A DNA stretch of 64,000 nucleotides, taken from contig NZ_LQBO01000001.1 in the NCBI RefSeq assembly GCF_001507555.1, positions 1,302,001 to 1,366,000 on the forward strand, in the 5' to 3' direction. Positions 1 through 64,000 of this stretch are shown here, one piece after another. Position 1 is the stretch's first letter; every line of letters starts with the position of its first letter. The notes beneath the pieces were generated by a model. The model saw only the letters and a program-made list of their open reading frames with translations, was not told the origin of the DNA and did not search any database. Both the position numbers and the translations under genes were made by a program. Source of the stretch: Thiomicrospira sp. XS5. Its GTDB lineage: Bacteria; Pseudomonadota; Gammaproteobacteria; Thiomicrospirales; Thiomicrospiraceae.

Positions 1-759
<759 letters not shown>

Positions 760-836
760 TCAATTGATGTGGCGTATTATAGAGTGTTACGAGAATATTT
801 CAAGGACTTTCCCGGATTAATTTCGTAATCCTTTCA

Positions 837-860
837 AAAACGGCCAGGCCTGGCCGTTTT
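837..860. terminator. Palindromic terminator carrying CCAGGCCTGG (844-853)
   Basis: A perfect 24-bp palindrome: AAAACGGCCAGG followed directly by its complement CCTGGCCGTTTT. Folded, it gives a ten-pair stem closed by a GGCC tetraloop and followed by T-residues, and it can act in either direction. It lies between the tRNA gene and nasT. It is one of 19 copies of the window-wide repeat. Confidence 0.65.
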
Positions 861-952
861 ACACTTTCTTTTCTATTTCTTGTAAAACGGATGCGCGAAT
901 TCTGACGCTATTCGATATACTTTAGGCAACGTGAATTTAAGGTAAGTTTTAG

Positions 953-1540
953 ATGTCAGTTTCGGGAGAACCGACCAGAGTGATGTTGGTGGATAACGAG
1001 TCGGCGCGTGCGGCGTTGTTGTCCAAAGCATTGGAAGACCATGGTTACCAAGTGGTGGCCAGGGTGGCCCCTGGCCCGAGTTTGCTTTCTAAGGTGGCCA
1101 AAATCATGCCGGATATGATTGTGATTGATACGGACTCGCCGGATCGGGATATTTTGGACAGTATGTCGTTGCTGAATGAGCATAACCCGATGCCGGTGGT
1201 GATGTTTGCGGACGAGGATAATGAGACCATTATTCAGGAAGCGATTCGTTCCGGTGTGAGCGGCTATATCGCGAAAGGAGTGGACAAGGAACGCGTTAAT
1301 TCCATTATGAGTGTGGCGGTGGCGCGTTTTCGTGAGTATCAAGCCTTGAAGAACGAGTTACGCGAAACCAAGGATGAACTGGAAAGCAAGAAGGTGATTG
1401 ATAAAGCCAAGCGCTTATTGATGCTACAGAAGAAGGTTTCCGAAGATGAGGCTTATGAGGCGATGCGCAAGATGTCAATGGATCGGAATATTCGGATGGT
1501 TGACGTTGCGGAGAATATTATCAGTGTGCTGGAGTTGTGA
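953..1540 (+). CDS. nasT: NasT-type response regulator with ANTAR RNA-binding domain
   Basis: A nitrate-responsive transcription antiterminator. The N-terminal receiver-like domain (about residues 8-122) has the core acidic residues (VDN near 14, IDTDSP near 59-61). A helical linker leads to a C-terminal ANTAR domain (about 130-192, ending EAYEAMRKMSMDRNIRMVDV). ANTAR proteins bind paired hairpins in leader RNA and prevent termination; in known systems NasS holds NasT inactive until nitrate or nitrite binds NasS. The next gene encodes NasS, starting 8 bp downstream, and the likely target is the terminator at 2848-2900 ahead of the transporter genes. The 195-residue length fits the family. Confidence 0.93.
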   Translation: MSVSGEPTRVMLVDNESARAALLSKALEDHGYQVVARVAPGPSLLSKVAKIMPDMIVIDTDSPDRDILDSMSLLNEHNPMPVVMFADEDNETIIQEAIRSGVSGYIAKGVDKERVNSIMSVAVARFREYQALKNELRETKDELESKKVIDKAKRLLMLQKKVSEDEAYEAMRKMSMDRNIRMVDVAENIISVLEL

Positions 1541-1548
1541 GGGGCAGT

Positions 1549-2697
1549 ATGACGCAAATTAATATCGGATTCATTCCATTGACAGACAGCGCACCTCTGG
1601 TCGTGGCCCAGGAACAGGGTTTTTTCGAAAAGGAAGGGTTGGACGTTCGTTTGCAGCGCGAGGTGTCCTGGTCGAATATCCGTGACAAATTGACGTTTGG
1701 CGAAATCGAGGCCGCTCAAATGTTGGCTCCGATGTTGATGGCGTCCACTTTGGGCGTAGGCGGCTTGAAAAAACCGTTGGTCACGGCTTATTCATTTGGC
1801 TTGAATGGCAATGCAATCAGTGTGTCGAATGCGTTGTATCGTGAAATGCTGCCGTATGAGGACAAGGTGCTGGCGAAGCCGGAATTGAGCGCTCAGGTTT
1901 TGAAAAAAGTGATTGATGCCCGACAAGGAGCCGGAAAAGAACGCCTGCGATTTGCGGTGGTGTTTCCATTCTCGATGCATCACTATTTGTTGCGCCACTG
2001 GTTGAGCAGCGCCGGGATTTCCCCTGAGCAAGATGTGCAAATCGTCGTGGTGCCGCCACCCAGTGTGGTCAAAGCGATGGAAGAGGATTTGATTGACGGT
2101 TATTGCGTGGGGGAACCTTGGGGCACCCATGCCGCGATGCGCAAAGCCGGGGTGACGCTGATTACGGGGTATGAGATTTGGAATAACGCGCCCGAGAAAG
2201 TGTTGGGGGTGACGAAAACCTGGGCGGAAGCCAACTCGGAAACGCATCGCAAGTTGATTTGGGCGTTGTATCAAGCCAGTGAATGGATTGATCAGCCTGA
2301 CAATAAGGAAACTTTGGTGCATTGGCTTGCGCAGCCGCAATACGTGGGGGCGCCGGAGTCGTCGCTTTGGAATTGTATCAATCAGGAGATATATCACCCG
2401 GATGATCAGCTTCGTCGCCAGGTGCCGAACTTTACGACGCCGTTTAAATATTTAGCCAACTTTCCATGGCAGTCGCATGCCGATTGGATATTGCAACAAA
2501 TGCAGGCGTGCGGGCAATTGGCCGAACCGTTGGATGTGGCGGCCGTATCGGAATCCATTTACTGGACAGACTTATACCGAGATGTGGTGGGCGGCCATGG
2601 TGTGACCTTGCCCAGCGCGAATCGTAAGCCGGAAGGGGAGCATTGCGCTCCCTGGTTATTGGAAGGCATTCAAATGGGAGAAGATTGCTTTATTTAA
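1549..2697 (+). CDS. nasS: NasS nitrate/nitrite sensor, cytoplasmic NrtA-like binding protein
   Basis: A periplasmic-binding-protein fold of the NrtA/CmpA family, but starting directly at the mature domain (TQINIGFIPLTDSAPL) with no signal peptide, as expected of the cytoplasmic sensor NasS. The motif GYCVGEPWG is shared with the NrtA-like protein encoded at 2979. In characterised bacteria NasS sequesters NasT and releases it when nitrate or nitrite binds. The start is taken as ATG 1549, preceded by AGGGG; a GTG at 1537 overlaps nasT and lacks a ribosome site. The product is 382 residues. A substrate-binding protein for a transporter is the alternative, but the missing signal and the nasT pairing argue against it. 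Confidence 0.9.
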   Translation: MTQINIGFIPLTDSAPLVVAQEQGFFEKEGLDVRLQREVSWSNIRDKLTFGEIEAAQMLAPMLMASTLGVGGLKKPLVTAYSFGLNGNAISVSNALYREMLPYEDKVLAKPELSAQVLKKVIDARQGAGKERLRFAVVFPFSMHHYLLRHWLSSAGISPEQDVQIVVVPPPSVVKAMEEDLIDGYCVGEPWGTHAAMRKAGVTLITGYEIWNNAPEKVLGVTKTWAEANSETHRKLIWALYQASEWIDQPDNKETLVHWLAQPQYVGAPESSLWNCINQEIYHPDDQLRRQVPNFTTPFKYLANFPWQSHADWILQQMQACGQLAEPLDVAAVSESIYWTDLYRDVVGGHGVTLPSANRKPEGEHCAPWLLEGIQMGEDCFI

Positions 2698-2799
2698 GTG
2701 CAATTGAACTGTTTTGGAACATGATGATGTGGTCTTAAGCGGCGCCTTATTCCAATGTTTTTTATTTAACTGTATGTTTATAAAATAAAATTAATTTTT

Positions 2800-2814
2800 T
2801 GGCACGGATATCGT
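2800..2814 (+). promoter_or_regulatory. Possible sigma-54 promoter, good -24 and weak -12
   Basis: TGGCACG at 2800-2806 is a perfect -24 element. The -12 position at the right spacing reads TCGT instead of TTGC, so only the G of the GC pair is kept. It sits 34 bp upstream of the leader terminator, where a nitrogen-regulated promoter would be expected. Confidence 0.3.
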
Positions 2815-2847
2815 TTAAAGAAAGCTAAATTGAAGAAAAGAGTGTAG

Positions 2848-2900
2848 ACGCTCACGGACTGTTTCCCGAATGGGAGGCAAGTCCGTGGGCGTTTTTTTTT
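2848..2900 (+). terminator. Leader terminator of the nitrate operon, probable NasT-controlled attenuator
   Basis: The arms ACGCTCACGGACT (2848-2860) and AGTCCGTGGGCGT (2880-2892) pair over 13 positions with one G-T. A smaller inner hairpin (TCCC/GGGA) sits in the loop, and nine T follow. It lies about 80 bp before nrtA and after nasTS, so all downstream nitrate genes depend on read-through. That is how ANTAR-controlled nas operons work. I could not identify a convincing pair of ANTAR hexaloop hairpins, so control by NasT is inferred from context. Confidence 0.75.
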
Positions 2901-2978
2901 GCTTTTAAAAAGTTCAACGCCGAAACTTAAATAAAAGTAATGTGAATCCATAATGCCGCGAACAGCAAAGGAAGAAAC

Positions 2979-4358
2979 ATGATGACACAGACAGGACGAC
3001 GTACATTTATCAAGAAGACCGTTTTGGCGATGGCTGCAACGTTTGCGTTTGCATCCAACTCGGTTTACGCATTGGGCGACCCGGAAAAGGAAGACTTGAA
3101 ATTCGGTTTCATTAAATTAACCGATATGGCGCCTTTGGCCATTGCCTATGAAAAGGGGTATTTTGAAGACGAGGGCCTGTATGTGCAGTTGGAAGCGCAA
3201 GCCAACTGGAAAGTGTTGTTGGACCGTGTGATTGACGGGCAACTGGACGGCGCGCATATGTTGGCCGGCCAGCCGATTGCCGCCACCATTGGGTATGGCA
3301 CCAAAGCCAATGTCATTACGCCGATTTCGATGGACCTGAACGGCAATGCGATTACGGTTTCCAATAAAACCTGGGAAGAAATGAAACCGCATGTCGCCAT
3401 GAAAGACGGTAAACCAGAGCATCCTATCAGTGCGGCGGCCTTGAAGCCGGTGGTGGAAGCGTATAAGGATGCCGGTAAGCCGTTCAAAATGGGCATGGTT
3501 TTCCCGGTGTCGACCCATAACTACGAGCTGCGTTACTGGCTGGCCGCTGGCGGTTTGAAGCCAGGTTATTATGCGCCTCATAAAGGAGACACCGCCGGCA
3601 CCTTGGATGCCGACGTGCTATTGTCGGTTACGCCTCCGCCGCAGATGCCCTCAACGATGGAAGCCGGCACGATTGAAGGGTACTGCGTTGGTGAACCATG
3701 GAACCAGCAAGCGGTTTTCAAAGGCATCGGTGTGCCGGTGATTTCCGATAATTCCATTCAAAAGAATAACCCTGAAAAAGTGTTCGGGCTGCGTGAAGAC
3801 TTTTACAAGGAATATCCGAATACGACCATCCGAATCGTGAAAGCGATGATTCGGGCTGCGAAATGGTTGGATGAAGAGAACAATAAAAACCGTCCTGAAG
3901 CGGTGAAAATCCTTTCCCAATCGCATTATGTCGGTGCGGATTATAAAGTCATCGCGAATTCCATGACCGGCACCTTCGAATATGAAAAAGGTGACAAACG
4001 CTCGGAACCGGATTTCAACGTTTTCTTCCGTTATAACGCGACCTATCCATATTATTCCGATGCCGTTTGGTACATGACGCAAATGCGTCGTTGGGGACAA
4101 ATTTCCGACTATAAGCCGGATTCCTGGTATCAGGATATGGCGAAAAAGGTCTATCGTCCGGACATCTACAAAAAAGCGGTTGAGGCTTTGATTGAAGACG
4201 GCGTGATGGAAAAGTCCGAGTTCAAAGAGGTGTTTGCAACCGATGGTTATCGCGGTGTGCAGGATGATTTTATGGACGGCATTCCGTATGACGGACGTAA
4301 ACCCAATGCTTATATTGATAGTCTGAAAATCGGCTTGAAAGGTAAAGATACGCTTTAA
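2979..4358 (+). CDS. nrtA: Nitrate ABC transporter, periplasmic substrate-binding protein
   Basis: The substrate-binding subunit that captures nitrate (possibly nitrite) in the periplasm for the NrtB/NrtD importer. The N-terminus has a twin-arginine signal (GRRTFIKKT, then a hydrophobic stretch and a likely cut after VYA), so it is probably exported folded. The mature part is a 459-residue-class NrtA/NasF protein with the family sequences [17 protein letters not shown] and [12 protein letters not shown], homologous to the NasS-like protein just upstream. The start ATG 2979 follows AAGGAAGAA. The gene lies downstream of the leader terminator and is followed by a second hairpin before nrtB, an arrangement that would yield more binding protein than permease. 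Confidence 0.94.
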
Positions 4359-4374
4359 GTTAAAAGTGACGTTT

Positions 4375-4403
4375 GGCCCCGTTTTGTTCCAGGGGCCTTT
4401 TTT
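4375..4403 (+). terminator. Hairpin between nrtA and nrtB
   Basis: GGCCCC (4375-4380) and GGGGCC (4392-4397) form a short GC stem followed by six T. In binding-protein transporter operons such intercistronic hairpins usually act as partial terminators or 3' stabilisers. Confidence 0.7.
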
Positions 4404-4423
4404 AAGATTCAAAGGTGAGTGAT

Positions 4424-5422
4424 ATGAATCCTTTAAAGTGGGCGATGGTAGCGCCTTTTTATAAATTGATGGCCGGTGAAGACCGCAAAAGCCAAGTGAA
4501 CCTGATTTTGAAAACCATTGGGTTGCCATTGTCAGGCCTGGTCATTTTCCTTTTGTTATGGCAGGGCGCCGCCTCGCATATCAATACTTCGCTGGGGCAA
4601 TTCCCTGGGCCGGTTCAAACGTACGAGCAGTTTGAAGCCTTGCAGGCGGAAGCCAAAGCCGAGGGTGTCAAAGAACAGGCGTTCTATGAACGGCAAGAAG
4701 CCCGTAATGCCAGAAAACTGGAGAAAAACCCGGATGCCGAGGTCAAGATTCGGGACTATATCGGCCCGCCGACATTCTTTGACCAGATTGGCCGTAGTTT
4801 GGTGACGGTGATGAGCGGGTTCATTCTCGCGTCGATTATTGCCATTCCGATTGGCATCATCATCGGCTTGAGCGCCAATGCTTACGCCGCCGTTAACCCG
4901 TTGATTCAAATTTTTAAACCGGTTTCGCCGTTGGCTTGGTTGCCGTTGGTGACGATGGTGGTGTCGGCCCTGTATGTCACGGATGATCCGGCGTTCGATA
5001 AAGCGTTTTTGAACTCCATGTTCACCGTGTTGTTGTGCTGCTTATGGCCGACCATCATTAATACCGCCGCGGGTGTGGCGACGGTGACGCAGGATTTGAA
5101 GAATGTCAGTCAGGTATTGCGCTTAAGTTGGTGGACGCATGTTCGCAAAATCGTTCTGCCATGTTCCATTCCGATGATGTTTACCGGTTTGCGTATCTCG
5201 TTGGGGATTGCCTGGATGGTTTTGATCGCGGCAGAGATGCTGGCACAGAACCCAGGCCTGGGCAAATTTGTCTGGGATGAGTTTCAGAATGGGAGTTCCG
5301 ATTCCTTAGGCCGCATTATGGTGGCTGTCATCACAATCGGTATTGTCGGGTTCTTTTTAGACCGGGGCATGCTGATGTTGCAAAAAGCCGTGTCCTGGGA
5401 CAAGTCGGTCACATTACGTTAA
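4424..5422 (+). CDS. nrtB: Nitrate ABC transporter permease
   Basis: The inner-membrane permease of the nitrate importer. After a first membrane segment (about residues 28-46) comes a charged region rich in E, K and A (about 60-110), then the typical binding-protein-dependent permease core with several membrane helices and the ATPase-coupling loop around IAAEMLAQNPGLGKFVWDEFQNG. NrtB/NasE family. ATG 4424 is chosen because AAAGGTGAG precedes it at good spacing; a GTG at 4415 would overlap that site. Product 332 residues. The gene contains a CCAGGCCTGG copy at 5252, read as NPGLG. The first ~110 residues are partly soluble and look longer than in minimal permeases. Confidence 0.92.
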   Translation: MNPLKWAMVAPFYKLMAGEDRKSQVNLILKTIGLPLSGLVIFLLLWQGAASHINTSLGQFPGPVQTYEQFEALQAEAKAEGVKEQAFYERQEARNARKLEKNPDAEVKIRDYIGPPTFFDQIGRSLVTVMSGFILASIIAIPIGIIIGLSANAYAAVNPLIQIFKPVSPLAWLPLVTMVVSALYVTDDPAFDKAFLNSMFTVLLCCLWPTIINTAAGVATVTQDLKNVSQVLRLSWWTHVRKIVLPCSIPMMFTGLRISLGIAWMVLIAAEMLAQNPGLGKFVWDEFQNGSSDSLGRIMVAVITIGIVGFFLDRGMLMLQKAVSWDKSVTLR

Positions 5423-5438
5423 GCGCGAGGAGAAAAAA

Positions 5439-6233
5439 ATGTCAGAAGTCCACTTAGAACTCACTCATGTGGGGATTGAGTTTCCGACGCCGAAGGGGCC
5501 TTTCCGCGCTTTGGAGAACGTTGATTTGAAGATCGATAAAGGCGAGTTTATTTCATTGATCGGCCATTCGGGTTGCGGGAAATCCACGGTATTGAACATT
5601 GTCGCCGGTCTGTATGGTGCCACCGAAGGCGGCGTCCTGTTGGACGGACGCGAAGTCAATGAACCGGGACCGGAAAGAGCGGTGGTGTTTCAAAACCATT
5701 CCTTATTGCCTTGGTTGACCGCTTATGAAAATGTTGAGTTGGCTGTTGACCAAGTGTTTAAAAGAACCAAAAGCGCGGCTGAAAAAAAGGAATGGATTGA
5801 GCACAACTTGAAATTGGTGCATATGGACCACGCCATGCATAAGCGGCCGGATGAAATTTCCGGGGGCATGAAGCAGCGCGTCGGTATTGCCCGTGCTTTG
5901 GCCATGCAACCCAAAATCATGTTGATGGATGAGCCGTTCGGGGCTTTGGATGCCTTGACTCGGGCGCATTTGCAAGACTCCTTGATGGAGATTCAAAAAG
6001 ATCTGAATAACACCGTGATCATGATTACGCATGACGTCGATGAAGCCGTATTGCTATCCGACCGTATTGTGATGATGACCAATGGCCCGGCGGCCACCAT
6101 CGGTGAAATTTTGAAGGTGGATTTACCGCAGCCGAGAGATCGTCTGGCCTTGGCGGATGATCCGACTTATAACCACTACCGTTCCGAAGTGCTGCGTTTC
6201 TTGTATGAAAAGCAACGCAAGGTGGAACACTGA
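5439..6233 (+). CDS. nrtD: Nitrate ABC transporter ATP-binding protein
   Basis: The ATPase subunit that powers nitrate uptake. Visible motifs are Walker A GHSGCGKST (42-50), Q-loop Gln85, signature SGGMKQR (141-147), Walker B LMDEP (162-166) and the switch His198 in ITHD. At 264 residues it is the single-domain NrtD/NasD form, without the C-terminal binding-protein domain seen in cyanobacterial NrtC. It starts 16 bp after nrtB with GAGGAG upstream. Members of this family also serve taurine and sulfonates, but the operon context makes nitrate the clear choice. Confidence 0.94.
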   Translation: MSEVHLELTHVGIEFPTPKGPFRALENVDLKIDKGEFISLIGHSGCGKSTVLNIVAGLYGATEGGVLLDGREVNEPGPERAVVFQNHSLLPWLTAYENVELAVDQVFKRTKSAAEKKEWIEHNLKLVHMDHAMHKRPDEISGGMKQRVGIARALAMQPKIMLMDEPFGALDALTRAHLQDSLMEIQKDLNNTVIMITHDVDEAVLLSDRIVMMTNGPAATIGEILKVDLPQPRDRLALADDPTYNHYRSEVLRFLYEKQRKVEH

Positions 6234-6244
6234 GGGCGGACGCT

Positions 6245-7459
6245 GTGAAATCGAAGTTGGTTTTAATCGGTTCCGGTATGGCCGGGACGCGTTTTCTGGA
6301 GAACCTTCTGGAGACGGCTCCGGATCAATACGAGATTGAAGTGTTTAATAAAGAACCGGTGGGCGGATATAATCGCATCCTGTTGTCCCCGGTTTTATCG
6401 GGCGAGAAGCAGTGGCCGGAGATTGTGACCCATTCGCCGGAGTGGTTCCAGGAGCGCGGCATTCGATTGCATCTGGGGAAAACCATTTCGTCGATTGATT
6501 CGGTCGGGAAAGTGCTTACGACTTTTTGCGGCGAAACGGTTTTTTACGACAAGCTCGTCATCGCGACGGGTTCCAAACCCTTTACCTTGGATATTCCCGG
6601 CAAGGACCTTCCGGGCGTGGTGACGTTTCGCGATATTCGGGATGTCGAAAGCATGGTGGCGGTCTCTGAAAACCGGGGCAAGGCTGTTGTCATCGGTGGA
6701 GGGCTGCTGGGGCTTGAAGCCGCTTATGGTTTGTTGAAAAGAGGCATGACCGTCACCGTCGTACACCGCAATCCGGTGCTAATGAATGTGCAGATGGACC
6801 AGGAAGCGGGGCAGCTTTTGAAAAATCATTTGATGTCCGGATTGGACGGCTTACCGGGAATGGCGTTTCGGTTAGGCGCGAATGTCGTTGAAATCGAGGG
6901 CGATTCGTGTGTGACATCGGTGCGCCTGGACAGTGGCGAAGTGCTGGCGACGGATTTAGTGGTCATGGCCATCGGGATACGCCCGAATGTCGCTTTGGCG
7001 GAAATGTCCGGCATTCGGGTCGACAACGGAATCTGGGTGAATGACCGGTTGGAAACCGATACCCGTGACATTTATGCGCTGGGTGAATGTACGGAACACC
7101 GCGGTCGAACCTATGGCTTGGTGGCACCACTGTATGAACAGGCGCAAGTGCTGGCGGACGTCTTGGCAGGTAAGGTGGCTGAATATACCGGGTCCTTGAC
7201 GTCCACCATGTTGAAAGTCACGGGCGTGAATTTATTTTCCGCGGGCCGCTTTCATTCCGAGGACGATACCCAAAGCATTATTTTTCGGGATCTGGCCAGA
7301 AACATTTACCGAAAGGTGGTGCTGAAAAACGGGCAGGTTGTGGGGGCGCTGTTATTTGGAGACACCACCGGCGCGAACTGGCTGTTTGATTTATTACGAA
7401 AACGTGAAGACATCACCGCCATGCGCGAGACATTGGTATTCGGTCCAGGGTATGCCTGA
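6245..7459 (+). CDS. FAD/NAD(P)H oxidoreductase, NasC-like electron donor for nitrate reduction
   Basis: A flavoprotein of the rubredoxin-reductase/nitrite-reductase N-terminal type. It has an FAD-binding GSGMAG near residue 9, an NAD(P)H-binding GGGLLGLEAA near 150-160, and a C-terminal FAD motif around IYALGECTEH. It is homologous to the first half of the NirB protein encoded next but lacks the iron-sulfur and siroheme parts. By analogy with Klebsiella NasC it probably passes electrons from NAD(P)H to NasA, whose C-terminal BFD-like [2Fe-2S] domain could receive them. The start is GTG 6245, 11 bp after nrtD, with GAGGGCGG upstream. Product 404 residues. Function is inferred from family and position. 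Confidence 0.85.
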   Translation: MKSKLVLIGSGMAGTRFLENLLETAPDQYEIEVFNKEPVGGYNRILLSPVLSGEKQWPEIVTHSPEWFQERGIRLHLGKTISSIDSVGKVLTTFCGETVFYDKLVIATGSKPFTLDIPGKDLPGVVTFRDIRDVESMVAVSENRGKAVVIGGGLLGLEAAYGLLKRGMTVTVVHRNPVLMNVQMDQEAGQLLKNHLMSGLDGLPGMAFRLGANVVEIEGDSCVTSVRLDSGEVLATDLVVMAIGIRPNVALAEMSGIRVDNGIWVNDRLETDTRDIYALGECTEHRGRTYGLVAPLYEQAQVLADVLAGKVAEYTGSLTSTMLKVTGVNLFSAGRFHSEDDTQSIIFRDLARNIYRKVVLKNGQVVGALLFGDTTGANWLFDLLRKREDITAMRETLVFGPGYA

Positions 7460-7487
7460 TGGAACCGACCGTCACAGGAGAACGGAT

Positions 7488-10028
7488 ATGAAACAGAAAA
7501 TCATCATTATCGGAAATGGCATGGTCGGGCACAACTTCGTGGAGAAGTTGGTCGACAGCGAGCAGTTCCACCAGTTTGAAGTCACCGTATTCGGTGAAGA
7601 ACCGAGAGCGGCTTATGACCGGGTGTATCTGTCATCGTATTTTTCCGGAAAAACCGCCGAAGACCTGTCTTTGGTCGCGCCGGGGTTTTATGAGGAAAAC
7701 GGGGTGGACTTGCGCTTGAAGGATAAGGTGGTCGCCATCGACCGTCGCGCGAAAACCGTGACGTCCGAATCCGGTGAAACCTTGCCGTACGATAAATTGG
7801 TTTTGGCAACGGGCTCCTATCCTTTTGTTCCGCCGATTAAAGGAAATGACCGGGAAGGTTGTTTGGTCTATCGCACGATTGAAGATTTGGACGCGATTCA
7901 AGCGGCGGCTGAATCCGGTCGTGTCGGAGTGGTGGTCGGTGGCGGTTTGCTTGGGTTGGAAGCGGCCAAGGCGCTGAAAGATTTAGGTTTGGAAACGCAT
8001 GTTGTGGAGTTTGCCCCGCGTCTGATGCCGGTCCAGTTGGATGACGGAGGCGCGGCACTACTGAAACGAAAAATCGAGCACCTGGGTGTCAGTGTGCATG
8101 TTTCCAAAGCTACGACGGAGATTGTCGCTGGAGAGCAGCACCTCAATAAGATGGTGTTTTCGGATGGTGAATCCTTAGAGACCGATATCGTATTGTTTTC
8201 GGCGGGTATCCGGCCTCGGGACGAGCTGGGACGTTTGGCCGACTTGGAGCTGGGACCGCGTGGCGGGATTCAAATCAATGATTACTGTATGACGTCCGAC
8301 CCGGACATTTATGCCGTCGGTGAATGCGCTTTACACGAAGGCATGATTTACGGATTGGTGGCGCCCGGATACGCCATGGCACAAGCCGTCGTCAATCAAT
8401 TGAATGCGCAGCCCGGTGAATTTTCCGGTGCGGACATGAGCACGAAGTTGAAGTTGATGGGGGTGGATGTCGGTTCCATCGGCGACCCGCACGGCAATGA
8501 CGAGAATGCGTTGTCTTATGTTTATGAAAACGGGCCTGAAGAGATTTATAAAAAAATCGTGGTGTCTTCCGACGGCCAGAAGCTGTTGGGCGCGGTGCTG
8601 GTGGGGGATGCCGAAGATTATGGCAACCTGTTGCAATTGATGCTCAATGATATCGATTTGCCCGAGCATCCCGACAGCTTGATTCTGCCCAATCGTGATG
8701 GGGCCGCCGACAATCTGTTCGGGCCGGATGCCTTACCGGAAACCGCTCAACTATGTTCCTGTTACGACGTTTCAAAAGGCGATGTGGTTCAGGCGGTGGA
8801 TGGCGGCTGTTGCACCATGGCCGATTTGAAGGCGACAACGCAGGCGGGGACCGGTTGTGGTGGCTGTGTGCAGTTGGTGACCAATGTTTTGAACAGTGAG
8901 CTGTCGAAACGCGGTGTGGAAGTGAATACCGATATCTGTGAACACTTCAGCCATACCCGCCAGGAGTTGTTTCATCTGTGTCAGGTCGGTGAAATCAAAA
9001 CGTTTCAGGATTTGATTCACAAACACGGTCGAGGGCACGGCTGCGAAATCTGTAAACAGGCCGCCGGCAGTATTTTCGCATCTCTGTGGAACAGTTATGC
9101 GCTGGAACCGGACAAAATTCCGTTACAGGACACCAATGACAACTATTTGGGCAATATGCAGAAAGACGGCACCTATTCGGTGATTCCCCGTGTGCCGGGC
9201 GGCGAAATCACGCCGCAAAAACTGATGGTTTTAGGGCAGGTGGCGACACAATACAAGCTGTATACCAAAATCAACGGCGGGCAGCGCATCGTGTTGTTTG
9301 GTGCTCAGATGAATGATTTGCCCGCCATTTGGAAAACGCTGATTGAGGCCGGATTCGAATCCGGTCAGGCCTACGCCAAAGCGTTACGGACCGTGAAATC
9401 CTGCGTCGGGTCGACTTGGTGTCGTTATGGCTTGGACGATTCCGTCACCATGGCGATTGACATGGAAAACCGTTACAAAGGTTTGCGCTCGCCGCACAAG
9501 ATCAAGATGGGGGTGTCCGGTTGTACGCGTGAATGTGCCGAAGCTCAGGCCAAAGACATCGGGTTAATTTCCACTGAAGAAGGCTGGAACCTTTATGTTT
9601 GCGGCAACGGCGGGATGAAACCGCGTCATGCGGATTTGTTCGCCACTCGTCTGACCCAGGAAGAGGTGTTTCGTTATGTTGATCGTCTGTTGATGTTTTA
9701 TATCCGAACCGCCGACCGTTTACAGCGAACCGCGACGTGGATGGAAAACCTGGAGGGGGGGCTGACTTACCTGCAAAAGGTGATTATCGACGATTCACTG
9801 GGTATTGGAGTGGAGTTGGAATCGCAAATGGCCGCCCTGAGAGATTCTTACCAGTGCGACTGGCAACGAGCGATTGAAGACCCGGCTTTCACGAAACGTT
9901 TCCGGTCTTTTGTCAATGTCGAAGACAAGGCGCCGCAATATTTTGTGCAAGAAAGGGGGCAAATCCGTCCGGCGACCGAACAGGAAACGCTGGACGGGAT
10001 TGCCGTGGAAATTCGCGATATTGCCTGA
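7488..10028 (+). CDS. nirB: Assimilatory nitrite reductase [NAD(P)H], large subunit
   Basis: Reduces nitrite to ammonium with NAD(P)H. Domain order: FAD/NAD oxidoreductase (about 1-410, GNGMVGHNF at the start and GGGLLGLEAAK near 155), a BFD-like [2Fe-2S] domain (CSCYDV...GTGCGGC), then the sulfite/nitrite-reductase-type siroheme-[4Fe-4S] domain with cysteine pairs CVGSTWC and CTREC. The 846-residue length matches NirB. The start is ATG 7488, preceded by AGGAGA. A frame-open stretch back to 7338 overlaps the previous gene and does not look like NirB. It needs NirD (next gene) as partner and siroheme from CysG downstream. Confidence 0.96.
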   Translation: MKQKIIIIGNGMVGHNFVEKLVDSEQFHQFEVTVFGEEPRAAYDRVYLSSYFSGKTAEDLSLVAPGFYEENGVDLRLKDKVVAIDRRAKTVTSESGETLPYDKLVLATGSYPFVPPIKGNDREGCLVYRTIEDLDAIQAAAESGRVGVVVGGGLLGLEAAKALKDLGLETHVVEFAPRLMPVQLDDGGAALLKRKIEHLGVSVHVSKATTEIVAGEQHLNKMVFSDGESLETDIVLFSAGIRPRDELGRLADLELGPRGGIQINDYCMTSDPDIYAVGECALHEGMIYGLVAPGYAMAQAVVNQLNAQPGEFSGADMSTKLKLMGVDVGSIGDPHGNDENALSYVYENGPEEIYKKIVVSSDGQKLLGAVLVGDAEDYGNLLQLMLNDIDLPEHPDSLILPNRDGAADNLFGPDALPETAQLCSCYDVSKGDVVQAVDGGCCTMADLKATTQAGTGCGGCVQLVTNVLNSELSKRGVEVNTDICEHFSHTRQELFHLCQVGEIKTFQDLIHKHGRGHGCEICKQAAGSIFASLWNSYALEPDKIPLQDTNDNYLGNMQKDGTYSVIPRVPGGEITPQKLMVLGQVATQYKLYTKINGGQRIVLFGAQMNDLPAIWKTLIEAGFESGQAYAKALRTVKSCVGSTWCRYGLDDSVTMAIDMENRYKGLRSPHKIKMGVSGCTRECAEAQAKDIGLISTEEGWNLYVCGNGGMKPRHADLFATRLTQEEVFRYVDRLLMFYIRTADRLQRTATWMENLEGGLTYLQKVIIDDSLGIGVELESQMAALRDSYQCDWQRAIEDPAFTKRFRSFVNVEDKAPQYFVQERGQIRPATEQETLDGIAVEIRDIA

Positions 10029-10042
10029 TTGGGAAAATATGG

Positions 10043-10052
10043 CCAGGCCTGG
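10043..10052. repeat. CCAGGCCTGG copy in the nirB-nirD gap
   Basis: Lies in the 54-bp spacer between two genes whose products form one complex. The flanking arms do not extend the palindrome far and there is no T-run, so it should not stop transcription. Unlike the copies at gene ends, this one has no obvious terminator role. Confidence 0.85.
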
Positions 10053-10082
10053 TCAATTTAAGAATTGGAAAGGAATGAGAGA

Positions 10083-10406
10083 ATGAACGAGTTTCAACCG
10101 GTGTGTAAGATGGAAGAGTTGGTGCCGGATGCGGGCGTCGCGGCTTTGATGCAGGATACGCAAATCGCTTTGTTTTACGTCGGGGGCGAGGTGTTCGCGA
10201 TCGATAACTTCGACCCTGTCGGGCGGGCAAATGTGATGTCGCGGGGCATGACCGGCGATTTAAACGGTGAGTTGATGGTGGCGTCGCCATTACAAAAGCA
10301 GCATTACAGCCTTCGAAGCGGCGAGTGCCTCGATAATCCGGAAATCGTCATTCCTGTTTACGAGGCTTGCATCGATGGCGACTGGGTCAAAGTGCGTGTG
10401 CCATGA
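10083..10406 (+). CDS. nirD: Nitrite reductase small subunit
   Basis: The small Rieske-fold subunit of the NADH nitrite reductase. It is 107 residues from ATG 10083, with AAGGAATGAGA upstream. Family features are the strands around IALFYVGGEVFAIDNFDPVGRANVMSRG and a C-terminal GDWVKVRVP. As usual for NirD, the iron-sulfur ligands of true Rieske proteins are missing, so its role is structural. Its stop overlaps the start of nasA (ATGA), which implies translational coupling. Confidence 0.93.
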   Translation: MNEFQPVCKMEELVPDAGVAALMQDTQIALFYVGGEVFAIDNFDPVGRANVMSRGMTGDLNGELMVASPLQKQHYSLRSGECLDNPEIVIPVYEACIDGDWVKVRVP

Positions 10407-13126
10407 AGAAGCCGATATCTTCCTTTAGTGCCGCTGTCGAGACCACCTGCCCTTACTGCGGTGTGGGTTGCGGGATGACGGTTCAAACCCGAGAGGCGGG
10501 TCTTGAAGGTGTGCCGGAAGTCAAAGTGTCCGGCAGCCGTCGTCACCCGGCTAATTACGGAAAGTTGTGCGTTAAAGGTGCCGCGGCCGGTGAAACCACC
10601 GGGCTTGACGGGCGAATGTTACACCCGCAGATTGACGGTCGTATCGTGGATTGGGAAACCGCTTTGTCGGATGTCGCGAACAACTTTAAACGCATCATTG
10701 AAGAACATGGCCCAGATGCGGTGGCTTTTTATGTCTCAGGCCAGTTTTTAACCGAAGATTATTATGTCGCCAATAAGCTGATTAAAGGCTTTATCGGCAC
10801 CGCCAATATTGATACCAATTCGCGCTTGTGCATGGCGTCGGCGGTCGCGGGCTATAAACGTGCGTTCGGAGTGGATACGGTTCCGTGCAGCTATGAAGAT
10901 TTGGAACAGGCCGACTTGATTACCCTGGTGGGCTCGAATGCCGCTTGGGCGCATCCGATTGTGTATCAACGTATTGCCGCCGCTAAAAAAGCACGGCCGA
11001 CCATGAAAATCGTCGTGATCGATCCGCGCCGGACAGCCACCTGTGATTTGGCCGATTTGCATCTGCCTATCCGTCCCGGCAGCGATGCGGCGTTGTTTAA
11101 TGGCTTGTTGGCGTACTTATCGAACAACGAAGCCATCGACCAGGACTATATCGCCCGTCACACCGAAGGCTTTGAGGCCGCGTTGGAAACGGCACAATTT
11201 GGGCAAGGCGATTTGCATCAGTTGGCCCGGGATTGTGACGTGGAGGTTGACGCTTTACAGACCTGGTTGGATTGGGCGACGCACACCCCAAAAATGGTCA
11301 CACTTTATTCGCAAGGCGTCAATCAATCGACTTCCGGTGTTGATAAATCCAATGCCATTATCAACTGTCATTTGGCGACCGGACGGATTGGGAAAGTCGG
11401 TGCCGGTCCGTTTTCCATCACGGGGCAACCGAATGCGATGGGCGGTCGGGAGGTGGGCGGACTGGCTAACCAGCTGGCGGCGCATATGGATTTTAACCGT
11501 CCCGAAGATATCGAACGGGTCGAACGGTTTTGGCAAGCGCCGAACATGGCCCGACAAAACGGGTTGAAAGCGGTGGACATGTTTCAAGCCGTCGCGGACG
11601 GCCGAATCAAAGCCATTTGGATTATGAATACCAATCCGGTGGCTTCCATGCCGGATGCGGATGCGGTGAAGCGTGCCCTGCAAGCCTGTGATTACGTCGT
11701 GGTGCAGGATTGCATGCAGCACACCGATACGACGGCGGTGGCCAAGGTGTTATTGCCGGCGGCGACCTGGGGTGAAACGGACGGTGCCGTTACCAATTCG
11801 GATCGCACGATTTCGATTCAGCGCCGCTTTATGGCGGGGCCGGAAAATGCCCGTCCGGATTGGTGGATTTTGTCCCAAGTTGCGGAACGAATGGGCTGGG
11901 GCGACGCGTTCAATTACCGTTCCGCAGTGGATATTTTTCGTGAACATGCTCGTTTATCCGGTTTTGAAAACGACGGCGCTCGGGATTTTGATATTTCGGC
12001 TTTTTCAAATATCACCGAAGCGGAATACCAACAGTTTGAACCAGTGCAATGGCCGGTGAATGCGAAGGCGCCGCAGGGGACGCCGCGCATGTTTACCGAC
12101 GGCCGGTTTTACACGCCGTCGGGCAAAGCGCAGTTGATCGCGATTGAACCCAGAGCGCCTCAAAACCGGGAAAGCTTGGAAACGCCTTATGTCTTCAATA
12201 CCGGGCGGGTGCGAGATCAATGGCACACCATGACACGCACGGCCAAGACACCGAAATTGATGGCGCACAAGGACGAACCTTATTTGGTGATGCATCCGGA
12301 CGATGCTCAAGCGGTTGGCGTGGCATCGGGGGAACTGGTGCTGGCACAAAATGGTTTGGGTCGTTATGTCGGACGGGTGGAAATTTCGGACGGGCAGCGT
12401 AAAGGCGACGTTTTTGCGCCGATTCACTGGACCAGCCAACACGCCAGTGAGGCGCGAGTGGACGCCTTGATTCCGGCCAACGTCGATCCGATTTCGGGGC
12501 AACCGGAGCTGAAACATGCGCGCGTTTCGCTGAAGCCGTTCGGTGCGAAGTGGTATGGCTTTATTTTAACTCGAGAGCCTTTGAAGATGGCGGCTTTGCA
12601 AGGTTGTCACTGGGTGAAAGTGACCGGACAGCAGTTCGTTCGTTATGAAATTTCCGGGCGTCTGCCCATTGAAAACACCCAGGCCTGGGCAAAACAAGTA
12701 TTGGCACCGAAAGAGCAAGGTTCCGATTGGTTGGAGTATGGCGATGATGCCCAGCAACGTTATCGCGCGGCCGTTTTGGAAAATAATCGGATGCAATCGG
12801 TGGTGTTCATTGAACCGGGACACGACATGCCGAGCCGGAACTGGTTGGGCAGTTTGTTTACCGAGTTGGCGTTGGATGATGCGCAACGCCGTAGTGTGCT
12901 GGCTGGACGAACCAGCGGTGTGAAAGATCCCGGAAAAATGATTTGCAGTTGCTTCGGTGTCGGTTTGAACACCATTGTGGAAGCGATTCGGTCTCAGGAA
13001 CTGCATTCGGTGGAAGCGATCGGGAAAGCATTGAAGGCGGGCACGAATTGCGGCAGTTGTGTGCCGGAATTGACTGAAATTTTAGCGGTGGAGCTGGCGT
13101 CTGAATTGTCCGGCACGGAGGGGTGA
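10403..13126 (+). CDS. nasA: Assimilatory nitrate reductase catalytic subunit with C-terminal [2Fe-2S] domain
   Basis: A cytoplasmic molybdopterin enzyme that reduces nitrate to nitrite. N-terminal [4Fe-4S] ligands are visible in CPYCGVGCGM (about residues 15-24) and LCVKG. A long bis-MGD oxidoreductase body follows, and the last 70 residues are a BFD-like [2Fe-2S] domain (CSCFGVG...GTNCGSC). That fused domain is typical of Klebsiella-type NasA and should accept electrons from the flavoprotein encoded at 6245. There is no twin-arginine signal, consistent with an assimilatory enzyme. The start is ATG 10403, overlapping the nirD stop by four bases. Product 907 residues. The gene has a CCAGGCCTGG copy at 12679, read as TQAWA. 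Confidence 0.96.
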   Translation: MKKPISSFSAAVETTCPYCGVGCGMTVQTREAGLEGVPEVKVSGSRRHPANYGKLCVKGAAAGETTGLDGRMLHPQIDGRIVDWETALSDVANNFKRIIEEHGPDAVAFYVSGQFLTEDYYVANKLIKGFIGTANIDTNSRLCMASAVAGYKRAFGVDTVPCSYEDLEQADLITLVGSNAAWAHPIVYQRIAAAKKARPTMKIVVIDPRRTATCDLADLHLPIRPGSDAALFNGLLAYLSNNEAIDQDYIARHTEGFEAALETAQFGQGDLHQLARDCDVEVDALQTWLDWATHTPKMVTLYSQGVNQSTSGVDKSNAIINCHLATGRIGKVGAGPFSITGQPNAMGGREVGGLANQLAAHMDFNRPEDIERVERFWQAPNMARQNGLKAVDMFQAVADGRIKAIWIMNTNPVASMPDADAVKRALQACDYVVVQDCMQHTDTTAVAKVLLPAATWGETDGAVTNSDRTISIQRRFMAGPENARPDWWILSQVAERMGWGDAFNYRSAVDIFREHARLSGFENDGARDFDISAFSNITEAEYQQFEPVQWPVNAKAPQGTPRMFTDGRFYTPSGKAQLIAIEPRAPQNRESLETPYVFNTGRVRDQWHTMTRTAKTPKLMAHKDEPYLVMHPDDAQAVGVASGELVLAQNGLGRYVGRVEISDGQRKGDVFAPIHWTSQHASEARVDALIPANVDPISGQPELKHARVSLKPFGAKWYGFILTREPLKMAALQGCHWVKVTGQQFVRYEISGRLPIENTQAWAKQVLAPKEQGSDWLEYGDDAQQRYRAAVLENNRMQSVVFIEPGHDMPSRNWLGSLFTELALDDAQRRSVLAGRTSGVKDPGKMICSCFGVGLNTIVEAIRSQELHSVEAIGKALKAGTNCGSCVPELTEILAVELASELSGTEG

Positions 13127-13129
13127 ACC

Positions 13130-14548
13130 ATGGATTATTTACCGATTTTTACAAACATCCGAAACCAGCATTGCCTCATTGTGGGAGGCGGGCCGGTGGC
13201 GGCGCGCAAGGCAGACTTATTCATTCAAGCAGGTGCGATTGTCACGGTGATTGCGCCGAAGCTGGCGGGAGAAATGCAATTTCATTTGGCTCAAGGGAAA
13301 ATCATTTGGCAAATGGGGCGGTTTTCCGAGGCGGTGATGCGGGATGTGCCGGTTCCGAAATTGGTGATTTCCGCAACGGATCGACAGGAGGTCAATCTGG
13401 CGGTATATCGATATTTCAAGGCACATTCCATTCCGGTTAATGTGGCCGATCAAACCGAATATTGCGATTTTATCCTGCCGGCGATTGTCGACCGGTCTCC
13501 GATGACCATTGCCATTTCCACCGGGGGCCGTTCGCCGGTGTTGGCCCGAGTCATGAAAGCACGTTTGGAAACCATGATTCCGCAAGGTTTCAGTCGTTTG
13601 ACGGCATTGGTGGGCGCGTATCGCGAAAAAGTCAAAGCGGCAATCCGGGAGCTGGAAGGGCGTAAGGTCTTTTGGGAAACGTTATTGGATGGGCTTTTTA
13701 TCGATAAGGCCGTACACGGCAAAGACGGCGAGGCGGAAGCCTTAATCGATGAAAAACTGGAGCAGGTGATGCGCTCCGGCCAGACCGTGCCGAGGGGGGA
13801 GGTTTACATTATCGGTGCCGGTCCCGGGGACCCTGATTTGATGACCTTTAAAGGATTGCGTTTACTGCAACAAGCGGATGTCATTTTGTACGACCGGTTG
13901 GTGGCGCCGGAAATTTTGGAAATGGGCCGCCGCGAAGCCGAGCGCATTTATGTGGGCAAGAAAGAAAAATTCCATAAGGTGGCGCAACAGGACATCAACC
14001 AAATGTTGGTGAACCTGGCTCTGGAAGGCAAGCGGGTGGCGCGCTTGAAAGGTGGGGATCCTTACATTTTCGGACGTGGTGCCGAAGAGGTTGCGTTATT
14101 GGCCGAACATCAAATTCCATATCAGGTGGTGCCGGGCATTACCGCAGCGGCTGGGTGTGCCGCCTATGCAGGCTTTCCGTTAACCCATCGGGATTATGCC
14201 CAGTCGGTCGCACTGGTTACCGGTCATCAGCAGGATGGTGCTTGTGACATTGATTATGCCCGTTTGGCGCATTCCGGCGATACGATGGTGTTTTACATGG
14301 GGATTAAAAACGCACCGAAAATTCAGGCGGGTTTGATTGCTCACGGTATGTCGCCGACCACGCCGGCGGCTATTATCGAAAAAGGCACGCGTATCGACCA
14401 GAAAGTCACGGTGACGACCTTGGGGCAATTGTCGGAAACGGTGTCTTCGAACGCCATTAAGCCGCCAGCCTTGTTGGTGGTGGGGGAAGTGATTCGGGTT
14501 CGTGAACAGTTGATGGCAAAAAAGCATGACGAGCGAGTGCCGGCATGA
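13130..14548 (+). CDS. cysG: Siroheme synthase (uroporphyrinogen-III methyltransferase / dehydrogenase / ferrochelatase)
   Basis: A trifunctional enzyme making siroheme, the prosthetic group of NirB. The N-terminal half (about 1-215) is the Met8/CysG dehydrogenase-chelatase with GGGPVAARKADL. The C-terminal half (about 220-465) is the SAM-dependent uroporphyrinogen-III methyltransferase with GAGPGDPDLMTFKG and RLKGGDPYIFGRG. The 472-residue length matches E. coli CysG. It starts 3 bp after nasA, clearly in the same operon, and its stop overlaps the next start (ATGA at 14545). Confidence 0.96.
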   Translation: MDYLPIFTNIRNQHCLIVGGGPVAARKADLFIQAGAIVTVIAPKLAGEMQFHLAQGKIIWQMGRFSEAVMRDVPVPKLVISATDRQEVNLAVYRYFKAHSIPVNVADQTEYCDFILPAIVDRSPMTIAISTGGRSPVLARVMKARLETMIPQGFSRLTALVGAYREKVKAAIRELEGRKVFWETLLDGLFIDKAVHGKDGEAEALIDEKLEQVMRSGQTVPRGEVYIIGAGPGDPDLMTFKGLRLLQQADVILYDRLVAPEILEMGRREAERIYVGKKEKFHKVAQQDINQMLVNLALEGKRVARLKGGDPYIFGRGAEEVALLAEHQIPYQVVPGITAAAGCAAYAGFPLTHRDYAQSVALVTGHQQDGACDIDYARLAHSGDTMVFYMGIKNAPKIQAGLIAHGMSPTTPAAIIEKGTRIDQKVTVTTLGQLSETVSSNAIKPPALLVVGEVIRVREQLMAKKHDERVPA

Positions 14549-15525
14549 GTGATCATCCGTTTTCCGAATACCTGCGGATTTTGGGAAAAGGTCCCAAAAG
14601 TCGACGTTCGTTGACTCAGGCGGAAGCGGCATCTGCGTTGAAAATGATTTTGTCGGGGCAAGTGACGGAAAAGCAGTTGGGTGCCTTTCTTCTGCTGATG
14701 CGGGCCAATGGCGAGTCGCCTCAGGAATTGATCGGGTTCGTGAAAGGGTTGCGGAGCGCGCTGGGATTGAACGCACAATCTGGCCAGGTGGATTTGGATT
14801 GGGCGGCTTATGCTGGGAAGTGGCGTTACCCGCCTTATTTTCTGTTGAGTGTGAAACTGCTGAATCAAATGGGCTATCGGGTATTGTTGCATGGGGACAG
14901 CGGGCAATTCGATAATCGTCAATATGCGTCGGCTTTTTTGGCGGAGTTGAATTTTCATCCGGCCGAATCGCTTGCCGACGCGGCGGAAGCCATTGAACAA
15001 GGCACATTAATCTATTTACCGTTAGAGGCCTATGCTCCGGCATTACGGGAGATTCTGCATTTGAAGTCGGAGCTGGGCGTTCGCACGGTGTTTAACACCG
15101 CGGTGAAATTACTGAATCCGTTGAATGCACCGGCGTCTTTGCAGGGCATTTTTCATAAAGGGGTCGAACAGTTGCATCACGACACCGCGAAAGCGGTCGG
15201 TGTGGCGGATAACCTGGTGTTTAAAGGAGAAGGTGGCGAGGCCGAGATTCGACCGGATGCCATGACGCATTTGTTTGTCAGTCGACGTTCGCATGATTCC
15301 TTGGAAAAGGTGGTCATGCCGGGAGTGATCGAACGTCAAACGCGTCCAAAGGAATGGCGCGCTCAGGATTTGTTGGCGCTCTGGCAGGGAAAGAGCGTTG
15401 ACCTTTATGGGGAGCAGTCCGTGATGACCACCGCGGCGGCGGCTTTAATGTTGGTTGAAAAAATCGATATGGACCAGGCTATGTCAAAAGCGCATGACGC
15501 TTGGGTCGGGAGGATGGCATGTTAA
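14545..15525 (+). CDS. ybiB: YbiB-like protein, TrpD2 family
   Basis: Resembles anthranilate phosphoribosyltransferase in fold (N-terminal helical bundle LTQAEAASALKMILSG, then KQLGAFLLLMRANGESPQEL) but belongs to the YbiB/TrpD2 branch. Members of that branch bind nucleic acid and are not known to make tryptophan. It is translationally coupled to cysG and overlaps moeA by 7 bp, so it is embedded in the nitrate/molybdopterin operon. Homologues are, to my knowledge, often found beside nitrate-assimilation genes, but their role there is unknown. Product 326 residues. Confidence 0.8.
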   Translation: MSDHPFSEYLRILGKGPKSRRSLTQAEAASALKMILSGQVTEKQLGAFLLLMRANGESPQELIGFVKGLRSALGLNAQSGQVDLDWAAYAGKWRYPPYFLLSVKLLNQMGYRVLLHGDSGQFDNRQYASAFLAELNFHPAESLADAAEAIEQGTLIYLPLEAYAPALREILHLKSELGVRTVFNTAVKLLNPLNAPASLQGIFHKGVEQLHHDTAKAVGVADNLVFKGEGGEAEIRPDAMTHLFVSRRSHDSLEKVVMPGVIERQTRPKEWRAQDLLALWQGKSVDLYGEQSVMTTAAAALMLVEKIDMDQAMSKAHDAWVGRMAC

Positions 15526-16727
15526 AAGCAAATGTGGATTTACAACAGGATTACGATTCCGTATTGGCCGAAATCCTTGAAAAAACGCATCCAGTTACCG
15601 AGAAAGAGTGGCTGCCACTGAATCGTTTAGTTGGGCGGATTCTGGCGGAGGATGTTCTGTCACCACTGGATTTGCCGTCGTACAGACAAAGTGCGATGGA
15701 TGGTTATGGCATTGCCGCGGGTGAAACCGTCGGCAGGCAAAAAGTCGTGACGACGATTTCAGCAGGCGATAAACCGGGGACGGTGACGATTGAACCCGGC
15801 CAAGCGGTTCGTATTATGACCGGTGCCGCGGTTCCGGCCGGCATTGACTATGTGATTCCTCAAGAACAAGCCCGAATTCAGGAAGACTCTGGAGTGACTT
15901 GGTTGTTGCTGAAAGGCGATGTTCCTAAACGAAACCATATTAAAGCCATTGGTTCCGATGTGAGCGAGGGGCAATGTGTCTTGAAAGCCGGGCATTGTTT
16001 GCGCCCTCAGGATATCGGATTGCTGGCTTCGATTGGCTTGACCACGGTGAATGTGTTTAAAAGGGTCAGGGTCGTGGTCCTGACTTCCGGTAATGAATTG
16101 GCCAGGCCTGGTGAAAGTTTGCAAACCGGGCAAGTGTATGACGCCAATGCGTTTTTAATCACGTCTTTGTGTGAAGCGTTGGATGTCGATGTATTGGCGC
16201 AGATTACCTTGCCGGATGAGGCCGAGGCCGTGAAAAAGACGTTTGATGACTGGCAGGATCAGGCCGATGTGATTTTGACCGTGGGCGGGGCTTCCGTAGG
16301 CGAAAAAGATTTCGTGGCATCGGTCATCCGCTCTTTACCGAACCATCGACGCTGGAAGTTGAAAATGAAACCGGCCAAGCCGTTTTCGATGGCGATGATG
16401 AACGATTGTATGATTCTGGCGTTACCGGGGAACCCCGTGGCGGCATTCATGAGTTTTCAGGTGTTGGCAAAGCCCGTGCTCAAAAAACGTTCGGGGCGGC
16501 GAGATTGGTCAGGAAACGTTATGAGTTATCCATTAAAAACAGGTCTGGATAATCGGCAACAACCCTTGCGCTGGCTGCCTGTGCGGGTGGTCGGTGAAGA
16601 GCTGGTACCATTAAAACCTTTGTCGGGTGGGGACTTGGCTGGGTTAAGTGCCTCTGACGGGTTTGTTCGATTCGAGTCCGGTCGTGAATATGCGGCTGGC
16701 GATGAAGTCCAGTTTTGGAGGATTTGA
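15519..16727 (+). CDS. moeA: Molybdopterin molybdenumtransferase MoeA
   Basis: Inserts molybdenum into adenylated molybdopterin to form the cofactor used by NasA. Family motifs visible are SPLDLPSYRQSAMDGYGI, RIMTGAAVPAG, TSGNELARPGE, GGASVGEKDFV and LPGNPVAAFMSFQV. ATG 15519 is chosen because GGGAGG precedes it and it matches the usual short N-terminus. Product 402 residues. It overlaps the end of the YbiB-like gene. The CCAGGCCTGG copy at 16102 is read here as ARPG, inside a conserved motif. Confidence 0.95.
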   Translation: MLKANVDLQQDYDSVLAEILEKTHPVTEKEWLPLNRLVGRILAEDVLSPLDLPSYRQSAMDGYGIAAGETVGRQKVVTTISAGDKPGTVTIEPGQAVRIMTGAAVPAGIDYVIPQEQARIQEDSGVTWLLLKGDVPKRNHIKAIGSDVSEGQCVLKAGHCLRPQDIGLLASIGLTTVNVFKRVRVVVLTSGNELARPGESLQTGQVYDANAFLITSLCEALDVDVLAQITLPDEAEAVKKTFDDWQDQADVILTVGGASVGEKDFVASVIRSLPNHRRWKLKMKPAKPFSMAMMNDCMILALPGNPVAAFMSFQVLAKPVLKKRSGRRDWSGNVMSYPLKTGLDNRQQPLRWLPVRVVGEELVPLKPLSGGDLAGLSASDGFVRFESGREYAAGDEVQFWRI

Positions 16728-16728
16728 C

Positions 16729-17352
16729 GTGTTGGGCGTCATCATTTTGGCGGGCGGAGAAGGCCGACGGATGCATGGAATGGATAAAGGGTGGTGCCGT
16801 TTTTCAAACGGCGAATCCTTTGTTGAAATCGTTATGTCGCAGTTGGAGCAATTGGGACAATATAACGAAGGGAAGCGGGTCAAATTGGTGATCAGCGCAA
16901 ATCGAAACCTGCAAGCCTATCAATCACTCGGCAAAGCGGTTGTGCCGGATATTCGTTCAGGGTTTCATGGCCCTTTGGCGGGCATTGAGTCCGTGATGAG
17001 TGCGTTTCAGCATGCGTCGATTTCCCGCTGGTGCACCTGGCCGGTGGATTCCGTTACGGTTCCCAATGAAGCACTTCAGCGTTTAGTGGCGATGGACGAT
17101 GGCAAAATCGGTTATCTCGCGGATGCGCATCGACAACATTTCGCCCATTTATCCATTCCATCCTCTTTTCGGGCATCGATTTCCGGTTATTTGAATGGCG
17201 GTGAAGGTTCGATTAAGGGATGGCTGACTCAACAGCAGGATCATGTGGTTCCTTTGAACCTGAATCCGGCAGAACGGATTGAAAATTGCAACCGTTGGCC
17301 GTTAACGGCCGACGGAACCAACGATGTTATTCGTCTTGAAAGCGGCGGTTGA
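16729..17352 (+). CDS. mobA: Molybdenum cofactor guanylyltransferase MobA
   Basis: Attaches GMP to molybdopterin to make the bis-MGD cofactor required by NasA. The nucleotidyltransferase signature is at the very start (LAGGEGRRMHGMDKG), and PVDSV marks the metal-binding region. The start is GTG 16729, one base after the moeA stop, with GGAGG upstream; extending further upstream would run back into moeA. Product 207 residues. It is the last gene of the nitrate operon, and its 3' end overlaps the convergent HD-GYP gene by 26 bp with no terminator between them. Confidence 0.92.
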   Translation: MLGVIILAGGEGRRMHGMDKGWCRFSNGESFVEIVMSQLEQLGQYNEGKRVKLVISANRNLQAYQSLGKAVVPDIRSGFHGPLAGIESVMSAFQHASISRWCTWPVDSVTVPNEALQRLVAMDDGKIGYLADAHRQHFAHLSIPSSFRASISGYLNGGEGSIKGWLTQQQDHVVPLNLNPAERIENCNRWPLTADGTNDVIRLESGG

Positions 17353-18382
17353 TGTCGAGGAAGTCGTCGAAGTTTTGCAGGAAAAGCTCGGCTAAATCAG
17401 GGTCGAAGGCTTTGCCTTTTTGTTCGCGAAAATAGTCGCGCACTTGCTCGGGTTCCCAAGCAGGTTTGTAGACGCGTTCGTGGCTGAGGGCGTCAAATAC
17501 GTCGGCCAGGGCGCATACGCGGCCAGCAATGTGGATGTCTTTGCCTTTTAAACCATTCGGGTAGCCGAGGCCGTCAAAGCGTTCGTGATGTTGTTGTGCA
17601 ATGATGGCGGCCATTTGTAGAACGGAGCGTTTGGAGTATTTGAGGATGTCGTAGCCGATTTGGCTGTGTGTTTTGATGGTCTCCATTTCCTCGTTGGTTA
17701 ATTTTCCGGGTTTATTGAGGATGGCATCGGGAATGGCCACTTTGCCGATGTCGTGCATGGGCGCGGCGCGGTAGATTAGGTCGACGGTTTCGGCTTCGAC
17801 GCCGTGTAGCGTGGCGAGCCGTTTAGCGTTTTCAGCCACTCGAACTACGTGCAAACCGGTTTCGTGTGAGCGTTCGTCAATGGCGGCGCCCATCATGTAG
17901 ATGACTTCTTTCTGAGTCGCTTCAAGCTCGTCGTTAAGGTCTTGGATTTCAAAAACGGCTTGGCTGACTTTTTCTTCAAGGTGATTTTTGTAGTCATTCA
18001 GTTCTAAATGCGTATGAACGCGGGCGAGTACTTCTTCGTTGGCAAAAGGCTTGGTGATGTAGTCGACGCCACCGGCGCGGAAGGCGTCGACTTTGCCTTC
18101 GGTTTCATTGAGAGCGCTGATGAAGATAATGGGAATGCTGGCGGTTTCCGGTTCGGCTTTGAGGCGTTTACAGACTTCGAACCCATCCATATCAGGCATT
18201 TTGATGTCCAACAAGACCAAATCCGGTTTTTGAGCATGAATCGAGGCGAGTGCCATTTCACCATTGATGGCGACACGAACATTGTAGTGTTCGTCGGCCA
18301 GAATGTTGCTCAATAACTTGAGGTTGGCGGCGATGTCGTCAACAACAAGAATTTCATGCTGTCTGGGTGATGTGCGACTCAC
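17327..18382 (-). CDS. Response regulator with HD-GYP cyclic-di-GMP phosphodiesterase domain
   Basis: A receiver domain (about 10-125, phosphoacceptor Asp59 in LLDIKMP), a short coiled coil (about 130-160) and an HD-GYP domain (about 165-345). The HD pair is in MHDIGKVAIPD, and HHERFDGLGYP supplies the GYP signature, so it should be an active c-di-GMP hydrolase switched by phosphorylation (RpfG type). GTG 18382 is preferred because GGAAGGAG lies 5 nt upstream; a GTG at 18406 in frame has no ribosome site. It lies about 110 bp downstream of the hybrid kinase gene in the same direction and is its natural partner. Product about 351 residues. Confidence 0.92.
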   Translation of the reverse strand: MSRTSPRQHEILVVDDIAANLKLLSNILADEHYNVRVAINGEMALASIHAQKPDLVLLDIKMPDMDGFEVCKRLKAEPETASIPIIFISALNETEGKVDAFRAGGVDYITKPFANEEVLARVHTHLELNDYKNHLEEKVSQAVFEIQDLNDELEATQKEVIYMMGAAIDERSHETGLHVVRVAENAKRLATLHGVEAETVDLIYRAAPMHDIGKVAIPDAILNKPGKLTNEEMETIKTHSQIGYDILKYSKRSVLQMAAIIAQQHHERFDGLGYPNGLKGKDIHIAGRVCALADVFDALSHERVYKPAWEPEQVRDYFREQKGKAFDPDLAELFLQNFDDFLDINRRFQDE

Positions 18383-18490
18383 AAGCACTCCTTCCGGTAA
18401 TGGCACGATGCAATCGGCGTTGGAAGTCGCAGATTGTCAGGTGGCGTGTTTTCATTGTAATTTTTATTCATGAAAATTTGAATTGTTAAA

Positions 18491-20809
18491 TTACGTATCC
18501 GCTTTGGTCTCGGTTTTCGTTAATTCCATAATCAAGTCGAAACGATAGGCATCAACCAGTTTGCGCAAACCGCTCGCCAGAGCGATTTGGGCTTCCGGTA
18601 AGGCCTGGATAATCTCGGTAATGCTTTGAGCGTCGCCGATAACGGCCGCGCCATAGAGGCTGTCCCGCAGCGTTTCCGACAGTTGGGTCATATCCTGTTT
18701 CGACAGGTTCAACAACTTGGAACCTTCGTCTTCCAATTCACCGTCTTCGGCGTAGCGGTAATGCAAGGGGAGGTGATGCGCCATGCAATCATAGAGTTCT
18801 TCCGGGCGGTAAGGTTTACGCACAAAGTCATCCGAGCCGGCTTCCATGACTTCGTCGCGCTGGTCCTTGAAAACCGATGCGGTCAAGGCAACGATTTTGA
18901 CTTGATCTCCGCCGGGCAGTTGACGGATTTTACGAGTGGCGGTGAGTCCGTCCATGACCGGCATGCGGCGATCCATCCAGATAAAGTGGGGCTGCCAGGT
19001 TTGAAAGAGTTCAATCCCTTTGGCGCCGTTTTCGGCAATTTTGACCTGGAAGCCGATTTGTTTGAGGATTTTTTGAATCAGCAATTGGTTTTCCAGTTGG
19101 TCTTCCACCACCAGAATACGCCACTCGGGTTCGCCGTCGGCCAGGCTGATCACGGTCTTTCCGTCCGAGCCGCCATTCGTGATGAGGTCCAGGTCGGTGG
19201 TGGCGTGTTTGACCTGAATGCTGAACGAGAAGATGGAACCTTCATTGGGTCTGGACTGTACGTGGATGTCGCCGCCCATCATATTGACGAACTGGCGGGT
19301 GATGGCCAAACCAAGCCCGGTGCCTTTTTGCGAGGTGGCATTGGCGAGCTGTTCAAACGGCATGAAGATGCGTTCGATGTCTTTTTGTTCGATGCCGGTG
19401 CCACTGTCTTCGACTTCAAACTTGAGCACGAGATTGCAGTCGTCGTCTTCCAGCGTGTCGAGTCGGAGGGTGATGCCGCCCTGGTTGGTGAATTTGATGG
19501 CGTTGCTCAGCAGGTTGATCAGGATTTGACGCAGTTTCGGTGCATCGCCGTGGATGATGCGAGGGAATTTCGAGGTTTGATCGACCAGCAGTTGCAAGCC
19601 TTTTTCGGAGGCGCGGATGCGCATCATGTCGGTGATGTTTCGAATGAGTTCCCCCAGATCGAAATCTTCGGCGTCCAGGCGGACATGGCCGGCTTCGATT
19701 TTCGACATATCGAGAACATCATTGACCAGTTGCAACAGGTGTTCGCCGGAATGGTTGATGATTTTCAGGTTATCTTTTTCGGTTTCCGGAATGTCGGAGC
19801 TTTGGGTCATTAAGGTCGAGAAACCAAGTATGGCGTTCAAGGGGGTACGCAGTTCGTGGCTCATATTGGCGAGGAAAGCGCTTTTGGCACGGTTGGAGGC
19901 CTCGGCTTTTTCTTTTTCTTCTTCCAGCGCTTTGGTGCGGTCTTGGACGATGGTTTCCAGGTTGTCATTCAGGTCTCGGATTTCTTTTTCGACCTTGACG
20001 CGTTGTCGGATATCCTGGCGTAGGTTTTTCTGCGTGCGTTGCAGTTCTTCTTCGTTTTGCTTCAAGGTGTCCAGCATCAGGTTGAATTCGTGTGACAGTT
20101 GGCCGACTTCAGCGACACCGTTTTCGTCGGCCACAGCCTCTTTATCGCCTTTGCGGATGCGTTTCATGGTGTCGATCAGACGATAAAGCGGGTCGGTCAG
20201 GCTCTTAGCGGCTAGGTAAGAAACCAGTAAGCCAATCAGTAGGGCACTGAAAGTGAAGAGCAAACTGTTATGAATGGTGGCCGAGATACTGTTTTGGCGC
20301 GGGGTCTGGTTGGTGCGCAGCTCCACCCAGCCGATGTAATGATTGTTATGACGAATCGGCCGGGCTAAATCAATATGGTGTTCGTTTTGGCTGATGACGG
20401 TGGCGCGATCCGACAGTTGGTGCTTTTGAGCCAGTAGGTGTTTGAGGTAATTGACACGGGCTTTGTCAGAGACGTATTGTCCGATACGTTCTTTATCGGT
20501 GTGGGCAATGACTTTTCCATCCATATTGATGACGGCGGCGTAGATAAGGTCTTTGTAGATTTCGAAATTGGAAATGACTTCTTCCAGGCCGACGTAGTCG
20601 TTAGCCATGACCCAAACCTGGCTATTAACCGCGAGCATGAGGCTGCGGTCCTGGGTTTCGGCCATGGCTTCTTCGTGCAGGAAGTCGCTGTGGTTGTGGA
20701 TGGAGAAATAGGAAAAGACGCTGATCAGCAAGGTAAGTATGCCGGCGGTGCCTAAGATTAGTTGGTTACGGATGCTTTGGTTCCAAAGCTTCTGGATAAG
20801 GGTATTCAT
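18491..20809 (-). CDS. Hybrid sensor histidine kinase with HAMP and receiver domains
   Basis: A membrane kinase of 772 residues. Domains in order: first membrane segment (about 18-37), periplasmic sensor (about 38-178), second segment (about 180-200), HAMP (about 201-255), coiled coil, HisKA with His318 in NMSHELRTPLN, HATPase (about 415-535, with DSGTGI and GTGLGLAI), and a receiver (about 563-685, Asp613 in WMDRRMP). The C-terminal 70 residues are helical and are not a recognisable HPt. Its start overlaps the stop of the PhnD-like gene by four bases, so sensor protein and kinase are co-translated. It probably reads out ligand binding by that lipoprotein and drives the HD-GYP protein downstream. 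Confidence 0.93.
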   Translation of the reverse strand: MNTLIQKLWNQSIRNQLILGTAGILTLLISVFSYFSIHNHSDFLHEEAMAETQDRSLMLAVNSQVWVMANDYVGLEEVISNFEIYKDLIYAAVINMDGKVIAHTDKERIGQYVSDKARVNYLKHLLAQKHQLSDRATVISQNEHHIDLARPIRHNNHYIGWVELRTNQTPRQNSISATIHNSLLFTFSALLIGLLVSYLAAKSLTDPLYRLIDTMKRIRKGDKEAVADENGVAEVGQLSHEFNLMLDTLKQNEEELQRTQKNLRQDIRQRVKVEKEIRDLNDNLETIVQDRTKALEEEKEKAEASNRAKSAFLANMSHELRTPLNAILGFSTLMTQSSDIPETEKDNLKIINHSGEHLLQLVNDVLDMSKIEAGHVRLDAEDFDLGELIRNITDMMRIRASEKGLQLLVDQTSKFPRIIHGDAPKLRQILINLLSNAIKFTNQGGITLRLDTLEDDDCNLVLKFEVEDSGTGIEQKDIERIFMPFEQLANATSQKGTGLGLAITRQFVNMMGGDIHVQSRPNEGSIFSFSIQVKHATTDLDLITNGGSDGKTVISLADGEPEWRILVVEDQLENQLLIQKILKQIGFQVKIAENGAKGIELFQTWQPHFIWMDRRMPVMDGLTATRKIRQLPGGDQVKIVALTASVFKDQRDEVMEAGSDDFVRKPYRPEELYDCMAHHLPLHYRYAEDGELEDEGSKLLNLSKQDMTQLSETLRDSLYGAAVIGDAQSITEIIQALPEAQIALASGLRKLVDAYRFDLIMELTKTETKADT

Positions 20810-21726
20810 GGTTGCAACCTGATTGGGCGGACGTCTTTTTCAAATTCGGCCAAAAAGGTTTCGACCGGTTGGTAAGTCGTATTGGTGGCCGGTTCGTAAT
20901 GACTCAGCTCCATGGACGACAGGATGGTTTGGCCTTCCGGCGTATCTTGCAAATGAAAGATGATGTGACCGACCTGTTGAAGGATTTTTTCGGGGACATT
21001 TTCTTTCACCACCAAACCGTTGTTGACCAAGTGCGGCGTTTCCCATTTGACCATGACCTTTTCGGCTACTTCCGGCCGTTCTTTGATAAAGGCTTGCCAT
21101 GGCGGTGGCCAGGTGGAGGCGGCGTCGGTTTTGCCGAGATAGACGTTCATGATGGACGATTCCTGCGAACCGACATAATGATTGGTGATGTCCTGATTGA
21201 TGTTCAAGCCGTGTTCATGCAAATACCACTGAGGCATGATGGTCGCGGCCAGCGCGGTAGGGGCTGGATAACTTACCGATTTGCCTTTCAGGTCGCTGAC
21301 CTTTCGAATCGAACTGTCTTTTCGGACCAGAATGATGCCACGGAAATTTTCATCGTCTGCCATCTTTCCGAACACCGTGTAGCCATGCTTTAAGGATGCG
21401 ACGGTTTGGTAAGGGTTTGGGAGTGCGAAATCGAAATGGCCGTGAAACAGTTTTTCGTTATAGGCGCGGTAATTTCGGGAGGCTTCCAAACGTAATTGAC
21501 CGCCTTTCAAGTGCGTATTGATGTAATCAACCATCGGTTGATAGATTTCGAACAGGCGTTTGGGGTTGTGGAGCGGATGGACGCCGAAAATATAGACATT
21601 TTCCAGAATCGGGGGCGTGTCGGCATATTGCAACTTCGGCGTTGCGTTCGATGAATCGTTGCATCCGTTTAAAGAGATGAACATGAAGGACAAGAAGACC
21701 AAAAAAATCTTTTTACAGCAATGCAT
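20806..21726 (-). CDS. PhnD-like substrate-binding lipoprotein, probable sensor partner of the kinase
   Basis: A phosphate/phosphite/phosphonate-type periplasmic binding protein (PhnD superfamily). The signal peptide ends in a lipobox (ISLNGC, Cys22). The mature part shows the family pattern: FGVHPLHNPKRLFEIYQPMVDYIN, FDFALPNPYQT, DLKGKSVSYPAPTA and the later HYVGSQESSI. No permease or ATPase gene is nearby. Instead the stop overlaps the start of a hybrid histidine kinase, so the protein more likely presents a ligand to the kinase than feeds a transporter. Ligand unknown; an oxyanion is plausible from the family. Product 306 residues. Confidence 0.88.
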   Translation of the reverse strand: MHCCKKIFLVFLSFMFISLNGCNDSSNATPKLQYADTPPILENVYIFGVHPLHNPKRLFEIYQPMVDYINTHLKGGQLRLEASRNYRAYNEKLFHGHFDFALPNPYQTVASLKHGYTVFGKMADDENFRGIILVRKDSSIRKVSDLKGKSVSYPAPTALAATIMPQWYLHEHGLNINQDITNHYVGSQESSIMNVYLGKTDAASTWPPPWQAFIKERPEVAEKVMVKWETPHLVNNGLVVKENVPEKILQQVGHIIFHLQDTPEGQTILSSMELSHYEPATNTTYQPVETFLAEFEKDVRPIRLQP

Positions 21727-21820
21727 GGCGACTCAATAATCCCTCAAGATTTGTATTGATGATTGCAATATAGCATTGAGCCGAGCACGACTCAAGCGAA
21801 TGCATGCAATATCTGTCATA

Positions 21821-21844
21821 AAAACGACCAGGCCTGGCCGTTTT
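21821..21844. terminator. Palindromic terminator with CCAGGCCTGG at the end of umuD
   Basis: AAAACGACCAGG followed by CCTGGCCGTTTT, with one mismatched pair in 24. It sits 8 bp past the umuD stop, and also upstream of the minus-strand PhnD-kinase operon. A- and T-runs on either side would let it work in both directions. Confidence 0.7.
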
Positions 21845-21852
21845 GGAGATTT

Positions 21853-22479
21853 CTAGAATTGTTTGATGGTGGCGGTGACGACGCCCCAAATGAATATATC
21901 CGATTCTTCGCGGACTGGAATAGGCGGGTAATGGTCGTTTTCCGGCACCAACCAGGTGCCGGTGGATTTGATGGAAAGTCGTTTGACGGTCAGCTCGCCG
22001 TCCAGTGCGGCGATGACGACTTTACCGTCTTTGGGTTCCAGGCTACGATCCACCACCAATATATCGCCGTCCTGTATGCCGATTTTTTTCATGGAGTCGC
22101 CTTGAACGGTGAGCAAAAAGGTGCTGCTTTTGTTTTGAATCAGCTTGCTGTTAAGGTCCAGGCGGGTTTCGATATAGTCATCGGCCGGGCTGGGGAAGCC
22201 CGCGACGACTTTGTGGCTGTGTAGGGGGAGAGGGATCTCTTCGCCGATTTCCGGTTTTTGTATTTTTAATTTGTCGCCCGCCATTTTTTGTGCAACGTCC
22301 AGTTGGCGCTGTTCCAGTTCCTGTTCAACCTGGTTGGACAGCCAGTCTTTCACTTGTGCGACTTTCGATTCCGGCACACGAATGACTTTGGTTTCTTCAC
22401 CGAATTTGCCGGATCCTTTTTTGCGGCCGGCCCCTTTGCGGGCGCCGCCGCTTTGTTTTTTGGACTCAGAGTGTTTCAT
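21853..22479 (-). CDS. umuD: UmuD-like SOS mutagenesis protein (S24 peptidase) with long basic N-terminus
   Basis: A self-cleaving partner of the error-prone polymerase encoded divergently by umuC. The LexA/UmuD C-terminal domain is clear: cleavage site VAG (Ala93-Gly94), nucleophile Ser129 in GDSM and general base Lys166 in TVKRL, 37 residues apart as in E. coli UmuD. At 208 residues it is well above the ~140 of E. coli UmuD. The extra N-terminal ~90 residues begin with a Gly/Lys/Arg-rich segment (GGARKGAGRKKGSGK), reminiscent of an AT-hook, followed by a helix rich in Gln and Glu. It is a LexA-like architecture without an obvious winged helix. Confidence 0.9.
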   Translation of the reverse strand: MKHSESKKQSGGARKGAGRKKGSGKFGEETKVIRVPESKVAQVKDWLSNQVEQELEQRQLDVAQKMAGDKLKIQKPEIGEEIPLPLHSHKVVAGFPSPADDYIETRLDLNSKLIQNKSSTFLLTVQGDSMKKIGIQDGDILVVDRSLEPKDGKVVIAALDGELTVKRLSIKSTGTWLVPENDHYPPIPVREESDIFIWGVVTATIKQF

Positions 22480-22592
22480 CGTTTTATCATCTTATTGTTT
22501 TGAATTTTGTTACAGAAATTATAAGATAGAAAAAGAGTTTGGAAAAGCGATTTTTGCAATCTCTGGGGTTTATGTCAGGAGAAAAGCGCGGT

Positions 22593-23945
22593 ATGGCCGT
22601 ATTTGCATTGGTGGATGGCAACAGTTTTTATGCGTCTTGTCAGGTGGCGTTCGAACCGGCTTTGCGGCATCGTCCGGTGGTGGTGTTGTCGAACAATGAT
22701 GGATGTATCGTGGCGGCGAATGCGCGCGCCAAGGCCGTCGACAAACTGTTGAAACAGCAGCGTTGGAATTTTGGGCCGGGTGGCTATCGAGCGGCGCGTC
22801 CGGACAGCTTGATGTATCAGCCGTATTTTAAGGTCAAACCCTATCTGGACCGGATTCAGGCGGTGGTGTTCAGTTCGAATTATGAATTATATGCGGATAT
22901 GAGCAGCCGGATGCACGCCATTCTTGGTGAGTTTTCCAGTCACCAAGAAATTTATTCGATTGATGAAAGCTTTTTGGATATGTCGGAGGTGGCGCATTGG
23001 AATTTGACCGATTATGGGCAGGAAATCAAACGTAAGGTGTTACAGTGCCTTGGCTTGCCGGTGGCGGTTGGCATGGGCCACTCCCGAACCCAAGCCAAGC
23101 TGGCGAATCATTTGGCGAAAAAACACGAGGCTTACCAAGGGGTGTTGGATTTGACGGCCTTGACGTCTTTGAGTGTGGATTTACTGTTTAAACAGGTTGA
23201 GATCGGTAAGGTCTGGGGGGTGGGGAAACGTTTGTCGGCTAAGCTGATCGACCAAGGCATTTTGACGGCATACGATTTGAAAAGTTGTGATTTGAAATGG
23301 ATTCGCCGTCGTTACTCGGTGACGGTGGAGCGTATTGTTCGTGAATTGAGAGGAGAGTCCTGTCTCGGGCTGACTTCACATGAGTCCTCGGAACGGCAAA
23401 TCATTTCATCCCGTTCTTTTGGCCGCTCGGTCACGGATTGGGAGCAAATGGCACAAGCGGTGTCGGCGTATGTGTCCCGAGCGGGCGAAAAATTACGCCA
23501 GCAGAACAAGGTGTGTCAGTTTGTGAGCGTCAGCATACGTTCCAGTCCCTATGCAACGAGAGGAGAGCCTTATCAGGCGTCACAAACGGTGCCATTGATT
23601 TACCCGTCCGATAATACGGTCTTATTAGTGAAGCAGGCTAAACGGGCCTTGCAAAGCATTTGGCGAGAGAAGGTGGCGTATCAAAAAGCGAGTGTGGTGC
23701 TGTCCGGGGTGACGGAAAAAGGCGCTGTGCAAATGGATTGTTTTGCGCCGGATCCGAAGTACTCCGCGAATGAACAGTCGGACCGATTAATGTCTGTGGT
23801 GGATGGCTTGAATCGGGCGATGGGGAAAGGCACGATTCAATTGGCTTCCGAAGGGATGAAAAATCGCCAGGCCTGGCGAATGCGCCGTAATTTAATGTCG
23901 GGACGATATACAACGCGATGGGACGAGTTACGGGTGGTTTCTTAA
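22593..23945 (+). CDS. umuC: UmuC-like Y-family DNA polymerase V catalytic subunit
   Basis: A translesion polymerase. Catalytic acidic residues lie in LVDGNSFYASC (start of the protein) and SIDESFLD, and the C-terminal little-finger region matches UmuC. Start ATG 22593 gives the canonical MAVFALVDGNSF. AGGAGA lies about 10 nt upstream; an in-frame ATG at 22572 is possible but less conserved. Product 450 residues. It is divergent from umuD rather than in the usual umuDC operon, with a 113-bp shared upstream region. A CCAGGCCTGG copy at 23867 is read as RQAWR near the C-terminus. Confidence 0.94.
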   Translation: MAVFALVDGNSFYASCQVAFEPALRHRPVVVLSNNDGCIVAANARAKAVDKLLKQQRWNFGPGGYRAARPDSLMYQPYFKVKPYLDRIQAVVFSSNYELYADMSSRMHAILGEFSSHQEIYSIDESFLDMSEVAHWNLTDYGQEIKRKVLQCLGLPVAVGMGHSRTQAKLANHLAKKHEAYQGVLDLTALTSLSVDLLFKQVEIGKVWGVGKRLSAKLIDQGILTAYDLKSCDLKWIRRRYSVTVERIVRELRGESCLGLTSHESSERQIISSRSFGRSVTDWEQMAQAVSAYVSRAGEKLRQQNKVCQFVSVSIRSSPYATRGEPYQASQTVPLIYPSDNTVLLVKQAKRALQSIWREKVAYQKASVVLSGVTEKGAVQMDCFAPDPKYSANEQSDRLMSVVDGLNRAMGKGTIQLASEGMKNRQAWRMRRNLMSGRYTTRWDELRVVS

Positions 23946-24131
23946 AAGGCCTTGAATTGAGGTGTGTGAAAGATTAGTAAATGTCATCATGAGGTTAAAA
24001 AAATTAATGGTGTTTTGTTCAAACGGGCTAGGCAAAGACTTCAATTTTTCATTATGATAGTCCAATAAGTGATTGATATTATTTTGGGGTCGCCACAGAG
24101 ATAAAATAGTGCGGCCAAGTTGGACAAACAA

Positions 24132-25319
24132 ATGGAAGAACTTTTTATTGGCCGACAACCGATTTTTGATCGGCGCAAGCAAGTATACGGGTATGAGCTG
24201 TTATTTCGAGACGGTTATCATCCGAACGAAGCTCACTTTGAATCCGATGATGATGCGACGGCAACCGTGATTCATAATTCGATGATGGGGTTTACGCTGG
24301 ATGAATTGGTGGGCGGCGCCAAGGCCTTCATTAATTTTCCAGAAGCCTTTTTCGACCCTCGAATTGATCCATGTTTTTCATCGCATAAAATCGTTTGTGA
24401 AGTTCTCGAAACGGTTCCCGTCAATGAAACGACTTTGGCGGGCATTAAGAAATTGCGTCAAAAAGGTTTCACCATTGCATTGGACGACTTTGTGTTTAAA
24501 AAGGAGTTCATTCTATTCATTCGTTTAGCCGACATCATTAAACTCGACATCGAAGGCGTCAAGCCGGAAAAAATCCCTTTGCTGGTCGAACGTATTCGAA
24601 AGGTCGCCAATACCAAGATTTTGGCGGAGCGCGTCGAAACCCAAGCGATTTATGAAGTGTGCCGCGATGCGGGTTGTGATTATTTTCAAGGCTATTATTT
24701 TGCCAAACCGGAAATTGTCACCGGCGCGAAACTGTCGGTGTCCAAAGTGCATCTATTGATGTTATTGCGTAAGTTGGCACAGGAAGACATTAGCCTAGAA
24801 GCGCTGGAAGAAGTGGTGTCTCAGGATGTCGGGTTGATGCATAAGTTGATTAAGCTGGCGGCGCAAAACCGAACGGCGGGCATGCCGGAATTTGAAACGC
24901 TCAAACAAGTCATGGTGCTTTTCGGTCTGAGACGGGTGCAGTCCTGGGCCAGCATGATTTCGATGAATTTGTTGGATGATGTGGTGCCGGAAGTGTTCAA
25001 TATTGTCCGAACGCGAGCCATTTTTATGCGTTTGTGTGCCGAACATGAAAAACTGGAAAACCCGGACTCTTATTATCTGGCGGGGATGTTTTCGTTGCTG
25101 GATGTGATTTTACAAAAGCCGTTAGCGGAGCTACTGGAAGCTTTGTCTTTGGACCGTAAAATCGTGAGCGGTATTCTTAAAGAAGAGGGTGAGCACGGAC
25201 GCTTGTTGCAAGTGGTGAAAGCATTTGAACAATCACGATCCGAGTCTTTGGATCATATTTATCGTCATTTGTATGTTCGAGCCTTGAAGGAAAGTCATAA
25301 TTCAGAAGGGTTACTATGA
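24132..25319 (+). CDS. EAL-HDOD signalling protein, EAL motif degenerate
   Basis: A YuxH-type protein. The N-terminal EAL-like domain (about 1-200) keeps ALDDF, IKLDIEG and AERVET but has ELL instead of EAL at the metal-binding glutamate (YGYELLFRDG). It is therefore probably not an active c-di-GMP phosphodiesterase and may only bind the nucleotide. The C-terminal HDOD domain (about 205-390) lacks metal-binding HD residues, as is normal. ATG 24132 gives the family start MEELFIGRQPIFDR; the ribosome site is weak. Its stop overlaps the start of the GGDEF gene (ATGA), so the two are co-translated. Product 395 residues. Confidence 0.88.
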   Translation: MEELFIGRQPIFDRRKQVYGYELLFRDGYHPNEAHFESDDDATATVIHNSMMGFTLDELVGGAKAFINFPEAFFDPRIDPCFSSHKIVCEVLETVPVNETTLAGIKKLRQKGFTIALDDFVFKKEFILFIRLADIIKLDIEGVKPEKIPLLVERIRKVANTKILAERVETQAIYEVCRDAGCDYFQGYYFAKPEIVTGAKLSVSKVHLLMLLRKLAQEDISLEALEEVVSQDVGLMHKLIKLAAQNRTAGMPEFETLKQVMVLFGLRRVQSWASMISMNLLDDVVPEVFNIVRTRAIFMRLCAEHEKLENPDSYYLAGMFSLLDVILQKPLAELLEALSLDRKIVSGILKEEGEHGRLLQVVKAFEQSRSESLDHIYRHLYVRALKESHNSEGLL

Positions 25320-26320
25320 AAGCACGATTGAAGCCCTTGTTACAAAAAGCCGATTCTCGGATTGCTTTCATTATTCCGACTTATTTCATTCTCGTCGTGG
25401 TTTTCGCGGTCGTGGCCGCCTCTGCTCAGGAATGGGTTTTAACCTTGTGGTTGTCGTCTTTTGCAACCATGATTTTGTTGTTCGGATTTCATATCTTCCA
25501 AAACGGATTGACCTGGATTGGCAAGGGTATGATGCTGGTCACCAATGCCTTGTTTATCGGTTTTCTCGTGGTGCATGGCGGGCATGGTCATTCGGGGTAT
25601 TTCTGGGTTTTTCCATTGCTGGTGGCGACCATCCAGGTGATGGGGGCAACACTCGGCGTTTTGTTTGCGGTCCTGCTTCTGGGGATGGTTTGGCAGCTGG
25701 ATGCGTTCGGTTGGACGGATACGGCTCTGTCGAACCGTTTCTATTTTGCCGCGTTGGGGCTGGTGTTGATTACCGGAGTGCATGAGCTCTCACTGGAACG
25801 TCATCGAAAAGAGCTGTCGCGTCAAGTGAAGGATAAACAACGCGAGAGTTGCCTTGATCCTTTAACTCGGGTGGGCAACCGGCGCTTGATTGATGAAGAG
25901 TTGAGCGCGATTTACGCCCATGAACCGACCGGCACATCCATCGGTCTCTTAATGGTGGATTTGGATAATTTCAAACACATTAACGATGCTTTTGGACATC
26001 ATGCCGGGGACGAAGTGCTGAAGACAATCGCCAGTCATTTGTCGGAAAGTGTTCGGCCATCCGACGCCGTCGCGCGTTGGGGCGGCGACGAGTTTGTGGT
26101 GCTGTTGCATCCGATTCGCCAGGATGAGTTGGAGGCGGTGGCCAAGCGGATTCAACAATCGATTGTTCAGGATGAACGTTTGGGCAGTTTCGATTTGAGC
26201 GTCAGTATGGGCGGCGCTTTGACATCGTCGGATTACCGCGCATTATTGAAAGTGGCCGATGAAAATTTGATCGAAATGAAAAACCACACCAAGAACGATT
26301 ACAAAATCACACGCGTCTAA
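25316..26320 (+). CDS. Membrane diguanylate cyclase (GGDEF)
   Basis: Makes cyclic-di-GMP. About six membrane helices occupy residues 15-160, then a GGDEF domain (about 172-330) with an intact active site ARWGGDEFV and an inhibitory I-site RPSD five residues upstream of it, so product feedback is expected. There is no recognisable soluble sensor domain; sensing probably occurs in the membrane part. The start overlaps the preceding EAL-HDOD gene by four bases. Product 334 residues. Confidence 0.93.
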   Translation: MKARLKPLLQKADSRIAFIIPTYFILVVVFAVVAASAQEWVLTLWLSSFATMILLFGFHIFQNGLTWIGKGMMLVTNALFIGFLVVHGGHGHSGYFWVFPLLVATIQVMGATLGVLFAVLLLGMVWQLDAFGWTDTALSNRFYFAALGLVLITGVHELSLERHRKELSRQVKDKQRESCLDPLTRVGNRRLIDEELSAIYAHEPTGTSIGLLMVDLDNFKHINDAFGHHAGDEVLKTIASHLSESVRPSDAVARWGGDEFVVLLHPIRQDELEAVAKRIQQSIVQDERLGSFDLSVSMGGALTSSDYRALLKVADENLIEMKNHTKNDYKITRV

Positions 26321-26354
26321 ATTTTCTGTATATCTATATATTTTATAGGGGTAT

Positions 26355-26394
26355 CTGTCATATTTATTTCTGAAATATGTCATGTTTCAGAAAT
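26355..26394 (+). promoter_or_regulatory. Pho-box-like repeats and a palindrome upstream of the PhoX-like gene
   Basis: CTGTCAT at 26355 and ATGTCAT at 26377 are 22 bp apart, the distance of two turns between PhoB half-sites; the half-site expected between them is poor. Overlapping this is a perfect ten-base inverted repeat, ATTTCTGAAA (26366-26375) and TTTCAGAAAT (26385-26394). No T-run follows, so it is more likely a protein-binding site than a terminator. Confidence 0.4.
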
Positions 26395-26421
26395 GGCCTA
26401 GTCATATTTGCTCTCTAAAAT

Positions 26422-26446
26422 TTGAGCCACCTACTTGGTGGTTCAA
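26422..26446 (+). promoter_or_regulatory. Hairpin in the 5' leader of the PhoX-like gene
   Basis: TTGAGCCACC and GGTGGTTCAA form a ten-pair stem (one G-T) with a five-base loop, ending 15 bp before the AGGAG ribosome site of the gene at 26475. It could stabilise the mRNA 5' end or modulate translation. Confidence 0.4.
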
Positions 26447-26474
26447 TAACAATTTATGCTTAGGAGCAATAAAC

Positions 26475-28352
26475 ATGAAATTCAAGACTTTGACCATGGC
26501 GATTGCAACGGTAATCGCTTCCTCGGCTGTCCTGACCGGATGCGGTGGTGACGGTTCCGATGGTACTGACGGTACAGCTGGAACGGATGCCAATGCTTCC
26601 GCTGTTAAGTTTGCATCCATCGCCCCTGCGGTGACGGAGGATGAACAAAATTCTATTCGTGCAACCGACAGTGTTAATGTAGCGGGTGAAGAGCAAGCAG
26701 TCAGTTATCAAACTTTGATTAAAACGGGTGACGTCAACAATGGTGAAACTTACGGGGTGGTCAAAGATTACCAGGATAACGTGATTCAAGATATCGACGG
26801 TTCCGCTTATCTTTGTAATGGGACGGATACCGGGAAAGGCTCCGGGTTGGATCACTTTTCTTTCTTGCAGAAAAACGGCAAGGTCTATATGGTTTCACAG
26901 TTCGAATGTGGGCCTGGAGCCATGTATATGAATGAACTGGAGCAATCAGCAGATGGTCAATTGACCGTTAAACCTGATAGCTTGCAATTCATCAGTCAGA
27001 AAGACGACTTCGGTGGCTGGGTGCACTGTGCCGGCATGACCACGCCGTGGAATTCACACTTGGGCTCGGAAGAATATCCAGCAGATGCTAACCCTTCCGC
27101 ATCTTATGCTTATACTGTAAACAGCTATTACTCTGAAGTGACGGATAAATTCTGGGGCGGGAATGCGTCGATGAATAACCCTTATTATTATGGTTGGACA
27201 CCGGAAGTGACCATCGGTACCGACGGTACGCCGAATTACACCAAGCATTACAGCATGGGGCGCTTTGCGCATGAGTTGGCTTATGTGATGCCGGATAAGA
27301 AAACCGTTTATTTGTCGGATGACGGCACCAATGTCGGGCTGTTCATGTTTGTGGCCGATACGGCAGAAGACTTGAGTGCCGGTACTTTGTATGCGGCTCA
27401 ATGGGTACAAACGTCGAGCGACGGTTCAAGCATGGGGCAGGCTGTTATCAAGTGGATTGATATGGGCCATGCCACGGATGCGGACATCAAAACAATCGTT
27501 TCGGCCAAACCGGCGTTCTCGGATATCTTCGCAACGGAAGCCCCACAAGGCGACGGTTCTTGTGCCACGGCCGGATTTAAGAACGTCAATACTGAAGCTG
27601 GCAACGAGTGTTTGCAACTTCAGGACATCAATGGCGACACCAACGTGGATGCCGCGGATGAAGCTATTGCTGCGCGTTTGGAAACTCGCCGTCTAGCCGC
27701 GTACCTTGGTGCGACGACCGAGTTCCGTAAAGAAGAAGGGATTACCTTCAATGAGCGCGACAATAAGTTGTATATCGCCATGTCTGAAGTCGCTTACGGT
27801 ATGGAAAACAACGCCAAAAAAGGGGTTGCCAATACCACTTATGATTTGGGCGGAAATAACGACATTCGCGTTGAGTACAACCCTTGCGGTGCCGTCTATG
27901 CGTTGGATGTCGCCACCAATTCAACCATTGGTTCCGACTACGTCGCTTACAGCATGAAAGGTCTGGTCGGTGGTACCTCCGTGGATTACTCCGGTACGGC
28001 TTTGGAAGGCAACACCTGTGATGTGGATGGTATTGCCAGCCCGGATAACGTTACCTTCTTGCAAGGTTCCGATATTCTGGTCATTGGTGAAGATACCAGC
28101 AAACACCCAAATGACATGGTCTGGGCCTATAACATCAAAGACGGTTCCATGGAGCGTATCTTCACCGGTCCTTACGGTTCTGAAACCACATCGCCTTTCT
28201 GGCATAAAGACATCAACGGTTTCGGTTACCTGACGGTGACGACGCAGCACCCATTCGGTGAAGTCAGCGGTTCTTATACGCGACCAGCCGGTGTTGAAAC
28301 CAAGTCGGAAGCCGGTTACATCGGGCCGTTCGATTTCTCGGACGTCAAATAA
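26475..28352 (+). CDS. PhoX-like (DUF839) lipoprotein, putative calcium-dependent phosphatase
   Basis: Product of 625 residues. It begins with a Sec signal and lipobox (VLTGC, then GGDGSDGTDGT), so it should be an acylated surface or periplasmic protein. The body matches the PhoX/DUF839 beta-propeller: TTPWNSHLGSEEYP corresponds to the metal-binding TPWGT...EE segment and GRFAHELAYVMPD to the usual GRFxHE. A dockerin/EF-hand-like loop, DINGDTNVDAADEA, is inserted near the middle. Known PhoX enzymes are Tat-exported phosphomonoesterases with an iron-calcium cofactor; this one lacks a Tat signal. The start is ATG 26475 with AGGAG upstream. A phosphatase role is inferred; no activity is proven for this branch. 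Confidence 0.8.
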   Translation: MKFKTLTMAIATVIASSAVLTGCGGDGSDGTDGTAGTDANASAVKFASIAPAVTEDEQNSIRATDSVNVAGEEQAVSYQTLIKTGDVNNGETYGVVKDYQDNVIQDIDGSAYLCNGTDTGKGSGLDHFSFLQKNGKVYMVSQFECGPGAMYMNELEQSADGQLTVKPDSLQFISQKDDFGGWVHCAGMTTPWNSHLGSEEYPADANPSASYAYTVNSYYSEVTDKFWGGNASMNNPYYYGWTPEVTIGTDGTPNYTKHYSMGRFAHELAYVMPDKKTVYLSDDGTNVGLFMFVADTAEDLSAGTLYAAQWVQTSSDGSSMGQAVIKWIDMGHATDADIKTIVSAKPAFSDIFATEAPQGDGSCATAGFKNVNTEAGNECLQLQDINGDTNVDAADEAIAARLETRRLAAYLGATTEFRKEEGITFNERDNKLYIAMSEVAYGMENNAKKGVANTTYDLGGNNDIRVEYNPCGAVYALDVATNSTIGSDYVAYSMKGLVGGTSVDYSGTALEGNTCDVDGIASPDNVTFLQGSDILVIGEDTSKHPNDMVWAYNIKDGSMERIFTGPYGSETTSPFWHKDINGFGYLTVTTQHPFGEVSGSYTRPAGVETKSEAGYIGPFDFSDVK

Positions 28353-28366
28353 TCCGATTATCTCAC

Positions 28367-28420
28367 TTGGCCGATCCTCGGCCAATTTCAACGAGCCTCG
28401 CCCTTCCGGCGGGGCTTTTG
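28367..28420 (+). terminator. Two tandem hairpins after the PhoX-like gene
   Basis: The first is TTGGCCGA/TCGGCCAA with a three-base loop (28367-28385). The second is GCCTCGCC/GGCGGGGC (28395-28415, one G-T) followed by TTTTGTGTTT. They may reduce but not abolish transcription into the next gene, whose start is 26 bp further on. Confidence 0.6.
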
Positions 28421-28445
28421 TGTTTCAGTGTAAAGAGTCAAAATT

Positions 28446-30203
28446 ATGATTGTTTCTTATTTTTTTAAAGTGGGGCTTTGGGCCTCTTTGGGTGTATCGG
28501 TCGCTGGTCTGACGGCCTGCTCTGGAACCAGCGGATCCAAAACTCAAGACGTTGAAATCATCACGCTGGACGGCCCACAAACCGTTCAGCAGGTGACCGC
28601 CATGTTTGATGACGACTGGTTGTTGAATACGAAAGTGCATCACCGCGCCAGTAGCTATATTCCATCCCAGTGTTACACACGCACGGAAGGGCAAAACGGC
28701 CAGGTGCATAACCCGTGTTTTACGTGCCATTCCACGCCAAAAGCACCCACTTATATCGACGACACCAGCTTTCAGACCGCCTATGAGTTTCGTGATACGT
28801 CTCGAAAAAATCCTTGGATTAACTTGTTTAAGGATCGAACCGAAGCGGTGGCGAAGATTTCCGATGAAAGCATTATGGAATACGTTCGTCAATCGAATTA
28901 TTTCGACGAAGACGGTCGCATCATTCTGGCGGAAACCTTGAAAGAGGTTCCCAAAAATTGGGATTTTAACGGTGACGGGGAATGGAACGGCTATCGTCCG
29001 GACTGTTATTTCAACTTCGACTCCGAGGGCTTTGATCAAGCGCCGAATGGAGAGGATACCGGCTGGCGTTCATTTGGCTACACGCCGTTTGTTGGGACTT
29101 TTTGGCCCACCAACGGCAGTACCGATGATGTGATTATGCGTTTGGCACCGGCTTTCCGAAAAGACGAAAAGGGCGCTTGGGACCGAGATGTGTATCGCTT
29201 GAACCTGGCGATTGTTGAGGCCTTGATTAAACGTCGTAATGTTTCGATCCCACCGACCGACGAAACCCTATATCAGGTGGATTTGAACAAAGACGGTGAG
29301 ATTGGGCAGGCTACCGAAGTGGTCTTCGACTGGGCGCCTTTGGAAGGGCGTTACATGTCTTATGTCGGCCAAGCCAAACACCAATTGGCGCAGAAAAAAG
29401 TGCACTTGGCCGGAGGCTTGTATCCGGAAGGCACCGAGTTCATTCACAGCGTTCGCTACATCGATTTCGATGAAAACGGTGATATTCGAATGTCGCCGCG
29501 TTTCAAAGAACTGCGTTACGGCATTAAAACCAACTGGAACACCTATACGCAATTGCGAAACGTCGCGATGGAAGAGGTGAAAGAGGCGCATGATTTTCCG
29601 GACCGGTTGCGATACGTGCAAGGTTCGCCGGAAGGTGGCATGCTCAGCGGTGTCGGCTGGACATACCAAGGGTTTATTGAGGACCAGAACGGAGACTTGC
29701 GACCACAGAGTTATGAAGAGTCGTTGAACTGCATCGGTTGCCATGCCGGTATCAGTCAGACCACCGACGCCAGCTTTGCGTTTCCGCGTAAACTGGACGC
29801 CGATGCCTTTCAAGGCGGTTGGTACCATTGGACGCAGAAGGGCCTGTCGGGCATTCCGGAACCAAAATGGTCGGACGGCACCTATGAATATACCCAGTAT
29901 TTGATGGAAAACGGTTCCGGAAACGAGTTCCGCAATAACCCGGAAGTCATCGCCAAATTCTTCGATGAAAAGGGCGAGGTGAAGCCAGATGCTTTGCAGC
30001 GATTGCATGGCGACATCGGTTATCTGCTGTTACCGTCCCCGGAACGGGCGAAGGCCTTGAATAAAGCCTACAAGGTGATTGTGGATGAGCAAAGCTATAT
30101 TTATGGCCGCACGCCGCACATCAAATCCTTGAAGGACACCGTCTGGCTGGAACCGCCTGCGGATGAACCGACCGGTGTGAAGGAAGCGGTATTGATTCCG
30201 TAA
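28446..30203 (+). CDS. Di-heme c-type cytochrome lipoprotein of unknown function
   Basis: A 585-residue exported protein that I do not recognise as a named family. A lipobox (LTACSG) follows the signal segment. There are two CxxCH heme c sites: CFTCH near residue 97, and CIGCH near residue 435. Three Asp-rich calcium-loop-like stretches are present (DFNGDGEW, DLNKDGEIG, DFDENGDI). The C-terminal third has conserved-looking aromatic patches (GGWYHWTQKGLSG). It lies 93 bp after the PhoX-like gene, same strand, and both are lipoproteins with calcium-loop-like motifs, so a joint surface redox or hydrolytic function is likely. Not a peroxidase or a standard small cytochrome c. Substrate unknown. 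Confidence 0.82.
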   Translation: MIVSYFFKVGLWASLGVSVAGLTACSGTSGSKTQDVEIITLDGPQTVQQVTAMFDDDWLLNTKVHHRASSYIPSQCYTRTEGQNGQVHNPCFTCHSTPKAPTYIDDTSFQTAYEFRDTSRKNPWINLFKDRTEAVAKISDESIMEYVRQSNYFDEDGRIILAETLKEVPKNWDFNGDGEWNGYRPDCYFNFDSEGFDQAPNGEDTGWRSFGYTPFVGTFWPTNGSTDDVIMRLAPAFRKDEKGAWDRDVYRLNLAIVEALIKRRNVSIPPTDETLYQVDLNKDGEIGQATEVVFDWAPLEGRYMSYVGQAKHQLAQKKVHLAGGLYPEGTEFIHSVRYIDFDENGDIRMSPRFKELRYGIKTNWNTYTQLRNVAMEEVKEAHDFPDRLRYVQGSPEGGMLSGVGWTYQGFIEDQNGDLRPQSYEESLNCIGCHAGISQTTDASFAFPRKLDADAFQGGWYHWTQKGLSGIPEPKWSDGTYEYTQYLMENGSGNEFRNNPEVIAKFFDEKGEVKPDALQRLHGDIGYLLLPSPERAKALNKAYKVIVDEQSYIYGRTPHIKSLKDTVWLEPPADEPTGVKEAVLIP

Positions 30204-30242
30204 GGTTAAATCGATTTGTGAAGTCGATTCAATTCACAGCAT

Positions 30243-30271
30243 AAAAAAACCGGGCATGGCCCGGTTTTTTT
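30243..30271. terminator. Bidirectional terminator between convergent genes
   Basis: CCGGGC, a three-base loop and GCCCGG, flanked by seven A on the left and seven T on the right. It ends both the di-heme gene (plus) and recN (minus). Confidence 0.9.
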
Positions 30272-30287
30272 ATGGGAGCCTACTTGT

Positions 30288-31970
30288 TCAGGCGCGGGTT
30301 TGCTGTGCGGTTTGCTGAGCTAAGCTGAGCATTTCTTCCGCGTGTTTCAGTGTTTGCTCGGTAATTTTCATGCCGCCGAGCATTCGCGCCAATTCTTCAA
30401 TCCGCGCGTCGTCATCCAGTTGGGTGACTTGGGTTTTGGTTTGGTCGTTTTCGGTGTGTTTGCGGATATTGAGTTGCTGGTCGCCGTATGCCGCCACCTG
30501 CGCCAAGTGGGTGATGGAAAAAACCTGACGATGACGTCCCAGTTGCTGCATTTTTTGGCCGACCACTTCGGCGATGCCGCCGCCGATGCCGACATCGACC
30601 TCATCGAAAATCATCGACGGCAAACTGGCGACCTCGGCACTGGCCACTTGAATCGCCAAGCTGATGCGGGAAAGCTCCCCGCCGGAAGCGACTTTGGCCA
30701 AGGGTTGCAGTGGCTGACCTTTATTGGCGGTGACTTGGAAGTGCACCTGATCCAATCCGAGTTTGCTGGCTTTGTCGGTGGTGTCGACATCGATTTGGAA
30801 CAAGCCGTTATCCATACCCAATGTGTGCATGGACGCGGTGACATTCTCGCTCAGACGTTTAGCGGCCTGGGTGCGTGATGTATGCAGTTTCGACGCTTGT
30901 TGGGTGAATTCCGACCAGGCCTGGTCGATTTCCTGTTTCAAGGTGTCCAACGAGGCGCCGGAGTCGGTCAGTTCGGCCAGCGCATCACGAATTTCCTGAT
31001 GTTTGGTAACCAGTTGCTCCGGGTCGAGTTGGTATTTTTTTGCCAGCCCAAACAGTTCGGACAGGCGTTCATCGACTGCTTGCAAGCGTTCCGGGTCGAG
31101 TTCGACATGATGGTTTTGCGCTTGAATGTCGTCGGCCACGGCCTGACAGTCGATTTGGATGGAGTTGAGTTGCGCCAGCGCTTCCGCCAGTTGCGGTGAA
31201 AATTCGCTGACGTTTTCCAACTCGGAAATGGCTTGCGACAGTTTATGGGTTAAGCCGTCGTCGCCTTCAATCGCCTCGTAGGCGTTGTACACTGATTGTT
31301 TGATTTCGCTGGCGTGCGATAAGGTGTTTTGTTCGTCGGACAAGGCTTCGAATTCGTCGGCTTGCGGTTGCACCTGATCGAATTCCGACAATTGAAATTC
31401 CAATAATTCCAGTTTGCTCTGGCGGTCCGCTTGTGAGGCGTGCAGTTCTTCGTAACGTTGATTCAATTTTTGCCAGGCCTGGTAGGATTCTGCGGTTTGG
31501 GCCAGAGGTTCATCGTGCTTGGCGTAAGCGTCCAGAAGCGCCAGTTGTTTGTTGGCGTGCATCAGGGTTTGATGTTCGTGCTGACCGTGAATGTCGATCA
31601 ACAGCGCACTCAGGCTTTTCAATTGGTTGACGGAAGCGGGTAGGCCATTGATATACGCTTTGGAGCGGCCTTCCGCCGTGAGGGTGCGGCGCAACAGGCA
31701 GGTGTTGTCTTCGTCCAGTTCGTTTTCGGCCAGCCAGTTTTGGACGTCCGGTAAATGGGTGATGTCGAAGTCGGCGGTAATGTCGGCTTTCGGGGTGCCG
31801 TGGCGAACCAGCGCGCTGTCGGCACGTTCGCCCAATGCCAGGCCGAGGGCGTCCAGCAAAATGGATTTCCCGGCACCGGTTTCCCCTGTCAGGGTGGTGA
31901 AACCGGATTCGAAATTCAGGTGCAGTTTTTCAATCAAGGCCAGGTTTTGAATGGTCAGTTCTTGTAACAT
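30288..31970 (-). CDS. recN: DNA repair protein RecN
   Basis: An SMC-like ATPase acting in recombinational repair of double-strand breaks. The N-terminal Walker A is GETGAGKS (29-36), a long coiled coil occupies the middle (about 150-370), and the C-terminal ABC half has SGGELSRI and FDEVDVGIGG. The 560-residue length is normal. It follows nadK in the same direction with 37 bp between, the standard gammaproteobacterial order. It contains two CCAGGCCTGG copies (30915, 31473), read as DQAWS and YQAWQ within the coiled-coil region where sequence is free to vary. Confidence 0.96.
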   Translation of the reverse strand: MLQELTIQNLALIEKLHLNFESGFTTLTGETGAGKSILLDALGLALGERADSALVRHGTPKADITADFDITHLPDVQNWLAENELDEDNTCLLRRTLTAEGRSKAYINGLPASVNQLKSLSALLIDIHGQHEHQTLMHANKQLALLDAYAKHDEPLAQTAESYQAWQKLNQRYEELHASQADRQSKLELLEFQLSEFDQVQPQADEFEALSDEQNTLSHASEIKQSVYNAYEAIEGDDGLTHKLSQAISELENVSEFSPQLAEALAQLNSIQIDCQAVADDIQAQNHHVELDPERLQAVDERLSELFGLAKKYQLDPEQLVTKHQEIRDALAELTDSGASLDTLKQEIDQAWSEFTQQASKLHTSRTQAAKRLSENVTASMHTLGMDNGLFQIDVDTTDKASKLGLDQVHFQVTANKGQPLQPLAKVASGGELSRISLAIQVASAEVASLPSMIFDEVDVGIGGGIAEVVGQKMQQLGRHRQVFSITHLAQVAAYGDQQLNIRKHTENDQTKTQVTQLDDDARIEELARMLGGMKITEQTLKHAEEMLSLAQQTAQQTRA

Positions 31971-32007
31971 GTCGCTCCTAAGTTGCTCGGTGCCTGAGAC
32001 GGCGCGT

Positions 32008-32883
32008 TTACAGCTTTTGTCCCCAGTTGAGTTTGGCTCTTAACAGTTCGTAATGGTCGTGGCTTTTCGGGTGGACCATTTTAATGAAGTTGGGGTGGCG
32101 CGTCACGATGGTTTCGTAGTGCGCCATGAATTGGAAGGAGCGTTGGCCGTCGCAGATGATGGACGCCACGCCGCAGCAGTTGGCGTGCGGGCGAATCAGA
32201 ATTTCACTGTCGCCGGACACCACCACCGGGCGGTTACTCATGGTATGCGGGTTGATGGACACCAGTGAAATGACGTTCAAACCGGCATCGACAATCGGGC
32301 CGCCGGCAGATAGGGAGTAGGCGGTGGAACCTGTCGGCGTGGACACGATCAGGCCGTCGGAACGCTGACTGTTCAGAAAGCGGTTGTCAACGAAGGTTTC
32401 GAACTCGATCATGCGCGGCGAATCGTTTTTGTGCAGGACGACATCGTTAAAAGCCACCTCTTCAAACAGTGTTTCACCGTCTTTTTTGATGACGACTTTT
32501 AACAGGGTGCGTTCTTCGCACTGGTAATTGTCGGCCAGTACTTCGTCCAAGGTATCGAGCATGGTGTCGGGCGACACATCGGTCAAAAAGCCCAGGCGCC
32601 CGAGGTTGATGCCGAGAATCGGAATATTGTAATTGACGATGGAGCGCGCCACATCCAGAAAGGTGCCGTCGCCGCCGACAACAATCGCGAAATCGATGGT
32701 TTCCAGCAGTTCGGAACGTTCCAACCGCTCGATGCCGTAACGGTCGATGGGGAAATCCGAACAGGAACGTTGGTCCAGCAAGACGCGTTTGTCTTTTTCC
32801 TGAAAGTACAGAATCAGTTTATCAATCACTTCCCAGGATTGAATGCCGTTGTATTTAGCAAAAATGCCGATTTTACTGAACAT
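32008..32883 (-). CDS. nadK: NAD kinase
   Basis: Phosphorylates NAD to NADP. The catalytic GGDGT is at 70-74 (Asp72), followed by NLGRLGFLTDV and the nucleotide-binding TPTGSTAYSLSAGGPI. Length 291 residues, as in the family. It is divergent from hrcA and upstream of recN, matching the conserved gene neighbourhood. Confidence 0.96.
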   Translation of the reverse strand: MFSKIGIFAKYNGIQSWEVIDKLILYFQEKDKRVLLDQRSCSDFPIDRYGIERLERSELLETIDFAIVVGGDGTFLDVARSIVNYNIPILGINLGRLGFLTDVSPDTMLDTLDEVLADNYQCEERTLLKVVIKKDGETLFEEVAFNDVVLHKNDSPRMIEFETFVDNRFLNSQRSDGLIVSTPTGSTAYSLSAGGPIVDAGLNVISLVSINPHTMSNRPVVVSGDSEILIRPHANCCGVASIICDGQRSFQFMAHYETIVTRHPNFIKMVHPKSHDHYELLRAKLNWGQKL

Positions 32884-33007
32884 GCGTCATCCCTTGTTCA
32901 TGTGAGCCGAAAGGGCTTGGCCGTCTTTCGCCACTTGAAAATTTCCGTTTTATACCCATAATGCTTTTGAGTTCGTTTTTATGGACTAGAATATTAAGCA
33001 TCATTTT

Positions 33008-33037
33008 ACGTTAAGCAAGTACTATTTTGCCTAACGT
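33008..33037. promoter_or_regulatory. Inverted repeat between nadK and hrcA, possible operator
   Basis: ACGTTAAGCAA (33008-33018) and TTGCCTAACGT (33027-33037) are inverted with one mismatch and an 8-bp spacer, ending 32 bp before the hrcA start. There is no T-run. It is not the classical CIRCE element. It may be an operator for this divergent region. Confidence 0.4.
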
Positions 33038-33069
33038 CCGTTAAAGAATTACGAGTGTCGCTGCGCTGT

Positions 33070-34098
33070 ATGAACTTGAATGAACGATCACAACTGCTTT
33101 TCAAACACTTAATGGCATTATACCTAAATGAGGGGCGGCCTGTCGGGTCATCCGTGTTGGCGAAATTGCCGGATGTTTCAGTCAGTTCCGCCACCATTCG
33201 TAATGTGATGGCCGACTTGGAAAAAATGGGGCTGATCCATTCGCCGCACACCTCTGCCGGGCGTGTGCCGACTGAACATGGTTTTCGTGTGTTTGTGGAT
33301 TCGATCCTGACGGTGCAGCCGTTGAATGCCTCATCCATGAAGCAAATCGAACAGGGCTTTAATCAAGCGCAAACCCAGGAAGAATTGTTGGGGTCCGCCT
33401 CGCAGATATTGTCCGGTTTGACGGGGATGGCGAGTCTGGTGATGTTGCCGAATCAAGAACAAGAAGTGTTGCGCCACATCGACTTTGTGCGTTTGAACGA
33501 CAAACGCGCTTTGGTGGTGTTGGTGTTAAACGATTTGGATGTTCAAAACCGCGTGATTGAATTTGACGAACCGGTATCCGCGTCGCATTTGGAGCAAGCC
33601 AGCAATTACCTTAACGAACATTTTGCCGGCCGTCATTTGTATGAAGTGAAGCAACTGCTGGTGCAACGCATGGATGAATTGCGCAAAACCATGGATCAGC
33701 TTATGGTGTCGATTGTCGAAGCGACGGACGAAGCCATTGACAGCAAAATGAAGCAGGGCATGCCGTATTTTATTTCCGGCAAAACCAACCTGCTGAACTA
33801 CGATGAACTGGCCGATGCCGAAAAACTGCGCGCCTTGTTTCAGTCGTTTGAAGAACACTCCGATATGTTGAATCTGTTCAATAAAAGCATGCAGGCGAAG
33901 GGCTTGCAGGTCTTTATCGGCCAGGAATGCGGTAATGAAAGTTATCAGAACTGCAGCGTCATTACCACGCCTTACGAGCGTGACGGCGAAGTGATGGGCG
34001 TGCTTGGCGTGGTGGGCCCGAGCCGGATGCCGTACGATAAAATTGTGCCGCGCGTCGATATGACCGCCCGTATTCTCAGTTCCCTGCTCAATAAATAA
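33070..34098 (+). CDS. hrcA: Heat-inducible transcription repressor HrcA
   Basis: A repressor of chaperone genes that normally binds CIRCE operators and is activated by GroEL. The N-terminal winged helix has the family pattern (RPVGSSVLAKLPDVSVSSATIRNVMADLEKMGLIHSPH, then TSAGRVPTEHGFR), and the C-terminal GAF-like part ends SRMPYDKIVPRVD. ATG 33070 (MNLNERSQLL) is preferred over GTG 33055. Product 342 residues. It is followed by a CCAGGCCTGG terminator and then grpE. No CIRCE sequence is visible in this window, so its targets may be elsewhere (for example groESL). Confidence 0.95.
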   Translation: MNLNERSQLLFKHLMALYLNEGRPVGSSVLAKLPDVSVSSATIRNVMADLEKMGLIHSPHTSAGRVPTEHGFRVFVDSILTVQPLNASSMKQIEQGFNQAQTQEELLGSASQILSGLTGMASLVMLPNQEQEVLRHIDFVRLNDKRALVVLVLNDLDVQNRVIEFDEPVSASHLEQASNYLNEHFAGRHLYEVKQLLVQRMDELRKTMDQLMVSIVEATDEAIDSKMKQGMPYFISGKTNLLNYDELADAEKLRALFQSFEEHSDMLNLFNKSMQAKGLQVFIGQECGNESYQNCSVITTPYERDGEVMGVLGVVGPSRMPYDKIVPRVDMTARILSSLLNK

Positions 34099-34111
34099 AT
34101 CAACTCATTCT

Positions 34112-34135
34112 AAAACGACCAGGCCTGGCCGTTTT
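34112..34135. terminator. Palindromic terminator with CCAGGCCTGG after hrcA
   Basis: AAAACGACCAGG followed by CCTGGCCGTTTT, identical to the 24-bp element after umuD, including the single mismatch. It starts 14 bp past the hrcA stop and separates hrcA from the grpE promoter. Confidence 0.7.
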
Positions 34136-34214
34136 CGGGATTGAGTGTGGTGATACCTGCTTGGAATCACCTTCGCAAAATTAATGCAAAAAATTCATTG
34201 CAGGCGCTTGAAAC

Positions 34215-34243
34215 CTTGAAAAGCGTCCTTATAAACCCCGTGA
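34215..34243 (+). promoter_or_regulatory. Sigma-32-type heat-shock promoter of grpE
   Basis: CTTGAAA (34215-34221), a 14-bp spacer and CCCCGTGA (34236-34243), close to the sigma-32 consensus CTTGAAA-N13-15-CCCCATNT. It lies about 30 bp before the grpE start. Confidence 0.65.
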
Positions 34244-34273
34244 TTTTACAGTTATCAACTTCTGGAGATTTTT

Positions 34274-34831
34274 ATGTCTGACAATAAGGCAGAACTGAAC
34301 GAAGAACACATTCCAACGGCGGAAGACGGTGTTTCCGAAGAAACCCATCAAGCTGAAGACGCGGTTGAGCATGACCTGGAAGCCATGCTGGATGAAGCCA
34401 AAAAAGAAGCCGATGCGCAAAAAGAGTTGGCGCTGCGCACCCTGGCCGATATGGAAAACTTGAAGCGTCGTACGCGCCTGGACGTGGAAAACGCGCATAA
34501 GTTTGCGTTGGAAAAATTCGTCGGTGATTTATTGCCAGTGCTGGATTCCATGGAAATGGGCTTGGATGCGGCGTCCAAAGAGGATGCGTCCGCCGACAGT
34601 ATTCGCGAAGGGTTGGACATGACCTTCAAGCAGTTCCTGGATGTGATGCAAAAGTTCAATGTGGAACGCGTCGATCCGGCGGGTGAAAAATTCGACCCGC
34701 AACTGCACGAAGCCATGACGATGGTGCCGTCGCCGGATCACGAATCGCAATCGGTGATTGAAGTCTTCCAGAAAGGCTATGTGCTGAACGAGCGCCTGGT
34801 CCGTCCGGCGCGTGTTGTGGTGGCGCAATAA
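34274..34831 (+). CDS. grpE: Nucleotide exchange factor GrpE
   Basis: A co-chaperone that releases ADP from DnaK. It has an acidic N-terminus, a long dimerising helix (about 35-95, DMENLKRRTRLDVENAHKFALEKF), and a C-terminal beta domain ending VLNERLVRPARVVVAQ, the family signature. 185 residues; start ATG 34274 preceded by TGGAGA. It has its own apparent heat-shock promoter. Confidence 0.96.
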   Translation: MSDNKAELNEEHIPTAEDGVSEETHQAEDAVEHDLEAMLDEAKKEADAQKELALRTLADMENLKRRTRLDVENAHKFALEKFVGDLLPVLDSMEMGLDAASKEDASADSIREGLDMTFKQFLDVMQKFNVERVDPAGEKFDPQLHEAMTMVPSPDHESQSVIEVFQKGYVLNERLVRPARVVVAQ

Positions 34832-34880
34832 GCGGTAAACGGTCAAGGGCGAAAAAATACGAAAAACTTTTGATGCCGCC

Positions 34881-34908
34881 CTTGAATAATTTTAGCCGCA
34901 CCCTATAT
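34881..34908 (+). promoter_or_regulatory. Sigma-32-type heat-shock promoter of dnaK
   Basis: CTTGAAT (34881-34887), a 13-bp spacer and CCCTATAT (34901-34908). It lies about 80 bp upstream of the dnaK start in the grpE-dnaK gap. Confidence 0.6.
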
Positions 34909-34986
34909 AGAAGCTAACACAGAAAACTTTACGTATTAATTTGAAAGGCTTTGTCTCGCAAGGCCATGAAATTTGGAGAAAAACGA

Positions 34987-36906
34987 ATGGGAAAAATTAT
35001 CGGGATTGACCTCGGGACCACGAACTCTTGTGTCGCGGTAATGGAAGGCAAGGAAACCAAAGTTATTCCGAACGCGGAAGGCGCTCGCACCACACCGTCA
35101 ATCGTGGCTTACGCTAACGATGGTGAAGTCTTGGTTGGGGATTCCGCCAAACGTCAAGCGGTGACGAACCCTGAAAACACTTTGTTCGCCATCAAGCGTT
35201 TGATCGGCCGTCGTGCCGACGATGCCGTTGTGCAAAAAGATAAGGACATGGTGCCTTATAAAATCATCGCGGCTGACAACGGTGATGCATGGGTGGAAGT
35301 GGGCGACAAAAAACTGTCTCCACAGGAAGTCTCTGCGCGTACCCTGATGAAAATGAAGAAAACGGCCGAAGATTATTTGGGCCATGAAGTGACCGAAGCG
35401 GTTATTACGGTTCCGGCTTACTTCAACGACTCTCAACGTCAAGCGACCAAAGATGCGGGTAAAATCGCCGGTTTGGAAGTAAAACGTATCATCAACGAAC
35501 CGACGGCGGCGGCCTTGGCTTATGGTATGGACAAAGTCAAAGCGGACAGCAAGATCGCGGTTTACGACTTGGGTGGTGGGACCTTCGATATCTCCATCAT
35601 TGAAGTGGCCGATCTGGACGGTGAAAAGCAAGTTGAAGTGCTTTCAACCAACGGTGATACCTTCTTGGGTGGTGAAGACTTCGATAACGTCATCGTTGAT
35701 TACATTGCCGAAGAGTTCAAGAAAGACCAGAACGTGGACTTGAAGCTGGATAAATTGGCGCTGCAACGTGTGCGTGAAGCCGCGGAAAAAGCCAAAATCG
35801 AGCTGTCTTCCCGTGAACAGACTGACATCAACTTGCCGTATGTAACGGCGGATGCCACCGGTCCGAAACACTTGAACATGAAAATCACACGTGCCAAGTT
35901 CGAATCTTTGATCGAAGGTTTGGTTCAACGTTCCATTGACCCATGTAAAACAGCGCTTAAAGATGCCGGTTTGTCCGCTTCTGAAATTGACGACGTCATT
36001 TTGGTCGGTGGTTCTACGCGTGTTCCAATGGTTCAAGCGGCGGTTAAAGAGTTCTTCGGAAAAGAGCCTCGTAAAGACGTGAACCCGGACGAAGCGGTAG
36101 CCATGGGGGCGGCCATTCAAGGTGGTGTGCTGTCCGGTGACGTGAACGACGTACTGTTGCTTGACGTAACACCGCTTTCCTTGGGGATTGAAACCATGGG
36201 CGGCGTGATGACCAAACTGATCGAGAAGAACACCACGATTCCGACGCGTAAGTCGCAAACCTTCTCGACGGCGGAAGACAACCAGTCAGCGGTTACCATC
36301 CATGTATTGCAAGGTGAGCGTGAAATGTCCTCCGGTAACAAATCGTTGGGTCAGTTCAACCTGGACGAAATCCCACCGGCACCGCGTGGTACGCCGCAAA
36401 TCGAAGTGACGTTCGACATCGATGCCAATGGTATCCTGAACGTTTCCGCGAAAGACAAGGCGACCAACAAAGAGCAACACATCACCATTCAAGCGTCTTC
36501 CGGTTTGTCTGAAGACGAAATCGAAGCGATGGTGAAGGATGCCGAAGCGCATGCCGCGGAAGATGCCAAGTTGAAAGAGCTGGTCGAAGCGCGTAACCAA
36601 GCCGATGCCATGATCCACGGTACGAAAAAACTGTTGGAAGAACAAGGCGAAGGCGTGGATGCCGCTGAGAAAGAAGCGATTGAAAAAGCGATTGCCGATT
36701 TGGAAGAAGCCGTGAAAGGTGACGACAAAGACGCGATTGACGAGAAGTCGCAAGCCTTGGCCGCTGCCAGCCAGAAGCTGGCCGAAAAAGCCTATGCTCA
36801 GCAACCTGGTGGTGACGCCGGTGCGCAGGAGCAAGGTTCCGCCAACAACGCCGATGATGACATCGTCGATGCCGAGTTTGAAGAAGTCAACGACGACAAA
36901 AAATAA
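34987..36906 (+). CDS. dnaK: Chaperone DnaK (Hsp70)
   Basis: An ATP-dependent chaperone. The ATPase domain (about 1-385) begins [17 protein letters not shown] and includes [15 protein letters not shown] and [11 protein letters not shown]. It is followed by the linker region ([15 protein letters not shown]), the substrate-binding domain and a helical lid, ending [15 protein letters not shown] 34987 gives 639 residues, as in E. coli, with TTTGGAGA upstream; in-frame codons further upstream are not conserved. grpE precedes it and dnaJ follows after an unusually long 507-bp gap. Confidence 0.98.
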
Positions 36907-36959
36907 TTCGGTTAGGTTCAATAACGGGGCCTAATTGAATACCAAAATCGGTATAATGC

Positions 36960-37257
36960 GGGCCATTCTTGGGAACCTCTGATTGAATTCGTTTGGATTC
37001 TGGCAACGCCAATTTTTCGTCTTCAAGGCATCCTTTTGCCGTGCTATCCAGATAACACAAAAAAGGATAACGCCGAAGTCGGGAAATTGGCTAAGCCCCT
37101 TTGGGCGGAGCTTAAAGCCCACTTCTTCGTTGTTGTGACTCTTGACCTTAGAATGACTAAGGTCGGCGCGCCACGCCTAGAATAAGTGAGTTTTAAGTCC
37201 CGCAGAATTTCAAACGGGTTCGATCAGAGGTTCCCTAGGGAATGGCCCGTTTTTTTT
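36960..37257 (+). terminator. dnaK terminator apparently split by an inserted element
   Basis: CGGGCCATTC (36960-36969) is complementary to GAATGGCCCG (37240-37249), and eight T follow. Brought together, these ten-base arms would make a normal intrinsic terminator about 55 bp after the dnaK stop. They are now separated by 270 bp, but the inverted repeat of the intervening element would still hold them together in RNA. Confidence 0.5.
36971..37235. repeat. Long-inverted-repeat element, MITE-like or structured RNA
   Basis: The ends GGGAACCTCTGAT (36971) and ATCAGAGGTTCCC (37223-37235) are perfect inverted repeats of 13 bp. The match continues inward to about 31 pairs with three mismatches and one bulge; all three mismatches would be G-U pairs in RNA. 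Inside are three further stems: GCCAATTT/AAATTGGC (37008, 37084), GGCTAAGC.../GCTTAAAGCC (about 37089-37120) and GACCTTAG/CTAAGGTC (37144-37164). There is no convincing gene within, and no clean target-site duplication. It could be a miniature inverted-repeat transposable element or a branched non-coding RNA of about 290 nt; a TATAAT at 36952 lies just before it. Confidence 0.6.
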
Positions 37258-37337
37258 ATGCCCCGTTCCACAATTGTTTCCACGGTTCAATTACCATTCA
37301 AAAAGATAGGATAAATGTTTGAAACTCCTGAAAGTGA

Positions 37338-37347
37338 CCAGGCCTGG
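37338..37347. repeat. CCAGGCCTGG copy upstream of dnaJ
   Basis: Sits in the dnaK-dnaJ gap, 66 bp before dnaJ, within AAAGTGACCAGG and CCTGGTGATTTT. The outer arms pair poorly, so terminator activity should be weak. It stands downstream of the inserted element and the T-run. Confidence 0.85.
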
Positions 37348-37413
37348 TGATTTTCGGTTTTATCGTATGGTTTTGAATATTAATTGATCGATTAAAAAGA
37401 TACCTGAATCATT

Positions 37414-38571
37414 ATGAGCAAAAGAGACTACTACGAAATTCTGGAAGTGTCGGCCACGGCGTCGGACGGCGAAATTAAGAAAGCCTACCGTAAACTCGCA
37501 ATGCGCTATCACCCGGACCGTAACCCGGATAACAAAGACGCCGAGGACAAGTTCAAAGAAGCGTCCGAAGCGTATGAAATCCTATCCGATCCGCAAAAGC
37601 GTCAAGCCTATGACCAATTCGGTCATGCCGGCGTAGACGGCAGTGCGGGGCAAGGCGGATTCGGAGGCGGTGGCTTCGCGGATTTCGGCGACATTTTCGG
37701 CGACATCTTTGGGGGTGGTTTCGGTGGTCACCGAGGGCCGCAACCTGGGCACGATTTGCAGTATGAACTGGAAGTGTCTTTGGAAGATGCCGTGGCCGGT
37801 ACCACGGTGGATATTCGTATTCCAACAAAAGAAATTTGCGAAGCCTGTGACGGTTCCGGTGCCGAACCCGGTTCGGACGTGCAAACCTGTCCGACCTGTC
37901 AGGGCGCGGGCCAAGTGCGCGTTCAACAAGGCTTCTTTGCGGTGTCGCGCACCTGTCCGAACTGTCACGGTACGGGTAAAATTGTTAAAACGCCGTGTAA
38001 GGCGTGTCGTGGCGAAGGCTATAAACACAGTCACAAAACCTTGTCGGTCAAGATTCCGGCCGGTGTCGACAATGGGGATCGCATTCGTTTGCAAGGCGAA
38101 GGCGAAGCCGGTGAACCGGGTGCGCCGCACGGTGACTTGTATGTTCGCATTCGCGTTAAAGAACACAAAATTTTCCAGCGTGACGGTAACACTTTATATT
38201 GTGATATGCCGTTGTCGTTTGCCACCGCCGCTTTGGGCGGCGCCATGGATGTGCCGACCTTGAGCGGTAAAGCCAACTTGAAGATTCCGGCGGGCACCCA
38301 ATCCGGTCAGCGTTTCAAGCTGTCTGGCAAAGGCGTGAAGTCCGTACGTTCGCATCATGTGGGTGACATGGTGGTGCAAGTGCATATCGAAACCCCGGTG
38401 AAGTTGACCGAGGAACAGAAAGAGTTGTTGCGTACGTTTGACGAAAGCTTGCAAGGTAAGCATCATAAACAACACAGTCCGAAAACCCATAGCTTCTTCG
38501 ATTCGGTCAAAGCTTTTTTTACCGGCGACGATGAAAATGAGAAGAAAGACAAAGACGGACCTTGGAATTAA
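37414..38571 (+). CDS. dnaJ: Chaperone protein DnaJ (Hsp40)
   Basis: A co-chaperone stimulating DnaK ATPase. J-domain with HPD at 33-35, a Gly/Phe-rich linker ([20 protein letters not shown]), four zinc-finger CxxCxGxG repeats ([32 protein letters not shown]) and a C-terminal substrate-binding domain. 385 residues. Start ATG 37414, 507 bp after dnaK; the ribosome site is weak. dapB follows 15 bp later, so the two are probably cotranscribed. Confidence 0.97.
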
Positions 38572-39387
<816 letters not shown>

Positions 39388-39410
39388 TTTTGCGTCCTGG
39401 ATTCAACTTT

Positions 39411-39438
39411 AAAAAACGCCCGTGTTGACGGGCGTTTT
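39411..39438 (+). terminator. Intrinsic terminator after dapB
   Basis: ACGCCCGT, loop GTTG, ACGGGCGT, followed by TTTT and preceded by six A. First of three hairpins in the 380-bp gap before the chemoreceptor gene. Confidence 0.85.
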
Positions 39439-39526
39439 GCGTTTTAGAAATATGCAAATAGTTTTGAAGCGAATTGGGTTTCGCGTATCTCTAATTCACA
39501 TGGTCATAAAGTTGGATTTTTCTCTC

Positions 39527-39553
39527 AAAAACGGCCAGGCCTGGCCGTTTTTT
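39527..39553. terminator. Perfect 26-bp palindrome with CCAGGCCTGG
   Basis: AAAAACGGCCAGG (39527-39539) followed immediately by CCTGGCCGTTTTT (39540-39552). It lies 90 bp beyond an already sufficient terminator, so it is not needed to end dapB transcription. Confidence 0.75.
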
Positions 39554-39575
39554 GATCCGCTAACGGAGCACGGTT

Positions 39576-39605
39576 AAAAAAAGCACGTATGAACGTGCTT
39601 TTTTT
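39576..39605. terminator. Third hairpin in the dapB-chemoreceptor gap
   Basis: AAGCACGT, loop ATGA, ACGTGCTT, flanked by A-run and T-run. The rest of the gap up to 39767 holds TTTCGGC-TGTT-GCCGAAA at about 39658, with no T-run, and no recognisable promoter. Confidence 0.8.
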
Positions 39606-39767
39606 ATGCCAATCAGTCAGTTAAAGGCTTTGTAACCGGCCGAGGAAAGGGTAGAATTTTCGGCTGTTGCCGAAAGTGTGCTGAATCATTTTTGTTGCAC
39701 TTTTCGTTCTTGCCATCTTGCTAGAATGGCGAAGACTCTGAAAAACCTTACAAAAAAAGAAATAATT

Positions 39768-42383
39768 ATGAGAGAGAACCTACCCGTTACTCAAGAAGAA
39801 TATCCTATCCCTAAGGGACTGACCCTGGTTTCCCGAACCGACCTGAACGGCACCATTGTGGAATGCAACGACAGCTTTGAAATCATCAGTGGCTTTAAAC
39901 GTTCTGAGCTGATTGGCCAACCGCATAACCTGGTGCGTCACCCGGATGTACCGTCCGCCGTTTTTAAAGACATGTGGCAGACTTTGAAATCGGGCATGCC
40001 CTGGACGCAGATCGTTAAGAACCGCCGTAAGGACGGCAGCCACTATTGGGTACGCGCGAATGTGACGCCGGTCTACGATATGGAAGGGAAAAATACCGGT
40101 TATCTGTCCGTTCGTGAAGCCATTTCCGATGCTGAAAAACAAGCCGCTGAAAAGGCTTATCAATCGCTTAGCAAAGGTCAGGCTCGTATTGATCAGGGGA
40201 CGATTCATACCGGCATCAACTGGCAAAAATGGAATCTTTGGACCAAGTTGGGACCGCGTAGCGAAATGGTGGTATTGGCTCTCTTATTGGGCGTGCTGCC
40301 ACTCATTCTGACGCATACGTACTTGGACGTCACACCGACGATGCTTGGTGTGGTGTCTGTGTCGATGTTGTTGGTTGCCTGGCTGATGGGGTCTTATTTG
40401 CAAACCAGTATTCAACAAGCCGTGTCGCTGCTGCGCAAAGTCGCGGGCGGTGAACAGGTACTGAATGTCAAAGTGAAACCGAACTACACCGGTAAACTCT
40501 ATGGGGCCATCCAATCCAGCGCCTTGGCGATGGGGGCTTATCGCTCGAACCTGGAAACCGAAAGTGATCGCTCGCGCCGCCTTCAAATGGCGGTGGACCA
40601 GGCCTGGGTGAATATGATGATGTTGGATGCCGACGGTAAAATCGTGTACCTCAACCAACAGTTGAAAGACTTTTTTGCCAGCCGTGAAGCAAGGCTGGTG
40701 AATGTCATTAAGGGGTTTAGTGCGGCTGAGTTGATTGACCAACCGATGGATCTGTTTAATGTGGATGGCGAAGGGTTCATTTTGAATCAGCCGGAAACTC
40801 AGTACCGTGAAATTGAAATGGCCGACATGCTGTTCTGTTTGAAACTGGTTTCGGTGCATAACCGGGCCGGTGTTCACGTCGGAACTGTGGTGGAGTGGGA
40901 AGACAAAACACTTACCGCGCAACTGTTGCAAGAAGTTAAAAAGATTCACGACGGCATTCTGGTCGGGGATTTGGGGTACCGTGTCGACCTTGAAAAGGCC
41001 GATAAGGAATTGCGTCCGGTAGCCGAGGCCTTGAATATGACGCTGGATTCCATCGTGCGTTCCATCGATATGTCGACGGAAGTGGCGATTGCCATGTCGG
41101 TGGGCGACTTCCAACAATCCATTGATCAGCCATGTCCAGGCTACTTCGGAGTGGTCAAAGAAGCCTTGACGGTGAGCATGGAAAATATTTCCGATATTCT
41201 ATCCGGCGTTCAGGAAGTGTCCGGCTTGATTGATACCGACAGCCAGGAAGTGCGTCGTGCCAGTACCGAACTGAGTTCCAGTTCACAAAGTCAGGCAGCG
41301 TCAATTGAAGAAACCTCCGCGTCGATGGAAGAAATGACCAGTGCGGTGCAAAGCAGTTCCGACAATGCTCAGGATGCCGCGTCTCAAACTCATGACGCGG
41401 CCGCTAAAGCCGCGCAAGGTGTCAAAGTCATGCAGGATGCGATTCAGTCGATGGAAGCGATTAGCCATGCCAGTCAGCGCATCGGCGACATCATTACTTT
41501 GATTGACTCCATCGCCTTCCAGACGAATTTGCTGGCGTTGAACGCGGCGGTGGAAGCGGCTCGCGCCGGTGAACATGGCCGTGGTTTCGCGGTAGTCGCG
41601 GGCGAAGTGCGTAACTTGGCCGGCAAATCATCCGATGCGGCCAAGGAAATTCGTGGGCTGATTGAAGACACCTTGGAAAAAGTCGAGCAAGGGTCCTCGT
41701 ATGTGAATAATTCCGGCGAGTCCCTGAATGAAATCCACTTGTCGATTCAGAAAGTGCAATCGATTATTGATGATATTTCCAAGTCGAGCCGCGAGCAGAC
41801 GCAGGGGATTTCGCAGGTTAATATTGCCATCAGCGACATCGACTCTCAGGTCCAGAAAAATGCGATTATGGCGGAGAGCACCAGCCAGACTGCCAAACAA
41901 TTGGAAAGCTTGACCCATGCGATGACGCAAAATGCCCAGACATTCAAAATCCAACCGAAATCGCATAAAACGGCGTTGGATGCGGATGCCAATTTTGTGC
42001 GCATTCGTATGGCGCATCGTCAATGGCGTGCCAAGGCACGGGCTTACATCCACGGGTTTGATGTGGGGGTGGATCCGCAAAAAGCGGTGGACCCGAAAGC
42101 CTGTGAGCTGGGTGAGTGGATTTACGGCGCGGGTCAGCAGTATGCCTCTTTCCCAAGCTTTCAACAGCTCGAGAAGTCACACCAGGCCATGCACGCCCAT
42201 ATTGGGAAAATTATCCAATTGAAAGAAATCGGTGACCATAACAGTGCGGAAGCAAACTTGGATGAATTGGAGCGTTTGAGCCGAGAAGTGGTGGAGGCCA
42301 TTAACGAAATGGAAAGCTACTTGGCCGAGACGAGTGGTTCTCGAAGCAGCCAAACGGAAGTGTTGTCGGGCTCCGGTTCGTGA
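39768..42383 (+). CDS. Aer-like PAS chemoreceptor with C-terminal zinc-binding (CZB) domain
   Basis: An energy/redox taxis transducer of 871 residues. N-terminal PAS domain of the Aer type (about 10-125: [20 protein letters not shown], then [14 protein letters not shown]), two membrane segments without a periplasmic domain (about 162-210), HAMP-like linker, a second PAS-like segment (about 275-400), then the methyl-accepting signalling domain with [20 protein letters not shown] and [13 protein letters not shown]. The last ~90 residues form a CZB domain ([27 protein letters not shown]). It starts at ATG 39768 without a clear ribosome site. A CCAGGCCTGG copy at 40598 is read as DQAWV. Confidence 0.92.
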
Positions 42384-42417
42384 TGCAAACGGTTTGACTC
42401 TGTTTTCGAAATATTAC

Positions 42418-42446
42418 AAAATCCGCCAGGCCTGGCGGATTTTTTT
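42418..42446 (+). terminator. CCAGGCCTGG terminator after the chemoreceptor gene
   Basis: ATCCGCCAGG followed by CCTGGCGGAT, then six more T, with four A before it. A near-ideal intrinsic terminator 35 bp past the stop. Confidence 0.85.
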
Positions 42447-42478
42447 GTATGGGCGATTGGAAAGAAAAGGAGAGTGGC

Positions 42479-42898
42479 GTGATTACGCTGTCAAACGGGT
42501 GGAAACTGAAGGAGTCCGAGCTGGCGTGGCAAGCGGTGCGCTCGCAAGGCGCTGGCGGTCAAAATGTGAATAAAGTGGCCACGGCCGTGCATTTGCGGTT
42601 TGATATTTTTGCGTCTTCCTTGCCGGAATCCATCAAGCTGCGTTTGATGAGCTTGTCGGATAATCGCATTACCAAAGACGGTCTGATTATCATTAAAGCG
42701 CAATCGCAGCGCACTCAGGAGGGGAATCGCCGGGAAGCCTTGCAACGGTTGCAACAACTGTTGGAAGCGGCTTGGGTTCGACCGAAAAAACGGCTGGCCA
42801 CTCGCCCGACCAAAAGTGCCCGCCGAAAGCGCATGGATAAAAAACGTCAAAGAGGCGAAACCAAAGCCCTTCGAAAACCGGTTAAGTTGGACGATTGA
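42479..42898 (+). CDS. arfB: Alternative ribosome-rescue factor ArfB (YaeJ)
   Basis: A peptidyl-tRNA hydrolase that frees stalled ribosomes. The GGQ loop RSQGAGGQNVNK is near residue 23-34, and there is a basic tail (RPTKSARRKRMDKKRQRG) that enters the mRNA channel. GTG 42479 (MITLSNGW) is preferred because AAGGAGAG lies just upstream and it matches the short YaeJ N-terminus; ATG 42449 lies directly beyond the T-run of the terminator. Product 139 residues. It is coupled to the next gene by a one-base overlap. Confidence 0.93.
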   Translation: MITLSNGWKLKESELAWQAVRSQGAGGQNVNKVATAVHLRFDIFASSLPESIKLRLMSLSDNRITKDGLIIIKAQSQRTQEGNRREALQRLQQLLEAAWVRPKKRLATRPTKSARRKRMDKKRQRGETKALRKPVKLDD

Positions 42899-43377
42899 TG
42901 CTGCGGATACAAGATTATCAACCGGAAGATGCCGGGGCCATTGCCGACTTATATCATGCGGCGGTGCATGCCATTGATCCAACGGTATATTCCAAAGAAC
43001 AGCAGGAAGCCTGGGCGCCCACACCGCCGGATAAAGTTTTTTGGAAAGAACGTCTGGCCCAAAAACAGCCTTTTGTCGCGTGGCGTGAGGGGCGGGTTGT
43101 CGGTTTTATGGAACTGGAAGCCGACGGGCATATCGATTGCGCCTATACGCATCCGGCGTTTCAGGGGCAGGGCGTGGCGGCGGCCTTGTATGCACATTTG
43201 GAGACGAATGCCCGCCAAGCGGGCATGGCACGTTTGTATGTGGAAGCCTCGCATCTGATTCGCCCGTTTTTCGAACGGCGCGGATTTCACTGTGTGCAGA
43301 CCAATCAAGTGCGTCGCGGCAGGGTTTCACTGACGAATTTCACGTTGGAAAAGCCCTTGCCAGAGTCACCTCGCTAG
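42898..43377 (+). CDS. GNAT-family N-acetyltransferase
   Basis: An acetyl-CoA-dependent acetyltransferase of 159 residues, substrate unknown. The acetyl-CoA binding motif A is HPAFQGQGVAAALYAHLE, followed by a typical C-terminal RPFFERRGF. The start ATG overlaps the arfB stop (TGATG). The GGVA-type loop is QGQGVA. It resembles YafP/ElaA-like enzymes in size. Confidence 0.88.
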   Translation: MLRIQDYQPEDAGAIADLYHAAVHAIDPTVYSKEQQEAWAPTPPDKVFWKERLAQKQPFVAWREGRVVGFMELEADGHIDCAYTHPAFQGQGVAAALYAHLETNARQAGMARLYVEASHLIRPFFERRGFHCVQTNQVRRGRVSLTNFTLEKPLPESPR

Positions 43378-43423
43378 TGCATTCATTTCAACTAACTATC
43401 TAACCCCATTTGGACAAAATTTG

Positions 43424-43433
43424 CCAGGCCTGG
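43424..43433. repeat. CCAGGCCTGG between convergent genes
   Basis: Lies in the 78-bp gap between the GNAT gene (plus) and the MocR gene (minus). Flanks AAATTTG and GGGATTT give an imperfect stem. It is the only terminator-like structure available to both genes. Confidence 0.85.
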
Positions 43434-43455
43434 GGGATTTCGAGTCACCGTCTTT

Positions 43456-44943
43456 TTAAACCGACTCCGCTACAGCATTCGGGTTTTGGCTTTCCTGATG
43501 CAGTTTTTCGGTTTCATGCAATATCTTCAAAATCGCCAGCTCGGTTTCGCGGTTCCATTTCAACGCACAGGACAGCCGGAAAAAATGATTGTACTTGTCG
43601 GTGGTGGAGAAAATACGCCCCGGCGCGATGCTGATGCCATGCGGAATCAGGCGGTTCGCCAATTCAAAGGTGTCGATTGCATAGGGTAGTTCCACCCAGA
43701 TGACAAAACCACCTTCCGGGCGGGTGACCTTGGTGCCGGGCGGGAACAGCCGCACGATGGCGCTGGTGAGTTGGTCCACCGCGTAAGCGTATTGTTGCCC
43801 GGCCCGGCGCAAATACAAGTCGTAACGGCCGGATTGCAGGATGTCCAAGGTCGCGAGTTGCGCGGCGGAGGACGTCGACAGGTTGGAAACGTATTTCAGG
43901 TATTCCAGTTGTTTGTAATAGCGTTTCGAGCTGACCCAGCCGACCCGCAAGCCCGGCGACAGGGTTTTGGAAAAAGACGAGCAGTAGATGACGTTATCGT
44001 AAGGGTCGAACGCCTTAAGCGGTTTGGGGCGACTGTGGCGATGCGACAGCTCGCCGTAAACGTCGTCTTCAATCAACGGGATGTCGCGCTCGGCCAGTAA
44101 GGCGTTCAAGCGGCGTTTATGGTCGTCTGGCATGCTGAACCCCAGCGGGTTGCTGAAAGTGGGCACCGTCACACACGCTTTGATCGGCCATTGCTCGATG
44201 GCCATCTCCAGTGCGCTGATCGAAATGCCGGTATCCGGGTCGGTGGGGATTTCAATGGCTTTCATGCGCAATGAATTGATGACTTGCAGTAAGCCATAAA
44301 AGGTAGGGGATTCGATGGCGATGATATCGCCCGGTTCGGCGCAGGCGCGCAACGCCAGACGCAAGGATTCCTGACAGCCGTTGGTGATAACGATATCGTC
44401 TGCGGACACGTCGCAACCGAAGCCGGACATGCGTCGCGCGATTTGCCGCCGTAATTCGGGGTTGCCGGGCGGGAATTCGTAATGGCTGATGGTGTCGGCC
44501 TGATGGTGGCAGACTTTTTTCATGGCCTGCGATACCAGTTTGATGGGCAAAAAGTCGCTGTCCGGTACGGCGGCGCCGAATTGCAGGATGTTCGGGTCAT
44601 TGGCGGCTTTGACCAGATTCAAAACCATTTCCTGACCGGTGACGGCGGAGGGCTTGGCTTCCGGTTGGCTGCGAGTCGGGGTTTCAAACGACAGTTTGGC
44701 GGCACTGCGTACATAAAAACCGGACTTGGGACGAGATTCGATGTACCCCATGCTTTCCAGCTTGTAATAAGCTGACACCACCGTCGAGACACTGACGTGA
44801 AAGTTTTTGGCGCTTTGGCGCACCGACGGCAATTTTTCACCGGGCGCATAGGTGCCTTGGCGAATGTTATCCGCTAGAGATTGTGCAAGATCCTGGTATA
44901 GAAATTCGCTTTTCGGCGAGCGTGGCTTGGTCTTTTCACTCAT
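43456..44943 (-). CDS. MocR-type regulator: GntR winged helix fused to PLP aminotransferase domain
   Basis: A 495-residue transcription factor. The N-terminal GntR domain (about 12-80: GEKLPSVRQSAKNFHVSVSTVVSAYYKLESMGYI) is joined by a ~35-residue linker to a fold-type I aminotransferase domain. The latter retains the PLP lysine (Lys326 in SSFSKTLSP), Asn265 in FSNPLG and Asp293/294 in EDDVYGE. The family senses PLP-bound amino compounds and controls vitamin B6, GABA, taurine or amino-acid genes. The upstream region (44973-45056) carries four copies of a six-base word that may be its operator. A divergent small gene and an aminotransferase gene are likely targets. Confidence 0.92.
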   Translation of the reverse strand: MSEKTKPRSPKSEFLYQDLAQSLADNIRQGTYAPGEKLPSVRQSAKNFHVSVSTVVSAYYKLESMGYIESRPKSGFYVRSAAKLSFETPTRSQPEAKPSAVTGQEMVLNLVKAANDPNILQFGAAVPDSDFLPIKLVSQAMKKVCHHQADTISHYEFPPGNPELRRQIARRMSGFGCDVSADDIVITNGCQESLRLALRACAEPGDIIAIESPTFYGLLQVINSLRMKAIEIPTDPDTGISISALEMAIEQWPIKACVTVPTFSNPLGFSMPDDHKRRLNALLAERDIPLIEDDVYGELSHRHSRPKPLKAFDPYDNVIYCSSFSKTLSPGLRVGWVSSKRYYKQLEYLKYVSNLSTSSAAQLATLDILQSGRYDLYLRRAGQQYAYAVDQLTSAIVRLFPPGTKVTRPEGGFVIWVELPYAIDTFELANRLIPHGISIAPGRIFSTTDKYNHFFRLSCALKWNRETELAILKILHETEKLHQESQNPNAVAESV

Positions 44944-44972
44944 CTGATGGCCTTATTTCATTCTTCACTTCA

Positions 44973-45056
44973 ATACAGTTGTTGTCTTTAAAACCGGTAC
45001 AGATGATTTTAACGCTAATCTGTACTGGTTTATTTAATATTTTTTGAATCTGTATA
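44973..45056. promoter_or_regulatory. Symmetric array of four hexamers, likely MocR operator
   Basis: ATACAG (44973), GTACAG (44997), CTGTAC (45020) and CTGTAT (45050) form a nested, mirror-symmetric set. The inner pair extends to a perfect eight-base inverted repeat, GTACAGAT and ATCTGTAC. It sits between the MocR gene and the divergent small gene. Confidence 0.5.
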
Positions 45057-45121
45057 TTTTTTTTGGAAAGTCTTAGACTGTTTATTTGGTGATGATGAAA
45101 CGGAAATGGAGGTTTCAGGCA

Positions 45122-45283
45122 ATGAAGCGTGAAGGATTCATAAAATTATTGTGGGTGGTCGTACTGCTCTTGGTGGCGCTGGGTTGGGGCTGGATGAAGC
45201 AAACAATCGGGCAACCGGTGAAACAAGCGGCAGAGGGGGCTCACGTTGAGGCAGAGCGCCCTTGGTGGTGGCGAATTAAATAA
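45122..45283 (+). CDS. Small single-span membrane protein, hypothetical
   Basis: 53 residues from ATG 45122, with GGAGG about 11 nt upstream. There is one hydrophobic segment (LLWVVVLLLVALGWGW, about 8-23), then a short polar tail ending PWWWRIK. I do not recognise a family. It lies between the divergent MocR gene and the aminotransferase gene (39 bp downstream), so it may be the first gene of a MocR-regulated unit. Confidence 0.55.
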   Translation: MKREGFIKLLWVVVLLLVALGWGWMKQTIGQPVKQAAEGAHVEAERPWWWRIK

Positions 45284-45322
45284 CCGAAGAAAATGCAGTA
45301 TAACGGATGTTAAGGAGTGGTA

Positions 45323-46186
45323 ATGGAACGGCAGTGTTGGATAAATCAGGCAATCAAACCGGTCTCGCAAGCGGGCGTGGCCTTGACGGACCACGGTCTT
45401 TTATACGGTGACGGCGTTTTCGAGGGGATTCGATTTTACCATCGGGTACCGTTTTTATTGACCGAACATCTGGAGCGACTATTTCAATCCGCCAAGGCGA
45501 TTTGTCTGGAGTTGCCGTATTCAATGGATGATTTGCACCAGGCCTGCCGTGATGTCATTGCACAGAATGATTTAACGGATGGGTATTTGCGTTTGGTGGT
45601 CACGCGCGGTTCCGGCGCGTTAGGGCTGGACCCGAGCCGCTGTGAAACACCGACGGTTTTCATTCTGTGCGACGAGTTGAAGGTGATGCGTGATTCGGCG
45701 CAATCCGGCTTGAAGCTGATTGTCGCCGCCACGCGACGTATGCCGTTGGATGTGTTTGACAGTCAGATTAAAACCTTGAATTATATGAACAATATTCTGG
45801 CGAAAATTGAAGCCAATCAAGCCGGTGCCGATGACGCACTTTTGCTGAACACGCAAGGTCGTGTCGCCGAAGCGAGTGCGGCCAATGTGTTTTTAGTGGA
45901 AAAAGGAAAGCTGGCATCGCCTCCGAGTTCGGAGTGTGCGTTGAACGGGATTACGCGGCGTTTTATTCTCGAACTCGCGGCATCTGTGGGGATAGAGTGT
46001 GTCGAAAGACCGTTATCTTTATATGATGTTTATCAGGCCGATGAAGTTTTTCTCAGCGGGTCTGGCGCGGAAATGCTGCCGGTGGCGGACATTGGCGGGC
46101 GACGCATGACGGCCTGCCCGGGGCCGGTGTTTAAACGCTTGAAACAGGCGTTTGATGAGCGGGTGCAAGCCTTGTCCGAATCTTAA
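45323..46186 (+). CDS. Class IV PLP aminotransferase (branched-chain or D-amino-acid type)
   Basis: A fold-type IV transaminase of 287 residues. It has LTDHGLLYGDGVFEG near residue 21, the PLP lysine Lys150 in QIKTLNYM, and VAEASAANVF with Glu183. The family includes IlvE, D-amino-acid transaminase and aminodeoxychorismate lyase; the IKTLNYMNNILAK segment favours a branched-chain-type enzyme. Start ATG 45323 with AAGGAG upstream. Proximity to a MocR regulator suggests PLP- or amino-acid-dependent control. A near copy of the dispersed repeat (CCAGGCCTGC) is at 45538. Confidence 0.88.
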   Translation: MERQCWINQAIKPVSQAGVALTDHGLLYGDGVFEGIRFYHRVPFLLTEHLERLFQSAKAICLELPYSMDDLHQACRDVIAQNDLTDGYLRLVVTRGSGALGLDPSRCETPTVFILCDELKVMRDSAQSGLKLIVAATRRMPLDVFDSQIKTLNYMNNILAKIEANQAGADDALLLNTQGRVAEASAANVFLVEKGKLASPPSSECALNGITRRFILELAASVGIECVERPLSLYDVYQADEVFLSGSGAEMLPVADIGGRRMTACPGPVFKRLKQAFDERVQALSES

Positions 46187-46207
46187 ACCCGAAACAGAGT
46201 GAATAAC

Positions 46208-46233
46208 AGAAACCACCAGGCCTGGTGGTTTCT
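46208..46233. terminator. Perfect 26-bp palindrome with CCAGGCCTGG after the aminotransferase gene
   Basis: AGAAACCACCAGG followed directly by CCTGGTGGTTTCT. It is 22 bp past the stop. The T-run is short, so termination may be partial, but the location and symmetry match the other gene-end copies. Confidence 0.65.
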
Positions 46234-46273
46234 GAGATTGGTCGCGCCATTCGGTGTGGCTGTGGTATGATAT

Positions 46274-46298
46274 AAATGTTTACAAGTATGTAACATTT
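46274..46298 (+). promoter_or_regulatory. Inverted repeat upstream of the MFS exporter gene, possible operator
   Basis: AAATGTTTAC (46274-46283) and GTAACATTT (46290-46298) are inverted with one extra base. A TATGATAT stretch just before could be a -10 element, so a repressor bound here would block transcription of the exporter gene. The repressor is not identifiable. Confidence 0.3.
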
Positions 46299-46374
46299 GT
46301 CTGGGCGTTAACGTCCGTTTTTGACCCCCTCAAGCCGTTTTTAGGCACGCTTTTTCGTTGGAAGAATTACCGTT

Positions 46375-47601
46375 ATGCACGCTTTGTCTGCTCGACAGTT
46401 GGCCCCAAGGTTGGGTGCTTTGGTCGCTTTGACCCCTTTTGCGGTCGATACCTATTTACCGGCCATTCCGGAGATGGCTGTTTTTTTGGATTCGACGGTT
46501 AACCAAGTCAGTTTGACGGTGCCGTTGTTTCTCATCAGTTTTGCGCTGGGGCAGCTGATCGGCGGCCCTCTGTCGGACCGTTTTGGCCGGAAGCCGATAG
46601 CCTTTATCGGTTTGTTGGTGTTTGCCGTCTCGTCATTGTTAATTATGTTTTCGGTACAAATCGAGCAATTGTATGCCATGCGTGTTTTACAGGCCATTGG
46701 CGGCGGTTTTGCAACGGTGGTGTCGGCCGCGATGGTGCGAGATTTATACTCCGGACGAGAGAGCGCTAAAGTGTTTTCAATGATTGCGATGGTGATGCTA
46801 ATCGCGCCCATGGCGGCTCCGGGAGTGGGGGCTTTAATTGTGAACCTGGGCGATTGGCATAAGGTGTTTTTGTTTCTGGCGCTGTATGCCGGTGTGCTGT
46901 TTGTGGTGGTGAAATGGGCCTTGCCGGAAACCGTGGGGCCGGAGAGGCGGCGTCAAGCACGGAGTGAGCCCGTCAGTCAGTTGTTGATGAATTATAAACA
47001 GGTGCTGTCGAATACCCGGGCGCTCGGCTTTTTGTTGGCGCAGGGCTTTGCGAGCAGTATTTTGTTTGTGTACATCACTGAGGCGCCGTTTATTTATATG
47101 GACTTCTTTGGGGTCAGTTCGGCGTCGTTTCCATTCTATTTTGGGTTGGTGGTATTAGGCGTGATGTTTTTTAATCGGGTGAATATCGGGTTGTTGAAAC
47201 ATTACGAACCGGAGCAAATTGTGTTGGGGGCTTTAATCGCTCAGGTGATGATGACGCTGCTGTTTGTGAGTTATGTGGTACTGTTTGAACCGAATGTGTA
47301 TCTGGTGCTGTTGATCCAATTTTTTGTTTTGGGGTTGTTGGGGATGATCACGCCAAACGTACAAGCCCGTTATATGGATTTCTTTCCTGAGGTTTCCGGT
47401 ACGGCCAATGCGCTGGTCGGAACCAGTATCTTCGCTTTCGGGGGCGTGATGGGCTTGGTGATGGGGGCTTTGCATGACGGCAGTTTGAGCCGGGTGGTGC
47501 TGTTTATTTTCGCCATGTCGGCGATCAGTTTGTTGAGTTTGTGGTGGGTGGCGAAGGTCCGGTTTTCAAACCCGGCCACACCGACCGAAGCCGGTGTTTA
47601 G
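46375..47601 (+). CDS. Bcr/CflA-type MFS drug exporter
   Basis: A twelve-helix proton-driven exporter of the Bcr/CflA family. The N-terminal TPFAVDTYLPAIPEM and the MFS loop GPLSDRFGRKP are diagnostic. 408 residues. Start ATG 46375. In this family substrates include bicyclomycin, chloramphenicol and sulfonamides; the substrate here is unknown. It is convergent with the DUF2798 gene 9 bp beyond its stop, with no terminator between. Confidence 0.92.
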   Translation: MHALSARQLAPRLGALVALTPFAVDTYLPAIPEMAVFLDSTVNQVSLTVPLFLISFALGQLIGGPLSDRFGRKPIAFIGLLVFAVSSLLIMFSVQIEQLYAMRVLQAIGGGFATVVSAAMVRDLYSGRESAKVFSMIAMVMLIAPMAAPGVGALIVNLGDWHKVFLFLALYAGVLFVVVKWALPETVGPERRRQARSEPVSQLLMNYKQVLSNTRALGFLLAQGFASSILFVYITEAPFIYMDFFGVSSASFPFYFGLVVLGVMFFNRVNIGLLKHYEPEQIVLGALIAQVMMTLLFVSYVVLFEPNVYLVLLIQFFVLGLLGMITPNVQARYMDFFPEVSGTANALVGTSIFAFGGVMGLVMGALHDGSLSRVVLFIFAMSAISLLSLWWVAKVRFSNPATPTEAGV

Positions 47602-47610
47602 ACGGATGGA

Positions 47611-47835
47611 TTATTTAGAACACACTTTGGTGGTGAACTGTTGAACCGGTTTGCCGATGACCAAAATGGCGGCAAACGCAATCGGCCAGGCTACGAGCAT
47701 GGCTTCCCACCAGCGCTCAATGAAGTTACCGCTGATGCCGGTATTGACCGCCGTGATGACCGCGGTCATCACGAAGACCATAATCACGGACATGGTGAAA
47801 GCGGCGACGAAACGATGATAGTGTTTTGGAAACAT
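47611..47835 (-). CDS. DUF2798 family small membrane protein
   Basis: 74 residues with two membrane spans (about 8-30 and 45-62) in the DUF2798 pattern (FVAAFTMSVIMVFVMTAVIT, then WWEAMLVAWPIAFAAILVIGKPV). Function unknown. Start at 47835 on the minus strand. Confidence 0.82.
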   Translation of the reverse strand: MFPKHYHRFVAAFTMSVIMVFVMTAVITAVNTGISGNFIERWWEAMLVAWPIAFAAILVIGKPVQQFTTKVCSK

Positions 47836-48017
47836 AATGATAGATGTCCTGATAACGTTGGATGAACGATAAAACCAAGGTAAATGTTCATGCGATGTTT
47901 AAGCGGAAAGCCATTGTAAAAGATTCCGTTTCTTTTTGGCTAGGGTTTTCGTGCGAAGGGCTTTTGCGGAAGGTGAAAAAACTTATTGAAAAACGTCGTT
48001 TTACTGCGGTTTAAATA
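47836..48017. other. Intergenic stretch before the carAB promoter
   Basis: Part of the 382-bp gap between the DUF2798 and carA genes. I see no gene, RNA or repeat here. The rest of the gap holds the carA promoter, mini-ORF and leader terminator described separately. Confidence 0.6.
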
Positions 48018-48046
48018 TAGACAGATAGGCCCGAATCAAGTACAAT
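48018..48046 (+). promoter_or_regulatory. Sigma-70 promoter of carAB
   Basis: TAGACA (48018-48023), a 17-bp spacer and TACAAT (48041-48046). Transcription would begin near 48053, giving a leader of about 165 nt that contains a mini-ORF and a terminator before carA. Confidence 0.6.
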
Positions 48047-48096
48047 CCGCGTAATCTTATTTTAATGGCTTTGACTATTTGGGGTCGGTACGAGAA

Positions 48097-48123
48097 ATGA
48101 CGGTGAAACCCACTGATTTCTAA
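48097..48123 (+). CDS. Possible leader mini-ORF upstream of carA (MTVKPTDF)
   Basis: An eight-codon frame, ATG 48097 to TAA 48121-48123, ending at the foot of the leader terminator. The position would suit attenuation by coupled translation, but there is no strong ribosome site and the codons are not rich in any one amino acid. Could be chance. Confidence 0.25.
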   Translation: MTVKPTDF

Positions 48124-48124
48124 G

Positions 48125-48168
48125 AAAAAACGGAGTGAGTTCCTTCTGGGAATTGGCTCCGTTTTTTT
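48125..48168 (+). terminator. Leader terminator (possible attenuator) of carAB
   Basis: ACGGAG pairs with CTCCGT, and an upper stem AGTTCC/GGGAATT encloses a TTCT loop. Six A precede and seven T follow. It lies between the promoter at 48018 and carA at 48218, so carAB expression must pass it. Confidence 0.75.
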
Positions 48169-48217
48169 GTATGGCCAACCCAAAAGTTTTTGAATTTCTG
48201 TTGGGCGGAACACATCA

Positions 48218-49354
48218 ATGACACAAACAGCTTTATTGGCTTTGGAAGACGGCACCCTGTTCTGGGGAACGTCTCTTGGTATAGAAGGGGAAACAATCGG
48301 TGAAGTGGTATTTAATACTTCGTTAACCGGTTATCAGGAAATTCTGACAGACCCATCGTATTACAAACAAATTGTGACGCTAACGTATCCGCATATCGGT
48401 AATGTGGGCGTGAACGAAGAAGACGAAGAGTCTCCGTCAATTATGGCTCAAGGTTTGATTGTTCGCGATTGCCCGCCGCTGATGAGCAACTTCCGTGCGG
48501 AAAAATCCCTGCCCGATTACCTGAGAGAACAAAATGTGGTGGCGATTGCCGATATCGACACGCGTAAATTGACGCGCATTCTGCGTGATAAAGGCGCCCA
48601 GTCCGGCATTATTGTGGCCGGTGATGAGATTGACGCCGATGCGGCTGTGGCGAAAGCGAAAGCGTTTGCCGGTTTGAAAGGCATGGACTTGGCCAAAGAA
48701 GTGACCACAGCGGAAACCTACGTTTGGACCGAAGGCACTTGGGTGTTGGGCGAAGGGCATAAAGACTGTTTCGATGACACGCCGTATCACGTGGTGGCGT
48801 TTGATTACGGTATCAAACGCAACATTCTGCGTATGTTGGCGGACCGCGGCTGTAAGTTGACGGTGGTCCCTGCGAAAACGTCGGCGAAAGAGGTGCTGGC
48901 GATGAACCCGGATGGCGTTTTCCTGTCGAATGGCCCGGGAGATCCGGAGCCATGTGATTACGCCATTGAAGCGATTCAAGAGGTCTTGAAAACCGATATT
49001 CCGGTGTTCGGCATCTGTTTGGGGCATCAATTGTTGGCACTGGCATCCGGTGCGAAAACCGTGAAGATGAAATTCGGTCACCACGGCGGGAACCATCCGG
49101 TGCAGGATTTGAAAACCAAGAAAGTGATGATTACCGCACAGAACCACGGGTTCGCTGTGGATGCGGATACCTTGCCGGATTGCTTGGAAGCCACGCACAG
49201 TTCGCTATTCGACGGCTCCTCGCAAGGAATCCAGCGCAAGGATAAAGCGGCGTTCAGCTTCCAGGGGCACCCGGAAGCCAGTCCAGGACCGCACGATGTC
49301 GCCCCTTTGTTCGACCAGTTCATTGAAAATATTAAAAAATACAAACAAGCATAA
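48218..49354 (+). CDS. carA: Carbamoyl-phosphate synthase small subunit (glutaminase)
   Basis: Hydrolyses glutamine and passes ammonia to CarB for carbamoyl phosphate, the precursor of arginine and pyrimidines. The N-terminal domain begins [17 protein letters not shown]. The class I glutamine amidotransferase domain has the nucleophile in GICLGHQ and the His/Glu pair in GHPEASPGP. 378 residues. carB follows 19 bp later. Confidence 0.97.
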
Positions 49355-49373
49355 GTGATAGGAAGTTAAAGAG

Positions 49374-52586
<3,213 letters not shown>

Positions 52587-52610
52587 TCCGTAGCGTCCGT
52601 CATCTGAAAT

Positions 52611-52638
52611 AACGCCGAGCAAGGGCTCGGCGTTTTTT
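52611..52638 (+). terminator. Intrinsic terminator between carB and greA
   Basis: AACGCCGAGC, loop AAGG, GCTCGGCG, then six T. A strong, conventional hairpin. Confidence 0.9.
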
Positions 52639-52666
52639 GTTTTAGGAAGAATGTGAGGAAAAGAGA

Positions 52667-53143
52667 ATGCAAAGACATCCGATGACAAAAGAAGGGGCTG
52701 ATGCCCTGCAAGCCGAATTACAGAAATTAAAAAAAGAAGACCGCCCGGCCATTTCCAATGAAATCGCTGAAGCCAGAGAGCATGGCGACCTGAAAGAAAA
52801 TGCGGAATATCATGCCGCCCGTGAACAACAAGGCTTGATTGAAGCACGTATTAAGCAGATTGAAAACATGCTGGGGCGCGTTCAGATTATTGATGTCACC
52901 AAGTTGAACCCGAATGGAAAAGTCGTGTTTGGTGCGACGGTCACGGTTCTGAATGTGGAAACCGACGAGGAAGTCACCTATCAGATCGTCGGTGAAGAAG
53001 AAGCGGACTTAACGCATAATAAAATTTCAGTGAACTCGCCGATTGCACGCGCCTTGATCGCCAAAGAGGAAGGGGATGAAATCGTCGTGAAGGCACCGAG
53101 CGGTAACATCGATTACGAAATTGTTGAAATTCAGTATATTTAA
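52667..53143 (+). CDS. greA: Transcription elongation factor GreA
   Basis: Stimulates transcript cleavage by backtracked RNA polymerase. The N-terminal coiled coil has the signature [21 protein letters not shown], and the C-terminal FKBP-like domain ends [17 protein letters not shown]. 158 residues from ATG 52667; the in-frame ATG 52682 is less likely because [14 protein letters not shown] matches the family N-terminus. Confidence 0.97.
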
Positions 53144-53166
53144 TAGTGCTTAACGGTCATTGAGCG

Positions 53167-53601
53167 ATGCATCTTGCACTGTTAATGGTTTTATTGACGG
53201 CCAATGTCACGATTGGTTATGTGGTGGCGCCGGTTTTGTTTGGTCGTTTGAGTAGCGAGATGGCCGGAGAATTAATGGGCGTTTTTCTGACGGGGCTTTA
53301 TGGATTTGATTTGATATTCATGTCCGTGCTGCTGCTGATGTTAATCGTGCAGAAGCGTTTTCGGGCCAAGCGAGAGGCCTTATTGGTTGTGTCATCCTTA
53401 TTGGTAGCGGCCAATTTGTGGGGAATCTCGCCGTTGATGACGGAGTTGAAATCCATGGGGTTGGCGACGTCGCCGGAATTGTTCGGGATGACGTTTGCTC
53501 AGTGGCATGGCATTTCCCAAGCGCTGTTTATGTTGATGTTAGGTTTGCTCGTGGTCTGGGGGATCGGTTTACGGAAAGGCCAAACGGTTAAATCAGCCTG
53601 A
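53167..53601 (+). CDS. DUF4149 family membrane protein
   Basis: 144 residues with four predicted membrane helices (about 2-20, 42-62, 72-92, 116-136). The pattern MHLALLMVLLTANVTIGYVVAPVLF resembles DUF4149/TMEM205-like proteins, often found after greA or near yhbY in gammaproteobacteria. Function unknown. Starts 23 bp after greA and is probably cotranscribed. Confidence 0.75.
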   Translation: MHLALLMVLLTANVTIGYVVAPVLFGRLSSEMAGELMGVFLTGLYGFDLIFMSVLLLMLIVQKRFRAKREALLVVSSLLVAANLWGISPLMTELKSMGLATSPELFGMTFAQWHGISQALFMLMLGLLVVWGIGLRKGQTVKSA

Positions 53602-53763
53602 AACACGCGTTTAGACCATAAAAAAAGCTTATAAGCATTTAATTATTTTATAGCTGAAAGTCAGGGTTTTCGGTTGCAATTTGCACGAAAAAGGCTGAAA
53701 ATACTCCCCGTAAATGATTAAATCCTAATATAAATACAACGGTAAGATAACGGAGTGGTTTGA

Positions 53764-54123
53764 ATGAAATTAACATTACAGGCGCTATTTGTTGCAGCAG
53801 TTGCCGCGTTTACCTTAAACGTGCAAGCTGCAGAGTCAAAATATGATCAATGCGTTGCAGACGGCGATACGATCGTTAAGTTGGCAAGAGAAAAAGGGGC
53901 CACTGCGGCACGTGCTTACGAGCAGAAAACAACTGTTGGTGAGTGTTTTGCTGAGTTGAGCAAAATTGAAGCGACTTACGGTGAAAAGACTTTGGGTCTA
54001 AACCCATCTTATGTAATGACTCCGGAAGATCGTGCCAGATGGGCGAAGTTGTTCGATTCCATCGATGCTAAACAGTATCGTGGCACACCTTACCTTCAAG
54101 CGGCTTACTACTTCAGTAAGTAA
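53764..54123 (+). CDS. Exported protein of unknown function
   Basis: 119 residues with a Sec signal peptide (MKLTLQALFVAAVAAF..., likely cut after VQA). The mature part of about 97 residues is helical with two cysteines (Cys30 and about Cys60), which could form a disulfide in the periplasm. I do not recognise the family. It has its own upstream region, a good ribosome site (AACGGAG) and a terminator. Confidence 0.75.
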   Translation: MKLTLQALFVAAVAAFTLNVQAAESKYDQCVADGDTIVKLAREKGATAARAYEQKTTVGECFAELSKIEATYGEKTLGLNPSYVMTPEDRARWAKLFDSIDAKQYRGTPYLQAAYYFSK

Positions 54124-54142
54124 GCGCCAATAGGTTAGGAAG

Positions 54143-54170
54143 AAAAAGCCGGCTTTATGTCGGCTTTTTT
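54143..54170 (+). terminator. Intrinsic terminator after the exported protein gene
   Basis: AAAAAGCCG and CGGCTTTTT arms with a nine-base loop, followed by further T. It separates this gene from the DUF455 gene. Confidence 0.85.
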
Positions 54171-54208
54171 GTTTCCGAACGCTTTTTATTCGTTGTTAGG
54201 AATCACGC

Positions 54209-55015
54209 GTGAAACACAATTTATTTGAACAGGCTTACCGTTGTTTGGTCGAATCCGATTTGGATAAAAAAGTGACGCAGTTGGCGTTGTTGCAACAGTG
54301 GTGGACCGAAGATGCCTTCGACTTTGAACCCTCTTCGGAAATTCACAAAGTGCCGGATGCCGGTCGCCCCGAAAAACCTGAATTGGTACCGCCGAAAGAT
54401 TTGCCCAAGCGCCGCCTGGGTTCCAAAGAAGGTCATGCCGCCTTAATGCACTCCATTTTACACATTGAGTTCAATGCCGTGAATCTGGCGTTGGATGCCA
54501 TTTACCGTTTTCAGGATATGCCCCGAGAATATTATCGTGACTGGTTGGGTGTGGCTGGAGAAGAGTCTTATCATTTTCAGATGGTTCGGGAGCATTTGCA
54601 TCATCTGGGGTATGAGTATGGCGACTTTAAGGCCCATAACGGGCTTTGGGTGACGACCTATGAAACCGATCACGATCCTTTGGTTCGGATGGCGTTGGTG
54701 CCGAGAACCTTGGAAGCGCGTGGGTTGGATGTGACACCGCCGATGATTCAGAAGTTACGCGCCGTCGGCGATAAACGGGGTGTGGAAATCTTAAAAATAC
54801 TGCTTCGGGACGAAATCGGTCATGTGGAAGTGGGGTCTCGTTGGTTTCGGTATTTGTGTCAGCAGCGCGACCTGAATCCCTTCGAAACCTTTACCCAGAT
54901 CATTGATGACTACTTTCATGGCGATTTGCGCGGGCCATTCAATTTTGATGCCCGCCAGGCCGCCGGTTTCAGTGACGAGGAAATTGCCTGGCTGAAAACC
55001 TTGGAGTCGGCTTGA
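54209..55015 (+). CDS. DUF455 family ferritin-like protein
   Basis: 268 residues. The central part has the ferritin-like metal-site pattern: HIEFNAVNLALDAIYRF, GEESYHFQMVREHL and LRDEIGHVEVG, suggesting a di-iron or related centre as in MiaE-type hydroxylases. The biochemical role of DUF455 is not established. The start is GTG 54209 with TTAGGA upstream. The next gene begins 3 bp after its stop, so the DUF455, methyltransferase and kinase genes are one unit. Confidence 0.85.
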   Translation: MKHNLFEQAYRCLVESDLDKKVTQLALLQQWWTEDAFDFEPSSEIHKVPDAGRPEKPELVPPKDLPKRRLGSKEGHAALMHSILHIEFNAVNLALDAIYRFQDMPREYYRDWLGVAGEESYHFQMVREHLHHLGYEYGDFKAHNGLWVTTYETDHDPLVRMALVPRTLEARGLDVTPPMIQKLRAVGDKRGVEILKILLRDEIGHVEVGSRWFRYLCQQRDLNPFETFTQIIDDYFHGDLRGPFNFDARQAAGFSDEEIAWLKTLESA

Positions 55016-55018
55016 TAC

Positions 55019-55675
55019 ATGAAACTCAGTGACGCGCACCGGCAGCGAATTATTCTTCGTCATCGGCGTTCCATCCAAGAGCGCGGTTATGGAGCCACCG
55101 CTTTGTATTGGAATAATACGGACGCCCAGCAAATTCGTTTTGAAGTGTTAACGGATTTATTATGGCGTTATGGTTTGAAGAATGACCAGGCCTGGTCGTT
55201 TCACTTGTTGGACGTGGGCGCGGGATTTGGGGATTTCCACCCGTATTTGACGGAGCGAGGTTATGATTTCCGGTATACCGGCATTGATGTGTCGCCGGAC
55301 ATGGTCAAAGCCGCGGGGTTTAAGCACCCTGACGTGATGTTACGTCTGGGCGAACTGTTTGATTTTGACTGGCCCGACAGCGCATTCGATTTTGTGGTCT
55401 GTTCCGGTGCCATGAACGAAGTGGTGGACGCGGCTGAATGCGAGGGCGCTTATGCCAAAGCGATGATTCGGAAAATGTACGATTTGGCCAAATATGGCGT
55501 GGTGTTTAACCTGCTGGACGCACGACATGATTGGACGTCTGCGCGGGGGCAGTTGCAAAGTTTTGAGCCACAGGATATCGCGGACTATTGTGCGACCTTT
55601 GCGTCTCAAGTGGTGCTGGAAGACGGGTACCTTTCCAATGACTTCAGTGTGTATTTAGGGAAGCGATCACCATGA
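55019..55675 (+). CDS. SAM-dependent class I methyltransferase
   Basis: 218 residues. The SAM-binding motif I is LLDVGAGFGDFHPYL (about 64-78), motif II includes TGIDVSPDMV, and FDFVVCSGAMNEV follows. Substrate unknown. It sits between DUF455 and a ROK kinase with near-zero spacing; its stop overlaps the kinase start (ATGA). A CCAGGCCTGG copy at 55186 is read as DQAWS just before motif I. Confidence 0.86.
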   Translation: MKLSDAHRQRIILRHRRSIQERGYGATALYWNNTDAQQIRFEVLTDLLWRYGLKNDQAWSFHLLDVGAGFGDFHPYLTERGYDFRYTGIDVSPDMVKAAGFKHPDVMLRLGELFDFDWPDSAFDFVVCSGAMNEVVDAAECEGAYAKAMIRKMYDLAKYGVVFNLLDARHDWTSARGQLQSFEPQDIADYCATFASQVVLEDGYLSNDFSVYLGKRSP

Positions 55676-56556
55676 AAGTGGGCATCGATCTGGGGGGCAC
55701 CAAAATTGAAGCAGTGGTGCTGGGTGCGCACCATCGGATTGCGTTTCGCGAACGGGTGGCAACGCCGCAGGGCGATTATGCGGCGACATTGGACGCCATC
55801 ATCTCTTTGGTCCGGCGGGTGGAGTCAGAGTTTGGGGCCTTTCCGCGTTTGGGCATTGGCATTCCCGGAGCCGTTTCCAAGCAAACCGGCCGTATTAAAA
55901 ACGCCAATTCGACCTGTTTGATCGGGCAGGATTTAGTCGGAGATTTATCGAAAACCTTGTCGCAGACGGTTGTGCTGGCTAATGATGCCAACTGTTTGGC
56001 TTTGTCGGAAGCCTCCGACGGGGCCGGTGCGGGCGAAGAGGTCGTGTTCGCGGTCATTTTGGGCACCGGTTGCGGTGGGGGCCTGGTGGTAAACGGGCAG
56101 GTGTTGAACGGGGTGAATGCCATTGCCGGAGAATGGGGGCATAACCCTTTGCCGTGGCCTTCAGAAAAGGACGAGATGCTTTCGTGCTATTGTGGTCAGT
56201 CTGGTTGTCTGGAAACGTTTTTGTCGGGGCCGGATATGGCCGCGCATTTTAAAAAAATGGATGGGCGAACCATGACCGCGCAAGCCATTTCTGAGGCGGC
56301 TGAAGCTGGGGATGCAGCATGTCAGCAGCATATGGAATCTTACGCGAACTGGTTGGCGAAAGGCCTGGCGAGTGTGATCAATGTAGTCGACCCGGATGTC
56401 ATTGTGCTGGGTGGCGGTTTGTCCAATATCGAATGTTTGTATCATCGTGTACCGGAGCTTTGGGCACAATGGGTGTTCAGTGACCGAGTGGATACCCGGT
56501 TGGTGCCAGCGAAATGGGGCGACTCCAGTGGGGTTCGCGGCGCCGCTTGGTTATGA
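55672..56556 (+). CDS. ROK-family sugar kinase (fructokinase/N-acetylglucosamine kinase type)
   Basis: 294 residues. It has the phosphate-binding GIDLGGTKIEAVV at the N-terminus, the ROK catalytic region with Asp in ANDANCLALSEA, GEWGHN, and the zinc motif CYCGQSGCLETF. ROK repressors have an N-terminal helix-turn-helix that is absent here, so this is a kinase. The sugar specificity (fructose, glucose, N-acetylmannosamine or N-acetylglucosamine) cannot be read from the sequence by eye. Confidence 0.9.
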   Translation: MKVGIDLGGTKIEAVVLGAHHRIAFRERVATPQGDYAATLDAIISLVRRVESEFGAFPRLGIGIPGAVSKQTGRIKNANSTCLIGQDLVGDLSKTLSQTVVLANDANCLALSEASDGAGAGEEVVFAVILGTGCGGGLVVNGQVLNGVNAIAGEWGHNPLPWPSEKDEMLSCYCGQSGCLETFLSGPDMAAHFKKMDGRTMTAQAISEAAEAGDAACQQHMESYANWLAKGLASVINVVDPDVIVLGGGLSNIECLYHRVPELWAQWVFSDRVDTRLVPAKWGDSSGVRGAAWL

Positions 56557-56573
56557 GTCGGTATTGAATTTGA

Positions 56574-56583
56574 CCAGGCCTGG
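56574..56583. repeat. CCAGGCCTGG copy between the ROK and thioredoxin-like genes
   Basis: Lies 18 bp after the kinase stop, within TTTGACCAGG and CCTGGCCGAAAA. The outer arms are not complementary enough for a strong terminator, so the thioredoxin-like gene may still be cotranscribed. Confidence 0.85.
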
Positions 56584-56636
56584 CCGAAAAGGCTAATAGC
56601 GTTATGCTGTGGGAATTAGAAATGGAGGAAGGGAAG

Positions 56637-56969
56637 GTGGAAAATATCACATCGTTGGAGCGGTTGGACGAGCTGAAGCAAGCGGAAGAAGCCTTGTTGG
56701 TACTGTTCGGTGGGCGAGATTGCAATGTCTGCCATGCCATCAAGCCAAAGCTGATCGAGTTGGTCGAGGCGTCTTACCCAAACATCAAAATGGTGTATGT
56801 GGATTGCCATGAAGTGACGGACATTTGTTCACAGAACGGTGTGTTTACCTTGCCGACTTTACAGGTGTTTTTCACCGGGCAACGCTTTATCGAGGAAGTG
56901 CGCAGTTTCAGTGTGCAAAAGGTGATGCAGGAAATCGAGCGTCCGTACCGTATGCTGTTTTCAGATTAA
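56637..56969 (+). CDS. Thioredoxin-like protein with CNVC motif
   Basis: A thioredoxin fold of about 110 residues: LVLFGGRDCNVCHAIKP supplies a CxxC active site (CNVC, atypical against CGPC), and a cis-proline is likely in FTLPTLQVFF. No signal peptide, so cytoplasmic. GTG 56637 is preferred because GGAGGAAGGG lies just upstream; ATG 56604 and ATG 56622 are in frame but lack a ribosome site. Its oxidoreductase partner is unknown. Convergent with the patatin gene 5 bp away. Confidence 0.85.
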   Translation: MENITSLERLDELKQAEEALLVLFGGRDCNVCHAIKPKLIELVEASYPNIKMVYVDCHEVTDICSQNGVFTLPTLQVFFTGQRFIEEVRSFSVQKVMQEIERPYRMLFSD

Positions 56970-56974
56970 GGCGC

Positions 56975-59200
56975 TTAGTTGAAGGAGTGCCCGAAGTAGA
57001 AATACAGCGATTGGTGCTCTTCGTCATGATAGCCGTAGGCGAAATAAATCGGCCCGACAAAACTGTTCATCCCGATGAAGACACTGCCGGCTTGCTTGGT
57101 GTTGGCCCAAGTGACATCGGAGGTGTCGACACCGGTGATATTCTCTTCATCGTAAATATTCCCCGCTTCCAGCGTCGCACCGAGGTAATACGGAAAATTC
57201 AGCGGATTGCTGCTGGATGACATGCGATACAGGTATTTCAAGCGGGCGAAAATGACTTTGTTGCCGATCAAATCGTCCTCGGCATAGCCGGACAAGCGTT
57301 GGAAGCCGCCGAGGGTGTAGAAGTTGTGGATGTCGTCGGCCTGGTCGGCTTGCAGGTCGGTCGCTTCAAAATGGACGTTGACCGTATGGCGACCGTACGA
57401 AAAGTAACTGGACAGGAAGGATTTGTATTCCTGTACCTTGCCGGCTTTGTCGATATTGTAAAGAGTATTGTGATACGACAAATCCAGCAAGGTACCTTGT
57501 CTTGGGAAAGCGACTTGATCTAGGCTGTCGTATTTCAATCCGATATAGACGATGTTGTCGTCATAGGTTTCTTTTTGCTGCGAACTGGCGTTTTTGCCCA
57601 AGACCAGCTCGCCGGCTTCCCAGTCGTATCCGATATAGGTTCTCAGGTTTAAGTTGAAGTTGTAGCCCATCTCCAGGCTCGGTGTCAGAGTTTGTTGTTC
57701 TAACTGTACAGAGGCGATGCTGCTTTGGTCGTTGATGTCGTAGGTGCGGCTTTTGGCTTCGAAGGCCGGTTGAATGTACAGTTTTTGTCCTGTGTCCAGC
57801 GGTTGGTAAAAGGCGGTTTTCAGCTGTTGTGTCTGGCCGATATTGATTTCATTTCGCCATTCGCCACCCAAACCATTCGCCGGTGAATAAGTATGCCGCA
57901 CCCCTATATTGAATACATTACTGTCGTCTAGGTTCGAGGCGAGATTGAGTTTCAGCTTGAAGAAGTTCGGTCCCCAGGACGGCGGTGTGGTTTTGATGAC
58001 GAGGGTGTTGCGATCATCTTCTTGTTTAATTTCATAGGTAATGAGTTCGAAAAAGCCTAGCCCATAAAGGGTGGTGATGTCGGTTTCCAGTTGAATCCGG
58101 TCAATGGGGCGGTCGACTTGCTGGTGAATGTAATGGCGAATGACATCGTCGGACAGGTTGGTTGTATTGAGAATTTGGATGTCGTTAATGACGCCCAAGG
58201 CACGCTGATTGGCCGGGGCGTGATAATTTGGATCGCTCAAGGTTTTCAGTTGTTCGGTTTTTGCTTGCGCGGCTTCCGAACCGATTTGAATGAGCTCTTT
58301 AGGGTGATCGAAATCGGTGGGGCTGAGTGTTTTGGGAATAATGGGGCGAATCAGCACGTCGTTGGGCTTGAGGGTGGCGAGTTGGCGTAGGCTGTTGGCG
58401 GTGATCATGCTGGAAATGATTTGGCTAGTGATGCTCAAATACGAATCCATGGCTTCGTCTTCCGGTACTTGGGTGTGGGTGTCGGACACGATGACAATGT
58501 CAGCGCCCATGTTGCGGACTACATCCACCGGCGTGTTGTTGGTGACACCGCCGTCCACCAGATAGCGGCCGTCGATTTTGACCGGCGCGAAAATCCCGGG
58601 GACCGACATGCTGGCGCGGAGGGCTTGAGCGAGGTCGCCGGATTTTAAGACGACTTCCTCGCCGGTGCGGGCATCCGTGGCGACGGCGCGAAAAGGGATC
58701 GGCAGTTTGTCGAAATCGTGAATATTGCTGATTGGCAGGGTCATGCCTTTTAGGAGCGTGGCCTGTTGTTGGCCTAATAGTAAACCGCTGGGGAGTTTGA
58801 AATAGCCGTCGCTCAAACCGAACTCTCCCTTGACGAAATAATGGAACTGGTCCTGTTTGCGGCGAAACGATAAAAAGTGTCGGGAATTTTCGTCCACAAA
58901 GGTTTGGTCCCAGTTGACGTGGGTGACGAAGTTTTCGATTTCGTTTGTACTTAAACCGGAGGCGTAAAGCCCACCAATCAAGGCCCCCATGCTGGTGCCG
59001 GAAATGTAATCGATGGGAACGTTCAAGCGCTCCAGCTGTTTGATGACACCGATGTGTGCCAAGCCGTGCGAACCGCCGCCCGGGAGTACCAGGCCGATTT
59101 TCGGGCGTTTTGTTTCGGTTTCGGCCGCCAAGCTGTGGGCGGTTGGAAGCAGAAAGAGCCAGCAAAAAGCCAGCGGCAACAGACGCTTAACGTTTGCCAT
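56975..59200 (-). CDS. PlpD-like type Vd patatin phospholipase with POTRA and outer-membrane barrel
   Basis: 741 residues. A signal peptide (cut near SLAA) precedes a patatin lipase domain (about 33-230): oxyanion GGGSHG (41-46), nucleophile Ser70 in GTSMG and Asp216 in DGG. A POTRA-like domain (about 310-400) and a C-terminal 16-strand-type barrel (about 400-741, ending SLYFYFGHSFN) follow, the order of PlpD/type Vd autotransporters. ATG 59200 has AGGTGG upstream; a GTG at 59206 is also possible. The start overlaps the end of the SDR gene, indicating co-translation. The lipase is probably displayed or released at the cell surface. Confidence 0.92.
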   Translation of the reverse strand: MANVKRLLPLAFCWLFLLPTAHSLAAETETKRPKIGLVLPGGGSHGLAHIGVIKQLERLNVPIDYISGTSMGALIGGLYASGLSTNEIENFVTHVNWDQTFVDENSRHFLSFRRKQDQFHYFVKGEFGLSDGYFKLPSGLLLGQQQATLLKGMTLPISNIHDFDKLPIPFRAVATDARTGEEVVLKSGDLAQALRASMSVPGIFAPVKIDGRYLVDGGVTNNTPVDVVRNMGADIVIVSDTHTQVPEDEAMDSYLSITSQIISSMITANSLRQLATLKPNDVLIRPIIPKTLSPTDFDHPKELIQIGSEAAQAKTEQLKTLSDPNYHAPANQRALGVINDIQILNTTNLSDDVIRHYIHQQVDRPIDRIQLETDITTLYGLGFFELITYEIKQEDDRNTLVIKTTPPSWGPNFFKLKLNLASNLDDSNVFNIGVRHTYSPANGLGGEWRNEINIGQTQQLKTAFYQPLDTGQKLYIQPAFEAKSRTYDINDQSSIASVQLEQQTLTPSLEMGYNFNLNLRTYIGYDWEAGELVLGKNASSQQKETYDDNIVYIGLKYDSLDQVAFPRQGTLLDLSYHNTLYNIDKAGKVQEYKSFLSSYFSYGRHTVNVHFEATDLQADQADDIHNFYTLGGFQRLSGYAEDDLIGNKVIFARLKYLYRMSSSSNPLNFPYYLGATLEAGNIYDEENITGVDTSDVTWANTKQAGSVFIGMNSFVGPIYFAYGYHDEEHQSLYFYFGHSFN

Positions 59201-60044
59201 TGCCACCTGCCTGAATTAGAAGGGCGTCGAGCCAACGTCCAGGAAGGACACGTTTGAGGTAAGCGAACAATACCGTCGGAAAGGTGATCCGGTAGCGCAG
59301 GGCAGGCCTGGTGGATTTCAGCGTTTTTTCCACGGCCGCGGTGACGGCTTCCGGCCCGAGTGTGAAAGGCGCGGTTGGGCCTTCGGTTTCCAAACGGTCG
59401 ATCATGGCATTGTAGTTATCGCGATGTGCGCTTTGCTCTTTGGCGATCCAGCGTTTGAATTGCGCATAGGCATTGGCGCGGAAGTTGGAAATAATCGGGC
59501 CTGGCTCGATGAGCACGACTTGAATGCCGGTCTCTTTGAGTTCCAGGCGTAGGGTGTCGGCGAGCCCTTCAATTGCGAATTTACTGGCGTTGTAGGCGCC
59601 ACGATACGGCATGGCGGCAAACCCGAGAATGGAGCTGTTATAGACGATTTTTCCGAACCCTTGCGCGCGAAAAGTGGGCAGCAAGCGGTTGGTTAAATCT
59701 TGCGTGCCGAAGACGTTGGTTTCGAACTGGTGGCGAAGCGCGTCACGGCTTAAGTCTTCCACCGCGCCGGGCAGACCGAAAGCGGCGTTATTGAACAGCA
59801 AGTCAATCCGTTGTGTCATCGACAAAATGGTGTCCGTCGCCTGACGGATGGATTCGGTATCGGCCAGATCCATCTGCACGCACTCGATGCCCAGGTTTTT
59901 GAGTTGTTCGACATCACTCGGTTTACGACAGGTGGCAATGACGCGATACCCCTGTTGGTGGAAGTGTTTGGCGGCATGATGTCCGATGCCGGTGGAGGCG
60001 CCTGTAATCAGTAATGTCTGCGTTGTGTGCGGGGCGTTTTCCAT
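59187..60044 (-). CDS. Short-chain dehydrogenase/reductase
   Basis: 285 residues of the classical SDR family: the cofactor motif TGASTGIG near residue 14, NNAAFG, catalytic Ser in YNSSILG and YNASK. The C-terminal extension (about 215-285) resembles lipid- or steroid-type SDRs. NAD(P) preference is uncertain; the Arg in TCRKPSD after the second strand suggests NADP. It overlaps the patatin gene by 14 bp, which hints at shared lipid metabolism. The substrate is not known. Confidence 0.88.
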   Translation of the reverse strand: MENAPHTTQTLLITGASTGIGHHAAKHFHQQGYRVIATCRKPSDVEQLKNLGIECVQMDLADTESIRQATDTILSMTQRIDLLFNNAAFGLPGAVEDLSRDALRHQFETNVFGTQDLTNRLLPTFRAQGFGKIVYNSSILGFAAMPYRGAYNASKFAIEGLADTLRLELKETGIQVVLIEPGPIISNFRANAYAQFKRWIAKEQSAHRDNYNAMIDRLETEGPTAPFTLGPEAVTAAVEKTLKSTRPALRYRITFPTVLFAYLKRVLPGRWLDALLIQAGGNGKR

Positions 60045-60163
60045 GGTTTCTTAGCGTTGTTGGTCGATGTTTTCCTAATCTTAGGGTAACTTCGGTAAAG
60101 TGCAAGTGTTTCTCTAGATTTTTTATTGCTCGGACGGTGTTTTTCAAATCTCAGGAGAATCGC

Positions 60164-60199
60164 ATGAATCCTGCCAAAAGGCTTCGAATTTTTATATAA
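60164..60199 (+). CDS. Possible 11-residue mini-ORF with strong ribosome site
   Basis: ATG 60164 to TAA 60197-60199, preceded by CAGGAG at good spacing (MNPAKRLRIFI). It lies 38 bp before the DUF502 gene and overlaps a TATAAT that may be part of that gene's promoter. Could be a leader peptide or chance. Confidence 0.2.
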   Translation: MNPAKRLRIFI

Positions 60200-60236
60200 T
60201 AAAGGGCTTGATTTAACGATTCGCGAAGCGGGACAG

Positions 60237-60938
60237 ATGTCATTTATCAAACGTTATTTAATTGCTGGTTTGTTGGTGTGGCTGCCTTTAGGGGTCACGA
60301 TCGCCGCTTTGATCTTTTTGGTCAACCTGTTTGACCAGAGTCTGCTGCTGCTGCCGGAGCATTTGCGGCCGGATGAATTATTAGGGCGCCATATCCCGGG
60401 CTTTGGCATTATTCTGTCGTTTGTGCTGATTTTTGTGACCGGGATGTTGGTGGCGAATTTCTTCGGGCGCTATTTGTTTGGCATGTGGGAAAAGCTTTTG
60501 TCCCGCATCCCGTTGGTGCGTTCGATTTACACCGCGGTGAAACAGATTGCCGAAGCCTTGTTCGGCTCGGGGTCTCAAACCTTTCAGAAGGTGTATTTAT
60601 TGCAATACCCGCGCGCGGGTTTGTGGACGTTAGCGTTTCAGACCAGTAAGACGCAAGGTGAAGCGCAAATGAAGACCAATATGCAGGAAGTGGTCAACCT
60701 GTTTGTCCCGACCACGCCGAATCCGACGTCCGGTTTTTTTATTATGGCCTCGAACAACGAAATCATCGAGCTGGATATGAGTGTGGATGATGCGTTGAAA
60801 ATGGTCATTTCCGGCGGAGTGGTTGTGCCGCCTTGGCAAAAAGTCGATAATGCCGGAGCCGTGATCGAGGTGATCAAACCCATCGAGCCGGATAAGGCCA
60901 AACACGATGATTCACCATCGACCGAAAAACAGAATTGA
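60237..60938 (+). CDS. DUF502 family inner-membrane protein
   Basis: 233 residues with two N-terminal membrane helices (about 5-27 and 58-80) and a soluble C-terminal domain (LLQYPRAGLWTLAF, FVPTTPNPTSGFF, SVDDALKMVISGG). These are DUF502 signatures; the family is widespread and often adjacent to aspS. Function is not established. Start ATG 60237. The aspS gene follows about 80 bp later in the same direction. Confidence 0.88.
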   Translation: MSFIKRYLIAGLLVWLPLGVTIAALIFLVNLFDQSLLLLPEHLRPDELLGRHIPGFGIILSFVLIFVTGMLVANFFGRYLFGMWEKLLSRIPLVRSIYTAVKQIAEALFGSGSQTFQKVYLLQYPRAGLWTLAFQTSKTQGEAQMKTNMQEVVNLFVPTTPNPTSGFFIMASNNEIIELDMSVDDALKMVISGGVVVPPWQKVDNAGAVIEVIKPIEPDKAKHDDSPSTEKQN

Positions 60939-61016
60939 ACTTAATTTTTTAACCATTGAAAAATAGAATGCGTCGGTTACGGGGCGTTTTAGCAAGATAA
61001 GGTAATAAACGATATG

Positions 61017-62804
61017 ATGCGTACACACTATTGTGGACAAGTAACTGAAACTTTGGAAGGCCAGCAAGTCACCGTGTCGGGCTGGGTACATCGCCGCCGT
61101 GACCATGGAGGGGTTATCTTTATTGATTTGCGTGATCGTGAAGGGCTTGTTCAGGTAGTGGTGAATCCGGGTAATGACGCCATGTTCAATATCGCGGAGC
61201 GTGTCCGTTCCGAGTATGTGTTGAAAGTGCAAGGTAAAGTGTGCGCTCGAACGCCGGAAACCATCAACCCGAAAATGACGACCGGGAAAATCGAAATCGT
61301 TGCCGATGACTTGGAAGTGTTGAGTGCGGCCGAACCGATCCCTTTCCAGTTGGACGATAAACACATTTCAGAAGAAGTGCGCTTGGCATACCGTTATTTG
61401 GATTTGCGTCGTGATGAAATGCAGGAAGCCTTGCGCACTCGTTACCGAGTCACGCGTTCCATGCGTCGTTATCTGGACGACAATGGGTTTATGGATATGG
61501 AAACGCCGATTCTGACCAAATCCACACCGGAAGGCGCACGCGATTATCTGGTACCAAGCCGAACCCACCCGAATAAGTTTTTTGCCTTGCCGCAGTCTCC
61601 GCAGCTGTTCAAGCAGTTGTTGATGATGTCCGGTTTTGACCGTTATTACCAAATTACCCGTTGTTTCCGTGACGAAGACTTGCGTGCCGATCGTCAGCCG
61701 GAATTCACTCAGTTGGATATCGAAACCTCCTTTATGACCGAAGAAGAAGTCATGGACATGATGGAAGGTTTGACCAAAACCATTTTCCGAGACGGTGTGG
61801 ATGTGAATTTTGATTATGACTTCCCGCGCATGACCTATGCCGAAGCCATCGAAAAATACGGCATCGATCGCCCGGATTTGCGTATTCCGTTACAGTTGGT
61901 TGACGTGGCCGACTTGTTGCAGGACATTGAATTCAAAGTTTTTGCCGGGCCGGCGAAAGACCCAATGGGGCGCGTAGCGGCCCTGCGTGTGCCACAAGGT
62001 GGTCAACTGTCACGTAAGGAAATCGACGATTACACCAAGTTCGTTGGCATTTACGGAGCGAAAGGGTTGGCTTATATCAAAGTCAATGACTTGTCCGCTG
62101 GGCTGGACGGTTTGCAATCGCCGATTGTGAAATTCTTCCCGGATCAGGCCATGGAAATCATGGAGCGCGTTGGGGCCGAAGATGGTGATATCGTTTTCTT
62201 CGGGGCCGATAAAGCGAAGATTGTGAACGAAGCCTTGGGTGCCTTGCGTTGTAAAATCGGTGAAGACCTCGATATGATCGAGCGCGAATGGGCGCCGGTT
62301 TGGGTCGTTGACTTCCCAATGTTTGAAATGGATGAAAAAACCGCTCGAATGACGGCGATTCACCACCCGTTCACGCAGCCGAAAGCCACGACGGAAGAAA
62401 TCTTGAATCACGATGCACCGCATCAAATGCTGTCTCGTGCCTATGACTTGGTCATTAACGGTATTGAAGTCGGCGGTGGGTCGGTGCGTATCCACGACAC
62501 CCACATGCAAGCGGCGGTGTTGAAAATGTTGGGCATTTCCGACGACGAAGCGGATGAGAAATTCGGCTTCCTGTTGAATGCGTTGAAATACGGTTGTCCA
62601 CCGCATGCGGGGATGGCCTTCGGTCTGGATCGACTGGTGATGTTGATGGCGAAACGCGATTCGATTCGCGACGTGATTGCCTTCCCGAAAACTCAGTCGG
62701 CCGCGTGTATGTTGACCGATGCGCCAGGCCTGGCCGATAACGCACAAATGGCGGATTTGGAATTGCGTTTCCGTAAATCCTTGACGGAAAAACAGGCCGA
62801 CTGA
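61017..62804 (+). CDS. aspS: Aspartyl-tRNA synthetase
   Basis: Charges tRNA with aspartate (or Asp/Asn in organisms lacking AsnRS). An N-terminal OB-fold ([27 protein letters not shown]...), class II motifs ([45 protein letters not shown]), the bacterial GAD insertion in the middle, and the final GLDRLVMLM are all visible. ATG 61017 gives the standard MRTHYCG start; ATG 61014 is adjacent. About 595 residues. A CCAGGCCTGG copy at 62724 is read as APGLAD near the C-terminus. Confidence 0.97.
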
Positions 62805-62826
62805 TTCGGTTTGGTCAGGAGAAAAT

Positions 62827-63912
62827 ATGTCTTCACTAGCCACCAGTGTTCCGGTTGAATTGCTCAGTCGCATCGACTTACTGGCGCAGTCGGCACCGGT
62901 GCCGCCTGCGATGGATGCGGCCGAAAAGCAGGCGTTGAAAGATAAAATCAAACGCCTGCTCAAGGAGAAAAATGCTCAACTGGTCGCGCACTATTATGTG
63001 GATGACGACTTGCAGGCGTTGGCGGAAGAAACCGGCGGCAAGGTCGCGGATTCCCTTGAAATGGCCAATTTCGGCGCGCAATCCGAAGCCGATATGTTAG
63101 TGGTGTGCGGGGTGCGTTTTATGGGCGAGACGGCGAAAATGCTCAGCCCGGAAAAAACCATTCTGATGCCGGATTTGAATGCGACCTGTTCCTTGGACGA
63201 AAGCTGCCCGCCGAAAGAGTTTGCCGAGTTTTGTGCGCAGTACCCCGATTACAAAGTCGTGGTCTACGCCAATACCAGTGTTGAGGTTAAGGCCTTGGCG
63301 GACTGGGTGGTGACGTCGGGCAATGCCTTGGAAATCGTCACCCATTTGAAAGAGCAAGGCGAGAAAATCATCTGGGCGCCGGACCGGCATTTGGGGCATT
63401 GGGTTCAAAAAGAAACCGGTGTGGATATGATTCGCTGGCAAGGGCACTGCATCGTGCACGACGAATTCCAAATGTATGAATTGCAGTCCTTGAAAGAAAA
63501 ACACCCGGACGCAAAAGTCATCGTGCATCCGGAGTCGCCGGCGGAAGTGGTCGATCTGGCCGATGTGGTCGGGTCGACTCGTGTGATGATTGACGCGGTG
63601 CAAACCCTGCCGGACCACAAATTCATTGTGGCGACCGATTACGGTATCTTCTATAAAATGCAGCAATTGGCGCCGGAAAAAGAGTTGATTGTTGCGCCGA
63701 CCGGTGGTAAAAGCGGGCATTGCATCAGCTGCGCGCATTGCCCCTGGATGGCGATGAATGGGTTGCATAATCTGGCCGCTTGTTTGGAAAACGAAACCGG
63801 CGAGATCCTAATCGAAGAGTCCATCCGTCAAAAAGCCTTGCAGTCGGTGAACCGTATGCTGGAATTCTCACGCGCCAAAGGGCTGGTACAAAGCAAAGCA
63901 TCCGGCGACTGA
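62827..63912 (+). CDS. nadA: Quinolinate synthase NadA
   Basis: Condenses iminoaspartate with dihydroxyacetone phosphate in NAD biosynthesis. An oxygen-sensitive [4Fe-4S] enzyme; candidate cysteines are in [12 protein letters not shown] and [10 protein letters not shown]. Also visible are the N-terminal [12 protein letters not shown] and [13 protein letters not shown] near the end. 361 residues. Starts 22 bp after aspS with CAGGAGA upstream, so the two are probably cotranscribed. The final 88 bases of the window hold no supported gene. Confidence 0.97.
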
Positions 63913-64000
63913 TGTCGGGTGCCGCCCTGTCGTTACTTGGGTTTCTTCAAGACCATCATCGTTTGACAGAACCGACACACATCAAAACAGACCAATAATC

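Follow-up and report, generated by a model that had tools for sequence, protein, structure and literature searches.

Introduction

The bcr1 repeats, ERIC and the Correia/NEMIS elements are dispersed mobile repeats with RNA-like folds, found in other hosts or at other sizes than the element considered here, and we know of no head-to-head homologous hairpins in any of them. Bacterial MITEs, according to the part of the source available to us, have terminal inverted repeats and a target duplication, lack a transposase gene, are intergenic, are mobilised in trans by insertion sequences and give stable stem-loop transcripts (PMC10969869). The present element shares the repeats, the duplication, the lack of a transposase gene and the intergenic position, and would share the mobilisation in trans and the stem-loop transcripts. 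For QMITE1 of Coxiella, the authors found no orthologues in other genomes, as stated in the accessible part of their account (PMC5896051).

Results

Position and parts of the element

In the window, that is, the whole 64,000-nucleotide stretch of Thiomicrospira sp. XS5 DNA that was analysed, the element starts with GGAACCTCTGATTGAATTCG at 36972 and ends with CGATCAGAGGTTCC at 37234. It is bracketed by dnaK (ORF end 36906) and dnaJ (start 37414), gene names that were taken from the ORF translations and from an earlier note on this DNA. R2, used in the list below, is a covariance model of hairpin 1.

36959–36968, + strand: left arm of the dnaK Rho-independent terminator, CGGGCCATTC (sequence; intact empty terminator in the nearest relative, G002)
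36968–36971, no strand: left target-duplication copy, CTTG, which differs from CTAG by one base (sequence; register from other copies)
36972–37234, no strand: entire mobile element, 263 bp (12 related places in the own genome; empty site in relatives)
36972–37000, + strand: left terminal inverted repeat, about 29 bp (fold; 29 pairs of the consensus structure)
36998–37097, + strand: hairpin 1, motif strand +, internal loops UCAAGGC / AACGCCGAA (alignment; R2 match L001:1539–1638, 96 bits, the window copy being itself part of the R2 model)
37098–37104, no strand: central mini-hairpin CC-TTT-GG between both large hairpins (consensus structure)
37105–37208, − strand: hairpin 2, homologue of hairpin 1 on the opposite strand, UAGGC / AACAAC loops (alignment; R2 match L001:1646–1748, − strand, 24.3 bits, E 0.0033)
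37206–37234, − strand: right terminal inverted repeat (same evidence as the left repeat: fold and 29 consensus pairs)
37235–37238, no strand: right copy of the target duplication, CTAG (sequence)
37240–37257, + strand: right dnaK terminator arm, GAATGGCCCG (37240–37249), followed by a tract of eight T (sequence; empty terminator in G002)

The earlier note had placed a 265-bp inverted-repeat element at 36971–37235; the element is real, and those bounds take in one flanking base too many on each side. Its outer helix, branched interior and internal hairpins were recovered in the fold as that note described them. The three internal hairpins exist, and what had been missed is that the two large ones are homologous and lie on opposite strands.

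Folded as RNA, positions 36959–37250 reach −149.4 kcal/mol on the + strand, compared with a shuffled mean of −85.2 (z −12.0), and −137.4 kcal/mol on the − strand (z −11.2); none of 200 shuffles was as good in either case. No ORF of at least 80 aa overlaps 36972–37234, and hence the 263-bp element holds no transposase gene; a promoter scan found no promoter-like site inside the window copy. When the covariance search against structured-RNA families that had been suggested earlier was run with Rfam 15 at gathering score, only a distant tRNA was found in the window and nothing matched the element. A local search gave three hits at E ≤ 10, all far below their own gathering scores, and sixteen further loci gave no Rfam family. 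With nothing but that tRNA in the window and nothing in these 16 loci, an Rfam RNA gene was rejected.

Copies, target duplications and empty sites

In the own genome, related sequences (the window copy among them) occupy 12 places at E ≤ 9e-12; both ends were located in 11 of them, L011 being partial. At E ≤ 0.001, matches were found in 25 of 93 genomes searched (own included) and in 5 of 42 genera. The 80 loci yielded 63 elements with located ends (17 had none), and 39 of the 63 have identical 4-bp flanks (4/4), a count in which end placement partly relied on the target duplication itself.

Read as GGAACC...GGTTCC, the window element has an imperfect target duplication, CTTG (36968–36971) and CTAG (37235–37238), and other copies in this reading have clean ones, e.g. 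TTAG/TTAG, CTAA/CTAA or TTAA/TTAA. The previous statement that no clean target duplication is visible is corrected to this extent, that one with a single mismatch can be seen. Two main types of ends occur near the window's genus: GGAACCTCTGA is accompanied by YTAR duplications, GGGCACCTCGA by 4-bp duplications that are AT-rich. A YTAR duplication is typical of IS5. Both the 4-bp YTAR-type duplication and IS5-like ends, resembling those of L099, are found in the GGAACC subfamily; they are not found in the G182 relatives, which have CTAAGACAAACG ends beside TA.

The empty site was seen in G002, the nearest relative (dnaK end 92% identical), whose terminator reads CGGGCCATTC-TCAA-GAATGGCCCG-T7. 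Its loop, TCAA, differs from the CTAG expected at the target, so that the CTAG target itself is not displayed there. Short-loop dnaK terminators are also present in the congeners G009, G004, G007, G010 and G003, in a comparison of 11 loci of which three (G005, G006, G008) were not parsed, and the dnaK copy is missing from every sister genome whose site was readable. This copy was either acquired after the split from G002 or lost in G002. Termination after dnaK is probably intact, since the terminator arms would be brought together by the stem of the element itself.

With related copies, an empty site, an imperfect target duplication and insertion sequences with similar ends elsewhere, the reading of the element as a MITE, a non-autonomous DNA transposon, is secure. 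Of the features by which MITEs are recognised, terminal inverted repeats in many dispersed copies, target duplications with empty sites, and the lack of a transposase gene were found. The earlier proposals that the flanking arms and eight T form a terminator, intact and empty in G002, and that a non-autonomous mobile element had entered its loop were supported, the checks for other copies in the genome and for an empty dnaK–dnaJ site in sister strains having given the results above.

The same gap holds other sequences. In G001, this terminator loop is occupied by another inverted-repeat element (L162; about 165 bp, GAGAGGTTCTCACGAA ... TTCGTGTGAAACTCTC), to which neither R2 nor R3 gives a match at E ≤ 0.01. 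A one-armed, motif-related hairpin (L163:1395–1492; R2 25 bits, E 0.001) lies just after dnaK and before the terminator in G004; look-alikes were noticed by eye in L166 and L162, where R2 and R3 give no match at E ≤ 0.01. Between the terminator and dnaJ in the window is a palindrome, CCAGGCCTGG (37338–37347), and similar ACCAGGCCTGG sequences are present in the dnaK–dnaJ gaps of several congeners.

Insertion into terminators as a rule was rejected, given that flank pairing averaged over 60 copies (score 10.4) equals that with swapped flanks (10.1). Scores of at least 18 were reached by 5 of the 60 copies, compared with 0.9 expected (at most 5 in 200 swaps), and scores of at least 20 by two, the window copy among them; a minority of copies may be sited in hairpins. 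Orientation of the surrounding genes is unbiased, as expected since the element is symmetric (21 >E>, 18 <E<, 19 <E>, 12 >E<, counted over the 70 of 111 copies for which a simple ORF rule called a neighbour on either side). The median distance to the neighbouring ORF is 69 bases on the left and 54 on the right, and four copies overlap a called ORF. Palindromes of 27 bp that consist of two terminal-repeat ends back to back were observed in L138:1485–1511 (G025), flanked by CTGA and CTAA, and in L129 and L142:1485–1511 (G078).

Candidate transposases

Insertion sequences with similar ends were found in other genomes. L099 (G066) contains one with ends GGAACCTCTGATCAATTGAC, a right flank TTAG and its left side at a contig end, and L126 (G032) one with ends GGAACCTCGAATAAC; their transposases belong to the IS5 family (NCBIfam NF033581, IS5_4; 362 and 272 bits). 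G047 has two IS5_4 (NF033581) insertion sequences, scoring 359 and 340 bits, with ends GGAAACACAGAACAAGTCCC and GGAAACGCGTAACAAGTCC that are close to those of copies such as L243 (GGAAACACTGATCAAGTCCC), and with flanks that agree in 3/4 and 2/4 bases. Searches of the own genome for a PF01609 or NF033581 transposase found none. The check for an insertion sequence with the same ends, which the earlier note advised, gave similar-ended IS5-type sequences in G066, G032 and G047 and none in the own genome. We infer that the window element is mobilised in trans by an IS5-type DDE transposase. The ends differ strongly among subfamilies, and therefore one transposase is unlikely to serve them all.

In G182, 22 pairs of CTAAGACAAACG ends lie 262–263 bp apart and none at the spacing of an insertion sequence. 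The eight copies inspected are nearly identical, with TA on the right in 8/8 and on the left in 6/8. The 22 identical-end pairs in this one-contig genome look like a recent burst, with a transposase that is absent or foreign.

A conserved fold with two homologous heads

A 65-pair consensus on 42 core sequences has 93.7% paired cells, compared with 79.3% in shuffles, and two-sided changes in 50 pairs and 339 cells, compared with 28 and 86 (0/500 shuffles reach the observed values); this consensus was derived from the same alignment on which it was scored, and relatedness is not preserved in the shuffles. With the partner shifted by one column, the paired cells drop to 44–48%. RNAalifold, applied to 46 full-length copies, gave 105 pairs, 82 of them with two or more Watson–Crick types. 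A mobile element and a structured RNA had been put forward as alternatives, an opposition that falls away, the mobile structure being itself conserved and covarying heavily.

The most conserved columns include internal loops, UCAAGGC / AACGCMGAG in the family form of hairpin 1 and UAGGC / AACAACG in hairpin 2, which are unpaired and highly conserved across genera. R2 matches hairpin 2 on the opposite strand in 34/34 elements and on the same strand in 0/34, with 19–48 bits (E < 0.01 in 33; E 0.06 in L195). As a palindromy control, hairpin 1 was scored on its own wrong strand, where it reaches 16–28 bits in 12/34; these scores overlap the hairpin 2 range, and thus part of the R2 homology score is palindromy. 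The argument for homologous heads therefore rests on the zero same-strand matches and on the shared loops. Some Thiotrichaceae copies, e.g. L174, also have an apical sequence, GAATGCTTATTGCC, common to both hairpins. Among 40 loci in other genomes, of which one place entered twice, R2 or R3 recognised a head-to-head pair in 25, and several of the remaining loci are one-armed or at contig ends. Taken together, the alignments and model matches indicate that the core is a conserved double-headed module: a small central hairpin is flanked by two homologous ones, which face each other from opposite strands.

Strand-specific wobble polarity

By parsimony on a FastTree tree of 66 copies (those of 255–285 bp and below 95% identity, out of 106), Watson–Crick pairs of hairpin 1 changed to G-U 59 times and to A-C 12 times. 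Hairpin 2, read on the + strand, gave the opposite polarity in the same tree, 29:69 (Fisher 2.5e-12; at the level of pairs 19/22 vs 9/26, p 4e-4), and the terminal helix 65 to G-U and 48 to A-C. The direction is the same for changes from G-C and from A-U pairs taken separately, and on internal branches only, where the two structures were pooled as their union, hairpin 1 has 15 changes to G-U against 5 to A-C and hairpin 2 has 3 against 23. A single RNA fold of the + strand was rejected, G-U and A-C being nearly balanced overall and opposite in polarity in the two arms.

With a symmetric stem alignment, in which G-U has no advantage and isolated mismatches within stems alone are counted, the first set gave 63:9 for hairpin 1 and only 74:48 for hairpin 2. 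In other families, the G-U to A-C ratios were 44:9 for R2-oriented and 28:11 for R3-oriented hairpins, with the strand set by a model search that scores G-U above A-C, a residual bias, and also by the loop motifs. One reading per hairpin was used (35/55 R2 hits, 25/53 R3 hits), the remaining hits being second readings, a duplicate of one place or, in a few cases, separate hairpins (e.g. L312:2210–2291, L163:1395–1492). Since this polarity is joined by conserved internal loops, each hairpin appears to be under selection in its folded, single-stranded form, the strand concerned being the one that has its 5′ end at the nearer terminus.

Resident copies and source lineages

Five copy pairs share an insertion site in two species (four in G000/G002, one in G029/G055). 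Their 36 pair changes include no compensated Watson–Crick substitution: 31 are single changes from Watson–Crick pairs (16 true mismatches, 6 G-U, 9 A-C), and the others are two further doubles and three singles without a Watson–Crick state. Changed columns number 5/255 among unpaired and 38/1050 among paired ones. In the family tree, by comparison, 195/310 changes on internal branches and 202/557 on tips are compensated. Long branches show double changes more easily, and the contrast persists on branches ≤ 0.10 (internal 104/183, tips 60/292). Against the 0/33 same-site changes that entered the test, Fisher p is 1e-3 or less for each tree class and 0.0014 for short tips.

Insertion columns are left out of these counts, as are 11 pairs deleted in L063. 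One such uncounted insertion is a compensated change in place: each terminal repeat of L002 carries an extra base, the two matching one another, that its same-site partner L055 lacks. L002/L055 is the most diverged of the five pairs, and five pairs are few. With that reservation, source lineages tend to keep the fold and resident copies to lose it, so far as can be read from the sequences, and at these five shared sites selection seems to act on the copies from which new ones arise and not on the residents. Because source and resident copies contrast in this way, we suppose that the hairpins serve the element's own propagation, which is less secure than the MITE reading.

The covariation could instead be mutational, in an ordinary MITE whose near-perfect palindrome lets template switching copy one arm onto the other without selection. 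The whole element is quasi-palindromic, and the matched base in L002, which has the same flanks as L055, is what such switching would leave. Because that insertion went uncounted, we have given template switching slightly more weight and our preferred explanation slightly less. We nonetheless regard it as distinctly unlikely, for the internal loops are highly conserved between genera and have stayed unpaired, switching would not be expected to give the arms opposite wobble polarity, and no paired Watson–Crick substitution occurs in same-site copies.

Another possibility is that the host keeps the element as a regulatory or processing RNA, mobility merely spreading it: read-through from either side would fold the first hairpin, which would bind a protein or nuclease, and the mRNA would be stabilised, processed or insulated. 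Strand-specific wobble polarity and conserved loops would suit a transcript entering from either side, copies lie near genes (at the median distances given above), and the RNA fold is very stable. Such a host function is unlikely, however, given that same-site residents decay (16 of the 31 single changes are true mismatches, and no substitution is compensated), that the window copy has neither a promoter-like site nor an Rfam family, and that the dnaK copy is missing from readable sister genomes.

Breadth and related forms

A pattern scan of genome contigs gave 99 stretches; among the 80 listed are Hydrogenovibrio, Thiomicrorhabdus, Thiomicrospira, Thiotrichaceae, Cocleimonas, Methyloprofundus, Methylophaga and a few other MAGs. 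R2 matches 82 of 369 sampled genomes of the class at E ≤ 0.001 and 29 of 398 genomes of the phylum sample at E ≤ 1e-5 (own included in both), E-values that are rough, the model being roughly calibrated and at most 10–11 candidates being scored per genome. Fifteen of the 29 lie outside the class, and one of these 15, G573, has an adjacent head-to-head pair. Flanks were inspected in nine R2-matching genomes, where relatives carry other transposon ends: those of G124 are GTACTGGAACG, flanked by CTAG or ACTAGT depending on register, and those of G072 are GTGTAGTGCGACG.

One-armed forms of 156–185 bp are represented by L177, L181, L205, L222 and L228, and also by L144 and L150 near 160 bp; the short forms L171 and L220 contain runs of N and were excluded from this list. 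Lone single hairpins were seen away from any complete element at L204:4815–4918 (43.6 bits) and L193:4512–4605 (32.2 bits).

A broader proposal, which we put forward tentatively and consider somewhat doubtful, is that the core is a portable propagation module, recognised by its fold as single-stranded RNA or DNA, that has been joined to several unlike DDE transposon ends (IS5-type with 4-bp targets, TA-flanked and others, in Gammaproteobacteria and at least one other class) and would boost their spread. The patchy distribution across genera and families, together with a strand-specific fold, would agree with hairpins that work during horizontal transfer, by conjugation or transformation, as single-stranded DNA, and not in transposition; each would then serve on the incoming strand as a site for recognition or priming that depends on its fold. 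We think this very unlikely, since nothing was found in viral contigs scanned with one exact pattern or in three plasmid searches, and terminal repeats with short duplications indicate DDE transposition.

Discussion

Our data favour, as the probable though by no means assured explanation, an IS5-mobilised MITE in the dnaK terminator loop with a double-headed hairpin core that is selected as a folded strand in propagating copies. An IS5-type DDE transposase would mobilise the element in trans, and one such event would have inserted it into the terminator loop. The folded hairpins may help it to propagate: the head-to-head layout would display one motif hairpin whichever strand turns single-stranded, be it as lagging-strand template or as transcript, and the stem could bring both ends together for a transposase.

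The usual view of a MITE is of a pair of transposon ends with filler between them. In this family it is the interior that is conserved and the ends that change. Covariation, wobble polarity and the decay of resident copies all three place selection on the folded single strand while the element propagates. Should the hairpins be read by the transposase or by a host factor, this would be a hitherto unrecognised step in bacterial transposition. The hairpins are also frequent enough (82/369 class genomes) to confound searches for intergenic RNA genes.

In a literature search made mostly without subscription journals, we found no description of a double-headed hairpin family. QMITE1 and QMITE2 of Coxiella have in common with the present family that they are gammaproteobacterial MITEs with long folds, some of them transcribed; their direct repeats are 2–4 or 7–11 bp, and we set them apart by description alone, from the part of the source available (PMC5896051). 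The MITE of Candidatus Thiomargarita nelsonii is likewise sulfur-bacterial, largely intergenic and a large hairpin, with TATAG direct repeats; the accessible part of its account describes no homologous hairpin pair or covariation, and on this comparison by description kinship is possible (PMC4853749). From bacterial MITEs as described in the available part of the source, the present family differs in its double-headed core of homologous hairpins with conserved loops, apparent strand-specific selection and unlike ends (PMC10969869).
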